Source: a virus. Taken from it: a DNA stretch of 54,453 nt. The stretch lies in the IMG/VR virus record IMGVR_UViG_3300046455_000446, positions 1 to 54,453 of that record; one strand, written 5' to 3'. Below are positions 1-54,453 of the stretch, one piece after another (within the stretch, counting starts at the first letter, position 1; each line of letters starts with the position of its first letter). The notes under the pieces are model-generated. The model was not told the DNA's origin, did no database searches, and saw only the letters and a program-made list of their open reading frames with translations. Made by a program: the position numbers and the translations under genes.

Positions 1-1
1 C

Positions 2-133
2 GCTGCCGAGATTAAATTCGCACTCGCACTTAAAGAGATGAATATGGAGATAAGGCAGCGAGAACCTGGGATGCAAACAACAATCCGCGTGAACTCCATC
101 AGCGCAGACTGCCCCATCTACAACCCAATCTGA
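2..133 (+). CDS. 3' end of tail-associated protein (second copy of the end of 53428-54438)
   Basis: This fragment encodes the last 43 residues of the 336-residue protein at 53428-54438 and is present only because the contig ends overlap. It should be merged with that gene when the circle is closed. Two bases separate its stop from the next start at 136. Confidence 0.9.
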   Translation, partial: AAEIKFALALKEMNMEIRQREPGMQTTIRVNSISADCPIYNPI

Positions 134-148
134 CTATGCCAGGCTTTC
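2..148. repeat. Terminal redundancy, left copy
   Basis: Bases 2-148 match 54307-54453. The only difference is position 22 (A here, G at 54327), a synonymous GCA/GCG alanine codon. The copy spans the end of one gene and the start of the next, so it most likely reflects contig circularity rather than a physical terminal repeat. Confidence 0.95.
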
Positions 149-717
149 GCGGCGAAATTACCCAACCCACGTCCAATCTAGGCGTGGGTAGCTACGCGAT
201 AAACGCGGCTATTCCGGGATTGTCCGGGTTAACTAAAAGCGCAACCGACATCATCAGCAACCTCCTCGGTGGCCTGCCCAGCGCGGACCAGGCGCGACAG
301 GAGAACGCGTACTTTGGCGCCGGTAGTGGCCTTGACCCAACCAGCGATTTCCTGCGCAACCGTGGATATGATTTGTATGGCCAGAAATCGGAGCAGCGCA
401 AACAGACCGGGCTACAGGATTTGCTATCGTTGATTGGTGGCTATTCCGGCACGGTTGCGCCGACTCCAGGACAGCAGATTGGCCAACAAGAGAGCCAGGC
501 TGACCGTGCCCAGCGCGCGTCAGAGGCGGCTATGCAGAACGCTTTGGCTACCCGCGGCCAGGATTTCCAGGAGAACAGCTACTGGGGCATTACTCCTAAA
601 GGCGTGCCCAGCTTCTGGGATATTCTGAATGGCATGGGTGGTCCGCAGGATGTGCACGAAGGTCAGATGATTGACCCGTATAGCCAACTTGGGAAGCTCA
701 TCCCTTATAAACCATAG
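136..717 (+). CDS. Virion-associated hypothetical protein, 193 aa
   Basis: I do not recognise a named domain. The protein has a small apolar N-terminal part (about residues 15-45), then a polar Gln/Arg-rich middle with an RNRGYDLYGQ stretch near residues 75-85. It lies between the tail protein genes and the giant internal protein gene, so a role as a small virion or head-tail protein is likely by position. The start is two bases after the stop of the previous gene. Confidence 0.75.
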   Translation: MPGFRGEITQPTSNLGVGSYAINAAIPGLSGLTKSATDIISNLLGGLPSADQARQENAYFGAGSGLDPTSDFLRNRGYDLYGQKSEQRKQTGLQDLLSLIGGYSGTVAPTPGQQIGQQESQADRAQRASEAAMQNALATRGQDFQENSYWGITPKGVPSFWDILNGMGGPQDVHEGQMIDPYSQLGKLIPYKP

Positions 718-726
718 GAATTATTT

Positions 727-1104
727 ATGGCGTATCTTAACGACATCATCGGCCTGCTGAGCCTGCGCGACAGGTACGGTCTGGAGAAGGGCCAGCTTGA
801 CCTTGGCCGTGAGCAACTGGCGCAGCGGGCGAAGGAGTTTCAGGACTCGCTGGGGCTGAGCGAACGTGAGGCTATGCGGGCTGCCCAGCAATGGCAGGAC
901 CAGTTTCAGGCGGCACAGGAGCGGAAAGCGTTTGAACAGCAACAGGAACAGAACCGCTATGGGCAGCAACTGGCGCAGCAGAATTTCCAGAATGTGTGGC
1001 AGTCCAGGCCAGAGGAGGCAGACATTCTCCGGTCGCTACTGAGCAATGCCAAGCTGGACAGGCCGCGAATAACAGCGGCGTACAATCCACGTCATCTGTA
1101 TTGA
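727..1104 (+). CDS. Gln-rich coiled-coil protein, 125 aa
   Basis: Residues 20-100 are strongly helical and rich in Gln, Glu, Arg and Ala, as expected for a coiled coil. No enzyme motif is visible. It sits 9 bases after the upstream gene and 3 bases before the next, inside the virion operon. It resembles in composition the small internal or ejection proteins that podoviruses encode next to their large internal protein, but this is an inference from context. Confidence 0.75.
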   Translation: MAYLNDIIGLLSLRDRYGLEKGQLDLGREQLAQRAKEFQDSLGLSEREAMRAAQQWQDQFQAAQERKAFEQQQEQNRYGQQLAQQNFQNVWQSRPEEADILRSLLSNAKLDRPRITAAYNPRHLY

Positions 1105-1107
1105 GCC

Positions 1108-1902
1108 ATGCCTTACCTGCCATTTCCAACGTCTGAGGCTGAGAGCAGCTATAATACGCCTGGCGAGATTAACCCTGGAATTACTCCGGGCGAATGGGCA
1201 ACCCTGCGCGGCCCGTTTCAACTTCCAAGTTCGGACTACAACCAAGCCTTGGCTGAACTGGATGCGCGCGAGGCTAATCCGCGCAGTGGAATCCCGGATG
1301 ATGAACTGGCCAACCTTACACTGGAGCGGGCGCTGAATGACCAGTTGTCTCCGTTCAATGTCGGGCTGGCGCTTGGGGCAAGGTCCATTACTGAAGGGCG
1401 GGCAATCACCCCAAGAGAGTCCTATATCAAATCTGGGAGCACAGTGCTCCAGCGTGACCCGCTCACGGGTGCGCTCAAGACTGTCTTTTCCGAGAAACCA
1501 AAGCCTGGATTGTCCGCGCTTGATAAGGCCAGGCTGGGCGATATTCAGGCGCAATTGAAGGCTGAGTATGCAGCTTACGCCAAGGCGACCGAGGATGACC
1601 AGAAAGCAGCTCACGCCAGAACGATTCGAGGCTTGCGCGAACAGTTGCTGGCTATGGCGGCTGAACCAGTAGCGGCCGCTCAGCCGGGGAGCCAGAGTTT
1701 TATGGTTGACCCAAACTCCATCCCGTCAGGCTCACCAGGGAATATGCAGTTCCCGCAGACCGCTCAAGACGTGAGTGCGCTGGATATGTTCGGGCGGCCC
1801 GGAACTCGTACGCCATTCGCGTTCTCCGGTGCCGCTGCGCCGCCTCCGGTTGCGGCACCAAGACGGCGCCGCTGGAACCCAACCACGGGACGATTTGAGT
1901 GA
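1108..1902 (+). CDS. Hypothetical virion protein, 264 aa
   Basis: The central half (about residues 100-190) is helical and charged. The C-terminal 80 residues are Pro/Ala/Gly-rich and end in a basic RRRRW patch. I do not recognise the family. It is 3 bases from each neighbour in the operon that leads to the 1538-residue protein, so it is probably another internal or ejected component. Confidence 0.75.
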   Translation: MPYLPFPTSEAESSYNTPGEINPGITPGEWATLRGPFQLPSSDYNQALAELDAREANPRSGIPDDELANLTLERALNDQLSPFNVGLALGARSITEGRAITPRESYIKSGSTVLQRDPLTGALKTVFSEKPKPGLSALDKARLGDIQAQLKAEYAAYAKATEDDQKAAHARTIRGLREQLLAMAAEPVAAAQPGSQSFMVDPNSIPSGSPGNMQFPQTAQDVSALDMFGRPGTRTPFAFSGAAAPPPVAAPRRRRWNPTTGRFE

Positions 1903-1905
1903 GCG

Positions 1906-4900
1906 ATGCCCAGCCAGATTATCCAAGTAGGTGATGAAGAATTGGAATTTCCATCCGAGATGCAGGATGATGAAATCCAAGCCATCCTGAGCCGGGAATA
2001 TCGAACCCCGAAAACTTCCATTGGTCCGACTGAGACTTCGTTTGAGTCAACAGGCCCAGCCGATTTCCAGTTTGAGCCAGCAGACATTTTAGGCGAATCA
2101 GTCCGACAGCTTCCAGACTTTCAGGCAACCACCCGTGGCGGACCACGGCTTCAGCTTCCAGAGGCTAACGTAGCCGCTCAATCAGCCCTTGGTGAGCTTG
2201 GCGGGGTTGCTGGTGATGTTCTAACCCATCCCAGCCCGATACCGACACCGTTCCCCGAGATTGCCAAGGACGAGAATCCATTTGTTGCTGCTGGTAAAGA
2301 AGTGGTCAATCTGGCTGTTGGGGTGCCTCAGTTCTTCACAACCACCCCCGGCATTGCGGCGGCAGGCGGTGCCACAGTTGCTCCCGGCTTGGTATCTGGA
2401 TTGTTCACAGCCGACCTGCTCAAGACATTGGGCAAGCAAATCAAAGACACCTACAGCAATTGGTCCAATATGACCGGTGCACAGAAGGCCATTGCCGTTA
2501 CGGACTTGATAGGTACTGGCGCCTTTGCTGCACTCACAGCCAAACACGCTGGCAAGAGCGCGCTGGATTTTGCAGAACAAAATGTTCCGCGCGGAACAGG
2601 AATTTCACCAGAACAGCCACCATTAACCCCGGAGGATATTTATGCCGGCCCGCAGCCAAGCTCAGAGAGCGTACTTGAACCTGAAGTTCGGGCACGCCTG
2701 GACGAAGAAACACGGATTCGACAACAAGGGGAAACTCCCGAGCCACGTCCACCGGCTGATGTCGGAGGGGATGTCGTCCCCATCGAAGAAGCGCCGCCGC
2801 CAGCGCCGGAAGTAGCACCAGAACTGCCGCCGCTCATCCCGGGCGATAGGTTGGTAACAATCCGGCGCGCGGACGGCACGGAATACACAGCCGCCTATAG
2901 TGACAAGGCGTGGGACATCAATGGCGAACAGGTGCCAGCCATCAGCAGGGCCAAGGACGGTGCGTGGTCCACGGGCGGGCTGGAGCCGGGCGAGGCCATC
3001 ATTGAGCAAACACCACCAGCCAAGCCGCCACCCGCAGACTACACCGGCGAACCCGGCGAAGTGGCGGTCACGGGCGAGGAGTTGCAGCAGCCGAAGCCTC
3101 CAGCCGGGCAATTCATCACTGTGCCTGCCGGCAACGCTCCCCCTGTTGAGCCAGCGCCTGTTGAGCCCGTAAAACGACAGCCTCTGAACATGGCCGGACA
3201 GGTGCGGCAGAAGCGCGCTCCGTTTGCTGGTCCACCTGCATTTGAAACGCTGCACCCAAAGTCCCAGGAAAGGTTTAATGCGGCATGGGAAGCCAAGGAT
3301 GGTCCGGCAATGGTGCAACTGCTGGACATTGCTAACAAGGGACTGCGTGGCGAGTTCGCCAAACGGACAGGGATTAAATTGCCCAACACGCAAGGCGGCA
3401 CCAAGGCCACTGTTGAGTCGTGGGCTAAAGGTGCATTTGACAAGACAGCGCAGCCCACCCCACCCCCCGCCACGCCGGCGCAGGCTGCGGGGAAGGTGCA
3501 GGAGCAGGTTAAAGCAGAGCTGAAATCAGCCGAAGAACATACAAGTAAAGCTGCGGTTGAAGCTGAAAAAGCAGTGGTGGCTTGGGCAACCCACGTTGAA
3601 GATGTTGTTAATCCTCTCAAGGCAAAAATTCGCAAGATTCAGTCTGAAGTTGGCCAGATGGCCGCTGATGCACGAAGAACTAAACCGGAAGTCAAAGGCA
3701 AGCAGCACCTGACCAAGAAGAAGTTTTTGGAGCAGTATGGTGTGGCCACAATGGATGAGGCTAACTCGCTGTACAAATCCAAGAACGCAGAATGGGCTGA
3801 TTTGGAAAAGCAGCTTGAAGAGGCTGAATCAAAACGCAAAGAACTTGAAGCTACAAAAGAGCGTAGGTCCAAGGAATGGTCGTCAGCCGCAACTCGTGCT
3901 GGTGAGCTAAGGCGTACAGTATTCCCAAAGGTGCGAGAGGGTGACGTGGGCCAACCCACCCCCGCCGCAGCCCCGTCGCCAGCCGTCAAGCCGGTGGAGG
4001 GGGAGTCGCCAATCGGGATGGGCGGTGCGGTCCCGTCTGAGTTCGAGCAGCAGCCCGGCACGGCTACTTCGATTAAGAATGCCATCGTGGACAAGGAGCG
4101 AGCAGCACGCGGGCTTCCAGCAGCCATGCAGCCTGCTAGGCGCACGTTCCAACAGGTGTGGGACCAGACCATGGCCAAGATTGACCATGACCCGGGCTAC
4201 CAAGACCGGCTACTGACCGAACTGGAAAAGAAATCTCGTGCCCTGACAGATGGCGAGGATGCTGCGCTGCTCCATCGCCAGATTGACCTTCAAAACGAGT
4301 ACGGCAAAGCCACGCGCGACTTGGCCCAGGCGTTTGAGGACGGCCGCACAGACGCAGTAGCCGCCGAACAGGCTCGAGTACAGGCATTGAGCGACCAGTT
4401 GCTGCGGGTGTATGAAGTCGGAAAGAAGGTCGGCACCGAGACTGGCCGTGGATTGGCTGCCCGTAAGATGATGGCTTTGGAAGATTTCTCGCTGGCCAAG
4501 ATGGAACTGGATAAGCGAATGGCCAAGGGTGGCCGTCCCCTGACGCCGGATGAACGCGCAGAGGTTGTGCGGCTCAATAAGAAGATTGAGGACACCCAGA
4601 AAGCCTTTGACGATTACGTTGCTGCTACTGAAGCACGAGACTCTGAACGAGCTATCAAGGAAGCATTGGGCCAAGTCGAAGCAGAGGCCAAGAAATCCAA
4701 GCCGGGTAAACAGAAGCCTACGGGTGACGTTAAGGCTGATGTGACCGAAAAGATTCGCACTCGTGTTGCCGAAGGCGAGCAGGCCAGCATTACATCCTTG
4801 GTTCAAAAGCTTGCGAGAGCCTTCATTGAAAGTGGAGTCCGAGGCCGGGACGCTCTAATTGACGCTGTGCATGAAGTGCTACAGGAAATCATTCCAGGTA

Positions 4901-6522
4901 TTACTCGCCGCCAAACGATGGACGCCATTAGTGGCTATGGCGATTTCAGGCAACTAACCAAGGACGAAATCAGTGTGAAGTTGCGTGACCTTAAAGGTCA
5001 GATGCAGCAAGTGGCCAAGTTGGAGGACATGCAAGCTGGCCGTCCACCGCTCAAGACCGGATTGGAGCGAAGAATACCAAGCCCAGAAGAAAGCCGTCTG
5101 ATTAAGCTGGTCAATGATGCCAAGAACGAGTTTCAAGTACCAATTTCTGACCCAAACACGCAACTGAAGTCATCACTGGACACGCTGAAGACTCGGATGA
5201 AGAACCGCCGTGTTGAGTTGGAGGGGATGCTTGCCAGAAAAGAGTTCGCCCGCAAACCCAAGCGCACAGTCCAGATGGACCCCGAGGCAAACCGTCTGCA
5301 TTTCGAGATGTCCAAGGCCAAGGCTGCCTGGCATGAAGCCATGATGAAGGACAGGCTGGCCAATCGAAGTGTGCCAGCAAAGATTTTCGGTTATGGAGCC
5401 GAGTTGCTGAACACAGCCCGCGCAATCAAGACCAGCGCAGACCTTTCCGCCGTGCTACGACAGGGCGGCTTCATAGCTTTTGCTCATCCCATCAGAGCAG
5501 CCAAGTCATTTCCAGCCATGTTCAAGGCTTTCCGGTCTGAGGCCGGCCAACATGCCGTCAACGAGCAGATAATGGCTCGAAAGAATTATCCGCTCTACAA
5601 CCAGTCAGGGCTTTACCTGTCCGAGCATGGCCAGAAACTGTCTCAGATGGAGGAAGCGTACATGGCGAGATGGGCCGAGAAGATTCCATTGGTGGCTGGC
5701 TCTCAGCGGGCCTACGTCACCTTCCTTAACAAGCTTCGGGCAGATTCATTCGATGCCATGGCTAACTCTCTGGCCCGGAGCCGGGAGTTAACACCCAATG
5801 AGGCCAAGGTAATTTCCAACTTCATCAACGTGGCAACTGGCCGTGGTAACTTTGGGATGAAAGACAACGCCCTGGTCGGCCTGAACACCGTTTTCTTTGC
5901 ACCGCGTTACGTTGCCAGCCGATTTCAATTGCTGGCTGGACAGCCCCTATGGACACGCAAAGGCGCCTACGAGGGCACTGGCGCCGCCCGGGCTCAGGTT
6001 GCCAAGGAATACGCCCGCTTCCTTGCCGGTGCCGCCGTGGTCTATGGTTTGGCCATGATGGATGGGGCTCAAGTTGAGAACGACCCACGCTCAACCGACT
6101 TTGGGAAACTGAAGTACGGCAATACAAGGGTTGACCCCATGGCCGGATTGCTCCAAAACACCGTCCTATTGTCCAAACTGACCAGTGGAGAGAAAAAGAC
6201 TCTGAGAGGAAAGGTTGTCCCCCTGCGAGGACCGAAAGTCCCATACGCTGGAGAAACCATTCCCGACACACTCATGCGCTTTGGCCGCACGAAGCTCAGT
6301 CCTGCGTTTGGAACCGGCGTAAACATCCTGGCTCAAAAGGATTTGGTCGGACAGCCAGTCACTGTTAAGTCCGAGCTTGGAAACATGCTCACACCGCTGG
6401 CTGCATCCGACATTTACAAGGCGCTTCTTGACCAAGGGCTGGACCGTGGCGCCGCCCTGTCTATCCTGTCCATCTTCGGCATGGGCTTGCAGACTTACGA
6501 CGCGAACAAATCCAAGCAATGA
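1906..6522 (+). CDS. Giant internal virion / DNA-ejection protein, 1538 aa
   Basis: The N-terminus (residues 3-28) has the acidic motif ending in DDEIQAIL that often opens large phage internal proteins. Residues 70-170 contain apolar segments that could insert into a membrane. Residues 200-480 are Pro/Ala/Glu-rich linkers, and residues 530-1130 are long charged helices. Residues about 1160-1530 look like the C-terminal domain of large polyvalent phage proteins: an apolar segment near 1365-1385, an FGRTKLSP motif and a final FGMGLQTYD. I see no lysozyme or protease catalytic motif. It is the largest gene and ends the virion run. It is most likely packaged in the head and ejected with DNA. Confidence 0.85.
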   Translation: MPSQIIQVGDEELEFPSEMQDDEIQAILSREYRTPKTSIGPTETSFESTGPADFQFEPADILGESVRQLPDFQATTRGGPRLQLPEANVAAQSALGELGGVAGDVLTHPSPIPTPFPEIAKDENPFVAAGKEVVNLAVGVPQFFTTTPGIAAAGGATVAPGLVSGLFTADLLKTLGKQIKDTYSNWSNMTGAQKAIAVTDLIGTGAFAALTAKHAGKSALDFAEQNVPRGTGISPEQPPLTPEDIYAGPQPSSESVLEPEVRARLDEETRIRQQGETPEPRPPADVGGDVVPIEEAPPPAPEVAPELPPLIPGDRLVTIRRADGTEYTAAYSDKAWDINGEQVPAISRAKDGAWSTGGLEPGEAIIEQTPPAKPPPADYTGEPGEVAVTGEELQQPKPPAGQFITVPAGNAPPVEPAPVEPVKRQPLNMAGQVRQKRAPFAGPPAFETLHPKSQERFNAAWEAKDGPAMVQLLDIANKGLRGEFAKRTGIKLPNTQGGTKATVESWAKGAFDKTAQPTPPPATPAQAAGKVQEQVKAELKSAEEHTSKAAVEAEKAVVAWATHVEDVVNPLKAKIRKIQSEVGQMAADARRTKPEVKGKQHLTKKKFLEQYGVATMDEANSLYKSKNAEWADLEKQLEEAESKRKELEATKERRSKEWSSAATRAGELRRTVFPKVREGDVGQPTPAAAPSPAVKPVEGESPIGMGGAVPSEFEQQPGTATSIKNAIVDKERAARGLPAAMQPARRTFQQVWDQTMAKIDHDPGYQDRLLTELEKKSRALTDGEDAALLHRQIDLQNEYGKATRDLAQAFEDGRTDAVAAEQARVQALSDQLLRVYEVGKKVGTETGRGLAARKMMALEDFSLAKMELDKRMAKGGRPLTPDERAEVVRLNKKIEDTQKAFDDYVAATEARDSERAIKEALGQVEAEAKKSKPGKQKPTGDVKADVTEKIRTRVAEGEQASITSLVQKLARAFIESGVRGRDALIDAVHEVLQEIIPGITRRQTMDAISGYGDFRQLTKDEISVKLRDLKGQMQQVAKLEDMQAGRPPLKTGLERRIPSPEESRLIKLVNDAKNEFQVPISDPNTQLKSSLDTLKTRMKNRRVELEGMLARKEFARKPKRTVQMDPEANRLHFEMSKAKAAWHEAMMKDRLANRSVPAKIFGYGAELLNTARAIKTSADLSAVLRQGGFIAFAHPIRAAKSFPAMFKAFRSEAGQHAVNEQIMARKNYPLYNQSGLYLSEHGQKLSQMEEAYMARWAEKIPLVAGSQRAYVTFLNKLRADSFDAMANSLARSRELTPNEAKVISNFINVATGRGNFGMKDNALVGLNTVFFAPRYVASRFQLLAGQPLWTRKGAYEGTGAARAQVAKEYARFLAGAAVVYGLAMMDGAQVENDPRSTDFGKLKYGNTRVDPMAGLLQNTVLLSKLTSGEKKTLRGKVVPLRGPKVPYAGETIPDTLMRFGRTKLSPAFGTGVNILAQKDLVGQPVTVKSELGNMLTPLAASDIYKALLDQGLDRGAALSILSIFGMGLQTYDANKSKQ

Positions 6523-6950
6523 GCCATCCGTTCAAATTGATTCGGACGAACGGCACGTTAATACCAGGCGGTTTCAAGTTTTCCGACCCTATCACTGGGA
6601 AGCAATATTCGGATATGCACACCCTGTTCCCCAGCCGGGTGCTGGAGATAATCAGAGACAGGCGAGCGAATTCAAGATTGTTCACAGACCAGAAGTTTGT
6701 GGACGAAATTCATGTAGCCGATGAACTGAGCATTCAGAACTGTGCCCGGCTGAAGAACAACCCCTTGCTCTGCGGAAATGGTTTGCCACGAGTCAACGGA
6801 CCCGTGGACGCTGCGCCGGTTATGGCTGTGGGGAGGACTTGCAGGTTCTGTGGCGGGACCGAACTGACTGAGATTGTGTGCGCCACTTGCAGCGGCCGGC
6901 GCATCACAGGGTACAAATGCACCAAATGCCAAAAAGAAAATCCGCGCTGA
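6519..6950 (+). CDS. Zinc-ribbon protein, 143 aa
   Basis: The N-terminal 85 residues have no recognised fold. The last 40 residues carry three CxxC pairs (CRFCGG, CATCSG, CTKCQK), which suggests two zinc-binding knuckles. The start overlaps the stop of the giant internal protein as ATGA, so translation is coupled. It may be a late structural or regulatory protein. The function is unknown. Confidence 0.75.
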   Translation: MSHPFKLIRTNGTLIPGGFKFSDPITGKQYSDMHTLFPSRVLEIIRDRRANSRLFTDQKFVDEIHVADELSIQNCARLKNNPLLCGNGLPRVNGPVDAAPVMAVGRTCRFCGGTELTEIVCATCSGRRITGYKCTKCQKENPR

Positions 6951-6953
6951 CCA

Positions 6954-7229
6954 ATGACTGAATCCATAGCCGTCCTTGCCAGAGCACCATTCCCAACCAA
7001 GCGAGGCGTGAAATTCGTTGACCTGACAGGGCGAGTGTTCGGACAGCTTAACGTCATTGGCTTCTACGATGTTGTTAACAACCGTTCGAGGTGGCGCTGC
7101 CGGTGTAGTTGCGGGGAAATAACGATAGTAAGTGCTAAAAACTTTAGAAGCACCAGGTCGTGCGGACACATTCGTTCAGAGCGAGGCCGGCAAATGCTGA
7201 CCAACTACTGGCGGTCCAAGCGCGCGTGA
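6954..7229 (+). CDS. Stand-alone zinc/DNA-binding module of an HNH-type endonuclease, 91 aa
   Basis: Residues about 20-75 match the N-terminal module of the HNH endonucleases at 23614-24312 and 48807-49454: a GxxFGxLxVI strand, then CRCSCG and SCGH. The HNH catalytic part is missing. It could be a decayed homing endonuclease or a small DNA-binding protein kept for another role. The frame is intact and its stop overlaps the next start as GTGA, which argues that it is translated. Confidence 0.7.
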   Translation: MTESIAVLARAPFPTKRGVKFVDLTGRVFGQLNVIGFYDVVNNRSRWRCRCSCGEITIVSAKNFRSTRSCGHIRSERGRQMLTNYWRSKRA

Positions 7230-7954
7230 CTGGCAGCCCCATCATCACGGTCGGCAAGACCAGGTTTCTTAACGTGCCATTTGCGGACACCGTGATTAGC
7301 GAAATCTTTGTCGACGATGTTTACCGCCTAGCCTCTATCCCAGATGGGTCCATCGTAATTGATGTTGGTGCCTTCTATGGTGAGTTTGGTCTAATCTGTG
7401 CCGTGGAGAAAAAGTGCTTGGTGCTAGCCATAGAACCCAACTCGGAAAGTTTTGCTGTCTGTTCTGCCAACTGCATTATTAACCCAGGCTTGAAGTACTT
7501 TGGCGGCTCCACCAACCAGAACTATCCCGGAGCAATCGTTGTCACCCAATGCGCCATTGCTAAGGCCGACCGTGCTGGGCAACTGTACATCCAGCACAAG
7601 CATCCTGCGGGTTGCTCGCTGTATCCCCACGATGGTTGCGAACGCTCTGAGGCTGTCCAGTGCCTTACCCTGTCATCTCAGATAGAACGCGCGCAGTCGT
7701 TGTTCGGCTACCAGCATCCAGTCTGTGTTAAGCTGGACTGCGAAGGTGCCGAGCGGGAGATATTTGAGGATTTGGACTGGCTAAAGCCGGTCAGCATCGT
7801 CACCCTTGAGTGGCATAATCACGACGGTCATCTTTACGCTGCAATGTTGGACGAGCTAGGATTCCACGTGGAACTTGAAGGCGGTGGCCCCAAGCCTAGG
7901 CCGCCGTGGGATAGTAGCCTTGGCGGTGGTCTGTTGTTTGCCGAACGGAAATGA
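7226..7954 (+). CDS. FkbM-family SAM-dependent methyltransferase, 242 aa
   Basis: Residues 44-56 form the SAM-binding motif I (VIDVGAFYGEFGL). Residues 169-176 (KLDCEGAE) are the acidic motif typical of FkbM methyltransferases, which usually O-methylate sugars or glycans. I chose the GTG start at 7226 because it overlaps the preceding stop as GTGA. A longer reading from 7160 would overlap the upstream gene by 70 bases. It is followed with a 4-base overlap by a glycosyltransferase, so the two probably act on the same glycan. Confidence 0.8.
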   Translation: MTGSPIITVGKTRFLNVPFADTVISEIFVDDVYRLASIPDGSIVIDVGAFYGEFGLICAVEKKCLVLAIEPNSESFAVCSANCIINPGLKYFGGSTNQNYPGAIVVTQCAIAKADRAGQLYIQHKHPAGCSLYPHDGCERSEAVQCLTLSSQIERAQSLFGYQHPVCVKLDCEGAEREIFEDLDWLKPVSIVTLEWHNHDGHLYAAMLDELGFHVELEGGGPKPRPPWDSSLGGGLLFAERK

Positions 7955-8865
7955 ACAAGAGTCTTTCGATAGCCTACATCACTGCGCGTGATAATCCTGA
8001 GTTCGACTGGTTTCTGGACAGCCTGAAATTGCAGGTCAAGCCAGAGGACCAGATTGAAGTCATCATCTGCGATTTGTTTTACTCAAGGCGACCCACGGCA
8101 ATTGATACGACCAAGTATCCATTCAAGATTATCCATTGCGCACCTAAACCCTGCATTTGGCAAGGTGAACAGCGCATCACTAAACAAGATTGGTGGGCAA
8201 AATCGAATTCGACAAATACTTGCATCTGTCGTGCGAGCCATGACTGGCTGGCCTGTGTGGATGACCGCTGCGTGCTCATGCCTGGATGGCTGGACGCCAT
8301 TGACCGGGCCATGCAGGGCGGCTACATCGTCTGCGGCACCTATGAGAAGCACACAGGGATGCAGGTTGAGAATGGCCAAATAATAAATCCGGGCGCCTTG
8401 ACTGGCGCCGACCATCGCCGCTCCTCCTGCAATGGAGAACTGATGCAGTGCTACGGCCAGTGGTTCTTTGGCTGCTGCTTCGCGCTGCCGCTGGAAACGG
8501 CACTGGCAGTTAACGGGTTTTCTGAAGCTCTTGACGGACTGTCGTCGGAAGATACGCAGTTCGGCTCTATGTTGGAAGCCAACGCATTCAGGATTTTCTT
8601 TGACCCGAAATTCCAAATCATCGAGGACCGCACACCGGGGCTCTGTGAGCCAGCCATGCGCCGGGAATCTAAGGAAAAGAAGCCCAATGACCCAAAAGAC
8701 AAAGGGCATGAGGCAATCAGAAGGTTCTACGGCCGCAGGGAAACTGACAACCCATATAGGATTCGGGAATTGAGGGAGTCTATTCTGGCAGGAGCCGACT
8801 TCCCGCCAGTAAGAGGAGGAGAGCACCGAGACTGGTTTGACAATATGCTTATCTCTGAGATGTGA
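7951..8865 (+). CDS. GT2-like glycosyltransferase, 304 aa
   Basis: This looks like a GT-A fold nucleotide-sugar transferase. The N-terminus SIAYITARDN starts the fold. VDDR at 103-106 stands in the metal/nucleotide-binding DXD position and is followed by a PGWL stretch. The later FGCCFALP and SSED stretches (about 170-205) match the acceptor-side ED motif of GT2 enzymes. It is coupled to the FkbM gene (ATGA) and followed by a small gene. The donor sugar cannot be told from sequence. Confidence 0.75.
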   Translation: MNKSLSIAYITARDNPEFDWFLDSLKLQVKPEDQIEVIICDLFYSRRPTAIDTTKYPFKIIHCAPKPCIWQGEQRITKQDWWAKSNSTNTCICRASHDWLACVDDRCVLMPGWLDAIDRAMQGGYIVCGTYEKHTGMQVENGQIINPGALTGADHRRSSCNGELMQCYGQWFFGCCFALPLETALAVNGFSEALDGLSSEDTQFGSMLEANAFRIFFDPKFQIIEDRTPGLCEPAMRRESKEKKPNDPKDKGHEAIRRFYGRRETDNPYRIRELRESILAGADFPPVRGGEHRDWFDNMLISEM

Positions 8866-9083
8866 TGAAAGTGCGCGTCAAAATGGAAGTCGTTCAGGTG
8901 AAGAAATCCCAGTACAAGGAGAAGGTGAAATTGCAGGCTGTGTACTCAGACCACCCTAGCGAAAATCCATGCTCATCCGGTAGTCCAAAGGGCACTTGCA
9001 AAATAACCATAGACCGCGAGGAAGCATTTGGGCTGTTGCTCCCCGGCGAATGTTACTTCATTGATTTCACCAAGGCCGAATGA
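8865..9083 (+). CDS. Small conserved phage protein, 72 aa
   Basis: A compact beta-rich protein: basic KVRVKMEV opening, a Ser/Gly/Pro-rich loop, then a PGECYFIDFT ending. It resembles a widespread family of about 75-residue phage hypotheticals, and I cannot name a function. The ATG start at 8865 shares a TGATG with the previous stop, and GTG at 8862 is also possible. It ends 4 bases into the next glycosyltransferase gene. Confidence 0.7.
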   Translation: MKVRVKMEVVQVKKSQYKEKVKLQAVYSDHPSENPCSSGSPKGTCKITIDREEAFGLLLPGECYFIDFTKAE

Positions 9084-9682
9084 AGCTGTGCACCATCCTC
9101 ATCCCCACGCGCAAACGTGTCCCAAGGCTGCTCCATACCATCGAGTCCATCCGTAGCACCAGCAAGCTTGAGAACGTGGACATCTGCCTGCGTCTGGACG
9201 AGGACGACCACGAAACGATTGGGGCGCTCTGCCAGATTGTAACCCGGGCCAAACAGGTTCGGATTATGATTGGCCCGCGCTATGGCGGCTACAGCTCAGT
9301 GGCCACGTTCTGCAATGAGATGGCTGCTATGGCTGACTCCAAATGGCTCTGCCCAATCAATGATGACGTTACTGTGGAGGGCTCAGGCTGGGATGATGAA
9401 CTGGCCACTGTTAAAACGGGTATCGCTTGGCCACGCGGTTACACGCTGGGAGGGTCAGCCTACAAGAATCCAGGCTGTGGCTGGTACATTCCATTCATTC
9501 CAAAGGAAATCTGGACCAAGTTGGGACCAGTGCATAACCCAGTGGACGCCTGGTGGCACAAGACTTGGAAGGAGCACGGCTGGCATGTCACCACGCTTAC
9601 AAGGCTCACCATGAATCATGCGCGCGAGAGTGAGGATTTGTTGGAGGCTGAACGGGCTAGGGACCCGATTATAGCCGTTTGA
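9080..9682 (+). CDS. GT2-like glycosyltransferase, 200 aa
   Basis: Residues 4-10 (CTILIPT) start a GT-A fold, RLDEDD at 38-43 is a donor-site acidic motif, and INDD at 93-96 fits the metal-binding DXD position. It is shorter than most GT2 enzymes but looks complete. It is the last plus-strand gene of the block, and its 3' end overlaps the convergent methyltransferase gene by 14 bases, leaving no room for an intergenic terminator. Confidence 0.7.
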   Translation: MKLCTILIPTRKRVPRLLHTIESIRSTSKLENVDICLRLDEDDHETIGALCQIVTRAKQVRIMIGPRYGGYSSVATFCNEMAAMADSKWLCPINDDVTVEGSGWDDELATVKTGIAWPRGYTLGGSAYKNPGCGWYIPFIPKEIWTKLGPVHNPVDAWWHKTWKEHGWHVTTLTRLTMNHARESEDLLEAERARDPIIAV

Positions 9683-10274
9683 ACACAGCCCAATCATCCA
9701 CGGCGTAGAGGTCAACGAAGCCGAGCTTCTTCAGTTCATCCACAGCCCGAAGCACCGGCTTGTCGCCATCGTTTGCCCAGGATAAATCGTCCATCACAAC
9801 CAGCCCCCCACGTTTCACGTTTGGCGCAAATCGGTTCACGTCCCGGATGGCTTGTTCTGTGTGTTGGCCATCCAGGTGCACCAAGCCAAGGTTTTTGGGT
9901 GGTGTGACATCATCTGATTTCTGTTTGAGAATTTTAGTCACGCTCTCCAGCTCAAGTCTTTTAAGAGTTGCCATGAAATCTGATTGGATGGCGTCCATCT
10001 TCATGTCGCTCCAATACTCCTTATTGCCCCCCGTGTAACCCTCCGTTGCGGCTCTGATATCCCATGGGTCAATTCCATAAGCCATACCATGGCCAATCGT
10101 CTTGTGAGCCAGTGCAAGTCCAAAGAAGCTTCGTCCACCGAATAGACCCACCTCGCAGCTTATCTCCGGCCGCAGAGCCACAACCAGCATAGCCAGTGTT
10201 TGGGCCTTCTCCACAGTCGCCCAGCCAGGGAGTGGTGGAATGATGGCCTCAAGCTGTTTGAAAAGGCTGCTCAC
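9669..10274 (-). CDS. Class I SAM-dependent methyltransferase, 201 aa
   Basis: The motifs in order are EVGLFGGRS (41-49, SAM-binding glycine loop), GIDPW (67-71), HLDGQHT (133-139) and GGLVVMDD (156-163). This is the pattern of Methyltransf_24-type enzymes, often found in glycan or cephalosporin-hydroxylase-like clusters. It is the distal gene of the minus-strand operon that begins with portal, directly coupled to the GH130-like gene (ATGA). The substrate is probably a sugar or small glycan, inferred from its neighbours. Confidence 0.75.
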   Translation of the reverse strand: MSSLFKQLEAIIPPLPGWATVEKAQTLAMLVVALRPEISCEVGLFGGRSFFGLALAHKTIGHGMAYGIDPWDIRAATEGYTGGNKEYWSDMKMDAIQSDFMATLKRLELESVTKILKQKSDDVTPPKNLGLVHLDGQHTEQAIRDVNRFAPNVKRGGLVVMDDLSWANDGDKPVLRAVDELKKLGFVDLYAVDDWAVFKRL

Positions 10275-11128
10275 AGAAACAGGTGGCTAGGATTAAGTTT
10301 AACCAACGCACACTTGGAATCATTGATACCCACACTGGCCAGCCATTCGTTGTCGTTGACCTTCATTGCCCCGCAGCAAAAGACAACGCTGCACTTAAAA
10401 TGCTGGCTCTTATCCAGATTAACGCCTTCTTCGCCAGCAAGTACCGGACGAGTTGATATTCGTAAGACCTCAAAAGGCGGCTGTCCAGCCAGCTCAGCCA
10501 CGCCGATAAGGTATCGGTCAAGAGAGCGGTCTCGGTGGGCAGTATGGCTGTTGAAGAAATGGAGCAAGTTGCCGTTCTGCCCATCGCAAATAGCTCCTCC
10601 GTGTATCTCTGCGTACGGCCAGCGCAGGGCTTTGGATTTGTGTACTTCCTCGACTCTGGCGCCTTCCAGCTCAATCCAGACCTGTTCTTCATACGTCAGG
10701 TAGAGCGCGAACAGTTTATTCTCGCACGATAGGAACACCCAATTTTTCTCGGTAGCCTCGAATGTATTCCGGCCATAATCCGGGATGTGGTGGCCTGAGA
10801 TAGTCCATGAATCCTTGCCTTCAATGAGCTTGCCGTATGCGACGATACTTTTATGTTCCTGGGTCGGGTACTGACTAACGGTCCATGAAATCCAGAGCGC
10901 GTTTTGGTGCAGGAAACAGCGGGCGTCTTCTTGACTATTGTCTTTGAGTTCGGTCGGGACATTGATTGGCTTCGTTGAGATGGGTTTCAGGCTCGCGTCC
11001 AGTTCGGCCATGTGCAGGTTTGTCCGCCAATCCGAAAGCCTGTCATGGTGGCGGTACGATAGCAGGGTTCGGCCTTGGTGTCGGATTATCGAGCAATTGT
11101 AGCCCCCGCTGGGTATTATTGTTTTCAA
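10271..11128 (-). CDS. GH130-like five-bladed beta-propeller protein, 285 aa
   Basis: The N-terminal GGYNCSIIRHQG plus SYRHH (24-28), the EDAR motif (67-70), the IHGGAI/LLHFFNSHT stretch (about 185-205) and VVFCCGAM near 250 follow the blade-by-blade pattern of GH130 mannoside phosphorylases and their non-catalytic relatives. It could cleave or simply bind a mannose-type glycan. The start at 11128 keeps the first blade but makes an 86-base overlap with the upstream gene. A later start (11014) would delete that blade. Confidence 0.6.
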   Translation of the reverse strand: MKTIIPSGGYNCSIIRHQGRTLLSYRHHDRLSDWRTNLHMAELDASLKPISTKPINVPTELKDNSQEDARCFLHQNALWISWTVSQYPTQEHKSIVAYGKLIEGKDSWTISGHHIPDYGRNTFEATEKNWVFLSCENKLFALYLTYEEQVWIELEGARVEEVHKSKALRWPYAEIHGGAICDGQNGNLLHFFNSHTAHRDRSLDRYLIGVAELAGQPPFEVLRISTRPVLAGEEGVNLDKSQHFKCSVVFCCGAMKVNDNEWLASVGINDSKCALVKLNPSHLFL

Positions 11129-11471
11129 GCAGTTCGCGCATTCGCTTTCCTATTTCAGTCGCAGGCTGGTCAGGCATGGTTGCGGCCACCTTCATAAACA
11201 TAGCCACGCAGCCCTGTTTAATCTGGTCCATTACGCCTGGATTTCCGAAGTCAACCAGCGCCTCTTTGATTCTGGAAAACGTCTGCTCATCATCCCAGCC
11301 GTGCTCCATGGCCGATGCGAAGTAATGCGGCATGGAGATGATGCAGCCTGTGAATGCTGCCTGCTCAAGTGAGGACGCGAGCGGAAAGCCCAGCGTGTCT
11401 GCCAACTGGAAGGCGCCGCCATAGACTGGGCGGCCGTCGGGGGTTGAGCCTAGGCGAATCAGTTGAGACAC
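11043..11471 (-). CDS. Hypothetical protein, 142 aa
   Basis: No known domain recognised. It contains a short Gly/Ala/Phe-rich apolar middle (about residues 18-50), a helical charged part, and a Pro-rich tail. It overlaps its upstream neighbour by 13 bases and its downstream neighbour by 86. Position among glycan genes downstream of portal and scaffold suggests a late gene. It may be structural. Confidence 0.65.
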   Translation of the reverse strand: MSQLIRLGSTPDGRPVYGGAFQLADTLGFPLASSLEQAAFTGCIISMPHYFASAMEHGWDDEQTFSRIKEALVDFGNPGVMDQIKQGCVAMFMKVAATMPDQPATEIGKRMRELLENNNTQRGLQLLDNPTPRPNPAIVPPP

Positions 11472-12232
11472 AGAACCTCCGGTTTATTAACGCCAGCCAG
11501 CGTGTCTTTCATGGCTTGAATTAGCTCATCCTGTCGCTGTTCAAACTCGGAGTAACGGCAGTAGAATTTGAACCGCTTGGACCAGGCGCTACCATTCCAC
11601 TTTCCAGGCTTGTCTGTCGCCAAGGCGAACGTGGGTGTGCGCGTAGCCGCCGATAGGTGCAAGTGCGCTGTCTCCACTGTGACCAGCGCGGTTGCCTGGT
11701 TATACCACGACACGAAATCAGCAAAGTGCGGCAGCAAAACGTCTGACAGGAGAAGAATCTGATATTTTGGAAAATTTACTTTCAATAATTCCAGCAATCT
11801 TTGTTTGTAGAGGAAGGGGCTGCTTTGCGAGTGATCTGCGTACAGGATGGTGGGCTTCTGGAATGGCTTGCGTTCAGCGTAATTGATAACGAGAGGCAGC
11901 GTGTCGTACAGCGGCAGCCAGTTCATTCTCTCGTAAGGTTCGAGCATGAAGGATGACGTTCTGTGCTGCACGGGAAAATCCTTGCCGAACACGCCAAGGC
12001 AAACAACATGGTTGAACCTCTGCTTGGCCAGTGACAGTGCAGGCTTCAGGTCAATCCAGTTACCATCGAACATGAGCGGTTCCACGTACGAAACCCGGTC
12101 AAGAATGCTGGCGTATTGTTTGGCCACCATAAGCGTCGGCTTCTCTCCATTCGTGATAGCCCAGTGGTGAACAAGCGGGAGAGCGTTAACGCAATCACCA
12201 AGCTTGCAACCTACAGCCACGAAGCAGGTCAT
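11459..12232 (-). CDS. GT9-like (heptosyltransferase-type) glycosyltransferase, 257 aa
   Basis: Residues 5-20 (AVGCKLGDCVNALPL) resemble the N-terminal GDxxxxxP motif of GT-B family 9 enzymes. The VTVETAHLHLSAAT stretch near 185-198 matches their nucleotide-sugar site, where a threonine/glycine-rich strand is followed by a helix and a conserved His/Ala segment. At 257 residues it is shorter than bacterial GT9 enzymes (usually over 300). It is coupled by ATGA to the scaffold gene, so it is expressed with virion proteins. Confidence 0.65.
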   Translation of the reverse strand: MTCFVAVGCKLGDCVNALPLVHHWAITNGEKPTLMVAKQYASILDRVSYVEPLMFDGNWIDLKPALSLAKQRFNHVVCLGVFGKDFPVQHRTSSFMLEPYERMNWLPLYDTLPLVINYAERKPFQKPTILYADHSQSSPFLYKQRLLELLKVNFPKYQILLLSDVLLPHFADFVSWYNQATALVTVETAHLHLSAATRTPTFALATDKPGKWNGSAWSKRFKFYCRYSEFEQRQDELIQAMKDTLAGVNKPEVLCLN

Positions 12233-13422
12233 CGGTCAAACATCGCCGTCATTCCTTCCAGGCCGGGGCCCATTTCGTTTTCTTTGGCCGGAACAGCCCG
12301 CCCCTTTTCCTTTTCCTGGCCGGGGTCGCTTGAGCGGTACTTGGAGAGTTCTTCCTCAAGGCTGGCAATCTTCTCCTTGGCCTTTGTCAATTCACGGTGC
12401 CCGCGCGGGAACCAAGCAGCCCGTGCCCTGATGACTTCGCTGTACGCAGCCCTTTCATCCACCGACAGCTCATGCGCCTTCTCAGCCGCTCTGTCCACGA
12501 ACTCATAACCCTTCTGCAAAGCATCACTGGCCTCCGGGTCAGCCTCATCTGGTGCGAAGAACTGTGGGTATTTCTCAGCCAGTTCCTTGCGCGCCCCGTC
12601 CCGCAGCCCAACGTACTTTTGCGACTCTGTTTTCTGCCAGTCCTCGAACTGCTTGCGCTTGCCCTCCATTTCCCCGTGATGGCTCTTGATGGCATCAGCC
12701 GCGCGCTGCTTAATCTCGTTCAGCCGGTCAATCTGGGCTATGACCCGGAGCGCATTTGTCCCGAACAGTTTCTGGGCTACTTCAGCCTGGTCAGCCACGG
12801 GAGCATTGAGCACACGCTGGAAATCGGATGAGGTGGTCTTGCGGCTGGGCACCTCTGCCCCGCTGGCCTCGTCTGTGTAGGCTGGTGTGGATAGCTGGTC
12901 AACCATAGCTAACGTGTTCTGGAGCGTACGCTGCCACGAATCAACGTAGTCGCGCTTGAACTCGTCTGAGTGTTCATAGCTAACCTCGGACACCTGGGTT
13001 TTGAGCCGCTGGATTTCAGCCTTATTGTCGGCTATCTCCTTCTCAATTTCAGGCGTAACATAGCGCCGTTCCTGCAAGGCTCGGTTCTCTTCTTGGAGCT
13101 TCTGAATTTCACCGCGCGACTTTTTCTCAGCTGCTTCAAGGAAATCTTTTCGCTCGCGCAACTTGGCCACGTTGTCCTGTGGCGCTGGCTTCTCTGGCTT
13201 CACGTCAGCTTTGGCCGCAGGAGCCACTGGCGGCTTTGCAGCGGGCTTCTCTGGAACTTTAGCTGCTGGTGGTGCAGCAGGCTTCTCTGGCGCCTTGGCT
13301 GGCGCCGCCGGCGCTGCCTCTGTGGTTTCAGGGACGGCAGCGTTGAAGTCTGACATGAAGCTGTCAATTCCTGTCGGCGCTGCTGCTGCCGGTGCGTCTG
13401 GGGATGGGGCTGTGTCGGGCAT
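12229..13422 (-). CDS. Scaffolding / capsid assembly protein, 397 aa
   Basis: The first 110 residues are disordered and rich in Ala, Pro and Lys. Residues 115-330 are charged coiled coil, and the C-terminus is acidic and helical. This composition and its place just downstream of portal are typical of phage scaffolding proteins, which line the procapsid and leave before packaging. No protease motif is visible. Identification is by composition and position. Confidence 0.7.
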   Translation of the reverse strand: MPDTAPSPDAPAAAAPTGIDSFMSDFNAAVPETTEAAPAAPAKAPEKPAAPPAAKVPEKPAAKPPVAPAAKADVKPEKPAPQDNVAKLRERKDFLEAAEKKSRGEIQKLQEENRALQERRYVTPEIEKEIADNKAEIQRLKTQVSEVSYEHSDEFKRDYVDSWQRTLQNTLAMVDQLSTPAYTDEASGAEVPSRKTTSSDFQRVLNAPVADQAEVAQKLFGTNALRVIAQIDRLNEIKQRAADAIKSHHGEMEGKRKQFEDWQKTESQKYVGLRDGARKELAEKYPQFFAPDEADPEASDALQKGYEFVDRAAEKAHELSVDERAAYSEVIRARAAWFPRGHRELTKAKEKIASLEEELSKYRSSDPGQEKEKGRAVPAKENEMGPGLEGMTAMFDR

Positions 13423-13424
13423 AA

Positions 13425-13676
13425 TTACTTATTGTAGGAACGGAGTTGCGACTTGTCTGGTAACTCTGGGGCAGGCTTCGGCTCATCAGCAAGTGATGTG
13501 AAAACTTCGATGAAGTGATTTGCGCCCGACAGTTGCTCGGCTGAGATGCCATCGGATGATAGCTGGGCACGGGCGTAGGTCAGGGCACGTTGGAACCAAG
13601 CCTCTGTTACCAGCGTGGCTAATTTCGCCGCTTCTTCCTTGGACGTGCGCTGATATAGGGCTTTAGGGGTAATCAT
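13425..13676 (-). CDS. Small hypothetical protein between portal and scaffold, 83 aa
   Basis: A mostly helical soluble protein with KEEAAKLATLV and AEQLSGANHFIEVF helices. It is found where many podoviruses carry a small conserved gene next to portal. It is 2 bases upstream of scaffold and overlaps the preceding 64-residue gene by 4 bases. The function is unknown. Confidence 0.7.
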   Translation of the reverse strand: MITPKALYQRTSKEEAAKLATLVTEAWFQRALTYARAQLSSDGISAEQLSGANHFIEVFTSLADEPKPAPELPDKSQLRSYNK

Positions 13677-13867
13677 TTGTCGTAGTGAAAAAGAATCCGG
13701 TCCAAGGCAATCTCAAGAATGCTGTGAAATGGAGTATTCCTGTCCTCCTCAATCATCATCAGCGAATCCGCCTTATAATTGACCGGACCAAGAAAGGAGT
13801 AGCCACCAAGAAAACTTCCGTTCTCCTGCTCGAAAGAACAGCGCGTTCCAGTTATGGGGAAAATCAC
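13673..13867 (-). CDS. Small hypothetical protein, 64 aa
   Basis: Unrecognised. Short, beta-rich N-terminal half (Gly/Phe/Ser) and an acidic C-terminal helix. It is coupled at both ends by 4-base overlaps with portal (upstream) and the 83-residue gene (downstream), which supports real translation. Confidence 0.6.
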   Translation of the reverse strand: MIFPITGTRCSFEQENGSFLGGYSFLGPVNYKADSLMMIEEDRNTPFHSILEIALDRILFHYDK

Positions 13868-16257
13868 TCACCACCTCCATTGGCCGGCTTCGCTTTGGCC
13901 TTAATCTTCACAGCGGCTACGTCGGCTCCGGTACGAGCCCCCTTAGCCATCAGTTCAGATGTCGTGAGCGCACGGTTGGCCGCCAGCTCCTGTTCGGTCT
14001 GTGCGCGTTGAGTGGCCAACGATGCTCCAAGCTGGGCGCCTTTGCTGGTCAAGTCCTGTTCGTGCTTGGCCGCCTGTTGGCGCTGCTTCTGGTCAAACTG
14101 CTGTTGCTTCAACTGCATCTTCTGGGCGGCTGTCGCTTGTGAGATGGTAGCCTTGACCTGTGCGAGCATCGTCATGGTCTGGGCTTTAGCCATCGCTTCT
14201 GGGTCGGGCTGTTGTTGCTGGGCACCTGCCGCTTGAGCCTGACGTTGAGCGATGCCCTTAACCTCATTGAGAAGCGCAGTCAGTTTATCCTGGAGCTGCT
14301 TCACGATAGGCTTGTTCTCCTCGTTCTGTGACAGGAACTGGATGTTCTGCTCGATGGACTGAGCCACGGTAACGAAGCCCTTGAGCTGCTCAGGTGTGCC
14401 CATCGCATCCTCGCCCTGCTGCATCGTGCTAGATATTTCAACCTCCATCATCTGCAGCAGGGCCGCACAATAGCCCACGTAATCGATTCCCTTTCTCATC
14501 GGGACTGCAATGCCTCTCATTAAAGTTCCGTAGAGGTCTTCTGCTGCTCGCGTACCGCTGGTGGATTGGTCTGGCGCCTCAGGAACAAGTTCTTGCGCCC
14601 GCTCTGGGTCGTCCAGCAACGTGCTCGTCCATAGCCGCTGAATCTTGCGCTGCGACTCGGGCTCGAACGTCTGACGCTGGGACATCAACGCATCAGCTTG
14701 GGCCTGCGCGAGCATCCCATCGCCCGCACCCAACACGCGCTCAGGCACGATGCGCCAGTTGTCGGGCACCATCAGCTTCTGGGGTATCCCAGCCTTGAGA
14801 CAGGCTTCCTGGAAACGCTTCGCTGTCGGGTCGTCGGTGTTGGGGAGCAGGGCGCGTCGGACGAGTTCTTCGTATAGGTAGATTTCTTGCTGATACATCA
14901 TGGACAGAACATTACTGACCATGGCAGACGACGACTGAAGCTGAGCCTTAACCTCAAAAGCGGTTCTTTCTTTGCGTGTGCCTGTGTCTGCGCTGGGTGT
15001 ATAGCTGCTGCTGTTCTCTCCAATGTTCTGGCGGAGCTGAGCCATGCTGAACTCAACCAATCGCGGGTCAATTTGGTGACGTTCGTTGTTTGGAACCACC
15101 GACGCACCTTCTGGAATAATGCCGTGTTGGAGAAGCAGAATTGCTTTGAGCCGGTCCCTATCAACCGGGTCTGTGATACGCCAAAAGGTGAGCAGGTTAA
15201 CGAATGTATGCTGAATGAACTGGCAACGAAGTCGGTTGCTCGTGAAGCAAGGTCCATAGAGTAGCGTCCCGATTCCACGCACGGAATGGAATTGCAATGG
15301 AGCGATAAGGCTGTTGTCGCCAAATTGACACTGAATGATGTTGTCTATGTCGTCGCTGAAGGCTGTTGGTCCATCGTAGATAAACTCTTGTCCCTTTTCC
15401 AAGCTGGGAGTGCTATCGCGCAGAATGATTTTCCTGTACCATTTCTGGTCATCAACCTTTTGGTAGTAAAAAGCGCGGAGTCTTGCCTTTGGCACAGCCG
15501 CACATTCCAGAAAACCTTGGTTCTGTTTCCATAGCTCTTGCAATGCCTCCGGCCTTTCGGTCCATTGAGAAATGCTTTGCGAAAAGTACGGCGTGTTCGC
15601 TTCATCCTTCATGTCGGACAGAACTTTGTGAACTGCGGTTTGATTCCAGCCTGGGTCTTTTTTACCAGTACAGGCCATCCTAAAAAGCTCTCCTGGGGTC
15701 AGGTACAAATTGACGAAAAACTCAGTCAAGTTGGTGCTGAAATCCAAAAGCGTATTGGTTGGAATCAGCAAATCTTCCAATGGTACGAATTTTGGAAGCA
15801 GCCGGGTGCTGTTTGTCCATAGAAGCGCACCGACTCCATGAAGTGCGACAGAAGCATTACGGGAGCGGAGCGTGAAATGATTTCGCTTTCCACTCTTCCC
15901 TTTCTTCAGAATTTTGTTTATCTCCTTGGTGAAGGTGGCACCCCATTTATCTTTCTTGGTGACGTTTCCTGATTCGCTAAAGCACGAGAAGTAATTTCCG
16001 TTTGGGATGAAGGCGTTATTTATTTGCCCTATTGCGCCTTGAAGTTTGGTTGTTAGCTCAAGCCAATTGATATTTAGCTGAATCTGAAATTTCTGAGCCT
16101 CATCTGCCGACCACGGAGGGGAGCCGTTTGCAAGAGCATCAACAAGAGCACGGTCGGCAGCGCGAACATTTTCATCTTTTTGCAACTGGTCCGCAAGCAT
16201 CTCCACCTTGGCGGGGGTTCCCCAATCTGGGTTCAAAGAAGATTTCTTATCAGACAT
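13864..16257 (-). CDS. Portal (head-tail connector) protein, 797 aa
   Basis: This is the long portal type of podoviruses: a helical N-terminal region with Trp/Leu segments, a middle with HFTLRSRNASVALHGVGALLW (the wing region, about residues 150-170) and FVPLEDLLIP, an internal crown region with VERF-like alternating helices, and a Gln/Ala-rich C-terminal barrel of about 150 residues (QAQAAGAQQQQ and beyond). Portals form the dodecameric ring through which DNA is packaged and ejected. It opens the minus-strand operon portal to methyltransferase. An HNH gene lies divergently just upstream. Confidence 0.85.
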   Translation of the reverse strand: MSDKKSSLNPDWGTPAKVEMLADQLQKDENVRAADRALVDALANGSPPWSADEAQKFQIQLNINWLELTTKLQGAIGQINNAFIPNGNYFSCFSESGNVTKKDKWGATFTKEINKILKKGKSGKRNHFTLRSRNASVALHGVGALLWTNSTRLLPKFVPLEDLLIPTNTLLDFSTNLTEFFVNLYLTPGELFRMACTGKKDPGWNQTAVHKVLSDMKDEANTPYFSQSISQWTERPEALQELWKQNQGFLECAAVPKARLRAFYYQKVDDQKWYRKIILRDSTPSLEKGQEFIYDGPTAFSDDIDNIIQCQFGDNSLIAPLQFHSVRGIGTLLYGPCFTSNRLRCQFIQHTFVNLLTFWRITDPVDRDRLKAILLLQHGIIPEGASVVPNNERHQIDPRLVEFSMAQLRQNIGENSSSYTPSADTGTRKERTAFEVKAQLQSSSAMVSNVLSMMYQQEIYLYEELVRRALLPNTDDPTAKRFQEACLKAGIPQKLMVPDNWRIVPERVLGAGDGMLAQAQADALMSQRQTFEPESQRKIQRLWTSTLLDDPERAQELVPEAPDQSTSGTRAAEDLYGTLMRGIAVPMRKGIDYVGYCAALLQMMEVEISSTMQQGEDAMGTPEQLKGFVTVAQSIEQNIQFLSQNEENKPIVKQLQDKLTALLNEVKGIAQRQAQAAGAQQQQPDPEAMAKAQTMTMLAQVKATISQATAAQKMQLKQQQFDQKQRQQAAKHEQDLTSKGAQLGASLATQRAQTEQELAANRALTTSELMAKGARTGADVAAVKIKAKAKPANGGGE

Positions 16258-16303
16258 AAAATTCAGTGGACGAATGTGGAAGATTTTGTTCTCATATTAG
16301 GAA

Positions 16304-16342
16304 GGCAAAGCTGGGCGTCTGCAAAACAAACCCAGCCTTGCC
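16304..16342. promoter_or_regulatory. Hairpin in the portal/HNH divergent intergenic region
   Basis: Two 5-base arms pair on each side (GGCAA at 16304-16308 with TTGCC at 16338-16342, CTGGG at 16311-16315 with CCCAG at 16331-16335), separated by a 2x2 internal loop. There is no T-tract on either strand, so it is more likely a leader element of portal or a border mark of the HNH insertion than a terminator. Confidence 0.4.
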
Positions 16343-16351
16343 AAAACCAAC

Positions 16352-16849
16352 ATGACTACTGATACAAGACTCATCCCATTGTCGCAAGAAAAGTTCGCCA
16401 CCGTCTCCGTTGAAGATTACGACTATCTCATTCAATTTAGTTGGCATGCTTCAAAATGTATTTCAGCACGAGGCAGTGTGCGGTGGTACGCAAAAGGAAG
16501 AACCCCAGACAGGAAAACAATTTACATGCACCGTCTCGTCGCTCAACGTGCTGGCCTTCCTGAATCTCCTGAATATGACCACAAAAACCGAGATGGTCTT
16601 TGCAACACCAGAGACAATATTCGGCCGTGTACTGTTAGTCAGAACAGGACAAATGTTGGCAAGCGACGCGGGACGACCAGCGAGTACAAGGGGATTTATA
16701 GACATAGCCGGGTCCTAAGATGGGTGGCTCAAATCGTAGTTAATCATAAAACCATCTATCTTGGTCTGTTCAAAGATGAGGTTGAAGCCGCCGCTGTCTA
16801 TGCTGCTTTCGCTCTGTTCTTCCATGGCGAGTTTGCCTGTTTCGATTAA
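16352..16849 (+). CDS. HNH homing endonuclease with AP2-like DNA-binding domain, 165 aa
   Basis: The HNH core is at residues 50-90: the HRLVAQRAG helix, then YDHKNRDGLCNTRDNIR. The C-terminal half (about 105-160: SEYKGIY through WVAQIVV and YLGLFKDEVEAAAVYAAFA) is an AP2/ERF-type DNA-binding domain. Such free-standing genes cut phage DNA lacking them and spread. It is inserted on the opposite strand between the portal gene and the 64-residue gene, whose 3' end it overlaps by 4 bases. Confidence 0.85.
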   Translation: MTTDTRLIPLSQEKFATVSVEDYDYLIQFSWHASKCISARGSVRWYAKGRTPDRKTIYMHRLVAQRAGLPESPEYDHKNRDGLCNTRDNIRPCTVSQNRTNVGKRRGTTSEYKGIYRHSRVLRWVAQIVVNHKTIYLGLFKDEVEAAAVYAAFALFFHGEFACFD

Positions 16850-17040
16850 CGCCCCAGTCCGCCCTTCCTCCTCCCATACCTTTCATTCCTGCCCAGCAAC
16901 CATCTGAGCAGGTAATCTGCTGGAATGAGTTTTGAGCCATAGGTGTTGGGTGGCGAGTTGCGCATCATGCGTCTGAGCTTGGCGATGATTGCGCTGCGTT
17001 CGCGGTTGGCGCCAATGTTTAGAGGGTTAGGTTTGGTCAT
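16846..17040 (-). CDS. Small basic protein, 64 aa (tandem paralogue of 17047-17217)
   Basis: It contains RSAIIAKLRR and LLRWLLGRNER, both nearly repeated in the gene just upstream, so the two arose by tandem duplication. It is basic with no metal ligands, possibly a DNA-binding or adaptor protein. It begins 6 bases after the stop of its paralogue. Confidence 0.6.
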   Translation of the reverse strand: MTKPNPLNIGANRERSAIIAKLRRMMRNSPPNTYGSKLIPADYLLRWLLGRNERYGRRKGGLGR

Positions 17041-17046
17041 GTAGTG

Positions 17047-17217
17047 CTAGTCTTTATCTTGTTGGCTGCGTTCGGCTCGTCTTAACAGCCACGAGAGCAT
17101 CATTTGTGGGTCTAAAACATATCTTTTGTCTCGTGCTTTTATCATCTCTCTTCGCAGCTTGGCGATGATGGCAGATCGCTCTTCATCGGCGCCAGCCTGG
17201 TAAACTCTGTTTGTCAT
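17047..17217 (-). CDS. Small basic protein, 56 aa (tandem paralogue of 16846-17040)
   Basis: A short gene read directly from the sequence. The ATG at 17217 overlaps the preceding stop as ATGA, and the frame runs to TAG at 17049-17047. It shares ERSAIIAKLRR and LSWLLRRAER with its downstream paralogue. Coupling and paralogy together make it convincing. The function is unknown. Confidence 0.65.
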   Translation of the reverse strand: MTNRVYQAGADEERSAIIAKLRREMIKARDKRYVLDPQMMLSWLLRRAERSQQDKD

Positions 17218-17402
17218 GTCTGCCGTAGCCTCTCATGTTCAGGCTTGGCCAGCCACGCTATAAATTTCGCCTTTGAGATGGCCCGGTATTTATCCTGCAT
17301 CTCGGAGTAAGCCTGCCAGTATTCGGCGCTGCCCTTGTGGTGGTCGTGTTGGCGGCAGAACTCCTCCCATAGGTCCATCCAGTCTGGTCTAGGTTTGGGC
17401 AT
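17214..17402 (-). CDS. Small hypothetical protein, 62 aa
   Basis: A helical protein rich in Trp, His, Lys and Glu (DWMDLWEEFCRQHDHH). I chose the ATG at 17402, which overlaps the glycosyltransferase gene end by 14 bases. The longer frame from 17549 would lie inside that gene. Unknown function. Its stop is coupled to the next gene (ATGA). Confidence 0.55.
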   Translation of the reverse strand: MPKPRPDWMDLWEEFCRQHDHHKGSAEYWQAYSEMQDKYRAISKAKFIAWLAKPEHERLRQT

Positions 17403-18213
17403 TGGCGGTTTGTGCTGCGTTCCATTCTTTCCATTCCCTGGTGCGTTTGTCTTTCGGCTCAGTCCGGTCAGGTGTTGGTATCCGAATTCCTCCAGTGGTG
17501 AATTGTCCGTCTGGGTTTGGGTCCAGCTTGGGCTTGCTCGCCTCATCAATCAGCGCACTCAGAAGAACGGCCTGCTTGTCGTGGTGCAAGAGCACCGCAT
17601 TGTCCCGTATCAGCTTGCGGTCAGTCTCAGCCGTGAAGGCCAGTTGCTGGAGCAGCTTGGTTTTCTCGGCGCGCGGGACAATCATGGACGCTGCGGCTAT
17701 CTCAAACGGAACCTTTCCGGCTGCAAACTCTTTCAACTCACCACCGGCACCGCGCGGGTAGATGGCAACACGGCTGAGCGAGCGGGTCTTGCCGTCAGGA
17801 CTGGCCAGGATGGAGCCGAGGTAGCGTTTAGGTTGGTTCCAATATGCTTCCGTTAGTTCGTCCAGCCACGACGCCTTTAGTGGCACCGCATCGCCTTCCA
17901 ACCACAGGAAAGGCCACTGGTAACAACGGGCCGCGTGTGTGGCCGCACTGTAGAACAAATAATTCACCGCCTCTGTCTTGCTGGTATGCGCCACTGCCGG
18001 CCACGGCACGGCCAGCAGCTCTACAGACTCAAAGGCTACTTCAGCGGCAATCTTAAGCTTGGTTGTTGTTTCTGCATGCAAATCTGGAGCGGCAGCAATC
18101 AACAGATGACCTCGAGGCTGCTTGTTGTTTTGAATTGCAATTAGGTCCAATAATCGTTCGCCTTGGATTGCATCGTTCGCAGATACGCCAAGGACTACTA
18201 ACAATTTTTCCAT
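17389..18213 (-). CDS. Putative glycosyltransferase, 274 aa
   Basis: Residues 103-112 (LWLEGDAVPL) carry an acidic donor-site motif of the type seen in phage GT-A-like transferases, followed by WLDEL. The N-terminus LLVVLGVSANDA is an alpha/beta start. It differs from the three transferases at 7.9-12.2 kb and may act on a different substrate. It follows the beta-prime-like gene with a 16-base overlap. Confidence 0.65.
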   Translation of the reverse strand: MEKLLVVLGVSANDAIQGERLLDLIAIQNNKQPRGHLLIAAAPDLHAETTTKLKIAAEVAFESVELLAVPWPAVAHTSKTEAVNYLFYSAATHAARCYQWPFLWLEGDAVPLKASWLDELTEAYWNQPKRYLGSILASPDGKTRSLSRVAIYPRGAGGELKEFAAGKVPFEIAAASMIVPRAEKTKLLQQLAFTAETDRKLIRDNAVLLHHDKQAVLLSALIDEASKPKLDPNPDGQFTTGGIRIPTPDRTEPKDKRTREWKEWNAAQTANAQT

Positions 18214-18440
18214 AAGCCTTTCATAATCTTCACCAGCCTTAACGTATGCAGCGTGAGATGGACTGCGTTCTTGATGCCCATGTGCTGATAGTCGCAGGCC
18301 AGCCAGTCAGCCATTTCGCGTTCCTGTTCATTGTCGCTGGGATGGACCAGCGTGCATTCGGTTCGGCAGACGATGCAGCGCACACCACGGAACTTTAGCC
18401 GGTGAAGATGGCCACAGTAACATTGCCATGGCGAGGTCAT
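18198..18440 (-). CDS. RNA polymerase beta-prime zinc-binding-domain-like protein, 80 aa
   Basis: Cysteines 7, 9, 22 and 25 form CX1CX12CX2C, exactly the spacing of the N-terminal zinc site of bacterial RpoC (Cys70, 72, 85, 88 in E. coli). Within this site RLK (14-16) and RGV (18-20) and the following E and T also match: 13 of 26 aligned positions by my reading. The rest (helical, residues 38-75) is not clearly RpoC. In bacteria this domain contacts nascent RNA and is the target of phage factors such as HK022 put RNA and Nun. The protein could mimic or replace that surface. The match is seen, the role is inferred. Confidence 0.65.
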   Translation of the reverse strand: MTSPWQCYCGHLHRLKFRGVRCIVCRTECTLVHPSDNEQEREMADWLACDYQHMGIKNAVHLTLHTLRLVKIMKGLWKNC

Positions 18441-18533
18441 CTAGGACTTCCGACAACAAGTAAACCACATAACTGTTGCACCCATGGCCCAGCCCACGCC
18501 AAAAGCGATGATGATGTCCCATGGCGAGGTCAC
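18441..18533 (-). CDS. Mini membrane protein, 30 aa
   Basis: Read directly from the sequence. A GTG start at 18533 overlaps the upstream stop as GTGA, and the TAG at 18443 is immediately followed by the next ATG (18440). The product is one membrane segment (IIIAFGVGWAMGATVMWF) with a CCRKS tail. Its first five codons encode MTSPW, the same as the beta-prime-like gene that follows, so the two starts share a 14-base identity. It could be a holin-like or inner-membrane regulator. Confidence 0.6.
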   Translation of the reverse strand: MTSPWDIIIAFGVGWAMGATVMWFTCCRKS

Positions 18534-18916
18534 TTGGTTTGCCAGCAAAAATCTGGGGCAGTAAGTTTTTCTTCGTCTGTCAGTTCAGCACGAACCCTAT
18601 CCTGTGGTTCATGAATTTTCAGCTTTAGAGCGCAGCCGCAAATGGCACAGGTTTTCAACTGCTGTTCTCCATTCACTTGCAGGCCTAGTTTGTTTTTTAT
18701 GCTCAGATATTCCTTGATGGCCAGCGCCACCCCTGTAGTAAGCATGACACCATCTGTATTCCACTCACACGGGACGCCTGATGGATTCCTGCCCAGGCAT
18801 ATATCAGCCCGCGCCTGTGCTGTCTGCTGGTCCACCACCTCGCCACCGCTGCCCAGCCACTTGCTGATGACCGCCACGCCATGCGGGATGTGTTTGGCTT
18901 GCTCCAGAATACTCAT
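18530..18916 (-). CDS. Hypothetical protein with CxxC, 128 aa
   Basis: The protein has an ADICLGRNPSGVPCEWN segment (about 37-53) and a TCAICGC knuckle (about 88-94), giving four cysteines that may bind one zinc. I do not recognise the family. It is coupled to neighbours on both sides (ATGA upstream, GTGA downstream). Confidence 0.65.
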   Translation of the reverse strand: MSILEQAKHIPHGVAVISKWLGSGGEVVDQQTAQARADICLGRNPSGVPCEWNTDGVMLTTGVALAIKEYLSIKNKLGLQVNGEQQLKTCAICGCALKLKIHEPQDRVRAELTDEEKLTAPDFCWQTK

Positions 18917-19233
18917 GGCTGTGCTGGCTTAAAATCACGCATCATCGTCCGTAAGGCAATTTGCGCCCAGCGTGGAGGCGTGCCCATCATCGCTTCCCAC
19001 TTGCGCCAGGTGTCGTACGGCACGTTTAGGGCACCAGCCGCTTCCTTGCCTTGCAGGTTCCACTTCTTGCGAAACTCCTGAAGCTCCTTGCGCCACAGGC
19101 TTCGCTCCATTTCTGCCCGGATGCCGCCACGTTCGTTCCTGGGAGTGGTCAGCCAGTGATGTTTGGCGTCCTTTAAGGTGGTCCCGGTGGACCGAGCGTA
19201 GGAGCGTAGAAGTTTAGCTGTGCGGCCGTTCAC
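18913..19233 (-). CDS. HTH-type DNA-binding protein, 106 aa
   Basis: Residues 55-90 (FRKKWNLQGKEAAGALNVPYDTWRKWEAMM) look like a helix-turn-helix of the XRE or small-terminase kind: helix, AAGALNVPYDTW turn, recognition helix. The N-terminal part is basic. It may be a transcription regulator of the adjacent divergent capsid promoter, or a small terminase subunit. Context does not decide. ATGA coupling at both ends. Confidence 0.55.
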   Translation of the reverse strand: MNGRTAKLLRSYARSTGTTLKDAKHHWLTTPRNERGGIRAEMERSLWRKELQEFRKKWNLQGKEAAGALNVPYDTWRKWEAMMGTPPRWAQIALRTMMRDFKPAQP

Positions 19234-19502
19234 TTGAATTCCTTGGTCGCAACTATCCTGACAAGCTCCATGTATTCAACGATTCTGCATTTGCAGTTCG
19301 CCTCGTTTATTTCTCTGTGCCGACGACTGTAAGGAATTTCTCGGGCAAACCACCAGCGGCCACCCCCTAATTTTTCCAGTGCAAACCATTTGTCTTTGAT
19401 GCGGTACGTTACCCCAAGGAGTTTTACGGTGCGGTTCTTCACTGGCCATTCTTTACACCCACTGACCGACTCAGCACAAGCCTTAATTTGCCCCGCTCTC
19501 AT
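19230..19502 (-). CDS. Hypothetical protein, 90 aa
   Basis: A small basic protein with an RWWFAREIPYSRRHREINEANCKCRIVEY core. No known domain. It is the first gene of the minus-strand run to 16846, and its promoter must lie in the 288-base divergent region shared with the capsid gene. Confidence 0.6.
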   Translation of the reverse strand: MRAGQIKACAESVSGCKEWPVKNRTVKLLGVTYRIKDKWFALEKLGGGRWWFAREIPYSRRHREINEANCKCRIVEYMELVRIVATKEFK

Positions 19503-19553
19503 TTTAACCGTATCGCTTGCGGCAAGAAAGTGTCCAGAAACAAGGCTGGGCGC

Positions 19554-19722
19554 ATTGGTTCCTTAAATCGAAGGCTGATGGAACCGACAGCCACCGTGAC
19601 GGTCAAGTGACCAATCCCAGCGAAGGCTGGAACGAGGCGCCTGAACTCTCAGGCACACGGCTCGAAATCCCAAACTTAACCGAATGCGCGGCGGAACCGC
19701 GTAATCGCCCAGTGATGGGCTA
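19554..19722 (+). ncRNA. Hairpin-rich 5' leader of the major capsid gene
   Basis: This non-coding stretch folds by eye into a chain of short perfect hairpins: GGCTG/CAGCC (19573/19588), ACCG/CGGT, GGTCA/TGACC, CCAGC/GCTGG (four-base loop), GCCTGA/TCAGGC (loop ACTC), CGCGG/CCGCG and GCCCA/TGGGC (loop GTGA). A longer GGTTCC/GGAACC pairing can close the 5' part. Seven adjacent stems are unlikely by chance in 170 bases. It may stabilise or regulate the most abundant late mRNA. Part may instead serve the divergent operon starting at 19502. Confidence 0.5.
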
Positions 19723-19790
19723 AGTGAAAGAAGAAGCATATCGCGTTCGATTGTGATAAGGTCCGTACAAATTTAGCTTATCAGACTCCG

Positions 19791-21077
19791 GTGTACGATG
19801 AAAAATTCCTGGAGGACTATATAAGCATCATGGTGAACGAGCCCTTCATGGGCCGGCACCAAACGCGCACCTGGGAGGACGGCAAGGATGAGCTGTTCTA
19901 TGACAAGGTGCACGTGCAGCAACCCGATTACCTGACCCCGTGGCAGCGTATTCGTGCTGGCTCCGGTGATGCCGGCGACCCTGAGTGCGGCAATCCCTGT
20001 GAACCGCCGCGGACATTGGTTGGATTCGGCACGACCCGGGACAGCGCCTTCATGCAACAGAAGGACCTGCAATCCCAGCCGTGGTGTCTCCAGCAAATGC
20101 GCGGTGTGCCCCACATCGGCCAGCAGATTGCCGAGATTTACAAAATCCTGCGCATGATGCCGACCGCCTTCATCGGTGATTTCCTGCGAACGCGCTTCAC
20201 CAGCTACCACGATACCCTGCAAATCGCCGGCTCAAGTGTGGCCACATTCGCCATCACCTCGGCCAACACGGACGAGAACCTGACGACCATTAACCTTGGC
20301 TCCACAGCCAACCTGCCTACGTCCAAGTTGACCCTGACTTACCTCGAGTACCTCAGCCAGCAACTGGGCATGAACGGTTACGACCAGAACAGCGGGCTCC
20401 CGGCCGGGATGCGCAATCTCGTCACCCACAGCCGCACCTATCAACAGTTGGTCGGCACCAACCCCGAGCTGCGCAGCCAAATCTATCCGCAGGCCATCGG
20501 CGCCCTATCCCCGCTCTACAAGGTGGGCGTCGGCCTCAACGCTGACCCGTTTGGCCCATGGTCGCCCACGTTCGATGAGAAGCAGGTGCGCTTCCAGACT
20601 AACGGCAACGGCCTGCTCCAGCGCGTGCTGCCTTACCTCAACACCACAGCCACCACTGGCGGCAAACCCATCGTTAACCCAGCCTGGTTTAACGCGCGCT
20701 ACGCCATCAGCTACATTCTGCATCCCAAAGCCGCGATTCTCTACACGCCAGCACCCAAGAAAATCCATGAGTCCGTGCCCAGTGTTAACACGGCCATGTT
20801 TGGGAAATGGCGCTTCGTCAACCCCGAAGGCCTCATCCAGTGGAGCAACCCAGACGGAACCACCTGCACAAAACAGAACGATATGCAGTTCTGGTTTTAT
20901 TGGTTGTGTCACCTCGAGGCGGGGTTCCGCTACGACCAACGCGAGTTGGTAATGCCCATACTCCACTTGATTGATGGAGCTGGCGCAAGCTGCATCGTCA
21001 ACGAACCCGCCTGCGGGTCGGCACCTGCTTACGTCGTACAAGACTACACGGGCGAACCCGTAATGTGCGAAGAGTGA
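19791..21077 (+). CDS. Major capsid protein candidate, 428 aa
   Basis: The length suits an HK97-fold capsid subunit. A helix-rich N-terminal arm (residues 1-100) is followed by alternating beta segments, Gly/Pro/Asn-rich loops and a C-terminal HLIDGAGASCIV domain. No enzyme motifs are present. It is monocistronic between a structured leader and a strong terminator, as expected of a highly expressed capsid gene. The GTG start at 19791 has no ribosome site. The ATG at 19830 has GGAGGA upstream with 13-base spacing and would give 415 residues. No other gene in the genome is a better capsid candidate. Confidence 0.65.
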   Translation: MYDEKFLEDYISIMVNEPFMGRHQTRTWEDGKDELFYDKVHVQQPDYLTPWQRIRAGSGDAGDPECGNPCEPPRTLVGFGTTRDSAFMQQKDLQSQPWCLQQMRGVPHIGQQIAEIYKILRMMPTAFIGDFLRTRFTSYHDTLQIAGSSVATFAITSANTDENLTTINLGSTANLPTSKLTLTYLEYLSQQLGMNGYDQNSGLPAGMRNLVTHSRTYQQLVGTNPELRSQIYPQAIGALSPLYKVGVGLNADPFGPWSPTFDEKQVRFQTNGNGLLQRVLPYLNTTATTGGKPIVNPAWFNARYAISYILHPKAAILYTPAPKKIHESVPSVNTAMFGKWRFVNPEGLIQWSNPDGTTCTKQNDMQFWFYWLCHLEAGFRYDQRELVMPILHLIDGAGASCIVNEPACGSAPAYVVQDYTGEPVMCEE

Positions 21078-21089
21078 AATGAAATACGC

Positions 21090-21124
21090 ATCGCGGGCGC
21101 TGGTAACTCGGCGCCCGCGATTTT
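21090..21124. terminator. Rho-independent terminator after the capsid gene
   Basis: A perfect 11-base stem (21090-21100 with 21111-21121), nearly all G/C, a 10-base loop, then TTTT on the plus strand. It ends the capsid mRNA 13 bases after the stop and lies exactly at the 3' end of the minus-strand HNH gene, so it may end both. Confidence 0.85.
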
Positions 21125-21918
21125 CAAACCTTTGGATATTTACTTGCAACCACATGACAAAAATTAACGAATTCAGCGTGTGTCATGTCGCTTTTGTAAC
21201 GGTTGCAATTCCAGCTAACCCATTGAAGATTTCCAATTTCGTTTGTGCCCCCTCTGCTTCTTGGGGTTTTGTGGTCAATGCTTGCGTTTCCACCAAGAAT
21301 AAGGTCGCTTCCAGTGTAAGCGCATTTGTTGGATTGCTTTTCCAAAAGAGTCTTAATCTGGCTCCACAGTTTAGAATCTCCAAGCCATCTTCGTGCAGCG
21401 GTTTTGAAAATACACACGTCGCAATACAGGCACGTAATGTTTTTGGGTCTTCCGCATTGGACACATTTGCCGGCATCGGCGAACTCCGACCTTCTTCGCT
21501 TGCTGTTTCGCCTCATCTCTTGTCGGCATTGTTTGCAAGCCTTGTATTTGCTGTCTCGTTTCCCAGCGCATCTAGCGCAATGTTGGCTCAATGGTCTGTT
21601 GTGCCATTTTTCTCTTTGCTTGGCCTTGCAGGCATCACAGTTCTTCGTTGCTCCAGACCAAGCGATGCCACAATCAACACAGCGACCATTTTGATTGGCT
21701 TCAGCCCTGATTCTTTTGTTGCCTTGAACCGTTTTTGTTGTGCATTCATGGCATCTGCGCGTTCCTTTCGGATTTGGTTTTTTACAAACAACACACTTGC
21801 CTTGAGCCATCAATTTGGCCGCATGTTTCGCGCTTTTATTTCGGTAGTCTCTACAGCCATCAAAAACCGGGCCAGAACCATGGCGGACGATATTAACCAT
21901 TTCCAATTGGTCGCTCAT
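21124..21918 (-). CDS. HNH endonuclease with zinc-knuckle array, 264 aa
   Basis: Residues 40-165 carry about seven CxxC pairs (CVVCKK, CHEC, CVDCG, CDAC, CARC, CKQC, CVQCG and others). The HNH core is near 215-245 (SIDHKTPRSRGGTNEIGNLQWVSWNCN). It is an orphan homing endonuclease placed downstream of the capsid gene on the other strand. A long plus-strand frame across it is its mirror, not a gene. Confidence 0.85.
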   Translation of the reverse strand: MSDQLEMVNIVRHGSGPVFDGCRDYRNKSAKHAAKLMAQGKCVVCKKPNPKGTRRCHECTTKTVQGNKRIRAEANQNGRCVDCGIAWSGATKNCDACKAKQREKWHNRPLSQHCARCAGKRDSKYKACKQCRQEMRRNSKRRRSEFADAGKCVQCGRPKNITCLYCDVCIFKTAARRWLGDSKLWSQIKTLLEKQSNKCAYTGSDLILGGNASIDHKTPRSRGGTNEIGNLQWVSWNCNRYKSDMTHAEFVNFCHVVASKYPKV

Positions 21919-22062
21919 AACAAGAAAACACCCGCCGCTTTTGAAGTGAAGTGCGCTGGTGATGGCGCCAACAAAAGCAACGGGCGTAAATTTAACTGTT
22001 TCACCATTTTTGCGGCCACTTCAAGGCCACAGCCAGTCTAACAATTCACCCAAGGAACACAA

Positions 22063-22350
22063 GTGGCAATCGAGCGATACGCAGGAATGGACCAGACCGA
22101 CGCGGAGAACCCGGCTGAGGAGCAGGCGCCGGGCGAGGAGTCTGAGGCGCCGATGGAGGAGCAGACGGCGAGCATCCCCTTGTCATTGCTTGGCGGCCAG
22201 AGCGTGAGTCCTGGTGATGTGGTGCGGCTGGAGGTGACTGGGGTGGACGAGGACAGCGGTGAAGTGACGGTGAAGTATGCGAGTGAAAAGCCTGCCCAAG
22301 AGCCAGCCAAGAAAATGGGCATGGAGGGCATGGCTGCTGAATTTGATTAA
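22063..22350 (+). CDS. Acidic hypothetical virion protein, 95 aa
   Basis: The first 45 residues are Glu/Ala/Pro-rich and probably disordered. Residues 45-80 look like a small beta-barrel (VSPGDVVRLEVTGVDEDSGEVTVKY). The GTG start has AAGGA at 22052-22056, 6 bases upstream. It follows capsid once the HNH insertion is ignored, so a capsid-linked or decoration role is possible. Confidence 0.65.
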   Translation: MAIERYAGMDQTDAENPAEEQAPGEESEAPMEEQTASIPLSLLGGQSVSPGDVVRLEVTGVDEDSGEVTVKYASEKPAQEPAKKMGMEGMAAEFD

Positions 22351-22362
22351 CCAAGAAAACCT

Positions 22363-22767
22363 ATGGCGAACCCAACCTGTACACGAGCAACCCTAACTGA
22401 AGGTGTAGGCAACGGCCAGAACGCGCTGGCGATGAACAAGGCCCAGTACGAGTGGGCCAAAATCTGGCTGAAGATTCTGGAGTTGGCAGCCATTGGCGGC
22501 ACCGACTACAGGTCGGCACTGAACACGCTCATCACGGACGCAACTGAGCTGGCCAAGACAGCCAATCCGTTTGAGCGGCGCGTGATGTGGTTAAACATAC
22601 TCAGGAACGATGCGATTGCGGCCGGCAGCGTGGACAGCAGTTTAGCTGGTGGCGTGTCTGGACTTAACATACCGACCAATTGTTGTTTACAGCCGTTCAG
22701 TGACCGGGAGGCAATTGACCTGTTGCTCACTTGCAAGCTCGGGGTCCACAAAGCGTACGTGCAGTAA
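22363..22767 (+). CDS. Hypothetical protein, 134 aa
   Basis: A helical N-terminal half (AKIWLKILELAAIG, ALNTLITDATELAK) and a C-terminal half with two cysteines. It shares CLQPFS/CKLGV-like spacing with no known domain that I recognise. It is the middle gene of three small plus-strand genes after capsid. Possibly a head-completion or fibre component. Confidence 0.65.
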   Translation: MANPTCTRATLTEGVGNGQNALAMNKAQYEWAKIWLKILELAAIGGTDYRSALNTLITDATELAKTANPFERRVMWLNILRNDAIAAGSVDSSLAGGVSGLNIPTNCCLQPFSDREAIDLLLTCKLGVHKAYVQ

Positions 22768-22782
22768 GCGTGCGGCAAGATT

Positions 22783-23166
22783 ATGGCCGCGACAGCTCAA
22801 GAGCTATTTACCGCGACAGCCTGCGTCCAATGTGCCGGGCCGATTGGTCCTGGGCAGCAGATGCGGATTGGGCTGTTGTTCCAAATCTATAACGGCCTTG
22901 GAGGGACGATGACTACTCAGCAAATTCTGAACGAGAGCGGCTGTTTTCTGTGCATCCCTGGCGTGACGATAGCGGACGCGATTGAGATTGGGTTGCTCAA
23001 CGCGATTGCGGCTTTGTTGGGTGGCAGCTCGTCATCGTTGACGCAGGTTTACACTGGGGCGGCAGCGCCGGCAGCACCGAATGACCCGACGAAGGCTGCC
23101 TTGTTCTATCCGAACGGCGGTGGGACTGAACAGCAGTGGGACACGGTTGGATTGGCTTGGGTGTGA
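22783..23166 (+). CDS. Hypothetical protein, 127 aa
   Basis: Begins AATAQELFTATACVQCAGP, a pattern of small virion proteins. The middle is apolar (IGLLNAIAALLGGSSSSLTQVYTGAAAPAAPND), and the end resembles the WDTVGLAWV ending of phage fibre-like proteins. It lies just before the signal-peptide protein gene at 23169. Function unknown. Confidence 0.65.
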   Translation: MAATAQELFTATACVQCAGPIGPGQQMRIGLLFQIYNGLGGTMTTQQILNESGCFLCIPGVTIADAIEIGLLNAIAALLGGSSSSLTQVYTGAAAPAAPNDPTKAALFYPNGGGTEQQWDTVGLAWV

Positions 23167-23168
23167 TT

Positions 23169-23687
23169 ATGAAAATTGTTTTTGCAGCCATTGTTTTCTT
23201 TGTCTGCGTTGTGTCTCACGCAGCCACGCCAGCATTTACCGACTTCAACCAGGACCAGTTCTGGACTACCAACAACAAGGTATCGCTCAAGCCATCTGGT
23301 GTGACCAACTTCCCGGCCGGGCCAACGTACGTGTTCAATGGAAAGACCACGTTTACCAGCAATGTGTTCTTCAATGTGACCAGCTATTCCACGAATTCGG
23401 CTACGTCAACGACCACGATTGATTTGGCAAAGGATTATCGAGCCTTCAGCACGAACAACAACACAGGGTTCACCAACCTGGCCAGCATCGAGGCGGCCGG
23501 GACAAATATCCAAACGGTCAATCTTTTCATCACCAACTCCAGTGGGTCTGTGAAAACGGTAGCCATGGGTCCCAATTTCCAAAATATGAACTCCGACGGA
23601 AATATATTATATCTCACAAACCTTGGACACCTGCTTGTGTTTTATTATCCTCCCCTAGGTACGAATTTTTACTGGAAATCGAGGTAG
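23169..23687 (+). CDS. Exported Thr/Asn-rich protein with signal peptide, 172 aa
   Basis: Residues 1-18 (KIVFAAIVFFVCVVSHA) form a clear Sec signal peptide with an AxA-like cleavage site. The mature part is beta-rich and full of Thr, Asn and Ser, like tail-fibre or surface-adhesion domains. The start at 23169 is chosen because it yields the signal peptide. A phage-encoded exported fibre-like protein is unusual. It could coat the host surface, for example in superinfection exclusion. Its last 74 bases overlap the convergent HNH gene. Confidence 0.6.
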   Translation: MKIVFAAIVFFVCVVSHAATPAFTDFNQDQFWTTNNKVSLKPSGVTNFPAGPTYVFNGKTTFTSNVFFNVTSYSTNSATSTTTIDLAKDYRAFSTNNNTGFTNLASIEAAGTNIQTVNLFITNSSGSVKTVAMGPNFQNMNSDGNILYLTNLGHLLVFYYPPLGTNFYWKSR

Positions 23688-24312
23688 TTTTTGAGCTTTC
23701 CTGCTTTTCATGAACTGGCTCAAACAAGCATCTGTCAATGTTCCAACCGAGATAGATTCTTCCCCAAACGCGTTCGGTATTGCATCCGAAACGTTCGCAC
23801 AGTTCCGCTACACACGCGGTAATTCCATTCACGGTAAAGATTCTGTTCCGACTTGTGTTTCTCGCTTGGTGAGTGCGCGTGGCCCAGCAAATATTGGAAA
23901 TTTCATAGCCCCGATTATTGTCTACTCGTTCAAGCGTCCATCCCTTTTTGCCTTCACCGGCATCGGTAAGAAAGTTTTCAAACTTAGACCATCTCTGACA
24001 GAATCCTATTCCTCTTTTGCTGTAGCGTGCGGAAGCAGCGTGCCTTGGGTCACATCTGTTTTTCATATCCATCCAGACACCATAAATTCTAGTCTTGGAC
24101 ATTCCATGTGTCTTGTTTCTTTTGGACGCAACTTCTCGGTCCAGACATCCACAGGACTTAGTATGTCCAGACCTAAGATGGCCGTTCGCTACTGTGATTT
24201 CAGTTCCGCAGTCGCAAAGACATTCACTTTTTCTAGGTCTTGCTCCAAGAATGTCTCTTCGGACAAGAAGTCTTGTGAAGCGGTGTCCGATGATGTTGAG
24301 TTTAGCAGGCAT
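23614..24312 (-). CDS. HNH-type endonuclease with N-terminal zinc module, 232 aa
   Basis: Starting at 24312, residues 5-55 form the GHRFTRLLV/CLCDCG/SCGCL module also found at 48807-49454 and, alone, at 6954-7229. The middle has RIYGVWMDMKNRCDP and GWTLERVDNNRGYEISNICWATR, the HNH-like nuclease core. A C-terminal NUMOD-type HTH (VAELCERFGCNTERVWGRI) follows. It sits opposite the structural operon between 23687 and 24384. The plus-strand frame at 23710-24387 is its mirror. Confidence 0.8.
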   Translation of the reverse strand: MPAKLNIIGHRFTRLLVRRDILGARPRKSECLCDCGTEITVANGHLRSGHTKSCGCLDREVASKRNKTHGMSKTRIYGVWMDMKNRCDPRHAASARYSKRGIGFCQRWSKFENFLTDAGEGKKGWTLERVDNNRGYEISNICWATRTHQARNTSRNRIFTVNGITACVAELCERFGCNTERVWGRIYLGWNIDRCLFEPVHEKQESSKTTSISSKNSYLGEDNKTQAGVQGL

Positions 24313-24383
24313 GGCATTGGTTCTTTCAATGTTGTGTTTAGCGGCGGGCGCTGGGTACAACCAACGCCTGCTGCGATTATGAC

Positions 24384-26117
24384 ATGAAGTTTCCAACATT
24401 CAAGTTAATCGGTGTGGTGGTTGTCCTGTTCCTGCTGATTGTCTTTCGTGGGAGCGGTGGACCTCCCATGCAATTTGCTCCGTTTATGATGGGCGGGCCA
24501 GTGGTGACTGACTGGTCAACTCGCGTGGTAGCCAACGGCGGCCCATTGCCAAGCCAGAACACCATCATCGCCATGGAGACGCTGAGGGCCAGCCTAGTGA
24601 CGCAAAGCCTGACCAACAAGATTTGGACCTTGTGCATCTTCGTCCCGGATAGCGTGATTGCCGCCAGCACTCCTCTGATAAAGAATTTAGGAGCTGACCC
24701 GTGGACAAACAGCGGAACATTCGTAGCTGGTGATTTGAACATTCAGGGACTTAAAAGTGATGGAGTTAAGTATCTGGATACGGCTATATCTAATAATGTA
24801 AATGTGCTTGGAACTAATCTAGGCTTCTCAGTTATTGTGACAGAGGCCGCAACCAACGGGCCTGGTGCTGTCATTATGAATCAGGGCTATCCTGGAGGTT
24901 TTAACACCACCCAAGGGTTATTTCCATCAGGTAGCGGAGCGGACCAGGTTTATATGGGCATTGTGTCTGCCGCTAATTCTATTAGCACAAATGACCTTAA
25001 CCGCGTTGGCTATTTATCAGGAAACAAGGATGGAACTAACACTTCCCTGTATGTGGCATCACCAATAGAAAGCCACAAGCTCCTGTCGAGAGCATCCCCA
25101 ACTGGAGCATCTCTTTTCAATGCAGCCGTTCAAACATCGTTTGCTTTTTGGCTAACTAAAATCCAGGGAACAAATTCCGGAGGCTCTGCATTCAGGCTTT
25201 CTATGGCCTGCATCCATAACGGGTTCACCGAAACTGAATCTAGTAACTTCTGGTGGGCGGTCAAGACCTGCCGGGAATCACTCGGGGGTGGGACTGGCGA
25301 TCCAATCTGGCAGTGGGCCAGGGATGTGACCAACTTTGGTGGGGCGGCCATCTCGGCCAATACCAGCAACGCCTTAAGGGGTTTCCGGCAAGGATTGGAT
25401 ACGGATGGCCTGCTCTACAACATGATTTCCGTCAACGCTCTGGTGCCAGACAACCTGACGGCTGCCCGCGTCCCTATCGTATGGCAGGCTGGGTTGCAGA
25501 TTTGGACCAATGTGCTCTTTGACGCGACCAATCTGACGGTTAATGGGCTGCACGGGAATACGAATAGTAAATATCTCGGAACAGGTCTTAACCCAGCCGG
25601 GATTACTTATGCTGGCTATGGCTCGGGGAATAATGGGATGTCCTTGCTCATCTACGGAAACACGAACGAAGCGAGCGGCATTGATTTTGGAGGGAACGGA
25701 ACTTCAGCGAGTTCGTTTTTCTGTTTGCAGGCCAGCAGCGGGCTTCTGGCTTTTTACAACTGGAAATTTATTAACATCAACACAAACTATCTACAAAGAG
25801 CGGCTGTGCCTGCGGCTTTCTGGACTGGGTTTCTGGATGGTAATCGTACAGCCTCCAATGCCTTTGCTGTTTATTGGGTGACGAATCAGGTTCATAACGT
25901 GATGACCAACGGAGTACAACTGATGACCAGCGGCAGCCCCACCATCACGAATATCTATGCCATGGCTCTGTCTGGTCCTGGCCTTGCGGCTTCTGGTTTT
26001 AGCGACCATACGGTAAGCTTTCTAGCCTTGCACTCAGGGCTGACGCAGACCCAATCTAGTAATCTGTGGAATAGGGTGAAGGACATGAGAAACGCGGTAG
26101 GAGGTGGAGTGCCATGA
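24384..26117 (+). CDS. Membrane-anchored fibre-like protein, 577 aa
   Basis: Residues 7-22 form a signal anchor (FKLIGVVVVLFLLIVF). The rest is two homologous halves, each ending in a similar motif: SMACIHNGFTETESSNFWW near residue 275 and FLALHSGLTQTQSSNLWN near the C-terminus. The motif closely resembles the LxxGLT-x-xSNLW ending of phage tail and fibre proteins. Asn/Thr/Gly-rich beta structure dominates. I infer an adhesin or fibre that is either exported or membrane-tethered before lysis. Confidence 0.6.
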   Translation: MKFPTFKLIGVVVVLFLLIVFRGSGGPPMQFAPFMMGGPVVTDWSTRVVANGGPLPSQNTIIAMETLRASLVTQSLTNKIWTLCIFVPDSVIAASTPLIKNLGADPWTNSGTFVAGDLNIQGLKSDGVKYLDTAISNNVNVLGTNLGFSVIVTEAATNGPGAVIMNQGYPGGFNTTQGLFPSGSGADQVYMGIVSAANSISTNDLNRVGYLSGNKDGTNTSLYVASPIESHKLLSRASPTGASLFNAAVQTSFAFWLTKIQGTNSGGSAFRLSMACIHNGFTETESSNFWWAVKTCRESLGGGTGDPIWQWARDVTNFGGAAISANTSNALRGFRQGLDTDGLLYNMISVNALVPDNLTAARVPIVWQAGLQIWTNVLFDATNLTVNGLHGNTNSKYLGTGLNPAGITYAGYGSGNNGMSLLIYGNTNEASGIDFGGNGTSASSFFCLQASSGLLAFYNWKFININTNYLQRAAVPAAFWTGFLDGNRTASNAFAVYWVTNQVHNVMTNGVQLMTSGSPTITNIYAMALSGPGLAASGFSDHTVSFLALHSGLTQTQSSNLWNRVKDMRNAVGGGVP

Positions 26118-26158
26118 ACTTCATCATCAAATCAAGCTGTGTGGCGATTGGCCGATGA
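26114..26158 (+). CDS. 14-codon bridge ORF
   Basis: The ATG at 26114 overlaps the stop of the 577-residue gene (ATGA), and its own stop overlaps the ATG at 26155 (ATGA again). It may encode a tiny peptide or merely carry ribosomes from one gene to the next by reinitiation. Confidence 0.35.
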   Translation: MNFIIKSSCVAIGR

Positions 26159-26478
26159 ATTTAACATGCGAGCAATTTTCAGAAGGCGTTCGGTGGTTGC
26201 GTTCGATAGAAGCTAAGACCTTGGCGCGCGAGAATGCTGCGCTTCGTGCCTTACTCAAGGTGCACAGCGTCAAAGTTGACAAGCAAGCAGATGTAATACG
26301 CTTGGCAGTTAATGGGCATCCTATGACGGTCAAAGAAGTGATGCAGACAGCGAAGAATCTTAGACCAGATATGAATTTTGACCGGCCTGGAGTTTCATCG
26401 AGCTTGATGGCCTTAGTGCGCCAAGGTGAAGTCGTAAATATTAGCGACAGCCACCCAGCAAGATTTCAAAGCAAATGA
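26155..26478 (+). CDS. Winged-helix-like small protein, 107 aa
   Basis: A helical N-terminus (RSIEAKTLARENAALRALL) followed by a basic region ending in MALVRQGEVVNISDS, which looks like the wing of a winged helix. It may bind DNA or be a small regulator in an otherwise structural operon. It is coupled on both sides by 4-base overlaps. Confidence 0.55.
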   Translation: MNLTCEQFSEGVRWLRSIEAKTLARENAALRALLKVHSVKVDKQADVIRLAVNGHPMTVKEVMQTAKNLRPDMNFDRPGVSSSLMALVRQGEVVNISDSHPARFQSK

Positions 26479-27239
26479 AAACTCTCATTGCTGGTCTGTT
26501 CTTCCTGCTCTGTCTTAGCTGTGCGGCCGCGAGGCCGAGGAATGGCACGTTGGTTGTCACGGTCAGCCCGTCGGAGGGTGGCACCACTGGCGGCTCTGGC
26601 ACCTATCCCGGTAAGACCAAAGTAACCATCAGAGCTGTTCCTTTCACTGGCTGGGTGTTTACCAAGTGGTCCGACGGAAACACGAATTCGGAGCGGACAG
26701 TGACGGTGCCCAACGGCGGTACAGCCCGGTATGTGGCCAGCCTGGTCTTTGTTCCTTCTGGGAATGTGGCGCTATCGGCTGAGCCCGTCAATGGAGGCAC
26801 TGTTTCTGGCGCAGGTTCATATCCGGTCGGCAAGGCTGTGGATATTCGGGCTACTCCATTCCAGAATTGGAGCTTCACCAGATGGCAAGATAATCTCACG
26901 AACAACCCCAGGACCATCACGGTGCCGTCTGGGTCAATCCTGTTCACGGCTACGTTTTTAACCAATACGCCACCTGCTCCTCCGAACACCAACGGCACGG
27001 TTCTGCTGGATTGGTCTTCGGTTACGAATGCGTTCAAGTACATCGCCAGCTGGGGCGTTGCCTCGCGCGTCTATACCAACTCTGTTTTGACCAACACGGC
27101 CAGCGCCAGAATCAGCGGGCTTGCGACAAACCAGATTTATTATTTTGCGGTTCAGTCCATGGGAGTAAATGGCGCCTACAGCCCTTTTTCCTGTGAGGTG
27201 TGGGGTCGTGTCGGAGATACCAATGCGTGCAGCCCATGA
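26475..27239 (+). CDS. Lipoprotein with bacterial-repeat and fibronectin-like domains, 254 aa
   Basis: Residues 1-18 are a lipoprotein-type signal peptide (LLCLSC then AAA). Residues 25-90 and 95-165 are two tandem repeats (VSPSEGGTTGGSGTYPGKTKV / AEPVNGGTVSGAGSYPVGKAV), the divergent InlB-type bacterial repeat. Residues 175-245 look like fibronectin III. Exported phage proteins of this kind are rare. Such domains occur in Verrucomicrobiota secreted proteins and hint at the host or a captured gene. Confidence 0.65.
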   Translation: MKTLIAGLFFLLCLSCAAARPRNGTLVVTVSPSEGGTTGGSGTYPGKTKVTIRAVPFTGWVFTKWSDGNTNSERTVTVPNGGTARYVASLVFVPSGNVALSAEPVNGGTVSGAGSYPVGKAVDIRATPFQNWSFTRWQDNLTNNPRTITVPSGSILFTATFLTNTPPAPPNTNGTVLLDWSSVTNAFKYIASWGVASRVYTNSVLTNTASARISGLATNQIYYFAVQSMGVNGAYSPFSCEVWGRVGDTNACSP

Positions 27240-27724
27240 ACATCGAACCCATATGGATAATCGGGCAGGGCATTGCTTTTGCTGGTGCTGGACTCATGGC
27301 GTACATAAGTTTGACCAACCGGGTGACTGCGATTGAGGCAAAGGTGCCAAAGGATTTGTCAGAACGAGTGACCAAGCTTGAGGCCCAGGTGCACGACGAC
27401 CTGTTCGAGCGCGTGGTCAGCCTGGAGGCGGTGTTCAATATCCTTGGAGAGAAGGCCGCGAAGCTCCTGCACAGCGATGATGACCCATACCAGATAGACA
27501 GCTTGCTTGATAAGTACCTTGACCGGCACTACGAACTCTCTTTTGCAGAATGGGAAGCTCTTCTGGCGAAGTGTTTAGCGATTGAGGAGAACAAGTCCCT
27601 GTCCAAAGATGAGCGTCTGCTGGCGGGATGGATTTCTGCGGTCTGCCACCACAAGCTACGCCGGCCACCACCGGAAAAGAGAAAATACGAGACGGACCAC
27701 ATAACGAAATCCGATGGAAGATGA
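27236..27724 (+). CDS. Membrane protein with coiled coil, 162 aa
   Basis: Residues 5-25 form one membrane segment (WIIGQGIAFAGAGLMAYISL). Residues 30-75 form a coiled coil with heptads (AIEAKV, VTKLEAQV, VVSLEAV). An acidic C-terminal domain contains HYELSFAEWEALL. The arrangement resembles an i-spanin or membrane regulator. It starts a run of small membrane proteins that could include lysis functions. Its end overlaps the next gene by 11 bases. Confidence 0.6.
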   Translation: MNIEPIWIIGQGIAFAGAGLMAYISLTNRVTAIEAKVPKDLSERVTKLEAQVHDDLFERVVSLEAVFNILGEKAAKLLHSDDDPYQIDSLLDKYLDRHYELSFAEWEALLAKCLAIEENKSLSKDERLLAGWISAVCHHKLRRPPPEKRKYETDHITKSDGR

Positions 27725-27920
27725 AACCAGAACATTCTCCAAGGAAACGCCCGACAGTCAGCTTTTCAATGTCAGTGTACGGGCGTGGCTGGTGATTGCC
27801 CTGACAGCGACTATTTGTGCGATGAGCATAATCGGCAAGGAAGTGCAGGAGCCTCTTTACGGGATAGGCTATCTGGCCATCGGCTACTACTTCGGGCAGA
27901 AGACAGCGAAAAAGGCATGA
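27714..27920 (+). CDS. Small two-segment membrane protein, 68 aa
   Basis: The polar N-terminal 20 residues precede two membrane helices (WLVIALTATICAMSIIG and LYGIGYLAIGYYFG) and a basic KTAKKA tail. This topology suits a phage holin, but no family match is claimed. Confidence 0.55.
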   Translation: MEDETRTFSKETPDSQLFNVSVRAWLVIALTATICAMSIIGKEVQEPLYGIGYLAIGYYFGQKTAKKA

Positions 27921-28090
27921 GCATCTGCCTGAAAGTGGACGGGCTTGAAATCGAGGTAAATGGCGAAGAAGTGAAGTATGCGGTGGAGGGGGTTTGGCAC
28001 CACTGTCCGTTTGATAAGTTTGTGGCGTTGCTGGACAGGAACTTCAGGCCGTCAAAGCAGGAGGTTGACTGGGATACCCCAAAGCCATAG
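27917..28090 (+). CDS. Small soluble acidic protein, 57 aa
   Basis: Beta-rich beginning (CLKVDGLEIEVNGEEVKYAV), two His/Cys residues, and a charged tail. Coupled by ATGA to the preceding membrane protein. Function unknown. Confidence 0.5.
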   Translation: MSICLKVDGLEIEVNGEEVKYAVEGVWHHCPFDKFVALLDRNFRPSKQEVDWDTPKP

Positions 28091-28100
28091 GGTTTAAGCC

Positions 28101-28283
28101 ATGACAACCTCTTTACTATTCTGGCTGCTGGTTTTGTTGTACGCGCTCAGCATCTTTATATCAAAAGATTCATCGAAAGAGTCATTAAAAGATTCATTGA
28201 GAATGAACGCCCCAAATATCATTCTTTTCGTGCTCATGGTGTTGCTGGGGTGGCGCACTTTTGGACCAGCCCTTCACTCATGA
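28101..28283 (+). CDS. Small two-segment membrane protein, 60 aa
   Basis: Two membrane helices (LLFWLLVLLYALSIFI and IILFVLMVLLGW) flank a Ser/Lys-rich loop. A holin or antiholin-type role is possible because it sits in a cluster of membrane genes. Confidence 0.5.
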   Translation: MTTSLLFWLLVLLYALSIFISKDSSKESLKDSLRMNAPNIILFVLMVLLGWRTFGPALHS

Positions 28284-28618
28284 AAAACCTCCTCCTGTTC
28301 TCCATCCTAATCCTGTCGCTCCTGGCCGGCTGTGCCACGCCAGGCAAGCTCATCGCCAGCTCCAGCACGACCGTTGACCACGCTATGCGGGCCTGGGCTG
28401 TCTGGGTGGTGGATGGTAAGGCTACACCAGAACAGGAACTCAGGGTGCGCGCGCTCAAGGCTAAGTATGACGCGGCCGAGGATGCGGCTGTGCAGGCTAA
28501 TATAGCCTTTGCCAGTGGGGACAAGACGAGATGGGCTGCGGCCAAGGCGTTTCTGATTGAGCAGCAACAGGCGCTGTTAAACCTGGTCAGCACCTTTACG
28601 GGAAAGGCCGTGCGATGA
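28280..28618 (+). CDS. Lipoprotein, 112 aa
   Basis: Residues 1-18 are a signal peptide ending in the lipobox LLAGC. The mature part is mostly helical (EQELRVRALKAKYDAAEDAAVQANIAF). It could be an o-spanin or a periplasmic lysis factor. The start at 28280 overlaps the previous stop (ATGA). Confidence 0.6.
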   Translation: MKNLLLFSILILSLLAGCATPGKLIASSSTTVDHAMRAWAVWVVDGKATPEQELRVRALKAKYDAAEDAAVQANIAFASGDKTRWAAAKAFLIEQQQALLNLVSTFTGKAVR

Positions 28619-28812
28619 ACGGTGCCATCATTGCGCAGTTACTGATTAAGCTGGGGCCTATCGCGTTCGACTTGGCAGAGAAGCTGGCCGCCATCTGGAG
28701 CAAGGAAATGACACCTCAGGAAGTGGCTGCCTTCTGCCAAGCTAACCGAAAGTCTTACGACGACTACATTGCGGCTGAGCGGGCTGCCCGGACGACGACC
28801 AATGTTACCTAG
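28615..28812 (+). CDS. Small protein with apolar helix, 65 aa
   Basis: The helix LLIKLGPIAFDLAEKLAAIWSKEM and a second charged helix suggest a small membrane-associated or amphipathic protein, in the style of phage proteins found near lysis genes. The last 8 bases overlap the minus-strand gene at 28805. It is coupled to the lipoprotein gene (ATGA). Confidence 0.5.
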   Translation: MNGAIIAQLLIKLGPIAFDLAEKLAAIWSKEMTPQEVAAFCQANRKSYDDYIAAERAARTTTNVT

Positions 28813-28939
28813 CCTGCTTGGGTTGCTGGCGCTTCTTGTCGCCTGCGGCTGGCTTCAGGCGTGGATAGAAGGCGACCCAGACGAGCAAGGCAACGCTGGC
28901 TAGAAGTTCCAGCAGCAGGACTAGGTCAGCTTCGGCCAT
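28805..28939 (-). CDS. Mini membrane protein, 44 aa
   Basis: An unlisted frame from ATG 28939 to TAA 28805. It gives a membrane segment (VLLLELLASVALLVWVAFY) followed by a basic tail (RLKPAAGDKKRQQPKQAR), the usual shape of a tiny inner-membrane protein. A competing plus-strand frame (28802-28903) has a lipobox-like LLVAC but no charged N-terminus and looks weaker. It is the last gene of the minus-strand early operon. Confidence 0.45.
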   Translation of the reverse strand: MAEADLVLLLELLASVALLVWVAFYPRLKPAAGDKKRQQPKQAR

Positions 28940-29020
28940 GGGCGGCGTTGTGCTTCGACAAGACGTTGAACGGCAGTGGAAGTGATCATGAAATAACAGA
29001 CTGGAGTTGGTTAATCATTG

Positions 29021-29851
29021 TTAGACGCCGAGCGGCATCGCGGATTGTTCGAGGCGTTTATTGATGATGTCCACATAGGTTTGATTGATTTCGATGCCGA
29101 CGTATCGGCGGTTTAGTTCCTTCGCGGCTTTCAGTGTCGTGCCACTCCCGGCGAATGGGTCGAGCACCACGTCACCCGGATTTGACCAGCTTGCGATGTG
29201 GTCTTTGGCGAGTGATTCTTGAAACGGAGCAGGATGGTCGTGTGTGATTTTGTCGCCAGTGTGCCCGCCACCGTTTGGATACCTCCACACGTTGAAGCGG
29301 GCGCCGTATTCTTTTCGTTCTGTGGCTTCGTCTTTGCGGTTCAGCACATACAGGTTTTTTCTGTCTTTCAGGATATTGACGTGAGCGGGCGAGCCTTTAG
29401 AGAGGACAAAGACATACTCCCACGTTTGATGGTAGCGGACTGATTCAGGATTCGCCGACCCTGATTTCTCGTAGATCATCGTATCGTGCAGATTCAGTCC
29501 GAGGCGTTTGAAGTGGAGTGCCTGTTCCATGCTTGAGCCTGTTTCGCTTCCGTCCACGCATTCATCGGCCACCACCCACACGATTACGCCACCGGGTTTC
29601 AGAAGGCGTTTCAGATTCCACGCCACGCCGTAGAAGTCCCACGAGTGCCCGCCGTATTCTCGCAGGTTGTCGTATGGCGGCGATGTCACCACGAGGTCTA
29701 TTGATTCAGACGGCATCACCCGCATGGCTTCGCAGTTGTCAGAACACAAAACGGCGTCTAACCAATCGCTGCTGATAACCGCCTTATCGCTGGTGATTCG
29801 AGAGTCATCAGCTTCGGCGGTCATCGCGGGCGGTTGTGAGGTTGTCAGCAT
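29021..29851 (-). CDS. Beta-class DNA methyltransferase (SPPY type), 276 aa
   Basis: From the ATG at 29851: catalytic motif TSPPY at 56-60 precedes the SAM motif DPFAGSGTT at 231-239, the beta-class order. SPPY occurs in N4-cytosine and some N6-adenine enzymes. No restriction partner is adjacent, so it probably protects phage DNA from host restriction. A 13-residue longer reading from 29890 would overlap the upstream gene. Two other DNA methyltransferases are present (39055, 46341). Confidence 0.85.
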   Translation of the reverse strand: MLTTSQPPAMTAEADDSRITSDKAVISSDWLDAVLCSDNCEAMRVMPSESIDLVVTSPPYDNLREYGGHSWDFYGVAWNLKRLLKPGGVIVWVVADECVDGSETGSSMEQALHFKRLGLNLHDTMIYEKSGSANPESVRYHQTWEYVFVLSKGSPAHVNILKDRKNLYVLNRKDEATERKEYGARFNVWRYPNGGGHTGDKITHDHPAPFQESLAKDHIASWSNPGDVVLDPFAGSGTTLKAAKELNRRYVGIEINQTYVDIINKRLEQSAMPLGV

Positions 29852-29864
29852 TTTGTCGGCGGTA

Positions 29865-30176
29865 TCAGAGCTTATCGTTAGCAGAATCACACACCGGACA
29901 TCTCAGCCCGGTGGCGACCTTATATTCTACGAGTTCTCCGTGATTCCGACACGTCCAGTAGCCGTCTGGATACATTATCGAGCGCGCCCTAGCACTGAGT
30001 GCTATGCGTTCTTCGGTAGTCATCTTCGATATTCGCGCCCCCGCTTCGTCGCACGCCTTCGCAATTCTTTGCCTCCACCACCATTCACGAATTCTGCTAA
30101 CAACGCGCTGAAGACGACTGCGAGAGCGCGGGGAGTCATTGCGGTTGCTTTCCGCGTTGGAGGTTTGGGTTTTCAT
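29865..30176 (-). CDS. Small basic protein with zinc knuckle, 103 aa
   Basis: A basic Arg/Ser-rich N-terminus and a C-terminal CRNHGELVEY with LRCPVCDS (CxxC) that could form a small zinc-binding unit. I chose the ATG at 30176, inside the neighbouring gene by 41 bases. Longer starts are possible. Function unknown. Confidence 0.5.
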   Translation of the reverse strand: MKTQTSNAESNRNDSPRSRSRLQRVVSRIREWWWRQRIAKACDEAGARISKMTTEERIALSARARSIMYPDGYWTCRNHGELVEYKVATGLRCPVCDSANDKL

Positions 30177-30450
30177 CGAATGTCTGACTCGGCCAGTCCT
30201 GCGGTTTTCCATCAAGGATTGCACCTATCACCTCAGCATCGTAGCGATTAGCTTTTCCAAACTCGGCTACCACACAGTTGTATCGGCGCATATAGATGCA
30301 CCATACTCCATCTTTGCGTTGCTTCACGGCATATGGAGAGGCCACTGAACCCGGCGCTGGAACGAATGAGCTTGCGCTGGGAGGTTTTCCGACCGGCTTG
30401 CCGTCGCCGTGAACCTTCTGCCCGTCGGGTGTAGTGTAGATTCCGCTCAT
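30136..30450 (-). CDS. Hypothetical early protein, 104 aa
   Basis: Contains an SSFVPAPGSV segment encoded by a 28-base repeat shared with the gene at 30569-31057, and a YDAEVIGAILDGKP middle. A strong AAGGTG ribosome site precedes the ATG, in a context repeated upstream of that same gene. Unknown function. Confidence 0.6.
   Translation of the reverse strand: MSGIYTTPDGQKVHGDGKPVGKPPSASSFVPAPGSVASPYAVKQRKDGVWCIYMRRYNCVVAEFGKANRYDAEVIGAILDGKPQDWPSQTFDENPNLQRGKQPQ
30347..30374. repeat. 28-base in-frame repeat, copy 1
   Basis: Identical to 30954-30981. In both genes it encodes the same SSFVPAPGSV peptide in the same frame. Confidence 0.95.
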
Positions 30451-30568
30451 CGTTCACCTTGGTCGTTATGCCTCACAGGAGCGCCCCCTGTGATTCCTCG
30501 CGCTTGATTCGTTCGACGGCGACCGCGAACCCCGCGAGTCCAAATCCGTTGGCGACGGGTCTTTCATC

Positions 30569-31057
30569 TCAGTCGTTAGGAACCGGGTGGGTCATCCGCA
30601 AGTGTTCAACTGCCACATGCAGGCCATGCGCCACCCCGTCGTGCCAGTGATACCATTTGTCCCCTTGCGCGAGCGCGTCTCGCTTCGCTTCTTGGGTTTT
30701 CTTTTCTTCCAAAAGGTCTGCCGCAGGTGAGCTTGATTCGTTAGGCGAATCCGCTTCGAGTATGGCCCGCGCCATCCACAGGGCTGCCCATTCATCTGGC
30801 GTGAGGCTGTTTCCCGGGCAGGTTGCTCGCAGGTCGTCTGCCCTGCATTTTGACGCGATTTCGAGCGCTGGGATTATTTCAGCAAGTGTTTCCTTGGTTC
30901 GAGCAGCCTCGGTGAAGTATGCGTCGCGCTCTCGTATTGCATCATCTATCACCGAACCCGGCGCTGGAACGAATGAGCTTGGCTGTGGGCATTGCGGGCA
31001 TCGCACGAACCCTTGATAGTCATGCTCGTTACAGGCGTATTGGAGTGGCTCGCTCAT
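30569..31057 (-). CDS. Zinc-knuckle early protein, 162 aa
   Basis: N-terminal CNEHDYQGFVRCPQC (two zinc pairs) precedes SSFVPAPGSV, then a long helical charged region. The DNA encoding the shared segment repeats that of the 104-residue gene downstream. ATGA coupled to the gene at 31054-31230. Role unknown. Confidence 0.6.
   Translation of the reverse strand: MSEPLQYACNEHDYQGFVRCPQCPQPSSFVPAPGSVIDDAIRERDAYFTEAARTKETLAEIIPALEIASKCRADDLRATCPGNSLTPDEWAALWMARAILEADSPNESSSPAADLLEEKKTQEAKRDALAQGDKWYHWHDGVAHGLHVAVEHLRMTHPVPND
30954..30981. repeat. 28-base in-frame repeat, copy 2
   Basis: Identical to 30347-30374. See that entry. Confidence 0.95.
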
Positions 31058-31230
31058 GGTTCACCTTGGTCGTTCGGCGACACTTCACAGCGCGACATTC
31101 GACATAGAAGTCCATGAGGTGTTTTGTGTCGCACATACACGTCCACTGACCCATCCCCTCCTTTTGGTATGCAGATGCGAACGCGCCGCCCGCAGGCGGT
31201 ACAGGTCGCCGAACGCGCTGGAACGTTCAT
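31054..31230 (-). CDS. Small zinc-knuckle protein, 58 aa
   Basis: CTACGRRVRICIPKGGDG and CRMSRCEV give two cysteine pairs. I chose the ATG at 31230, 13 bases after the YqaJ stop. Longer frames from 31470 overlap that gene entirely. Probably an accessory of the recombination cluster. Confidence 0.55.
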   Translation of the reverse strand: MNVPARSATCTACGRRVRICIPKGGDGSVDVYVRHKTPHGLLCRMSRCEVSPNDQGEP

Positions 31231-31243
31231 CGGGTGGAGTAGG

Positions 31244-31927
31244 TTACGGAATGACATCGAACGTCTCCTCCCGCAGCCTGGAGTCGGGCAGCGGCTTGCG
31301 TCGTGGCGGGCCGCCATTGAGGGCACACAGCCGGTCCCAGCAAGCGTCCAACTTGTAAAGAAACCCGTCCACAGCGTCACGCAGCGCGCTCTGGAAGGCA
31401 TCGTCGCGCTCGATGACCAGGTGAAGCGGTGCAATCTGCCTGCTGTGCGAATAGAAGTGCCATGTTTCAAATCCAGTTACCATCATGCTGAACTGAACTT
31501 GGCAAAAATATTCCTTTGGCACCCCTCCCGACAACAGATAGCCGAGATGAACAGGAAGTGTAGGACATTTTATCTCGCATCCGCTCGCGTTTCCAATCAA
31601 TGCGTCAGGCGAGCAACCAATGCGCCCATCGTCCGACGAAATGAATCCCACGTTTTGAATTTCGAGGCCGGTATTTACGGTGAACGCAGGCTTGGCTTGG
31701 AACTCAAGAATTGCCCCTTGCTCCATGTCAAATATTCCTTGAAGTTGAGGCAGGGGCGAATCTGTCCATTTTTCCGTGAGCTTGCGGTGAAGATAAGTAG
31801 TGACTCCGGCGCTATCTCTAACCTTGCCAGTGGGACTTACGAGTGCGTCAGCCTCACTCGCGGTCACGACGCCGGCGCGCAGGTTCAACCAATCCAGCGA
31901 TCCTTGCTCGCATTGGTGAATCTTCAT
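31244..31927 (-). CDS. YqaJ/lambda-type exonuclease, 227 aa
   Basis: The family pattern is clear: an N-terminal QGSLDWLNLRAGVVTAS (8-24), the catalytic GCSPDAL (104-110) and EIK (118-120) of the PD-(D/E)XK core, then HLGYL. Such 5'-3' exonucleases work with a single-strand annealing protein, here ERF at 32636. Together they form a Red/ERF-like recombination pair. Confidence 0.85.
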   Translation of the reverse strand: MKIHQCEQGSLDWLNLRAGVVTASEADALVSPTGKVRDSAGVTTYLHRKLTEKWTDSPLPQLQGIFDMEQGAILEFQAKPAFTVNTGLEIQNVGFISSDDGRIGCSPDALIGNASGCEIKCPTLPVHLGYLLSGGVPKEYFCQVQFSMMVTGFETWHFYSHSRQIAPLHLVIERDDAFQSALRDAVDGFLYKLDACWDRLCALNGGPPRRKPLPDSRLREETFDVIP

Positions 31928-32130
31928 TCAACCTCCTTGTGCAACTCCTTCAGCCGCGCCTTCTGAATCGCTTCACGGAGCGCGCGGCGGTTTCCATCTG
32001 AACTCAGGGTGAAAGTTCCAAGCGGCGAGAATTCACACGGAACAATGACGACGATTTCATCTTCTTCGAACTCGTCATCAAACCGGAAGCAACGAGCCGC
32101 GAGCCAGTCGAGCATTTCGGTGTCGTTCAT
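31924..32130 (-). CDS. Small acidic hypothetical protein, 68 aa
   Basis: Acidic (FDDEFEEDEIVVIVPCEF), with a helical C-terminus. It sits between the ERF-linked gene and the exonuclease, coupled by ATGA on both sides, so it is probably co-expressed with recombination. No family known to me. Confidence 0.6.
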   Translation of the reverse strand: MNDTEMLDWLAARCFRFDDEFEEDEIVVIVPCEFSPLGTFTLSSDGNRRALREAIQKARLKELHKEVE

Positions 32131-32639
32131 TTTGTTCTTACGTTTATCAACTTGTCGATGTGCTCTGTCACGAGCTTGGTGGCATCCGACTTCAACGCAG
32201 CCTTAAACTCAGAGACGATTACTTCTGCGTTTTCTTTGATGGCTTTTGCGAATTCATCCTGAAGGATTTGTGTCATTAAAGCCTTATGTCTTGGCGTGCC
32301 TCCATAACTGCTTTCCTTGCCATTTGAATCTACTTTTACTTCCCAGAAGTCTTTAGCGCGTTTGGCCAATACCGCCTTTATCGTGGTCGGACTTCCTGAT
32401 GATTCTCCCCAGATGTCAATAGGTGTGATTTCATGTTCAATCAGCTTTGTCATTTCGCTGGCAAGGAAAGCGTCCACCTTTGTGCTTAATCCGATGGCAA
32501 TTTCATTGGTGACGCGCTCTTCGATTATTGCTTCCACGCGCTCCGCAATCCCTGATTCTTCAAACATTGTCCCGACGAATTTATTCGCTGCCAACTCTAA
32601 GACTTCCTCTCGGGTTATTCCAAATGGGTTTTCGTTCAT
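32127..32639 (-). CDS. ERF-associated hypothetical protein, 170 aa
   Basis: Mostly long helices (VEAIIEERVTNEIAIGLS, AKAIKENAEVIVSEFKAAL). The position next to ERF is a common one for a phage accessory protein, but the function is unknown. Coupled by ATGA to ERF. Confidence 0.65.
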   Translation of the reverse strand: MNENPFGITREEVLELAANKFVGTMFEESGIAERVEAIIEERVTNEIAIGLSTKVDAFLASEMTKLIEHEITPIDIWGESSGSPTTIKAVLAKRAKDFWEVKVDSNGKESSYGGTPRHKALMTQILQDEFAKAIKENAEVIVSEFKAALKSDATKLVTEHIDKLINVRTK

Positions 32640-33370
32640 CGGCCAACCTGTTCCTTTCTTCGCAGCATCGCGTCAGCCTCGTCGTATTTATTCGCCGGGA
32701 TGTTTGCGAACGAATCAGCCCGGCAGAATTTGAGGAATGCGGTCACACTGCTATTCGTCATCTTCACGCGGCGTTCAAGTTCGTCGGCGGTCGTGGGCGT
32801 CACCTTCGCATTCGGGTCGCCCTCAAGCCCGGCGTCGTTTTCTTCATTAAGACAGTCTTGTTGAATCGTGACGTTGAGCGCGAGGCACAGCGCGTTTCGT
32901 TTCGCCGTAGTGCTCGCCTTTTGGTCGGCTTGTGTTTCCGAGTCGGAGCGACCGCCCGAGCGCACCGCGTAGGATGTTTTCTCTTTGTGACCGCCGATGT
33001 GCAACAGGTGAATCGTCACGACAGCGCGACCTTCTCTCCAATCCTGGTCAAAACTCACGCTGAAGCCGTGCTTGGAAAGTATCGGCCCAATCTCGCGCAT
33101 CATGTCCTCGAAGCGGAGATACTTTCCACGGTTCGGGATGACGGTCGTTGCCGTCAATATCGGCATGTCTCGCTGGAGCTCATTAAACGCAATCGCAAAC
33201 TGCCGCTGCGCGTTCATGGCGAGCAGGTCTTTTAAGACCGCCAGTTTTTCTGCGTCGAGGTTGCCGTCAACGACCGCTTTGTATGCGCTCTCCAAGCTCA
33301 ACCCGGCTTGCGGTCGGTCAACTGCGCGCGATGATGCTGGTGCGGCCAGTTCTAGTTCGGTGGTTTTCAT
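32636..33370 (-). CDS. ERF-type single-strand annealing recombinase, 244 aa
   Basis: Starting from ATG 33370, the core at about residues 45-150 (ALNELQRDMPILTAT, LRFEDMMREIGPILSKHGFSVSF and the ADQKASTTAKRNALCLAL stretch) matches the ERF family. It anneals single strands made by the YqaJ exonuclease. Its first 53 bases overlap the previous small gene. Confidence 0.8.
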   Translation of the reverse strand: MKTTELELAAPASSRAVDRPQAGLSLESAYKAVVDGNLDAEKLAVLKDLLAMNAQRQFAIAFNELQRDMPILTATTVIPNRGKYLRFEDMMREIGPILSKHGFSVSFDQDWREGRAVVTIHLLHIGGHKEKTSYAVRSGGRSDSETQADQKASTTAKRNALCLALNVTIQQDCLNEENDAGLEGDPNAKVTPTTADELERRVKMTNSSVTAFLKFCRADSFANIPANKYDEADAMLRRKEQVGR

Positions 33371-33521
33371 TTGTGGTGTTCCATTGCAGTTCCGCTTCAG
33401 GCACATAGCTTTCGCCGGTTGCGGTTTCGATTTTGCACATGCCTGAAACCTGGTATAGCAGCCTAAACTCTGAAGTCAGGCCATTGGCTGTCAGGATGCC
33501 GTCGGGTGGGCGATGGTTCAT
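33318..33521 (-). CDS. Small hypothetical protein, 67 aa
   Basis: From the ATG at 33521, which overlaps the preceding stop as ATGA. The first 40 residues look like an ordinary soluble protein, and the tail is Arg/Thr-rich and overlaps the ERF start. It is plausible but short. Confidence 0.45.
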   Translation of the reverse strand: MNHRPPDGILTANGLTSEFRLLYQVSGMCKIETATGESYVPEAELQWNTTNENHRTRTGRTSIIARS

Positions 33522-33712
33522 TTGCGTTTCAGGAGGTGTCTCGCCACAGCATACATGGCCACGCGGTTGTGTTCGTAAATCCCTTCCCATTTTATGCGCG
33601 GCGGCACTTGTTCGGATTTGCACTTCGCCCTGTATCCGATTGTCCAAAGTTTTTCTGCCAGCTTTCGGACGGCGAGTGGTTCGATGTTGGTGAGGCTCGG
33701 TTTCGGCTTCAT
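33518..33712 (-). CDS. Small basic protein, 64 aa
   Basis: The ATG at 33712 overlaps the stop of the mini membrane gene (ATGA). The protein is basic and helical (RKLAEKLWTIGYRAKCKSEQVPPR). A longer start at GTG 33751 is possible but would lie inside the upstream mini gene. Confidence 0.55.
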   Translation of the reverse strand: MKPKPSLTNIEPLAVRKLAEKLWTIGYRAKCKSEQVPPRIKWEGIYEHNRVAMYAVARHLLKRK

Positions 33713-33801
33713 ATCAGCGCCTTCAGAATAAACCTGACACACACGCCGCACGTTGCCAGCGCAAAGAGTATGAACCAGATTGTGATGAGGTGCTTTTTCA
33801 T
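33709..33801 (-). CDS. Mini membrane protein, 30 aa
   Basis: Read directly. ATG 33801 overlaps the upstream stop as ATGA, and its own stop overlaps the next ATG (33712) as ATGA. The product has a Lys-rich start and one membrane helix (ITIWFILFALATCGVCV). Double coupling makes it credible. Confidence 0.6.
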   Translation of the reverse strand: MKKHLITIWFILFALATCGVCVRFILKALI

Positions 33802-33983
33802 GGCTCGTTTGAGAGGAGTTTCAAGGCTTCAGTCATCCGATGCAGACTGAGCCAGTTATTGGTAAACTCATTTTGTTTTTTACGCATGGCAAGATACTCT
33901 TCAGACTTCTCAAAGTCGTTCAGGCGCTTCCAGGCTTCGGCTTCGCGTGGTTCAAGTTCTGCCAATCGTTCTTGTGGTGTCAT
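33798..33983 (-). CDS. Small helical protein, 61 aa
   Basis: A charged coiled-coil-like protein (RLAELEPREAEAWKRLNDFEKSEEYLAM). Function unknown. Its end is coupled to the mini membrane gene. Confidence 0.6.
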   Translation of the reverse strand: MTPQERLAELEPREAEAWKRLNDFEKSEEYLAMRKKQNEFTNNWLSLHRMTEALKLLSNEP

Positions 33984-34016
33984 GGTGCTTTTGGTTGTGG
34001 TTTGTCGTCGGTGAAA

Positions 34017-34211
34017 TCAATCCTGCCAGTCAGGGTCAGCTTCAAGTTGCGCGATGAGCTTCTTGCTCAGATTGGCCACGGTATCGTTGCCGCGGATGCC
34101 ATCACTGGCCTTCTCGCTCGGGCACGGTCCGTAGCCGCACCAGACGATTGTTTCATCGCCGTCCACGGTGTCGGTTAGCTCGTGGTCGCACGCGGGACAC
34201 TTAGCGTTCAT
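34017..34211 (-). CDS. Small zinc-ribbon protein, 64 aa
   Basis: CPACDHE and WCGYGPCPS form a four-cysteine zinc ribbon like those of Lar-type restriction alleviation and other early phage proteins. A GGAGGG ribosome site lies about 9 bases before the ATG. It is the first gene of the leftward early operon and follows the structured leader at 34240-34336. Confidence 0.65.
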   Translation of the reverse strand: MNAKCPACDHELTDTVDGDETIVWCGYGPCPSEKASDGIRGNDTVANLSKKLIAQLEADPDWQD

Positions 34212-34239
34212 TTCGCATCCCTCCAGACAAAAGTTAAAA

Positions 34240-34336
34240 GACAGTCCCGCTGGCCAGCTATGGTCGGCAACGCAGAACGCCTGACGCGGTTTCCCGCACC
34301 AGCAGGACTGTCAAATGTGGACTTACTAACCATAGC
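34240..34336 (-). ncRNA. Pseudoknotted RNA leader, copy B
   Basis: On the minus strand a 14-base stem (34299-34312 with 34240-34253, one G-U pair) encloses a GCGG-GAAA-CCGC hairpin (34286-34297). The loop segment ACCATAGCT pairs with AGCTATGGT just upstream of the stem, making a pseudoknot. The arrangement and much of the sequence repeat in copy A at 41775-41892, with compensatory changes in both helices. It lies in the 5' leader of the operon carrying ERF and exonuclease. Confidence 0.75.
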
Positions 34337-34434
34337 TTAAGGCGACTTTACACCCGCCTGTGTTCGGGGCAACAACAATCTTCCCCCTCTTACAGATTGT
34401 CGCGTTTACGCTGCCGGTCTTGGATTTTGCGGCG

Positions 34435-34465
34435 ATTATACGATTATACGATATTGCCGTATAAT
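34435..34465. promoter_or_regulatory. Operator/promoter with TATAAT boxes in both directions
   Basis: ATTATACG occurs twice in tandem (34435-34442, 34443-34450). The second copy forms a perfect 8-base inverted repeat with CGTATAAT (34458-34465), separated by seven bases. Each arm contains TATAAT on one strand. No good -35 box is visible. It is most likely the divergent early control region between the operons starting at 34211 and 34528. Confidence 0.5.
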
Positions 34466-34527
34466 CCTATCCCGCCTCAGGCAACTCCCTATTGCGTTTG
34501 CGGGCCGGTTGTGCGCTAGATTGTGGT

Positions 34528-34755
34528 ATGACATCCCGAGATTTCTGCTACTGGTTGCAGGGGCACTTTGAAATATCCAAGTGTGATAACCTTGGAAAAG
34601 AAGAAACCGCAATGGTGAAGCGCCACCTTGCCTTGGTGTTCAAACACGAGATTGACCCGTCGTATGGTGGAGATGCGGAAGAACTACAAGCCATCCATGA
34701 TGGCACGAAACCACCAAAGCCTTCACCGCCATTCGACGCTTTAATCCGATGCTGA
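34528..34755 (+). CDS. Small hypothetical early protein, 75 aa
   Basis: From ATG 34528 (SRDFCYWLQGHFEISKCD). First gene of the rightward early operon. The opening resembles small conserved phage proteins of about 70 residues whose function is unknown. Confidence 0.6.
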   Translation: MTSRDFCYWLQGHFEISKCDNLGKEETAMVKRHLALVFKHEIDPSYGGDAEELQAIHDGTKPPKPSPPFDALIRC

Positions 34756-34925
34756 ACATGCCCCGCGAAGAAATCCTATTGCTCGTCCTGGCGCTCGAGG
34801 ACACCTGCGAGCCGGTCCAGACGCGCGTGGCCAAGCGGCGCGGCATCGCCCGGCGCAAGCTGGCCGAGGAACTGCGCGAACTCATCGGCGCGGACGAGCC
34901 AGAAAAGAAATATGCGCTGAATTGA
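34749..34925 (+). CDS. Small charged helical protein, 58 aa
   Basis: Not a long frame but well coupled: ATG 34749 overlaps the previous stop by 7 bases, and 34758 is an alternative. The sequence (EEILLLVLALEDTCEPVQTRVAKRRGIARRKLAEELREL) is a clean amphipathic helical protein. Confidence 0.55.
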   Translation: MLNMPREEILLLVLALEDTCEPVQTRVAKRRGIARRKLAEELRELIGADEPEKKYALN

Positions 34926-35093
34926 AAATAAGTGTTGCGTTTGGTTTAGCGTTGTGGCCAACTCCATCTGCCGACCGCAATCGGCCAAAGCAAACGAAAT
35001 GCACGATTCAACTCCCCAAACGAGCCGCCTGCCGGGTTTCCTAAGTTTGCACCCATTGCGGGCGGGCGGTTCGATTGGGCAGTGGGGTCGTGC

Positions 35094-35954
35094 ATGAAAC
35101 GATTCACGGAAACCAATAAGTGGCGCGATCCGTGGTATCGGAAACTCACCAGCCCGGCCAAACAACTTTGGGAATATCTACGCGACAACTGCGATGCAAT
35201 CGGCCTCATCGAGATAGACCTCACACTTGCTGGGAGTGATTGCGGGCAGAAGATAAATGAATCTCACCTTTCCGAGCTTGGGGACAGAGTTCAAAGCATC
35301 GGTCCGGGGCGTTACTTTCTCCCGAAGTTCATCCGGTTTCAATACGGAGAACTTACGGCAGCGTGCCCACCTCACCGTCCTATAATTGCTCTCGTTAAGG
35401 CGCATGGATTACTTAGGGTAGGCTTACACTACGCTTACCCTAACGGAAGGGTAACGCTACCCTTAAGACAAGACAAGACCGGACAGGAACAAGACAAGAC
35501 TGGAATGGAAGAGGGGGTGCAGGGGGAGACTGCGGTTCGCCCATCGCTCAAAGAAGTCTTGGCGGTCGCTGACTTCATCGGGTTGGCCGCATGGAAAGCG
35601 GAGGACTGGTTTCAGGAGATGCAGGGCTGCGGCTGGCTGGACTGGAATCATCGGCCCGTCGTGGATTACCGGGCGAGCCTTGCAAGGGTTCGGACAAAGT
35701 GGGAAGCGGACGGTCGCCCGTCTGGGCCTCCAGCGAACAGGTCAACCACGAATGGAAGCGCATCGCTGACTCGCCCAATGGACATTAAGGCGGTTATCCA
35801 GGCCAAGGAACTGAGAGCTGTTGAAATAAAGAACAAGCATTGCTCAGAGACGGCTATGGATTCGATTTGGACAAGCTCAGAGGACAAGGCGGAATACTTC
35901 GCAATCAAGCGTGAGATAAAAGCACTCAACACGAAACTCAGCAACCTCGCATGA
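35094..35954 (+). CDS. Phage replication initiator/replisome-organiser-like protein, 286 aa
   Basis: The N-terminal 90 residues (NKWRDPWYRKLTSPAKQLWEYLRDNCDAIGLIEID) match the winged-helix start of O-type replication proteins that recognise the phage origin. A disordered linker and a C-terminal part with the GWLDWNHRPVVDYRASLARV helix follow. Such proteins recruit a host helicase. No phage helicase or polymerase is recognised, so replication probably depends on the host. The 156 bases upstream hold no gene and may contain origin repeats. Confidence 0.7.
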   Translation: MKRFTETNKWRDPWYRKLTSPAKQLWEYLRDNCDAIGLIEIDLTLAGSDCGQKINESHLSELGDRVQSIGPGRYFLPKFIRFQYGELTAACPPHRPIIALVKAHGLLRVGLHYAYPNGRVTLPLRQDKTGQEQDKTGMEEGVQGETAVRPSLKEVLAVADFIGLAAWKAEDWFQEMQGCGWLDWNHRPVVDYRASLARVRTKWEADGRPSGPPANRSTTNGSASLTRPMDIKAVIQAKELRAVEIKNKHCSETAMDSIWTSSEDKAEYFAIKREIKALNTKLSNLA

Positions 35955-36394
35955 AAACCATTGGCAACATTCTCAGCGCAGGCAATTCCTACTCAGATCA
36001 GATTAACGATGACCGATGGCGCGAGTTCTCGCAAAGGGTCAGAAGCTCAAGGAACTTCTGTGAGTGCTGCAAGCGCGCCGACGTAACGCTTCAGGTGCAT
36101 CATTTGTTTTACGATTTAGAGCGCAAGCTTTGGGAATACTCGGATGGCGAGGTTGTCGTCCTGTGCCAATCGTGCCACCACGAAATACACGAAGGGTTGA
36201 AAGTGTTTCGTAAACACATCTTCCGCCACCTGAACGGGCGCACAATAAAAGTTTTGAACGCGGCGCTGGCTGTTGGACTGACGCAATACGATTCAGACCT
36301 TTTCATCTATGCGCTGGCTGAGTTCGCCACGAACAAGAGACTGGTTGAAAACCACGCCCGAGCATGGGGAGAGAGAAAAGAGAAACCATTCTGA
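35951..36394 (+). CDS. HNH endonuclease-like protein, 147 aa
   Basis: CECCKRAD, then QVHHLFYD, then LCQSCHHEIHE is an HNH core with zinc pairs. The C-terminal half is helical without HTH. It is coupled by ATGA to the replication gene and may act in recombination, replication or nicking. Confidence 0.7.
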   Translation: MKTIGNILSAGNSYSDQINDDRWREFSQRVRSSRNFCECCKRADVTLQVHHLFYDLERKLWEYSDGEVVVLCQSCHHEIHEGLKVFRKHIFRHLNGRTIKVLNAALAVGLTQYDSDLFIYALAEFATNKRLVENHARAWGERKEKPF

Positions 36395-36436
36395 AGTCCC
36401 AACAGCCGGTGAAATCCTTAAACGAGTTTTGAAGAT

Positions 36437-36658
36437 ATGAACCGAGAATTGTTCGATGAAATCCTGAAACAATGGGAGCTTGTCCAAGCTGACCGCGATT
36501 ATTGCCAGCAATGTCTTGAACGCACAGGGCCTGGAGAATCTCCCTACACCCGAGGCCAGCAGGAAGCGTGGAACATGAGAGAGCATTGCCTCGCCCGAAC
36601 ACTGCTCGCTTCGATGCCCGAAATAGCACCACTACTCGCGCTGGATTATCAGCCATGA
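36437..36658 (+). CDS. Small hypothetical protein, 73 aa
   Basis: Helical and acidic (NRELFDEILKQWELVQADRDYCQQCLERTG). GAAG just before the ATG may be part of a ribosome site. Coupled to the C2H2 gene. Function unknown. Confidence 0.6.
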   Translation: MNRELFDEILKQWELVQADRDYCQQCLERTGPGESPYTRGQQEAWNMREHCLARTLLASMPEIAPLLALDYQP

Positions 36659-36846
36659 CCGCGACCTGCCACCACTGCGGCGCGCCGTTCCCGAGCCGCG
36701 AGACTTTGGAGCGCCACATTTACCGATGCGCCTGCAACGTCAAAATCAGGTCCGTTGCCGAGGCGGTGCTGCGGTGCGCGCTTGCAAAACTCGACGCTGA
36801 ACTAATGGCAACACGGAAAACATTGAGTGACCGATGTCAGCGATGA
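36655..36846 (+). CDS. Single C2H2-type zinc-finger protein, 63 aa
   Basis: CHHCGAPFPSRETLERHIYRC forms a C2H2/C2HC finger (residues 4-25). The C-terminal half is helical. Short zinc-finger proteins of this kind occur in phage early regions and may bind DNA or host polymerase. The start overlaps the previous stop as ATGA. Confidence 0.6.
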   Translation: MTATCHHCGAPFPSRETLERHIYRCACNVKIRSVAEAVLRCALAKLDAELMATRKTLSDRCQR

Positions 36847-37118
36847 TTGCCCAACTCAAACCCTTCGATTTCACAGAGCGCCCAGCGGGGCACTCATTTG
36901 CCGCATCTGGTGGTTCGGCCACATGGCCGCGTGAGTGGGTCTGTAAAAACTGTGCGTGGTGCGCCACAGAAAATCCAAAAGCCACGCACATCTGGTGTCG
37001 GGCTTGGAAACGTAGCTTCCGGGCAAATTCAGATCGCATGTGCTACGAAGAACCAATCGAAATAATGCGACAACGGAAAGCTCTAACAGCCTATGACCCC
37101 ACCACAACCCACCACTGA
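36834..37118 (+). CDS. Small zinc-site protein, 94 aa
   Basis: CKNCAWCATENPKATHIWC supplies four cysteines. Unknown function. It overlaps neighbours by 13 and 26 bases. Confidence 0.6.
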   Translation: MSAMIAQLKPFDFTERPAGHSFAASGGSATWPREWVCKNCAWCATENPKATHIWCRAWKRSFRANSDRMCYEEPIEIMRQRKALTAYDPTTTHH

Positions 37119-37275
37119 CGAGCAACTGCAAGCCCTGCGCGCGGAGTTTGAGGAGTATTGGCTGACCTGTTTGCAGAGAGTCAAGATGATAACGATTAAA
37201 GCAGACGCGTTATCGGTCGCCAAAGATCACTGCTGGCGAAGCTGGCTGCACGCGAAAGGGGTTTCAGACAAGTGA
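37093..37275 (+). CDS. Small hypothetical protein, 60 aa (paralogue of 37360-37542)
   Basis: Shares the TDEQLQALR-EFEEYW and CWRSWL-AKG segments with the next gene, so this is a tandem duplication. The DNA also shares a 28-base identity (37112-37139 with 37373-37400). Confidence 0.6.
   Translation: MTPPQPTTDEQLQALRAEFEEYWLTCLQRVKMITIKADALSVAKDHCWRSWLHAKGVSDK
37112..37139. repeat. 28-base duplication within paralogous genes, copy 1
   Basis: Identical to 37373-37400. Part of the tandem paralogue pair. Confidence 0.9.
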
Positions 37276-37359
37276 GCAGGCAACACGGAAAACACTGAGC
37301 AGGCACGAGCCACCAATAGCCGACGACTGCGGCATCATGTGCGAACTACAAACTTTGAA

Positions 37360-37542
37360 ATGAGCGAACAACCCACTGACGAGCAACTGCAAGCCCTGCG
37401 CCGAGAGTTTGAGGAATATTGGGCGACGTGCCTGCCGAGCATGTTGACCGAGATAATGACCCGGACGCCATTTGAGCTTGTGCGGATGCGGGATCGCTGC
37501 TGGCGAAGCTGGCTGTATGCGAAAGGAGCGGTGGAGAAATGA
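37360..37542 (+). CDS. Small hypothetical protein, 60 aa (paralogue of 37093-37275)
   Basis: From ATG 37360 (MSEQPTDEQLQALRREFEEYW). Diverges mainly in the middle. The 84 bases between the two paralogues hold a second near-copy of the GGCAACACGGAAAACA stretch near 36808, suggesting that a longer unit was duplicated. Confidence 0.55.
   Translation: MSEQPTDEQLQALRREFEEYWATCLPSMLTEIMTRTPFELVRMRDRCWRSWLYAKGAVEK
37373..37400. repeat. 28-base duplication within paralogous genes, copy 2
   Basis: Identical to 37112-37139. Confidence 0.9.
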
Positions 37543-37730
37543 TAATCATCGACTCAGTCGAATTCGTCCGCCTTACAATACTTGCAGATGCGGGAATGGA
37601 CGGGCACGAATACGCAATGGACGCAAGATTGCCTCGCATTCCCGACCGCTGGGCGTCATCACCAGAGCTGAGAGAATCATGGATAACTGGATATTTGACC
37701 GAGCTGCGAAATCGCCTGGAACACCCATGA
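37539..37730 (+). CDS. Small hypothetical protein, 63 aa
   Basis: Unrecognised soluble protein with RLPRIPDRWASSPELRESW. Coupled on both sides by ATGA. Confidence 0.55.
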   Translation: MIIIDSVEFVRLTILADAGMDGHEYAMDARLPRIPDRWASSPELRESWITGYLTELRNRLEHP

Positions 37731-37792
37731 CTGACCCGACCGACGACATCGCCGAGTTCAAGCGCCTCCAAATGCGAATGCCTGTCAAGTGA
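37727..37792 (+). CDS. 21-residue micro-protein
   Basis: ATG at 37727 overlaps the previous stop as ATGA. The frame ends at 37792 in a GTGA that starts the nuclease gene. Acidic then basic (TDDIAEFKRLQMR). It may be a peptide or a coupling ORF. Confidence 0.4.
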   Translation: MTDPTDDIAEFKRLQMRMPVK

Positions 37793-38160
37793 GCATCAGC
37801 ACCGCCCAACTCCAGACCATGCTGGCCAGGCTAACCAAGGCCGGTACGCCAGCGTCCACCCTTAACCCAGTCAGCCTGGAGGCGGACTTGCATGGTCAGA
37901 TTGAGGCGTACTGCAAAGGCAAAGGGTGGCTGGTGGTCCATTCGAGGCTCGATAGGCCAACCACGGTTGCTGTAGGCACAGTTGATTTCATCATAGCAGC
38001 CGATGGCGGCCGCACTTACTGGGTCGAGGTGAAGCGCCATAAAGGCAAGTGCACCACGGCCCAGCTAGGCACGATAGCCTGGTTGCAGAAGCTGGGGCAG
38101 ACAGCGGCCATCTGTTGGTCAATGGATGACTTCCTTAAACTGGTGGCAAAACAGCCCTAG
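37789..38160 (+). CDS. VRR-NUC domain nuclease, 123 aa
   Basis: GTG start overlapping the previous stop. The core from residue 30 (ADLHGQIEAYCKGKGWLVVHSRLDRPTTVAVGTVDF) ends with D66, then E80-V-K82, the PD-(D/E)XK-type triad, and AQLGTIAWLQKLGQ helices. VRR-NUC enzymes process branched DNA, often as phage Holliday-junction-type nucleases. Confidence 0.75.
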   Translation: MSISTAQLQTMLARLTKAGTPASTLNPVSLEADLHGQIEAYCKGKGWLVVHSRLDRPTTVAVGTVDFIIAADGGRTYWVEVKRHKGKCTTAQLGTIAWLQKLGQTAAICWSMDDFLKLVAKQP

Positions 38161-38172
38161 GAGGCGTTTTGT

Positions 38173-38412
38173 TTACTTGCCCGCTACTTTGTCCCGTCCA
38201 GAGGATAAAAACGCAACCTTGCCCGCTAAAGCCCCTCCCGGGCTAGACCTGAAACGATAGGTTACGGCTGGTCTAACCAAAATCCTGTCCAGATGGGGCA
38301 ATAGCGTCTTTGGAGGTAAATTGTCGTGCCTCGCCAACCACATCGGCCAGGTGCTCGGATACCATGTGCCGGCTATTACCCGACCGTCTGTTGGCAAAGT
38401 GGTGAATTTCAT
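38173..38412 (-). CDS. Small hypothetical protein, 79 aa
   Basis: Beta-rich middle, basic tail, no recognised domain. Overlaps the stop of the hidden upstream gene as ATGA. Its first codons (ATGAAATTCACCA) are identical to those of that upstream gene. Confidence 0.45.
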   Translation of the reverse strand: MKFTTLPTDGRVIAGTWYPSTWPMWLARHDNLPPKTLLPHLDRILVRPAVTYRFRSSPGGALAGKVAFLSSGRDKVAGK

Positions 38413-38549
38413 AGGTCAATGTCCAGAATCAGCCCCAACCAGAATATAATAAGGGATGTTTGGATAATGTCGCCCCTTGTTCGGATTATCCTGCCGCTTG
38501 GATACCAAGGGCGATATTTTGTGCGGTTAAGTTCGATGGTGAATTTCAT
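38409..38549 (-). CDS. Small membrane protein, 46 aa
   Basis: A frame between two overlaps: ATG 38549 with the stop of the gene at 38546 (ATGA), stop at 38409 with the next ATG (ATGA). Basic N-terminus, then IIQTSLIIFWLGLILDIDL, one probable membrane segment. Coupling at both ends supports it. Confidence 0.55.
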   Translation of the reverse strand: MKFTIELNRTKYRPWYPSGRIIRTRGDIIQTSLIIFWLGLILDIDL

Positions 38550-38740
38550 GGGCTCCGTTGTTTTGGAACGTACTCGTACGGGCCAGTAATGCTGCCATCG
38601 GCGTGCCGGGCATAGACCTTGTACGGTTCCGGGTTCAACAGGTGCGCGGCCCTATGAGCGGCAAACTCAACCCTGTGCTCGCTTTTTGGTAGCCTGCCAA
38701 CACGCTTTACCAAGTATTTAACAATAGGATTTGGTGTCAA
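38546..38740 (-). CDS. Small hypothetical protein, 64 aa or longer
   Basis: KVYARHADGSITGPYEYVP is a well-formed coding pattern. The only listed start is TTG at 38740. The frame stays open upstream into an AT-rich stretch, so the true start may lie earlier or use a rare codon. It begins the minus-strand trio ending at 38173. Confidence 0.45.
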   Translation of the reverse strand: MTPNPIVKYLVKRVGRLPKSEHRVEFAAHRAAHLLNPEPYKVYARHADGSITGPYEYVPKQRSP

Positions 38741-38809
38741 CGGGTGGTTATTATGGTGTCGGGCCGTTGGACTTTTCTGTTGGGCAATAGCTATTAAGTA
38801 GTGGCGGGC

Positions 38810-39004
38810 ATGAAAAATGCTTTAGAAATACGAAACAGTGCTCTGACTGCTGTCTGTGGTAGACAAGCTGATTACATGGTGCAACAAGCAATATGTTATC
38901 ACTTAAATGTGAATTGCCTCTGTAATGCTTTACACGGCCAATGGTATGAAAGCCGATTGACACGGTTTGTCTATCACATACAGCACTTTGTAAGTTGCAA
39001 CTAA
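38810..39004 (+). CDS. Doubtful ORF, 64 aa
   Basis: The only frame of note in an AT-rich spacer (38741-39054). Cys-rich and aromatic without a ribosome site, not coupled to any gene. It may be non-coding. The region also contains a TTGACA box at about 38957. Confidence 0.2.
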   Translation: MKNALEIRNSALTAVCGRQADYMVQQAICYHLNVNCLCNALHGQWYESRLTRFVYHIQHFVSCN

Positions 39005-39054
39005 GAATTGACTAACACCAACGCGTTAGTAGTGGATAGGATCAAGATTTCCAC

Positions 39055-39546
39055 TCAACTTACATTGTTCCTGGACACGTACAGAAACGCCTGTCCGCGC
39101 GTATTCCCGGAAATGCTCTTACCATCCACGTTGGCAAACGAGATGCGATGGTCCGTGAAACAGACCGCCCGGGATACGTTGAGAAGCAACTGGAAAGCTC
39201 TTGTTTCCGTGCAGTTGTTGCAAAGCACAATCCCGGCGTGAAATGTCCCTCGCCGGTATTCTTCAACGAATTTCTCCACAGCTCGCCTAAACGGGCGCCC
39301 AAAAGGCGGGTTCATCCATACCGTATGCGCCAGCCACGAGCACTTAAACGCATCATCCCGCTCGGTATAGTGCTGCCCAGCACCGACCGTCAGATTGGCC
39401 GCATCAGAGCTGAAGGGGTCCAGGTCAAGCCGGCCCAGGACCATTCTTGCCGCCTCAATGTAAATCGCAGGCGTGAACCAGGAATCACTATCCCTCCCAG
39501 AACATTTACCTACATACCCCAGCCTGTTTGGATTCGCTTTGTTCAT
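39055..39546 (-). CDS. Phage Dam-type DNA N6-adenine methyltransferase, 163 aa
   Basis: WFTP (23-26), LDPFSS (42-47) and NPPF (79-82) are the motifs of the phage DNA N-6-adenine methyltransferase family. There is no matching restriction gene. The start at 39546 overlaps the previous stop (ATGA). Confidence 0.8.
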   Translation of the reverse strand: MNKANPNRLGYVGKCSGRDSDSWFTPAIYIEAARMVLGRLDLDPFSSDAANLTVGAGQHYTERDDAFKCSWLAHTVWMNPPFGRPFRRAVEKFVEEYRRGTFHAGIVLCNNCTETRAFQLLLNVSRAVCFTDHRISFANVDGKSISGNTRGQAFLYVSRNNVS

Positions 39547-39749
39547 TTCCCCGCCCTCCACGCCTTCAGCGCCTCACGCAGCCTTTCCCACCGCTTATTC
39601 ATCTCAGTCTCTCCATCCTCGCGCCGATAGGCGCTGTAAAGCTGGTCGGCAACAGCCCCAACCACATCTAAAGCCTCTTGTTCAGCAAAGGACATTGGCA
39701 CCTTACGAATTGGCAACCCCAGCCGCAGCCGGTCTGTGTCGCTTAACAT
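39543..39749 (-). CDS. Small hypothetical protein, 68 aa (paralogue of 39743-40045)
   Basis: Ends in RWERLREALKAWRAGK, close to the ending of the gene just upstream. A start at ATG 39764 would also work. Helical, soluble, function unknown. Confidence 0.55.
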   Translation of the reverse strand: MLSDTDRLRLGLPIRKVPMSFAEQEALDVVGAVADQLYSAYRREDGETEMNKRWERLREALKAWRAGK

Positions 39750-40045
39750 ACTCCACCTCTCCACTCATTCAGCGCCGCCTCCAACACCCGCCACCTGTCC
39801 CCCATCGCCGCCGCAGACATCTCCAGCCGGTGCGCCTTGAACAGGGCCTCCGCAGCCCGGGCAACGGCATCAAGGGCCGCAAACTGGCCAGCAGTGGCAG
39901 GCAACCATTGTTTAGCGGCGCTCTGGACAGCTAAATCACGTTTTGGGTCAACTGCCTGTTGTTCGCCAGCCAGACGGTCAGCCTCCGCAGCCATCCGGGC
40001 CAGGTTAGCCTCCAGCCGGCCAAGGGCTGTCTGTTCTGTTTTCAT
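39743..40045 (-). CDS. Small helical protein, 100 aa (paralogue of 39543-39749)
   Basis: Ala-rich helices, ending RWRVLEAALNEWRGG like its downstream neighbour. An AAAGGAC ribosome site (minus strand) 5 bases before ATG is conserved with other genes of this operon. Confidence 0.6.
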   Translation of the reverse strand: MKTEQTALGRLEANLARMAAEADRLAGEQQAVDPKRDLAVQSAAKQWLPATAGQFAALDAVARAAEALFKAHRLEMSAAAMGDRWRVLEAALNEWRGGVC

Positions 40046-40067
40046 TTTGTCCTTTGTTCAGTTAATC

Positions 40068-40137
40068 CCCGCCAGCCTCGCACCCGAAAGGCCGCACCCC
40101 AAGGCGCGGAGAAAGGACGGGCAGCAAAGCCGGCGGG
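40068..40137 (-). promoter_or_regulatory. Long leader hairpin before the gene at 40045
   Basis: Arms 40068-40076 and 40129-40137 pair over nine bases (one G-U) and enclose a second short hairpin with a TTGG loop. It precedes the AAAGGAC ribosome site and ATG, in the same order as other hairpins of this operon. Confidence 0.5.
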
Positions 40138-40172
40138 AAAAGTGTTCGTGCGTTCCTTTTCAAGCCCGTAAA

Positions 40173-40358
40173 TCAGTTCGCTTTTGCTTCCTCGTCCGGG
40201 ATTTCCCGGGCAGACCATTTCGACAAATGCTCGTGTGTTTCGTACACCTTAAGCCTCGCCTGTTCCTCATTCTCGGCCTGAACCGTTACAATGAAGTCAT
40301 AAAAAATCCCAATCGCCCCAACCTTGCGCCCAGTGAAATAGCACTTGAATGTTTTCAC
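40173..40358 (-). CDS. Small hypothetical protein, 61 aa
   Basis: KCYFTGRKVGAIGIFYDFIVTVQAENEEQARLKVYET looks like a small alpha/beta protein with no known name. ATGA coupled to the gene upstream. Confidence 0.6.
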   Translation of the reverse strand: MKTFKCYFTGRKVGAIGIFYDFIVTVQAENEEQARLKVYETHEHLSKWSAREIPDEEAKAN

Positions 40359-40750
40359 GCTTCCACCTCCTCCAAGTCAGGCGCAATAAGCCCGTTGCCG
40401 CCCCAGTCCCGCTCCATCCCTTCAGGCACCGGCGCCTCATCGCAATCCAGCTTTAGCATGTGCCCGCGCGGATCACCGTTAATGTAAACCCCAGCCGGGA
40501 TTTCCACTCCGCCAAAGATGCGCAGCAACTCAACCCGACCATCAGCCTTGGCCTTACCCCACGCACCCAAGTCAACCCCACCAGTCGCATTTGTGTAATG
40601 CTCGCAAACCACGTACAGCCTGCGCTCAAGCCGGCTCAACTGCCGCCACAGCTTAAACCCGTCAACCTTGCAACCTACACGCCCAGCCAGTTCCACAAGC
40701 GCCCCATGATGGGCCGCCCGCCGTCTCTCGATTTGTTCCGTAGTCTTCAT
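40355..40750 (-). CDS. Hypothetical protein, 131 aa
   Basis: The start at 40750 is chosen because AAAAGGAC lies just upstream. The first 70 residues are basic and helical (LWRQLSRLERRLYVVCEHYTNATG), and the end is acidic. No known function. Confidence 0.6.
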   Translation of the reverse strand: MKTTEQIERRRAAHHGALVELAGRVGCKVDGFKLWRQLSRLERRLYVVCEHYTNATGGVDLGAWGKAKADGRVELLRIFGGVEIPAGVYINGDPRGHMLKLDCDEAPVPEGMERDWGGNGLIAPDLEEVEA

Positions 40751-40794
40751 GTTTTGTCCTTTTCGTTTCGCTTTCACTCACGCGGTTAGTGTTC

Positions 40795-40834
40795 ACCGCT
40801 CACGCCGGCCCACCCTCGAGCCGGCGGCAGCGGT
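40795..40834 (-). promoter_or_regulatory. Intergenic hairpin with two paired blocks
   Basis: ACCGCT (40795-40800) pairs with AGCGGT (40829-40834), and GCCGGC (40804-40809) with GCCGGC (40820-40825), a self-complementary pair. It lies between the gene ending at 40834 and the next ribosome site. It has no T-tract. Confidence 0.5.
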
Positions 40835-41127
40835 TAACTACAGCACCCGCAACACGGGGCATCCTCGCACCGGCCCCGGCTGTTTTGTGTCATCACTTCA
40901 CCCGAAGCGAAACGCACCACAGTCAACCCGCGCTTCGCAAGCCTCCTGTCATTGGCCAGCGTGCCCGGCTCCAGCCCGGCCGCCTCATCCTCGCAATGGT
41001 CGTCATCAGGCCGGCAAGCCGTGTGAGCAGCCAAGCCACGGCCAAAGAAGTCAATTTGCTGCCCTCGCCCTATCGCCTTGCCACACTCGCAACACGTACC
41101 GGCATACTTCGCAATCATCGTTCTCAT
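40834..41127 (-). CDS. Zinc-binding early protein, 97 aa
   Basis: TCCECGKAI and CCGCC tail are probable metal knuckles. The N-terminal part, CCECGKAIGRGQQIDFFGRG, resembles small zinc-ribbon phage proteins. GGAG lies upstream of the ATG. Function unknown. Confidence 0.6.
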   Translation of the reverse strand: MRTMIAKYAGTCCECGKAIGRGQQIDFFGRGLAAHTACRPDDDHCEDEAAGLEPGTLANDRRLAKRGLTVVRFASGEVMTQNSRGRCEDAPCCGCCS

Positions 41128-41142
41128 TGGTGTGCGCTCCTT

Positions 41143-41523
41143 TCAGGCTGCCTTGTTGCGCTTGCACCGCACCAGCTCATTGTCCCCAATGTTCACCCCG
41201 TGCCATTTCTGCCCCTCGAACGTAAACCAGCAATCCGTCCGCGTACCAGCCATGTTGTGGCGCCCCTCCCGAACACAAGTAACAGGCCAGTTGAACGAGC
41301 CATCCCACGTGCCAACATGAACACGCCCACCAATCGTACGATAATACAGAACCGCACACCCAGCCTGCCGCATGTTCTCAAGTTCAATCGCTGCTATTGA
41401 CCGATTGTGTTCTGTAATCTCTGTTTCACTTACTAATGGCTCAATCTTTCCGTCAGGGCTGTACGCCCCGTGCCCGGCAAAGTTGAACACGTACCCAGCC
41501 TGTTCCAGTACTTGCTTACTCAT
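41143..41523 (-). CDS. Hypothetical protein, 126 aa
   Basis: A beta-rich soluble protein with Trp/Gly/His-rich middle (YYRTIGGRVHVGTWDGSFNWPV). AAAGGAC precedes its ATG. Function unknown. Confidence 0.6.
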   Translation of the reverse strand: MSKQVLEQAGYVFNFAGHGAYSPDGKIEPLVSETEITEHNRSIAAIELENMRQAGCAVLYYRTIGGRVHVGTWDGSFNWPVTCVREGRHNMAGTRTDCWFTFEGQKWHGVNIGDNELVRCKRNKAA

Positions 41524-41538
41524 GGTGTCTCCGTCCTT

Positions 41539-41772
41539 TCAGTTGCTGTGTCCCCAAATCCTGACCTGTACGCGCTTCCAATAATTCGCCATACTCTCGG
41601 CAATCCACTTCTGGAACTCCTCCTGGTTGCCATTCCACGCCTCAAGACTTTGCGTCTTTAGCAGCCCGCGCAGATAAATCATCGGCTGCGCTTGTTCCCC
41701 ATTTTCCAACTCAAGATGCAGCGTTAACCGCTGGTTGAACTTGTCCCGCTGTTCCATCGTAGGCTTACTCAT
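41539..41772 (-). CDS. First gene of leftward early operon, 77 aa
   Basis: A small acidic-to-neutral helical protein (SLEAWNGNQEEFQKWIAESMANYW). It follows directly on the pseudoknotted RNA leader, with AAGGAAGGA 11 bases before the ATG. Function unknown. Confidence 0.6.
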   Translation of the reverse strand: MSKPTMEQRDKFNQRLTLHLELENGEQAQPMIYLRGLLKTQSLEAWNGNQEEFQKWIAESMANYWKRVQVRIWGHSN

Positions 41773-41774
41773 AT

Positions 41775-41892
41775 CCGTAGCAGTCCTTCCTTTAACAGAC
41801 AGCCCGCCGGCCTGCTACGGTTTGTGCCAAGAAGCACAGACGAGGTTCCCCCCACCGGCAGACTGTCAAATTGATTAAACCTTAACCGTAGC
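41775..41892 (-). ncRNA. Pseudoknotted RNA leader, copy A
   Basis: On the minus strand a 13-base stem (41855-41867 with 41798-41810, two G-U pairs) encloses a TGTGC/GCACA hairpin. Loop segment AACCGTAGC (41814-41822) pairs with GCTACGGTT (41884-41892) upstream of the stem. A third segment CTGCTACGG (41775-41783) next to the ATG can compete for that loop. The ribosome site (41784-41792) lies between. Layout and sequence match copy B at 34240-34336, with compensatory changes. Confidence 0.75.
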
Positions 41893-41900
41893 ATACTCAC

Positions 41901-41930
41901 AGATTAACCCACACGTGCCGAGTCGGTCAA
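41901..41930 (-). promoter_or_regulatory. Leftward early promoter candidate
   Basis: TTGACC (41930-41925) and TAATCT (41906-41901) with an 18-base spacer lie directly before the RNA leader. They fit a sigma70-type promoter with a start near 41894. Confidence 0.5.
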
Positions 41931-42032
41931 TAGCCTTGTTTGTAACCAGCTTTAACGCTACTCACGCCAGAATAATCACGCTCACCCAGTTTCACCTTGA
42001 ACTAACCTTCGCCCGAACCTAGCTTCACTTGC

Positions 42033-42557
42033 ATGTTCACTGCAGCAAACGCCAAAGAATTAGCACGAAGGTCCTGGGCGCCTGGTTCAGCCAGATTTGA
42101 CCCGAAGCCAACCCCAGTTGACCTCATGACACAAGCCTTGCAACGTGCATTGCAACCTGCCGACATCATTCCAGCCTCTGCCGAGTTGGTACGTGTGTCC
42201 AAGCGTTTAGACCAATTGAACCAAGCCATGGACGCCGACGACATTGACCCAAAGCACTGGGACATGCTCACCCGAGCCTATGACCGCGTGTTCAAGGCCT
42301 GGATGGTTCTGTCTGGCACCCCAGGTTCTGGCCAGCGCAAACCTGCCCCGATGCGTACCGCTCGTACCCAGTCGTACCCGTCACCCGAGGTTATCCCGGA
42401 ACCAATCGCTATCGAAGCCCAGGTCAGCCCGGCACCAGTACAGCCTATGATGGTCAGGCCCAGCGCCGGCTGCGGCCCAGTCCAGCCTGTACAGGATATC
42501 AAGTCCTGTGCGTCTGCACCAACACCACCAACAAACACAGGCCAAACGCCAGCCTAA
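42033..42557 (+). CDS. Hypothetical protein with disordered tail, 174 aa
   Basis: Residues 1-95 are helical and begin FTAANAKELARRSWAP, similar to openings of small DNA-binding phage proteins, possibly a small terminase-type protein. Residues 95-174 are Pro/Thr/Ala-rich and probably disordered. First gene of the rightward run. Function not established. Confidence 0.55.
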   Translation: MFTAANAKELARRSWAPGSARFDPKPTPVDLMTQALQRALQPADIIPASAELVRVSKRLDQLNQAMDADDIDPKHWDMLTRAYDRVFKAWMVLSGTPGSGQRKPAPMRTARTQSYPSPEVIPEPIAIEAQVSPAPVQPMMVRPSAGCGPVQPVQDIKSCASAPTPPTNTGQTPA

Positions 42558-42990
42558 CCCAGGCTTGTGCTACTTGTTGTGCTACTTCGTGGCCTGGCAT
42601 GAGCCTGTACTGGTACGTACCAGCCCAGCAAAGGAAACTGTTAAGGTTGCTTTGTTTGGCCGGGACCGTCCCCACACCACCACCCACCCAGGGAGGAATC
42701 GTTGGGACTCCGGTTCAGTCGTATACCAGCCTTTTGTTACAGGGTGGTCTGGGAACTTTTCGGTTATGCCGTAAAGATGGTCAGCCCCACTTTAGTTACA
42801 GCTCAACTTGGGAAGTTTTGGACAGGTGCAACCCTGTGTCTGGTTCTGGTTCTATGTGGAACACGCTGGCGCCAGTGTTAGCACGGGACCGTAATGGGTA
42901 TGCCTCTGCCTCTGCCTCTGGGTGGTGTATGACCTTGACAGCGTTACTTTACGCCTTGACATAATTGACAAGGGATTAGAAGGTGTTCGA
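42558..42990. other. 433-base stretch without a convincing gene
   Basis: It contains a 14-base perfect palindrome (42610-42623, CTGGTACGTACCAG), short tandem runs of CCTCTG, an ACAGG/CCTGT hairpin near 42823, and three TTGACA boxes (42935-42940, 42956-42961, 42965-42970). No frame is coupled to its neighbours. It looks like a control region for the genes from 42991. Confidence 0.5.
42935..42970 (+). promoter_or_regulatory. Cluster of three TTGACA boxes
   Basis: Three perfect -35 hexamers in 36 bases, the first with CATAAT 19 bases downstream. They lie 20-50 bases before the AGAAGG ribosome site of the gene at 42991 and probably mark its promoter or an operator. Confidence 0.4.
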
Positions 42991-43383
42991 ATGTATGGCA
43001 AAAGCTTCGAGAGTATGTATGAAGGCTCGATGATTGGGGCTGGGTTGAATGTGTTTGCAGTGTGGAATTACTGCATTGCAAAGAACCGTTCTGGGATAGT
43101 CGAGTTGAATCCTCAACTGCTGGCGTTCATTCTTGGAACGACGCAGAAGGAGATTGTGGATGCGATTGAGAAGTTGTCGGCGCCGGACCCTAAATCCCGG
43201 AGCAAGGAGTTTGGTGGGCGCAGGATTGTGAAGGATGGGGAGTATCAGTATCGGATGGTGAACTGGGCGCACTACGATTCGATGAAGTCGGCGGAAGACC
43301 TTCGGGAATACAATCGACGCAAGCAGGCTGAGTGGCGGGCGAGAGAGAAGGCTAAAAAACTGAATGAACAAAGCGTGGCCTGA
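42991..43383 (+). CDS. DnaD/replisome-organiser N-terminal-like protein, 130 aa
   Basis: Starting at ATG 42991 with AGAAGG upstream. YGKSFESMYEGSMIGAGLNVFAVWNYCIAK and the following winged-helix segment with GGRRIVKDGEYQYRMVNW match a small phage replication-like family. Possibly helps load replication proteins, but not shown. Confidence 0.6.
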   Translation: MYGKSFESMYEGSMIGAGLNVFAVWNYCIAKNRSGIVELNPQLLAFILGTTQKEIVDAIEKLSAPDPKSRSKEFGGRRIVKDGEYQYRMVNWAHYDSMKSAEDLREYNRRKQAEWRAREKAKKLNEQSVA

Positions 43384-43633
43384 TAAGGAAAAGCGTCGGT
43401 ATTATCCGTCCCGGGCGATGCTTTGCAGGTCGGGGGCAAAAGCGGCTACGGCGACGTGGGAACTACACCCACACAAGGGCTGGTGGTGCTGCTCTGCGTT
43501 TTGGCCGTTGAAATGGATGCGCGGGATGATGTCCTTTTCACGGACGACAGTCAGGTTGCAGCGCGACGGGTGGGTTTGTGAGTGGTTGCCCAAGGGGATG
43601 AAAAATTCACCAGAGCAACCATTCGATTTATGA
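43364..43633 (+). CDS. Small Trp-rich protein, 89 aa
   Basis: Aromatic and basic with a WWCCSAFWPLKW patch. The overlap with its upstream neighbour is 20 bases and its stop is coupled to the next ATG (ATGA), which supports the frame. Unknown. Confidence 0.5.
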   Translation: MNKAWPDKEKRRYYPSRAMLCRSGAKAATATWELHPHKGWWCCSAFWPLKWMRGMMSFSRTTVRLQRDGWVCEWLPKGMKNSPEQPFDL

Positions 43634-43791
43634 CGAGCACACAACGAAGGCTGGCAAAGAAGCACGGGACTCCTGCTGACTTTGCGGTGGCTGTTTACCA
43701 GTGCGTGCCGGGGGAGATAAGTATGGATGAGGCGCGCGATGCAGTGGAATCGTATAATCAGGAATGGAATGGTTTCACTCGTAAGGTGTAG
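43630..43791 (+). CDS. Small hypothetical protein, 53 aa
   Basis: From ATG 43630 overlapping the previous stop as ATGA. Contains a CVPGEISMDEARDAVESYN helix. Unknown function. Confidence 0.55.
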   Translation: MTSTQRRLAKKHGTPADFAVAVYQCVPGEISMDEARDAVESYNQEWNGFTRKV

Positions 43792-43820
43792 TTGAGGAGA
43801 ATTTCCAGGAAGGCCAAGTC

Positions 43821-44033
43821 GTGAAAGGCATTCAACTGAAATGTGAGATACCGGCTGGTTACCGGCGCGAGTTCCATTTGAATCTGAAGCATTCGCGGCA
43901 TCGGCTCGTTGTGGACAAGGATGGGATTGAAGTTCACAAGATGGGCAATGAGTCTTCCGATGAATTCGGATTAGTGCTGGACTGGCTGGATGAGGTGGTT
44001 ACTGGGATAAGGAAGGAGCTTGGCGATTTATGA
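43821..44033 (+). CDS. Small hypothetical protein, 70 aa
   Basis: GTG start with AGGAAGG about 9 bases upstream. An alpha/beta soluble protein (ECEIPAGYRREFHLNLKH-type opening, acidic helix at the end). Unknown. Confidence 0.55.
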   Translation: MKGIQLKCEIPAGYRREFHLNLKHSRHRLVVDKDGIEVHKMGNESSDEFGLVLDWLDEVVTGIRKELGDL

Positions 44034-44188
44034 GCGAAGGCGAGCGATTGCGGCTGGAGATGGAGCTGGAGAAGTTGCGGCTGCGGCTGGAGAGTCTGGC
44101 GCGGGAGCGGGTGTCTTTGTGGTCGAGGATTAACGGGGTGAAGGATAAGCTGGCGGCGAAGGAGCCGGACTACAAGCCAGTCAAATGA
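44030..44188 (+). CDS. Small coiled-coil protein, 52 aa
   Basis: Leu/Arg/Glu heptads (EMELEKLRLRLESLARE) define a coiled coil. Coupled on both sides by ATGA. Probably oligomeric, role unknown. Confidence 0.6.
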   Translation: MSEGERLRLEMELEKLRLRLESLARERVSLWSRINGVKDKLAAKEPDYKPVK

Positions 44189-44409
44189 CCGCCTATCTGG
44201 CCAGGAGGGTCGCTGCGCGGTTGAACCGGCTGAAGGTGCCCGGGTGTGCACTGGATAGTCCGCTGGGGGAATTGATTTGGGCGTGGACTAACAATGGAGG
44301 TCAGTTGGTGGTTATCAGTAGGGATGGTGGTCGGTGGGTGATTTGGTCCAAGGGAGGAAAGCACAGGGCGCCGGTGTGGGTGCCGGATGAGAAAGGGAGG
44401 GCCAAGTAG
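44185..44409 (+). CDS. Small hypothetical protein, 74 aa
   Basis: Basic and beta-rich (WVIWSKGGKHRAPVWVP). ATGA coupled upstream. Unknown function. Confidence 0.55.
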   Translation: MTAYLARRVAARLNRLKVPGCALDSPLGELIWAWTNNGGQLVVISRDGGRWVIWSKGGKHRAPVWVPDEKGRAK

Positions 44410-44422
44410 CCGTATAGAACCG

Positions 44423-44857
44423 ATGTTAAAAAACACCAAGGCGGTTGGAGCTATTACTGAGCTTGAATTTGCTTGGGAATGTCTTCGGCGTGGTGGTGTT
44501 ATTTCCGAACCTATCGGAGAAAATTGCCGATATGATTTCATCTTGGACAACGGCAAGGAACTCATAAGAATCCAAGTTAAGACCGCCAGTGAAAGGCGAC
44601 CTGGCGTGTTTACCTTTAATGGCACTAGGAAGATTGTAATAAAAAAGAAGTCAAAGGCTGTTCCATATAATAAGTCGGAGCTGGATTGTTTGGTTACTAA
44701 GGCTGGTGGGTTTTGGTTCTTTTTTACAGAGCCACAAAATCTGTGCGGGTCTGTTGAAATTCGCCCAAAGGAGACAGCGCAAGCGTCAAAATGGAATTCT
44801 GGCAAGGATAACTGGGCTTCAGTTGGACTGCCTCAGGTGCCTGTCAAATTGATTTAA
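44423..44857 (+). CDS. PD-(D/E)XK superfamily endonuclease, 144 aa
   Basis: ELEFAWECL helix, then YDFI (D38) and IRIQVKT with Q51-V-K53, the D...(D/E/Q)XK pattern of group I intron-type and small phage PD-(D/E)XK enzymes. It could be a homing or recombination nuclease. It ends the rightward run. Confidence 0.65.
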   Translation: MLKNTKAVGAITELEFAWECLRRGGVISEPIGENCRYDFILDNGKELIRIQVKTASERRPGVFTFNGTRKIVIKKKSKAVPYNKSELDCLVTKAGGFWFFFTEPQNLCGSVEIRPKETAQASKWNSGKDNWASVGLPQVPVKLI

Positions 44858-44881
44858 TAGTATATTAGGTGTACAGCAAAA

Positions 44882-44947
44882 GACGGCCAGTGGGACACCA
44901 ATCGCCACCGGCCGTCCAAGGAGACGACAATGAACACCATCCACTAA
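44882..44947 (+). promoter_or_regulatory. Leader hairpin with perfect ribosome site and five-codon minigene
   Basis: GACGGCC (44882-44888) pairs with GGCCGTC (44910-44916), with an inner GTGG/CCAC pair. AAGGAG (44918-44923) follows, then ATG at 44930 and a stop at 44945-44947, giving MNTIH. The architecture is like the early-gene leaders, but the gene is only five codons. It may be a decoy/minigene or a truncated relic. Confidence 0.5.
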
Positions 44948-45000
44948 CTAACTAACAAACCAGGACGACCATATTGTACAATGGCGCCGAGTTAAGTCAA

Positions 45001-45459
45001 CTAGGTTGTGGGTTTTTGCTCTGGGGTGCCTACCGTGATGCCAAGGTTCTTGGCTGTAGCCCCGACAACGCTCAGCTTGATGATTTCGCTGATTTCCTCG
45101 ACGCCTTCGCCAAGGTCGGCATCAGCTTTAACGATAACTTCTGTGTCTCCCGGGTCATCTGCGCTGACGAACAGTGCGCTCAGTCCGTCATCAGCTACGA
45201 CGACTTGAGAGTTTCCGCTGATGGTTGTCCACGATGGAGCACCATCCACTTTGGCCGGTTTGCCTGAATCTGTTTTGGGTGAGAGCGTCACCCTTACTTC
45301 TTGCTCGTTTGTGATTTTAATTTCCATAGGGGATGTGGGTTTGTTGGGCTTAGTGTGAGCGAGTCCAATAGCCCAGTCAAAATGGACACGCGGTTTGGTT
45401 GGGTGCGAATGACTGATGGCCAAGGCCAGTCCGTGCACCTCAACGGCGAGGCGTTCCAC
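45001..45459 (-). CDS. Ig-like domain protein, up to 152 aa
   Basis: Residues from MEIKITNEQ (45327) onward form a Big/Ig-like beta-sandwich (SGKPAKVDGAPSWTTISGNSQVVVADDGLSALFVSADDPGD). Such proteins decorate phage heads or tails. The start at 45327 gives 108 residues, and the 45459 start adds a 44-residue extension. It is the distal gene of the terminase operon, separated by the structured region. Confidence 0.6.
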   Translation of the reverse strand: MERLAVEVHGLALAISHSHPTKPRVHFDWAIGLAHTKPNKPTSPMEIKITNEQEVRVTLSPKTDSGKPAKVDGAPSWTTISGNSQVVVADDGLSALFVSADDPGDTEVIVKADADLGEGVEEISEIIKLSVVGATAKNLGITVGTPEQKPTT

Positions 45460-45592
45460 GGCTGACTCTAGGCTGTCACTTTGCTTCGTTTTCAGAGACT
45501 AACCGTTATCCTCATTGGGGGGACTGTCAACTGAAGGATGGGTTACAGAACAGAGACAGCAACCAAACCAGACTGGACTTGAAGCCCTTGTT

Positions 45593-46073
45593 GTTTCGGT
45601 TCAGGTCGGTTGCCATAGCAACCCCTGGATGGAGTTGCTATGGCTCTTGAAGACTCGTTGTTTTCGGACGAGGTTCGGAGCTTTTCGTGTCCCTCGGCTC
45701 ACAGGCTACCAGCCGCAAACCTCTAGCCCTTACGCGGGCACGACACATAGCTGCCGTGGTAGTTACGCCATAGTGGCGCCACGGCTTTTTAACCCACCCG
45801 GTTTCTAATCCAGTGGGCGTGATTGTCGCTGCGGTTCAATCTATCCGGCTACCCGGAGCCAAATCAATAATGGCTGGCAACGCTCGGTTCAGACGATTGG
45901 AAAAGAAACACCGTACCTGTTTTCACAGATACGGCGGGACGACTCCCGCTTTGATAAAACACCCAGCAGCGCCGGGCAACCCTTCAACGGGTTGAAGCAA
46001 GCAGGAATCTAAATTGGCAGGCTTTTGTTTTATCATTTGAGTCGTTCACATCCCTTCCACGGGCTGAACAAAC
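45593..46073 (+). ncRNA. Large structured non-coding RNA candidate
   Basis: No gene fits in 45460-46104. Perfect hairpins occur at 45612-45644 (11-base stem), 45753-45785 (7 plus 5 pairs, then TTTTT), 45911-45934 (5 plus 4 pairs), 45934-45949 (6 pairs) and 45977-45994. Long-range pairs GATAAAAC/GTTTTATC (45953/46027) and GTTT..GTTCAG/CTGAACAAAC (45593/46064) close the domain. The latter spans about 470 bases. The strand is probably plus because of the T-tracts. Size is like the ornate phage RNAs of the ROOL/GOLLD type, but I cannot assign a class. Confidence 0.6.
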
Positions 46074-46104
46074 TCAGAGAACCACAATTAACGTTACCTG
46101 TCAA

Positions 46105-46344
46105 CTACTCAAACGCCTTGCTGCGGCTATAATAACGACTGCTTTCCAAACTGGTTGCGCTCTGCCGCTCCTCGTGCAGCTTCAGCCGCTGCGCCTGGGC
46201 AGCCTTCATTAGCGCCTGCCGCTTCTTCTTTAACGCTAACTGTTCAGCAATCTTGGCTGAATCTGGCACTGGAAGGCCGGGTTTGCGTATCCAGCCGCGC
46301 GCGACGGCCTGGTCAACGATGGGTTTCCAGTCGAGAGGGTTCAT
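46105..46344 (-). CDS. Small basic helical protein, 79 aa
   Basis: Charged helix (AKIAEQLALKKKRQALMKAAQAQRLKL). Coupled to the methyltransferase by ATGA. Function unknown. Confidence 0.6.
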   Translation of the reverse strand: MNPLDWKPIVDQAVARGWIRKPGLPVPDSAKIAEQLALKKKRQALMKAAQAQRLKLHEERQSATSLESSRYYSRSKAFE

Positions 46345-46991
46345 GGGATGATAAATAGTTGTTCGCTTGTGCTTTTAGGGAATACGCGAACCGTCCCTTC
46401 CGTCTGCGGGACCAATTCCAAATCGTTTTCAACCTCATTGCCCCAAGTTGACCAGCCATGCCTTTTTCTCCGTGCAAACATTTCCATATATGGCCCGGGG
46501 CTTACAGATTCCACCATGTTTTGAAAGGCTTCCGGCTTGGCAGAGTGCTTTGGGTATCCATTCTCGTATTGTCGCTTCCAGTTCCACCACGTCCCGGTGA
46601 CGCGCTTCTTGGCTGCCAGAGAACCACGCCTGCAGAACAAGATGTATTCAGTTGAAATTCCATACGTCCCTCCCAAACCACCACCAAATGGAGCCTTGGC
46701 CCATACTAGCATGGTTGATGGTTCAAACCCCCACGCTCGAGCCACTTGGTACGTGTCCTCTATGTAGTGATTAATTGTCCAGATATACAGGTGTGCGTCT
46801 TTCTCAGCTCTTTCGCTGACTGGAAGCGAACAGATTTCCTCTACAGTCAAAGTGGGGTACTCTAATTCTCGGCTAGGGCGACTTATGGAATCCCACACCT
46901 GCTTTCCATCGCCGTTTACATTATAGCCCGCACCCGCTGGTCCGGCTTTAACTTCCCACGGCGGGTCAGCCACGATGGTTTTGTATTTCAT
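46341..46991 (-). CDS. MT-A70 family DNA adenine methyltransferase, 216 aa
   Basis: DPPW at 9-12 is the MT-A70 catalytic motif. The ending and the HLYIWTINHY, FCRRGS and AFQNMVESVSPG stretches match phage and bacterial members that methylate N6-adenine. It overlaps terminase by 4 bases, so it may modify DNA before packaging. It is the third DNA methyltransferase of the genome. Confidence 0.8.
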   Translation of the reverse strand: MKYKTIVADPPWEVKAGPAGAGYNVNGDGKQVWDSISRPSRELEYPTLTVEEICSLPVSERAEKDAHLYIWTINHYIEDTYQVARAWGFEPSTMLVWAKAPFGGGLGGTYGISTEYILFCRRGSLAAKKRVTGTWWNWKRQYENGYPKHSAKPEAFQNMVESVSPGPYMEMFARRKRHGWSTWGNEVENDLELVPQTEGTVRVFPKSTSEQLFIIP

Positions 46992-48805
46992 GCCACGGAT
47001 TGGAGTTCTTTGCCTTTCATCATGCGTTCGTAGTCCTGCGCAAACTTTTCCAGCCAGTCCTTGCCACGCTTCGGGTCAGCCTTGGGGTTGCTGAGCTTGG
47101 CAATCTGGAAGCCACGGCGGCGGGCGCCTTCGATGGCGGTCGCAAGCTGGTCGGTGCGGTCGGGGCTTTTGCCGGTGCGCTTCTTCATCTCGTGCTTGGC
47201 CTCGATTTCAATGAGGTTGCTCCTCACCATTTTCCACTCGCGCGCCACTGCGTCATTCAAAATCTCTTCAGTCATTCCGCAGAGTTGACCTGACTCGATG
47301 GCGTACCGGATGGAGAACCACAACTCGGTCACAAACTTTGAGTAATGTTCGCTACACAGCTTCAGTCTGGACTCGCCGGTGATGGCGTCCACAACTTTCA
47401 GGTCCAGCGACACTGGCCGTTCAGTTGGACGCGCGCCGAAATCAACCGGGTTGGACTTCCCGTGCCAGAGGCGCGCGAACGCAGCCATCAACATCGTGCG
47501 ACCATCAAAGAAAACATTCTCCTCATCAATATCCAACGACTCGCACTCCTGTTTTACAAACAGCGCAATCTGGTCATCGGGCGGAATCCCGGACAGGGCT
47601 GAAATCGGGATGATTTTCTGAGGCCCGATGTAGAGAATTTCCTTTCCGTTCAGGTCCTTTCCAAATTCTATCCAGCCGCCCACGCACAAGTCGCCGCCCA
47701 CAGAGCTATACGCAGCATCTATGGCATAAATTTTCGTCGTTCCCGTCCCGTGCCAGATGGGCAACCGGAACGCATCGAATTTGACGCAGATTTCCCGCGT
47801 GATGACCTTCCGTGCCGTCAATCCCTGCACGCGAACCCCGAGAATCATGGAACAGTATTGCTGTGAGCCTTCGCCGTACGACTCGCGCACCATCTTTTCC
47901 TTGAGCCGGCCAACCATGTAGCCAAAACGGTCAGGCCGGTCAGCCGGAAAGTCCCAGTTTGGACTATCGAGTCCTGGAAGATTCAGGCACACACCATCCA
48001 TGTACTTCGTCGGCCATGAAATTGTCTTCTTGGGGATGCCGATGGTGGACCAGCCCTCCTTAGGCTCGCTCACTTTGTCCAGCGGGTCATTTTGAGCGAG
48101 CGGATTTCCCAGAAAAACAAACTTGGCGAAGGCGTTGTTGAGAAGGTTCGGCACCGCGTCCAAAAGAGAGAGCTGCATCAGTTGCATCTCGTCTGCGATG
48201 AGCATGACGCGCTGATTATGTATACCAATAAATTTTCCGAGGCCCACAAAACCACCACTCGATGACAGACACGGAATACAGGTGATACCATGGCGTTGGT
48301 CCCGCGTCCCAGTCTCGTCAATATCATCCGTGGCAATCATTTTCTTGGAATCAATCACGTTGCCCGGGAACCAATCGAACCTGTCCTTCGCATGCTCAAT
48401 CAATTCTTTGATGCGACCGAACACACGCATCTCCAGCCCGCGTAGGTCCGTGCTGGAAATCAGAATCGTGGTGCCGGTCGGCCACACACTGTAAAAGCAC
48501 AGCGCAAACTTTGCGGCCGTGGAAGTTTTGCACGAGCCAGAGCAGCCCATGATGGTCGTGAACTGATTGGACAACACTGCGTCCAGAATTGCGTCCTCCC
48601 AGCGGTTCTCATCTTCATCGCTCCAGTAGAGCCGGAACAGGCGCTTGTAGTGAAAGAACAAACCACGCCCGAACGTGCGACCACCTTCGGTCCACTGGCC
48701 GCCCTTGCGTATCATGTGACACTCAATCTGCGCATCATCCATCTCCAGCGGAAAGGCCAAGCCGTAGCGAGAAGTTTTGGTCGGAGCAGGAGCAGCAACT
48801 GGCAT
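46988..48805 (-). CDS. Terminase large subunit, 605 aa
   Basis: The ATPase has GCSGSCKT at 87-94 (Walker A), MLIADE at 201-206 (Walker B and catalytic Glu) and FLGNP at 231-235 (coupling motif). The nuclease domain begins with YAIDAAY at 360-366 (D363). It packages DNA into the procapsid through portal. The Walker A is slightly unusual (Cys before and within the loop). Confidence 0.85.
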   Translation of the reverse strand: MPVAAPAPTKTSRYGLAFPLEMDDAQIECHMIRKGGQWTEGGRTFGRGLFFHYKRLFRLYWSDEDENRWEDAILDAVLSNQFTTIMGCSGSCKTSTAAKFALCFYSVWPTGTTILISSTDLRGLEMRVFGRIKELIEHAKDRFDWFPGNVIDSKKMIATDDIDETGTRDQRHGITCIPCLSSSGGFVGLGKFIGIHNQRVMLIADEMQLMQLSLLDAVPNLLNNAFAKFVFLGNPLAQNDPLDKVSEPKEGWSTIGIPKKTISWPTKYMDGVCLNLPGLDSPNWDFPADRPDRFGYMVGRLKEKMVRESYGEGSQQYCSMILGVRVQGLTARKVITREICVKFDAFRLPIWHGTGTTKIYAIDAAYSSVGGDLCVGGWIEFGKDLNGKEILYIGPQKIIPISALSGIPPDDQIALFVKQECESLDIDEENVFFDGRTMLMAAFARLWHGKSNPVDFGARPTERPVSLDLKVVDAITGESRLKLCSEHYSKFVTELWFSIRYAIESGQLCGMTEEILNDAVAREWKMVRSNLIEIEAKHEMKKRTGKSPDRTDQLATAIEGARRRGFQIAKLSNPKADPKRGKDWLEKFAQDYERMMKGKELQSVA

Positions 48806-48806
48806 T

Positions 48807-49454
48807 TTATTTGTGGGTCGGTTCGGTTAATGCACGCTCAACACTGTAACCGTGCTTTAGACGATAGAGCAACGTCTGAACGTGAATTTTAACTTCCCTT
48901 GACCACTGCATGACGGTCTGGGTCTTTCCGTTGAATTCAAGCAGGCGATTGTTGGTTTTATTGTTTGCTTGCATCTCATCAGTGCCCCACCGCACGTTGC
49001 CGGGCTCATAATTTCCGAGTTTGTTTGGGAAGCGGTCAATTGACATTCCTTCAGGCCTATCTCCAATCTCAGACAAGATGTCGGACACAAAATTTGGAAA
49101 TGAATTTCGCCATCGGTTACACATCTTAATTCCAATCCCTCCGTAGAGCGGATAATCTTTACAATTTGGATTACAAGTTCTGTCTATAATGTGTGTCCAA
49201 GTACCGTAAAGATGATGTTTCGTGGCTCTGCTTGCAAAACCGTGTTTGAAGTTTCTCTGAATCTTTAACTCCTTATCATAGCAGCCGCACGACTTGGTGT
49301 TTCCTGAAATAAGTCTGCCCGTATCAAGATAAGTAATGCCTCCGCATTTGCACCTGCATTTCCAGAGAGCTTTGCCGTGTTTTGATGAGCCACATCGTTC
49401 TTCAACGATTAACCAGAAGAACTGTTTTCCAACCAATTGACTTGCTGCTGCCAT
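48807..49454 (-). CDS. HNH-type endonuclease with N-terminal zinc module, 215 aa
   Basis: Residues 7-60 are the GKQFFWLIV/CRCKCG/SCGCYD module, 80-160 the HNH core (YGTWTHIIDRTCNPNCKDYPLYGG, GMSIDRFPNKLGNYEPGNVRWGTDE), 165-210 a NUMOD-like HTH. It is a free-standing homing endonuclease upstream of terminase, related to 23614-24312. Confidence 0.8.
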   Translation of the reverse strand: MAAASQLVGKQFFWLIVEERCGSSKHGKALWKCRCKCGGITYLDTGRLISGNTKSCGCYDKELKIQRNFKHGFASRATKHHLYGTWTHIIDRTCNPNCKDYPLYGGIGIKMCNRWRNSFPNFVSDILSEIGDRPEGMSIDRFPNKLGNYEPGNVRWGTDEMQANNKTNNRLLEFNGKTQTVMQWSREVKIHVQTLLYRLKHGYSVERALTEPTHK

Positions 49455-49470
49455 ATAAGAAGTCCCACCA

Positions 49471-49510
49471 CCCCGCGAAGTGATACCGGCCAGAGAGCCG
49501 CAGCGCGGGG
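49471..49510. promoter_or_regulatory. Perfect 7-base hairpin in the HNH/fibre divergent region
   Basis: CCCCGCG (49471-49477) pairs with CGCGGGG (49504-49510). No T-tract. The 150-base region must contain promoters for both directions. Confidence 0.4.
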
Positions 49511-49605
49511 CGGATGGGAAAATTCTGAAGTTCTCTGGTTTGCCGTATCATGGCGGGGAAGATTCTTGTTGATTAAGAACATTGCGTCAAGCATTGTCAG
49601 CCAAT

Positions 49606-50481
49606 ATGAGTGCTGCTACCGCTGACTGCTCTTGCGCTTGCCCGGACCCGACCGTCGTACTTGTTCCTGGCAGTCCTGGGGCCGACGGAAGCGCCGGCCA
49701 AGCGGGCGCCGCAGGAATAGACAGCTTCACCCTGACCACAAGCCAGATTGTCACGCCAGCCATTGGCAATCAGGTTTTGGTGAACGTGGTTGAGTCTGCG
49801 TGGTCGGCCCCGCTCCAGACATTGGTTATCAGCGATGGAACCAATGTGACTCATTGGACAGTCGTTTCCATCGTGTCAACCATCACGATGAACTTGCAGT
49901 TCCTGGGCTATCCCGGTGACGCAACTCCTGGAACAATCATCGCCACGAATGCCAAGGTCAGCCCGAGTGGGGTTTTGGCTGCGCTGGCTGCTCCACTTCC
50001 GACCGCGATAACGGACAACTCAACAGGCACCGCCAGCAATACGATTGTTGCCGAGACTGGCCAATTCACTTTTTCGATTCCGTTCCGAGCAGCGGCCATC
50101 ACGGGCAATGTCCTGTTGTTCACCTACACGCCCGCTTTCGCTTTCAAAATTATTCGCATCTCAGCTTCAGTTGTGGACGCCATCACGACCGGAGGCAGGG
50201 CGGCCACGTTGACGACGGCCATTGGCGGAACACCAACAACTGGCGGCGTGGTTGTGATGTCGGGGGCTTATGCGCTCGGTGCGCAGCAGGCCTCCAGCGC
50301 GGCCATCACGGCAGCCAACGTGGGGACGAACGTCCAAGCAATCACCATCACGGCATCGGCAGTGACAGCCTTTGCTGAAGGCGGATTCATTGTGGAGATG
50401 CAGATACAAAACATGGATACAGCCGACGCCATTAAGTCTCTGTCCACGCACATCAATGATTTGATTACGTCACTGACCTGA
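49606..50481 (+). CDS. Collagen-like head/tail fibre protein, 291 aa
   Basis: A short GSPGADGSAGQAGAAG collagen-like repeat (about residues 20-36) precedes a domain of the type DSFTLTTSQ...PAVGNQVLVNV...LGYPGDATPGT...VSPSG, found in head or tail fibres of many phages. A second Ala/Thr-rich part follows. I chose the ATG at 49606. The longer TTG reading from 49582 adds eight residues. Confidence 0.7.
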   Translation: MSAATADCSCACPDPTVVLVPGSPGADGSAGQAGAAGIDSFTLTTSQIVTPAIGNQVLVNVVESAWSAPLQTLVISDGTNVTHWTVVSIVSTITMNLQFLGYPGDATPGTIIATNAKVSPSGVLAALAAPLPTAITDNSTGTASNTIVAETGQFTFSIPFRAAAITGNVLLFTYTPAFAFKIIRISASVVDAITTGGRAATLTTAIGGTPTTGGVVVMSGAYALGAQQASSAAITAANVGTNVQAITITASAVTAFAEGGFIVEMQIQNMDTADAIKSLSTHINDLITSLT

Positions 50482-50484
50482 TGT

Positions 50485-53415
50485 GTGGAAACTCATCCGT
50501 TCCAAAGCAAAACTTTATACGACACGCTGAGCACGCTGGAAGGCGGCATTAACAGTGATGTTGATCCGCTTTTAATTCCAAAGAACACGCTTGCCTGGTC
50601 AATCAATGCCTCGCTTCGTGGCGGATTCGTAAAGCAGCGTCCAGCATTTCTCAATCGCACTCTAGTTTACGCTTCTGGTGCTGTTGAAACAGGAGTTCAA
50701 TCTGGGCTTTTTCAAGGCGCCGGGTATTATCGTCCTGATTACGGTCCTCAACAACTCGTTGCTCAGATTGCCGGACGATTGTTTACGTTCACACCCAACG
50801 GCTCCAACCAAGTTGACGTTGCTGAAATAACAATTCCCGGCGACCCAAACGATGCAACGACATTGCAGGTCTGGATGAACCAAGCCGAGAAATGGCTAAT
50901 CATTACGGATGGCACCGCCAAGCTTCCTATTTTCTGGGATGGCACAACCGCAAGGAGAAGTGTCGGCCCGTCAGTTCTCCTGGCCACAGCCACTGCATTC
51001 AATCCCGCTGCTCCTCCGGCGATAGGCGAAGTCGTTACGGTAACTGTCAATGCGCCTGGTTATGCGGGGCCGTTCAATATCCCGGTTCATTTCAACGGCG
51101 CGTTTTATCAGGTTCTTTCAAGCCCAACATCAACGCCCACGTACGGAATCAGGCTGACAAATGTTTCCGATACTCCTGGCAACACGGTCCTTGAAGGCTC
51201 GGACGTTTCAGTTCAGCCAGCCACGGTTGGTTACTCAACTTCCTCCTCAATCAGCGTGGACCCGGCATCGCCTGGTGGATATTTCTTTGTCATCAATGTC
51301 AAAACACCATTGGTCGGAGGGCTCTCCATTGGTGACTTGCTCCTGTTTCGTGGCAACACGGTCCAGATTATTTCCTTCACGCCCCAGCCAACAGGAGTCA
51401 CCTCGATTGGCGCCGGATTGATAAGTCCGGCCACGCCCGCTGGTGGAGCGGGCTCCTTTGTTGGTGGTGATGTTGTTCAGCGGCAAGGAGTGAGCGACCC
51501 GAATGTAATACTGGGGACCATAAATGCCACTGGAGGCTTTGTCGTGCCAGCCGTTGGCGCCACCGTGGACACAACAATGAACATGGTGTACTCCGGCGCC
51601 ACAGGACAGGCGGTCTGGATAGGAACCAATCAGTACACCATTGAAGCCCTTGCGCCGACCCCAGCCCCGTCAACTACCCTTTATCTCAAAAATTTGACAG
51701 ACACCAGCACGGCCAGCTATGTCAACCCATCGGACATTTTCTCCGTGGGTGAACTGCCAGCAGGAAGAATGGGCGCCTATGGTTTAGGGCATCAAACGAT
51801 GTCCTTGGTAGATGGTCTGAGTTTCATTTATGGCGATGCCGTGGGCGGACCGTCAGGAACGCCAGCCTACAATTACCGGGATGCTGTGTTGAAAACGGCT
51901 GAGAACACTTTCCTGCAAGGTGGCGGTGCGTTCAGAATCCCCAACGCTGGAGAAATCATAACTTCGATGCGTTTTGCTGCTGTCCTTGATGCAGCGTACG
52001 GACAAGGACCGCTTCAGGTTGGAACTTCAGTTTCCATTTTCACCTGCGCTGTCCCTCGTGTCAGAGCGGATTGGATTATTTTGGAAAATCCCATCCTGAC
52101 CGAGACGCTGATTGGAAAAGGACCGCTAGCCCAGAACTCAACCATCCCTGTTAATAGCGATACGTTTTTCAGGAGCACTGATGGCGAAGGCTCAATGATA
52201 TTTGGGCGCCGTGATTTCATCACTTGGGGAAATACTCCAATAAGTGCCGAAGTAACGCGCACGATGGCGAGGGATAACAAGTCTCTGCTGACTTACGGGA
52301 GCGCGGTAACATTCGACAACCGATTTCTTGGCAGCGCATCACCACAGACGGCCAGCAAGGGGATTTATCATCCAAGCTTGCTGGACATGAATTTCGACCC
52401 GGTTTCTAGTTTGCGTGGTAAGGCGCCTTCCATCTGGGAAAGTTTGTGGACTGGCATAAACACACTTCAGATTTTGACAGGCATCTTTAGTTCAACGGAA
52501 AGGAGCTTTGCCTTCACGCTCAATCTGGCTCTCAACAAGATTGAATTGTACGAAATCACCGCCGAGCTTCTACCAGGTGTTTCTGGCGACACTTACGACA
52601 ACGCGCAAACGCCCATCACTTGGGAATTTGAGACAGCCTCTCTGTTCAATCGAGATGTTAAGCCCCGGGAACAAATGATTAGTCTTCGGGATGGTGAGTT
52701 CGGTGTCAGCAACGTAATAGGCACAGTGAGATTCGCGGTTTACTATCGCCCGGACCAGAACTCTTGCTGGGTGCCATGGCATTCGTTCAGCATTTGTGCC
52801 GGCGCTGGACGAGCGCAGTATTTTCCACGCTTGGGCCTTGGCGAGCCTGTCGCCAGCCGGTGTATCACCACCTTGAATACGCCAGCCCGGGATGCGTACA
52901 CGTTCCAAGTAAAATTCGTGATTCAGGGAACCTGCACTTTCAATTATGCGCGCTTTATGGCTGTCACGATGCCGACTCCAAAGTTCAAACAGCCAATTTG
53001 TCAGGATGTGATTCCAGAGTGCCCTACGGAAACCTGCACCAATCCAGCCGATGGCAGCTTGGACAACACGTTCTACAGCCTTCAGACGGACGTGTTCACC
53101 AACGTAAATGACTTGGCCTATGCTACGACTTGCCCGACCGGCTATGTCTGTCCGCTGGGAGTGCTGCCGCCACTCATCTCCTATCTGGCTGGTCATTTCA
53201 CGCTACCCAACCCAATCTTTGGAGGCGGCATAGGACCAACCCCAGAATTTCCAACGATGTTGAGCCTGCAAGGATGTAGCTCACAAGTGACGCAGATGGT
53301 CCCGGCCAATGCCACGCTGGTTGAGCTTACGGCTGCCGCCAATGTGGTCATTCAGGCGATTGGGGCGCAACAAGCCGTGTGCGACACTATTGCTATTCTG
53401 GACGCACAGGAGTAA
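50485..53415 (+). CDS. Large tail (nozzle/tubular-type) protein, 976 aa
   Basis: Starts ...TLSTLEGGINSDVDPLLIPKNTLAWSINASLRGGFVKQRPAF, the signature of podovirus tail tube/nozzle proteins. A long beta-rich body includes GGAFRIPNAGEIITSM, PQTASKGIYHPSLLDMNFDPV and, late, a cysteine-containing stretch (CQDVIPECPTETC). The start is a GTG with no good ribosome site. Probably the distal tail component. Confidence 0.75.
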   Translation: METHPFQSKTLYDTLSTLEGGINSDVDPLLIPKNTLAWSINASLRGGFVKQRPAFLNRTLVYASGAVETGVQSGLFQGAGYYRPDYGPQQLVAQIAGRLFTFTPNGSNQVDVAEITIPGDPNDATTLQVWMNQAEKWLIITDGTAKLPIFWDGTTARRSVGPSVLLATATAFNPAAPPAIGEVVTVTVNAPGYAGPFNIPVHFNGAFYQVLSSPTSTPTYGIRLTNVSDTPGNTVLEGSDVSVQPATVGYSTSSSISVDPASPGGYFFVINVKTPLVGGLSIGDLLLFRGNTVQIISFTPQPTGVTSIGAGLISPATPAGGAGSFVGGDVVQRQGVSDPNVILGTINATGGFVVPAVGATVDTTMNMVYSGATGQAVWIGTNQYTIEALAPTPAPSTTLYLKNLTDTSTASYVNPSDIFSVGELPAGRMGAYGLGHQTMSLVDGLSFIYGDAVGGPSGTPAYNYRDAVLKTAENTFLQGGGAFRIPNAGEIITSMRFAAVLDAAYGQGPLQVGTSVSIFTCAVPRVRADWIILENPILTETLIGKGPLAQNSTIPVNSDTFFRSTDGEGSMIFGRRDFITWGNTPISAEVTRTMARDNKSLLTYGSAVTFDNRFLGSASPQTASKGIYHPSLLDMNFDPVSSLRGKAPSIWESLWTGINTLQILTGIFSSTERSFAFTLNLALNKIELYEITAELLPGVSGDTYDNAQTPITWEFETASLFNRDVKPREQMISLRDGEFGVSNVIGTVRFAVYYRPDQNSCWVPWHSFSICAGAGRAQYFPRLGLGEPVASRCITTLNTPARDAYTFQVKFVIQGTCTFNYARFMAVTMPTPKFKQPICQDVIPECPTETCTNPADGSLDNTFYSLQTDVFTNVNDLAYATTCPTGYVCPLGVLPPLISYLAGHFTLPNPIFGGGIGPTPEFPTMLSLQGCSSQVTQMVPANATLVELTAAANVVIQAIGAQQAVCDTIAILDAQE

Positions 53416-53427
53416 AAGAAAGGGCAG

Positions 53428-54438
53428 ATGGCTTTCGACCTACAATTATCCGATGTTAAGGCGAGCAGCATCCGTAACATTTCCGGTGTGTGTGTGGACA
53501 GTCCAGAGTTTGTCCAGACGCTAAATGAAATCACTCGCAGGATAATGCGGCGCGGCGGATTTTGGGGAACCGAGGTTCTTCTCAAGCTGTGCCTGCAAGG
53601 CTGCCATATAGTTTGGCCAAGGATAGTTTCTACCGTGCTGGGGCTTCGTTTCTGCCGTTCTGGTGCGGCGATGCTCTATAACAACCACTGGGCAATTTGG
53701 GGTTATCGTGGATGCTCTTGGTGGAATGGTGGCTGGCGTGGTGGTGATGTTGTCGTGCGCGATGATGGCACGCGTCCCTGCTACAACGAAATCACAGGCA
53801 ACACGGGCAAGTACGTGACAGCCCGAATAGTTCACATTGCTGATGTCGGAAAAAAGATTCGCATTTTCGGCACACAGTTTGGAAATCAGCCAATCGAGGA
53901 ACAGGATTCGAGTGGGGCGTGGGTTCCTGGTCTGACGTTGACACTCACGCAGGCCGGTGTTCAGACGACAATGCTCATCACTAAAATTACGAGCGTCGTC
54001 AAGGACGTGACAGAAGGTCGTGTGTTTCTTTACCAAGTGGACCCAAGCACAGCCGCGCTGTACGATTTGGCCGTTTACGAATACAACGAGACGAATCCGG
54101 CCTATCGGTGTAGTGTGATTCAGAACTTTGGCGCTACCCAATATTTCACAGATAGCAATGGCATCCGAACCAGAAGCGTTGAGGCGCTCGTAAAACTTGA
54201 GTTCGTTCCGGTCAGGACCGATGACGATTTCGTTTTAATATCTAACATTGAGGCGCTGAAATATGCCTTCCAGAGTTTTCGCTTGGCTGAGGCCGGCGAC
54301 GATGCTGCTGCCGAGATTAAATTCGCGCTCGCACTTAAAGAGATGAATATGGAGATAAGGCAGCGAGAACCTGGGATGCAAACAACAATCCGCGTGAACT
54401 CCATCAGCGCAGACTGCCCCATCTACAACCCAATCTGA
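53428..54438 (+). CDS. Tail-associated protein, 336 aa
   Basis: Starts after an AAGAAAGG ribosome site. The first 80 residues are Trp/Cys-rich, the rest alternates beta strands (ITGNTGKYVTARIVHIADVGKKIRIFGTQFGN), similar to podovirus tail or connector proteins next to the large tail protein. The end continues as bases 2-133. Confidence 0.65.
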   Translation: MAFDLQLSDVKASSIRNISGVCVDSPEFVQTLNEITRRIMRRGGFWGTEVLLKLCLQGCHIVWPRIVSTVLGLRFCRSGAAMLYNNHWAIWGYRGCSWWNGGWRGGDVVVRDDGTRPCYNEITGNTGKYVTARIVHIADVGKKIRIFGTQFGNQPIEEQDSSGAWVPGLTLTLTQAGVQTTMLITKITSVVKDVTEGRVFLYQVDPSTAALYDLAVYEYNETNPAYRCSVIQNFGATQYFTDSNGIRTRSVEALVKLEFVPVRTDDDFVLISNIEALKYAFQSFRLAEAGDDAAAEIKFALALKEMNMEIRQREPGMQTTIRVNSISADCPIYNPI

Positions 54439-54453
54439 CTATGCCAGGCTTTC
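54307..54453. repeat. Terminal redundancy, right copy
   Basis: Matches 2-148 with one difference. It closes the genome into a circle. Confidence 0.95.

Follow-up and report, generated by a model that had tools for sequence, protein, structure and literature searches.

A Putative Free-Standing RpoC-Type Zinc-Binding Module Encoded in a Small-Gene Array of an Unclassified Virus

Virus Record and the Array of Small Genes

The question raised by this locus is whether an 80-aa ORF of an unclassified virus encodes a detached copy of the zinc-binding domain (ZBD) of the RNA polymerase β′ subunit (RpoC) and, if so, what such a protein could do. The DNA analyzed (hereafter, the window) was the entire IMG/VR record IMGVR_UViG_3300046455_000446, with a length of 54,453 nt and a GC content of 53.7%, in which no terminal repeat of 10–199 bases was found. 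The genes of the window were phage-like and included those for an Erf-type annealing protein, a RecE-like exonuclease, DNA methyltransferases, and several HNH endonucleases, along with a weak large-terminase match (E-value = 0.0046); by its general appearance, the source virus looks like a phage. Recognizable structural genes were almost absent, and most of the large ORFs (1538, 976, 797, 577, 428, and 397 aa) had no PHROG match of weight. For the probable capsid-region protein (19791–21074, 428 aa), no relative was found in viral_contigs or in phages at the sensitivity used. Downstream of this probable capsid gene, a 320-aa plus-strand ORF (21079–22041) lay antisense to a 264-aa minus-strand ORF (21124–21918), which matched endonuclease VII/HNH PHROGs (E-value = 3.7e-16) and had an HNH domain at its C-terminus as well as roughly seven CxxC pairs; the minus-strand ORF looks like the real gene of this pair.

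The 80-aa ORF (18198–18440, minus strand) was the fifth gene of an array of six small, close-packed genes, which ran on the minus strand from 19502 to 17389 and in which neighbors either overlapped (by 4 or 16 nt) or abutted. The first gene (19230–19502, 90 aa) had no match, whereas the second (18913–19233, 106 aa) had a weak Aca2/YdiL-like match (E-value = 0.0064, under the curated cut-off) and also matched phrog_8898 of unknown function (E-value = 3.4e-5). The third (18530–18916, 128 aa) carried the motifs CAICG and FC near its end and had no family match of weight. The fourth (18441–18533) encoded a hydrophobic 30-aa product, VTSPWDIIIAFGVGWAMGATVMWFTCCRKS, and overlapped the preceding gene by GTGA; this product is probably membrane-spanning, and its gene is coupled to that of the zinc module. 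The sixth gene (17389–18213, 274 aa), which shared 16 nt at its start with the end of the 80-aa ORF, was glycosyltransferase-like by eye only, with no family match of weight and no relatives found in the search. PADLOC returned no match for six proteins from the array and its edge. It should be noted that a 14-nt sequence, TGACCTCGCCATGG, was repeated at 18426–18439 and 18519–18532 (minus strand), at the starts of two successive small genes, as a result of which both proteins read TSPW after the start residue. Its candidacy as a regulatory element was dropped, as two copies within 2 mismatches appeared in 10 of 100 shuffles.

The 80-aa ORF consisted of 80 codons and a stop codon, starting with an ATG directly abutted by the TAG of the preceding gene, with GGAAG located 6 nt upstream. 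Translation of this ORF might be doubted, because its codon usage score did not exceed that of its other frames, a measure that is uninformative alone at such a length. However, the close packing of the array, the coupled start, the upstream GGAAG, and the similarity to RpoC described below argue against an untranslated ORF, as does GC content by codon position (0.52/0.40/0.65), since a low second and a high third position are the pattern of most genes in the window. Absence of translation is accordingly considered highly improbable.

Resemblance of the 80-aa Protein to the β′ Zinc-Binding Domain

The N-terminus of the protein, CYCGHLHRLKFRGVRCIVCRTECT, contained the zinc-ligand motif C7-X-C9-X12-C22-X2-C25 (CX1CX12CX2C; 18366–18422, minus strand), a spacing that was unique among the six reading frames of the window. 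Residues 2–31 aligned without gaps to β′ residues 55–84 of PDB sequences (T-W-CYCG---R--F-G--C--C--E-T), and within residues 5–30, WQCYCGHLHRLKFRGVRCIVCRTECT, the gap-free matches to E. coli-type RpoC were C, CG, R, L, K, R, G, V, C, C, E, and T. The sequence-only reading of this DNA, which had pointed to the cysteine spacing together with RLK, RG(V), E, and T at positions matching RpoC, was confirmed by this alignment. The RLKFRG segment (residues 14–19; 18384–18401, minus strand) was aligned with the RNA-contacting tip of E. coli β′, namely, R77-L78-K79 and R81-G82.

A search of PDB sequences with the 80-aa protein yielded a best E-value of 0.0022, and RNA polymerase β′/γ subunits made up 59 of the best 60 of 67 matches (E-value ≤ 10). 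All four NCBIfam matches were RpoC or RpoC1 families (best E-value = 9e-4). This near-exclusiveness of RpoC in both databases supports a detached ZBD. In addition, PHROG 25354 (1216 positions, function unknown) was matched (E-value = 0.0027) at its positions 55–84, that is, in the RpoC register. Over the 26-residue module, 8–13 residues were identical to each of 20 RpoC sequences (20 of 42 distinct segments, less than 90% alike), and identity was 41% in the module and 26% in the following stretch, a concentration that likewise supports the detached ZBD.

The only Pfam entry matched by the 80-aa protein was DUF7567 (PF24451), at 14.8 bits compared with a gathering cut-off of 27, and the match covered the same cysteines. 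This sub-threshold match is attributable to the RpoC-like module, because real RpoC zinc segments, used as a control, matched DUF7567 equally weakly. Among 14 control genomes, DUF7567 was matched in six and exceeded the cut-off in one; in cells, this family may thus represent a further stand-alone zinc protein of the RpoC-like type.

Second Free-Standing Copy and the Search for Relatives

A strict DNA motif pattern matched one stretch in viral_contigs, which encoded a 61-aa free-standing protein, MTWLSCGCGKYQRLKFRGIICPLCQLEVKAKKQYSEESTTFWLSMKAHLNGNWFHELRKRF (IMGVR_UViG_3300047678_000095, 128–313, minus strand; hereafter, L002). Its start lay in an ATGA overlap with the preceding ORF, and its best PDB match was RpoC (E-value = 1.9e-5, query without the start codon). 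The contig, 17.8 kb long and with a GC content of 43%, was a fragment from a different virus and carried genes for a TROVE-type RNA-binding protein (phrog_850), a sigma factor (phrog_1740), and, judged by eye, a ribonucleotide-reductase-like protein. The two free-standing proteins matched each other with an E-value of 1e-5; otherwise, no protein match between the two records was better than 0.004. The occurrence of a second copy in an otherwise unrelated record supports the detached-ZBD reading.

Both proteins started just before the zinc module (MTW... in L002). The RLKFRG segment was identical in the two, and 12 of the 26 module residues were identical in all, while most of the other non-cysteine positions of the module differed. 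In L002, identity to the same RpoC sequences was 51% in the module and 22% in the following stretch. The tails, including the 50-aa tail of the 80-aa protein, showed no resemblance to one another or to RpoC (shuffle fractions 0.77, 0.84, and 0.82). A second conserved segment, E....WL....H, seen by eye in both tails, was dropped (shuffling, 0.77).

The invariant β′ flanks IFGPxKDxE and VRRERMGHIELA were absent from both free-standing proteins, and neither of them matched PF04997. This family matched three of three bacterial RpoC segments (E-values from 6.5e-9 to 2.6e-10) from residue 2 or 3 to residue 55, including the stretch VRRERMGH, which follows the zinc site and is missing from the 80-aa protein. 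The similarity of the latter to RpoC spans only about 26 residues, and this limited extent, with tails devoid of any similarity, argues against the detached-ZBD reading. So does the replacement of a tyrosine: the position that we take to be Y75 of E. coli β′, presumably an important residue, is Leu12 in the 80-aa protein and has been kept as Tyr in L002. On the basis of its sequence, the 80-aa protein is probably homologous to the β′ ZBD.

Of 398 genomes sampled evenly from one phylum, 368 were matched by a profile built from the two proteins; among the matches listed, the frame was at least 571 aa long in all but one (186 aa), as expected for RpoC, which supports the detached-ZBD reading. In 11 genomes picked for their RpoC hits, the best match lay in a frame of 502–1447 aa (10 of 11) or in a frame-broken RpoC (1 of 11). 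Another pattern matched 12 stretches in viral_contigs: free-standing L002, four β′-like stretches, three of which (L003, L004, and L010) were near-identical 353-aa frames and one (L007) a 1029-aa frame, and seven stretches that look like chance. A further pattern matched five, namely, L002 again and four chance-like stretches. Pattern and relative searches of viral_contigs, tblastn against phages, and tblastn against plasmids (20 of 60 records) left L002 as the sole credible second free-standing copy; hits in Gordonia phages were dropped, being antisense to annotated genes. The genome_contigs pattern scan yielded at least 118 stretches, and those among the matches listed comprised 117 RpoC sequences (intact or frame-broken) and one chance match (L027); this listing neither finds nor excludes free-standing copies. 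At an E-value ≤ 3e-10, a threshold that catches close relatives only, there was no free-standing copy in 395, 396, and 378 sampled genomes. All viral scans together gave one other copy, too few for a measure of purifying selection, and this extreme rarity counts against the detached-ZBD reading.

Assessment of Chance Resemblance and of a Split Polymerase

The RpoC profile was constructed from 49 distinct zinc segments (110 of 118 stretches were usable). All of these segments lacked Gly after the fourth Cys because the scan pattern was biased, and the profile may therefore favor the free-standing proteins; the PDB and NCBIfam results are free of this bias. The 80-aa protein scored 24.8 bits and L002 scored 37.1 bits. 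None of 10,000 full shuffles of the 80-aa protein reached 24.8 bits, nor did any of 10,000 with the cysteines fixed or of 10,000 with the cysteines and the CG glycine fixed (best shuffle, 22.4 bits); the score of L002 was likewise reached by 0 of 10,000 shuffles in each of the three designs. The runner-up among the 880 scored stop-to-stop ORFs of the window reached 6.2 bits. In a same-spacing comparison, 18 ORFs with CXCGX11CXXC were found and scored, from 21 sources: nine without any other sign of kinship scored at most 15.1 bits, seven annotated or apparent phage β′ proteins scored 12.9–91.7 bits (24.4 three times, in near-identical copies), and the other two were the 80-aa ORF (24.8 bits) and L002 (36.3 bits). 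The score of 24.8 bits therefore makes the module of the 80-aa protein as RpoC-like as several real phage polymerase subunits. The same cysteine spacing occurred in two virus ORFs of 103 and 120 aa between stops (L143:2628–2693 and L008:2100–2156, both on the minus strand), which had borderline scores on this profile (15.1 and 13.0 bits, respectively).

The shuffle and same-spacing controls support the detached-ZBD reading, and the resemblance of the 80-aa ORF to RpoC is, as a property of its sequence, in excess of chance. That a small zinc ribbon without kinship to the ZBD resembles it by coincidence is suggested by the shortness of the match and by the fact that the E-values of the 80-aa protein are only of the order of 1e-3, but such a coincidence is quite unlikely given the shuffles with cysteines and glycine fixed, the gap between the controls (≤15.1 bits) and the protein (24.8 bits), and the independent copy L002. 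The earlier proposal that the protein reproduces the RpoC zinc module is thus upheld at the sequence level by the PDB and NCBIfam searches, both sets of controls, and the second copy.

The module could also be the split-off N-terminal piece of a phage multisubunit RNA polymerase. Phage β′-like proteins carry the same spacing, with the above scores of 12.9–91.7 bits, and L002 weakly matched phrog_2987, a β subunit of RNA polymerase (E-value = 0.011). However, the catalytic motif D-x-DGD was absent from the six frames of the window, the Pfam domains RNA_pol_Rpb1_2 and Rpb2_6 were found in neither record (both may be incomplete) compared with 14 of 14 control genomes, and none of the 55 scanned ORFs of the window matched a PHROG family named as an RNA polymerase subunit. 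The absence of all of these makes a split multisubunit polymerase very unlikely.

Predicted Structure

AlphaFold2 with a two-row alignment gave a model with a pLDDT of 43, and addition of 20 RpoC rows, L002, and one phage β′ row raised it to 58 (about 70 at residues 21–30). The latter model had a predicted hairpin (residues 12–15/19–22) followed by two helices; the RpoC rows bias the model towards RpoC, and the hairpin was predicted only when they were in the alignment. A Foldseek comparison of the low-confidence models with PDB and BFVD gave nothing significant, and VIA-align of a low-confidence model found one chain to align, with Z < 2. At this level of confidence, the models carry too little weight for the superposition on the RpoC zinc domain that the sequence-only reading put forward as its refuting test; being poor and matching no ZBD, they count against the detached-ZBD reading.

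Proposed Function

We take R14-L15-K16 of the 80-aa protein to be the equivalent of R77-L78-K79 of E. coli β′. In the put RNA structure described in PMC9378689, these three β′ residues are located at the fork of the RNA, where R77 is wedged between two bases and L78 and K79 lie next to it, and mutations within the ZBD that block put are cited there; the statement of the sequence-only reading that put RNA binds the RpoC zinc module is supported by these data. The accompanying statement that Nun targets this domain did not find similar backing in the passages searched, since zinc is mentioned once in the paper on the Nun-elongation complex (PMC5386594), in the reference list, in connection with the zinc motif of Nun itself. 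The roles that the sequence-only reading suggested for a free-standing copy, namely, a decoy, an antitermination partner, or an inhibitor of host transcription, are candidate functions. According to PMC8666675, SuhB, Q, the lead ribosome, Rho, and RapA use the β′ ZBD as a platform. Conservation of the put-contacting RLK tip (PMC9378689) supports the detached ZBD, and the platform role of the domain (PMC8666675) supports its engagement of a ZBD ligand.

The leading proposal, with a probability of about 40%, is that the 80-aa protein represents a ZBD detached from β′ and acts as a mimic or competitor by engaging a ZBD ligand, be it exiting RNA or a factor of termination or antitermination. According to this proposal, a phage would have turned a copy of the β′ ZBD into an independent gene, the product of which, with its four cysteines, would fold as a ZBD hairpin around one zinc and would present the same tip surface as RNA polymerase. 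The protein would then bind a ZBD partner of the RNA exit channel, such as structured RNA, Rho, a Q/SuhB/Nus-type factor, RapA, or the lead ribosome, and competition for this partner would change termination or host transcription in favor of the phage. The tail, predicted to be helical, may contribute a dimer interface or one more contact site.

As a single mechanism, a soluble ZBD tip competing for exiting RNA or factors appears the most likely, with a simple zinc scaffold only slightly less so. In the latter case, the module, derived from RpoC or convergent, would serve only as a small and stable scaffold that binds phage nucleic acid or a phage protein and is unconnected with transcription in the host. 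Phages commonly encode small zinc proteins, the two copies have completely different tails and come from phages that are otherwise unrelated, and the 80-aa protein has not retained Y75, all of which make the scaffold a serious, if tentative, alternative; against it stands the exposed tip RLKFRG, which is identical in both copies, in contrast to the majority of the remaining non-cysteine positions in the module. The more specific version of the detached-ZBD reading, in which phages lifted the ZBD tip from host RpoC as a free decoy for exit-channel RNA or factors and thereby switch termination, coupling, or recycling, is rather unlikely; Rho, Q/Nus-type factors, RapA, the ribosome, and structured RNA are its candidate partners. 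According to PMC9908020, the Thermus ZBD enters the Rho ring and deletion of the ZBD leaves Rho-dependent RNA release unaffected, which weakens a decoy directed at Rho.

As described in PMC9378689 and PMC8666675, many partners meet RNA polymerase at the ZBD, among them put RNA, Q, SuhB, Rho, RapA, and the leading ribosome. Its tip as a natural soluble protein would be a minimal reagent for establishing which ZBD contacts matter. If the detached-ZBD reading is true, it would represent a viral strategy in which part of the polymerase is copied instead of the polymerase being bound, a strategy undescribed in the open-licence PMC papers searched.

Comparison with Known Systems

The β′ ZBD itself is known; within the searches made, the putative new element is the ZBD as a small stand-alone phage protein, which was found neither in the phage and plasmid sequence searches nor in the open-licence PMC literature. 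Among the known phage factors, put, Q, and Xp10 P7 act at or beside the ZBD, P7 contacting it among other parts of the enzyme (PMC6624301), and P4 Psu acts on Rho; HK022 put, Q, Xp10 P7, and P4 Psu bind RNA polymerase or Rho from outside, and none is described in the passages searched as a copy of the ZBD. The RpoC ZBD (approximately residues 70–88 of E. coli β′) has in common with the 80-aa protein the CX1CX12CX2C spacing, CG, R-L-K, R-G, E, and T, whereas the 80-aa protein is free-standing, without the β′ flanks and all catalytic domains. The β′-like subunits of phage multisubunit RNA polymerases (for example, Vibrio phage Va2, Goslar, and L007) are phage-encoded and have the same zinc spacing; unlike the 80-aa protein and the 61-aa L002, they sit in frames of 353–1029 aa. 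L002 shares with the 80-aa protein the organization of a small coupled gene, whereas the tails of the two proteins and the viruses that encode them are unrelated.

Follow-up and report, generated by a model that had tools for sequence, protein, structure and literature searches.

The stretch of DNA analysed here, which we call the window, has 54,453 bases and makes up an entire virus record of IMG/VR. Its minus strand carries two copies of a structured leader, A and B. Each has a predicted promoter ahead of it and, behind it, the opening gene of a run of leftward genes. From 5' to 3' both consist of the first strand of a helix P1 (8-9 nt), a 16-nt loop strand L1, the 5' arm of a helix P2 (13-14 nt), two inner hairpins P3 and P4, the return strand P1', 3 nt, and the 3' arm of P2, after which come the ribosome site and the ATG. 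P1 and P2 thus interleave as a pseudoknot, with the 5' strand of P1 near the predicted transcription start, and P3 is capped by a GNRA-type loop. Copy B occupies exactly 34240-34336, as an earlier note on this DNA had it. When aligned as pairs with copy A, its P1 joins 34336-34329 to P1' at 34264-34257; L1 is 34328-34313, P2 joins 34312-34299 to 34253-34240 with 3 nt separating P1' from P2', P3 is 34297-34286 with a GAAA loop, and P4 is 34281-34266. Downstream lie UUUUAACUUUU, then GGAGG, then the ATG at 34211. The first ORF of this operon (34017-34211, minus strand, 64 aa) has no family, and further minus-strand genes encode an Erf-like annealing protein (33406-32636) and a RecE-like exonuclease (31927-31244). 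The same operon also contains two segments repeated at 607-nt spacing (30343-30476 and 30950-31083), with identities of 97% and 85% over 32-33 nt.

Copy A, which we aligned and scored by energy, runs from 41892 to 41798 on the minus strand. P1 pairs 41892-41884 with 41822-41814, L1 is 41883-41868, P2 pairs 41867-41855 with 41810-41798, and the inner hairpins lie within 41854-41823. The start codon is at 41772 and opens an ORF of 77 aa (41539-41772, minus strand) with no family. The earlier note had extended this copy to 41775 and so took in GCTACGG (41781-41775, minus strand), which is the 5' strand of P1 occurring again at the ribosome site of the first gene; it is complementary to P1' with a stacking energy of -14.7 kcal/mol. 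Consensus matches place a predicted promoter for copy B at 34345-34372 (minus strand; TTGCCC-16-TAAAGT), with a start about 2 nt ahead of P1, and one for copy A at 41902-41930 (minus strand; TTGACC with either GTTAAT at spacer 16 or TTAATC at spacer 17), with a start about 3-4 nt ahead of P1. TTGACAGTC, the sequence that opens P2 in both copies, occurs again at 45530-45522. Close by, the noncoding region 45460-45830 holds a long inverted repeat on the minus strand at 45612-45644, GCCATAGCAACTCC..GGGGTTGCTATGGC, possibly another structured RNA.

The earlier note had proposed that A and B share one pseudoknot architecture, and alignment, descriptor and shuffle tests all agree with this. Folding of single sequences, which cannot represent P1, recovered P2 and the inner hairpins. 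An ungapped descriptor search of the window recovered copy B, and six shuffled windows gave nothing comparable; copy A was passed over solely because its span falls under the distance limit of the descriptor. Scored by energy against 1,000 shuffles of its own leader, each copy reached p=0.001, the floor of the test. In the alignment of A with B the four helices comprise 30 pairs, and all 58 of the counted cells are paired. Five pairs have changed on both sides (one each in P1, P2 and P3 and two in P4) and none is broken, in line with the compensatory changes that had been claimed; P2 in A is also shorter than in B by one whole base pair, missing from both arms. Sliding the partners by 1-3 columns left at most 56% of cells paired and at most one double change. 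The letter-shuffle control is weak for this pair (24/500), since it has two sequences to work with, and independent families were therefore needed. Covariation was strong evidence of selection on the RNA structure, as the earlier note had argued, once such families had been found.

That note spoke of an element occurring twice. A and B are real, and the count is too low: two further probable copies stand in the window, and the architecture is widespread in relatives. Copy C (34976-35073, plus strand; p=0.005 against shuffles of its own leader) lies before a rep-type gene with its ATG at 35094. Its P1 pairs CGCAAU (34976-34981) with AUUGCG (35055-35060), its P2 pairs 35021-35033 with 35061-35073, and there is a possible loop contact between GCAAAC (34990-34995) and GUUUGC (35045-35050). 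Copy D (49550-49463, minus strand; p=0.004) lies before an HNH-terminase operon whose ATG is at 49454. Here P1 pairs UGAUAC (49550-49545) with GUAUCA (49486-49481), an extension pairs CCAGAGA (49538-49532) with UCUCUGG (49496-49490), and P2 pairs 49519-49504 with 49477-49463. Because about 39 leaders of the window were tested, the case for C and D depends on shared architecture and location no less than on the p-values; copy D was also recovered (E=0.086) by R2, a model built from the leaders L129, L131 and L024 of other phages. A weaker candidate, E (40160-40066, minus strand), precedes the ORF 40045-39743 inside the copy-A gene run and has no assigned promoter; its combined score (p=0.001) comes mostly from P2 (40139-40124 with 40081-40066), and its P1 includes three G-U pairs. 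The element thus stands at at least two, and probably four, operon starts of this phage, in three unrelated sequences. Copy B heads the operon with the Erf-like and RecE-like genes and copy C heads the rep-type gene, which makes it plausible that the leader coordinates recombination and other early genes, as had been suggested. Elsewhere in the window, the rightward genes behind copy C include a duplicated coding segment (37112-37178 and 37373-37439, 85% identical over 67 nt). A large minus-strand protein (46988-48805) with the look of a terminase-like ATPase has distant tblastn matches to actinophage terminases and was unrecognised by Pfam and PHROGs; the structural genes of this phage are very divergent.

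Searches by sequence agreed with the earlier view that the leader matches no named class. Rfam 15 at curated scores gave no match in the whole window or in nine positive loci, and a permissive Rfam search of copy B gave nothing beyond chance scores. BLASTN of both leaders against phages returned no real match, and exact leader patterns in IMG/VR returned none either, apart from one chance match in a sequence unlike the leader. We found no description of such a phage leader in the open-licence literature. The covariance-model search that the note had proposed brought no homologues at the level of sequence: model R1 had no match when run on 40 of the related contigs, on four records of MAGs or genomes, or on 388 genomes from a single bacterial phylum. 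The Erf and terminase proteins and one unassigned operon protein reached no close relative when used as baits. The rep-type protein (35094-35954, plus strand), whose gene lies behind copy C and adjoins copy B, was the bait that led to related phages. Its sole homologue found in an isolate, a weak one, is in Pseudanabaena phage Pan5, and alignments begun from these two proteins and extended in successive rounds reached hundreds of uncultivated phage contigs and 16 bacterial contigs, with related genes in one Verrucomicrobia MAG and others in Bacteroidetes and elsewhere.

When these contigs were searched by architecture alone, the same interleaved helices were found directly before genes, often before the same rep-type gene. 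The relatives include L005, L010, L028, L113/L096, L118, L119, L024/L129/L131 and L045/L046, and further L148, L161, L174, L205, L246 and others. One of them, L161, on a Chitinophagaceae MAG contig, has two candidate leaders, at 8189 and 10997, the first directly before the rep-type gene. Between families, BLAST comparison of the leaders found no shared sequence, and leader models do not detect other families, the weak exceptions being copy D and L033 with model R2. The L033 match (5765-5876, E=0.026) lies upstream of a 168-aa ORF, and the P1 that can be drawn there is a short one of 5 bp. Architecture has been kept and sequence has not; the conserved feature is therefore the architecture.

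How far chance could account for such a pattern was judged on 2,178 noncoding leaders in which P2 ends at most 60 nt from the AUG. The first descriptor lists were rich in hits to coding DNA, and we kept noncoding leaders before start codons; bulged-duplex scoring was too permissive, so ungapped helices were kept. Scores of -38 or lower came from 15 real leaders, where a shuffled set gave 0.9; at -40 or lower the figures were 13 and 0.3, and at -44 or lower 9 and 0.1. Copies A and B are among the real leaders counted, as are, probably, a few false hits. Chance dominates at looser scores (67 real against 29 shuffled at -28 or lower), and leaders of moderate score are not all real. A reverse-complement control with no 60-nt limit gave 15 against 5 at -38 or lower, and none of 150 leaders from the control phages Pan5, lambda, HK022, D3 and T7 scored -36 or lower.

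Covariation recurs in three further, independent families. In L129/L131/L024, whose helices were concatenated (MAFFT misplaced a gap in A8), all 28 pairs are paired and nine have changed on both sides, a count matched in 1 of 500 shuffles and falling to at most one when the partners are slid. L113/L096 has three double changes and one broken cell, and L045/L046 has a single double change, which lies in P2. Three families show covariation within P1 as well: A/B, L113/L096 and L129/L131/L024. Pooled with A/B, the four families hold 17 double changes, 11 single changes and one broken cell, and the intermediates are G-U in 12 cases against A-C in one (p=0.003), although the comparisons within the L129 family share one sequence and are not all independent. 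Such an excess of G-U places the selection on the transcribed strand.

These data bear on whether ordinary terminators, inverted repeats acting in the DNA as operators, or chance have been mistaken for an RNA structure. Moderate scores are frequent by chance and other terminator-like hairpins precede AUGs, but repeated two-sided changes, the asymmetry of the intermediates and the want of high scorers in control phages make this very improbable. Furthermore, predicted promoters precede P1, which puts the hairpin inside the new transcript. The asymmetry between G-U and A-C also led us to reject a DNA-level palindrome. The data show the helices, the covariation of their pairs on the transcribed strand and a position directly before start codons, and the leader does stand at the starts of operons, as the note had stated, both before the gene runs of the window and in relatives.

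Twenty-two leaders, chosen by score and by eye, were used to describe the architecture. P1 has 6-14 bp and P2 8-22 bp, the gap between P1' and P2' is 0-4 nt, and L1 is 11-47 nt long and 44% A, its length tracking that of P2 (Spearman 0.49, p=0.02). L1 may also form a kissing contact with the loop of an inner hairpin. To the eye this is striking in L129, L024, L113, L028, L174 and copies C and D, but its significance is modest (combined p of 0.003, with five of the 22 below 0.05). Transcription is predicted to start at -8 to +1 of P1 in 15 of 25 leaders, with promoters of perfect spacing at L005 and L148; these are guesses from an E. coli-type consensus. Directly behind P2', a U-tract (at least five U in 8 nt) follows in 16 of 21 curated leaders, compared with 2.7-8% of background 8-mers, which is the stem and immediate U-tract of an intrinsic-terminator attenuator. 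It is missing from copies A and C, L005, L010 and L118. Start codons lie 4-28 nt past P2. In copy A and in L045/L046, all of which are without a U-tract, the 5'-strand sequence of P1 is repeated at the ribosome site, which makes two independent cases.

A U-tract is not specific to the pseudoknot. Among strong hairpins before an AUG it follows 20 of 48 with a P1 and 8 of 38 without, so that it is not tied to the pseudoknot, and we rejected it as a mark of this structure; its role in the leader is suggested by enrichment. L064, L069, L172, L187 and L224 have terminator-like long-loop hairpins with U-tracts just before the AUG and no P1, and leaders with a hairpin may be a more general trait of these phages.

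A promoter, a structure of about 85-125 nt and then a U-tract could also describe a small RNA independent of the operon, equipped with a promoter and a terminator and lying there by coincidence. We consider this quite improbable: several leaders have no U-tract, and start codons so close downstream leave no space for a separate operon promoter. Alternatively, P1 might tie up the 5' terminus and shield the mRNA from decay by RppH/RNase E or RNase J, with no switching. The place of P1 at the predicted 5' end, a shape that is kept while sequence is free, and the occurrence before several unrelated operons would suit such a stabiliser, which we nonetheless regard as unlikely, because it would account neither for the U-tract, nor for P2 lying so near the start codon, nor for the P1 repeat at the ribosome site.

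The leader works somewhat like several known RNAs and, on the features tested, is a member of none of their classes. In T4 gene 32 the leader pseudoknot, to which the gene's own product binds, is separated from the start codon by 67 nt (PMC3014915). As in T4, T2 and RB69, the phage mRNAs described here carry an H-type pseudoknot in the leader close to a replication or recombination gene, with an A+U-rich stretch ahead of the ribosome site. They differ in that P2 comes to 4-28 nt from the start codon and is often followed by a U-tract, in having inner hairpins, and in recurring with differing sequences before unrelated operons of one phage. Nor is there control of an SSB gene as in gene 32: A and B are each followed first by a small ORF, unrelated and without a family match, and the other copies precede rep-type and HNH-terminase genes. 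A phage annealing, replication or packaging product could still bind the pseudoknot and repress or autoregulate translation of its operon, since copies precede the operons of an Erf-like annealing protein, a rep-type protein and a terminase, and since the best known phage leader pseudoknot, that of T4 gene 32, acts through gp32 in this way (PMC3014915). However, A/B, C and D differ completely in sequence within one phage, so that one protein would have to read shape alone; the downstream genes also differ, and no unpaired motif is conserved. We therefore think such an operator rather unlikely.

In IncI/IncB/IncL-M plasmids a pseudoknot in the rep/repZ leader is described as a molecular switch for the replication initiator. 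Copy C and many relatives similarly precede a rep-type gene, whereas A, B and D precede other operons. The IncI/IncB-type switch depends on two further parts, a leader peptide and an antisense RNA directed at the first stem-loop, and neither was noticed here. A third likeness is to putL and putR of HK022, which are nascent RNAs just behind an early phage promoter and occur more than once per phage (PMC9378689). If the leader were a put-like RNA, it would fold, stay on the polymerase and cause later terminators to be ignored. Its location and its more than one copy per phage fit, and put needs no protein (PMC9378689). Yet put consists of two adjacent stem-loops of about 70 nt with conserved sequence, no pseudoknot being mentioned in that account (PMC9378689), most of the present leaders themselves end in a terminator-like hairpin, and terminator-like sites inside the operons of the window show no excess (14 found, 15 expected). 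Polymerase modification of this kind seems unlikely to us, and membership of put was rejected, since in A, in B and in relatives the helices P1 and P2 are interleaved and both of them covary.

Riboswitches with pseudoknots, among them preQ1, SAM-II and guanidine-III, likewise combine a 5' leader, a pseudoknot and a terminator or ribosome-site platform, but they keep a conserved ligand-binding core, whereas these leaders have no conserved unpaired sequence. Conservation of architecture and not of sequence speaks against a sensor that holds a metabolite in a conserved pocket. HDV-like ribozymes share the order P1-P2-P3-P1'-P2' with P1 first. We rejected this class on geometry, as the joint between P1 and P2 is 11-47 nt and P2 is 8-22 bp, and the 0-4 nt between P1' and P2' leave no space for the HDV joining strand with its catalytic C; no ribozyme matched at the Rfam threshold.

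Altogether our results point to an undescribed RNA switch controlling phage genes. We tentatively favour, at somewhat less than even odds, a cis-acting leader at the 5' end of the mRNA that gates the operon behind it, with P2 as the off-element and P1 pairing as the on-element. Transcription would start at P1 or a few bases upstream, as the predicted promoters suggest, and the polymerase would then make L1 and the 5' arm of P2, followed by an inner hairpin or two and by P1', with the 3' arm of P2 coming directly behind. P2 would act as an intrinsic terminator and in any case as a hairpin beside the ribosome site, while P1, at the free 5' end, would pair with P1' beside P2' to complete the pseudoknot and turn the operon on, perhaps by delaying P2 during RNA synthesis. 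In leaders without a U-tract (copy A and L045/L046), P1 pairing may keep P1' off the second copy of P1 at the ribosome site. The two kinds of ending would resemble the two expression platforms of known attenuators. We infer the termination, the direction of the switch, its on/off assignment and its trigger. P1 and P2 are compatible on paper and no mutually exclusive alternative fold was identified, so how P1 opposes P2 is a guess. A free sequence in a fixed shape agrees better with a mechanical cause, such as the timing of folding or the accessibility of the 5' end, than with a pocket for a small molecule.

One mechanical form of such gating, which we hold to be improbable, is a new RNA class defined by topology and acting by topological antitermination. 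The nascent 5' end would lock P1 to P1' immediately before the polymerase releases the 3' arm of P2; winding of P2 would then need the polymerase to be passed through a closed loop, and the terminator would fail until P1 opens. If this were true, shortening or capture of the 5' end would turn the operon off, and the agents of the off-switch would be the choice of start site, a helicase or a phage protein acting on the 5' end.

Classes of structured RNA are normally found by sequence-anchored alignment, which a leader class with almost no shared sequence would escape. Across a large group of uncultivated phages these leaders open operons for replication, recombination and packaging, and they pose a testable question, whether a 5'-end pseudoknot decides between termination and readthrough. 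A 2010 review considered gene 32 to be possibly the sole case of a viral pseudoknot used in translational autoregulation (PMC3014915), and a widespread phage leader pseudoknot would accordingly be notable even with a simpler mechanism. Among the control phages, the top scorers, still below the study threshold, were the leaders directly before the S holin gene of lambda (L250) and HK022 (L251), where interleaved 12+12-bp inverted repeats end 2 nt from the AUG and form a possible pseudoknot at the S ribosome site.
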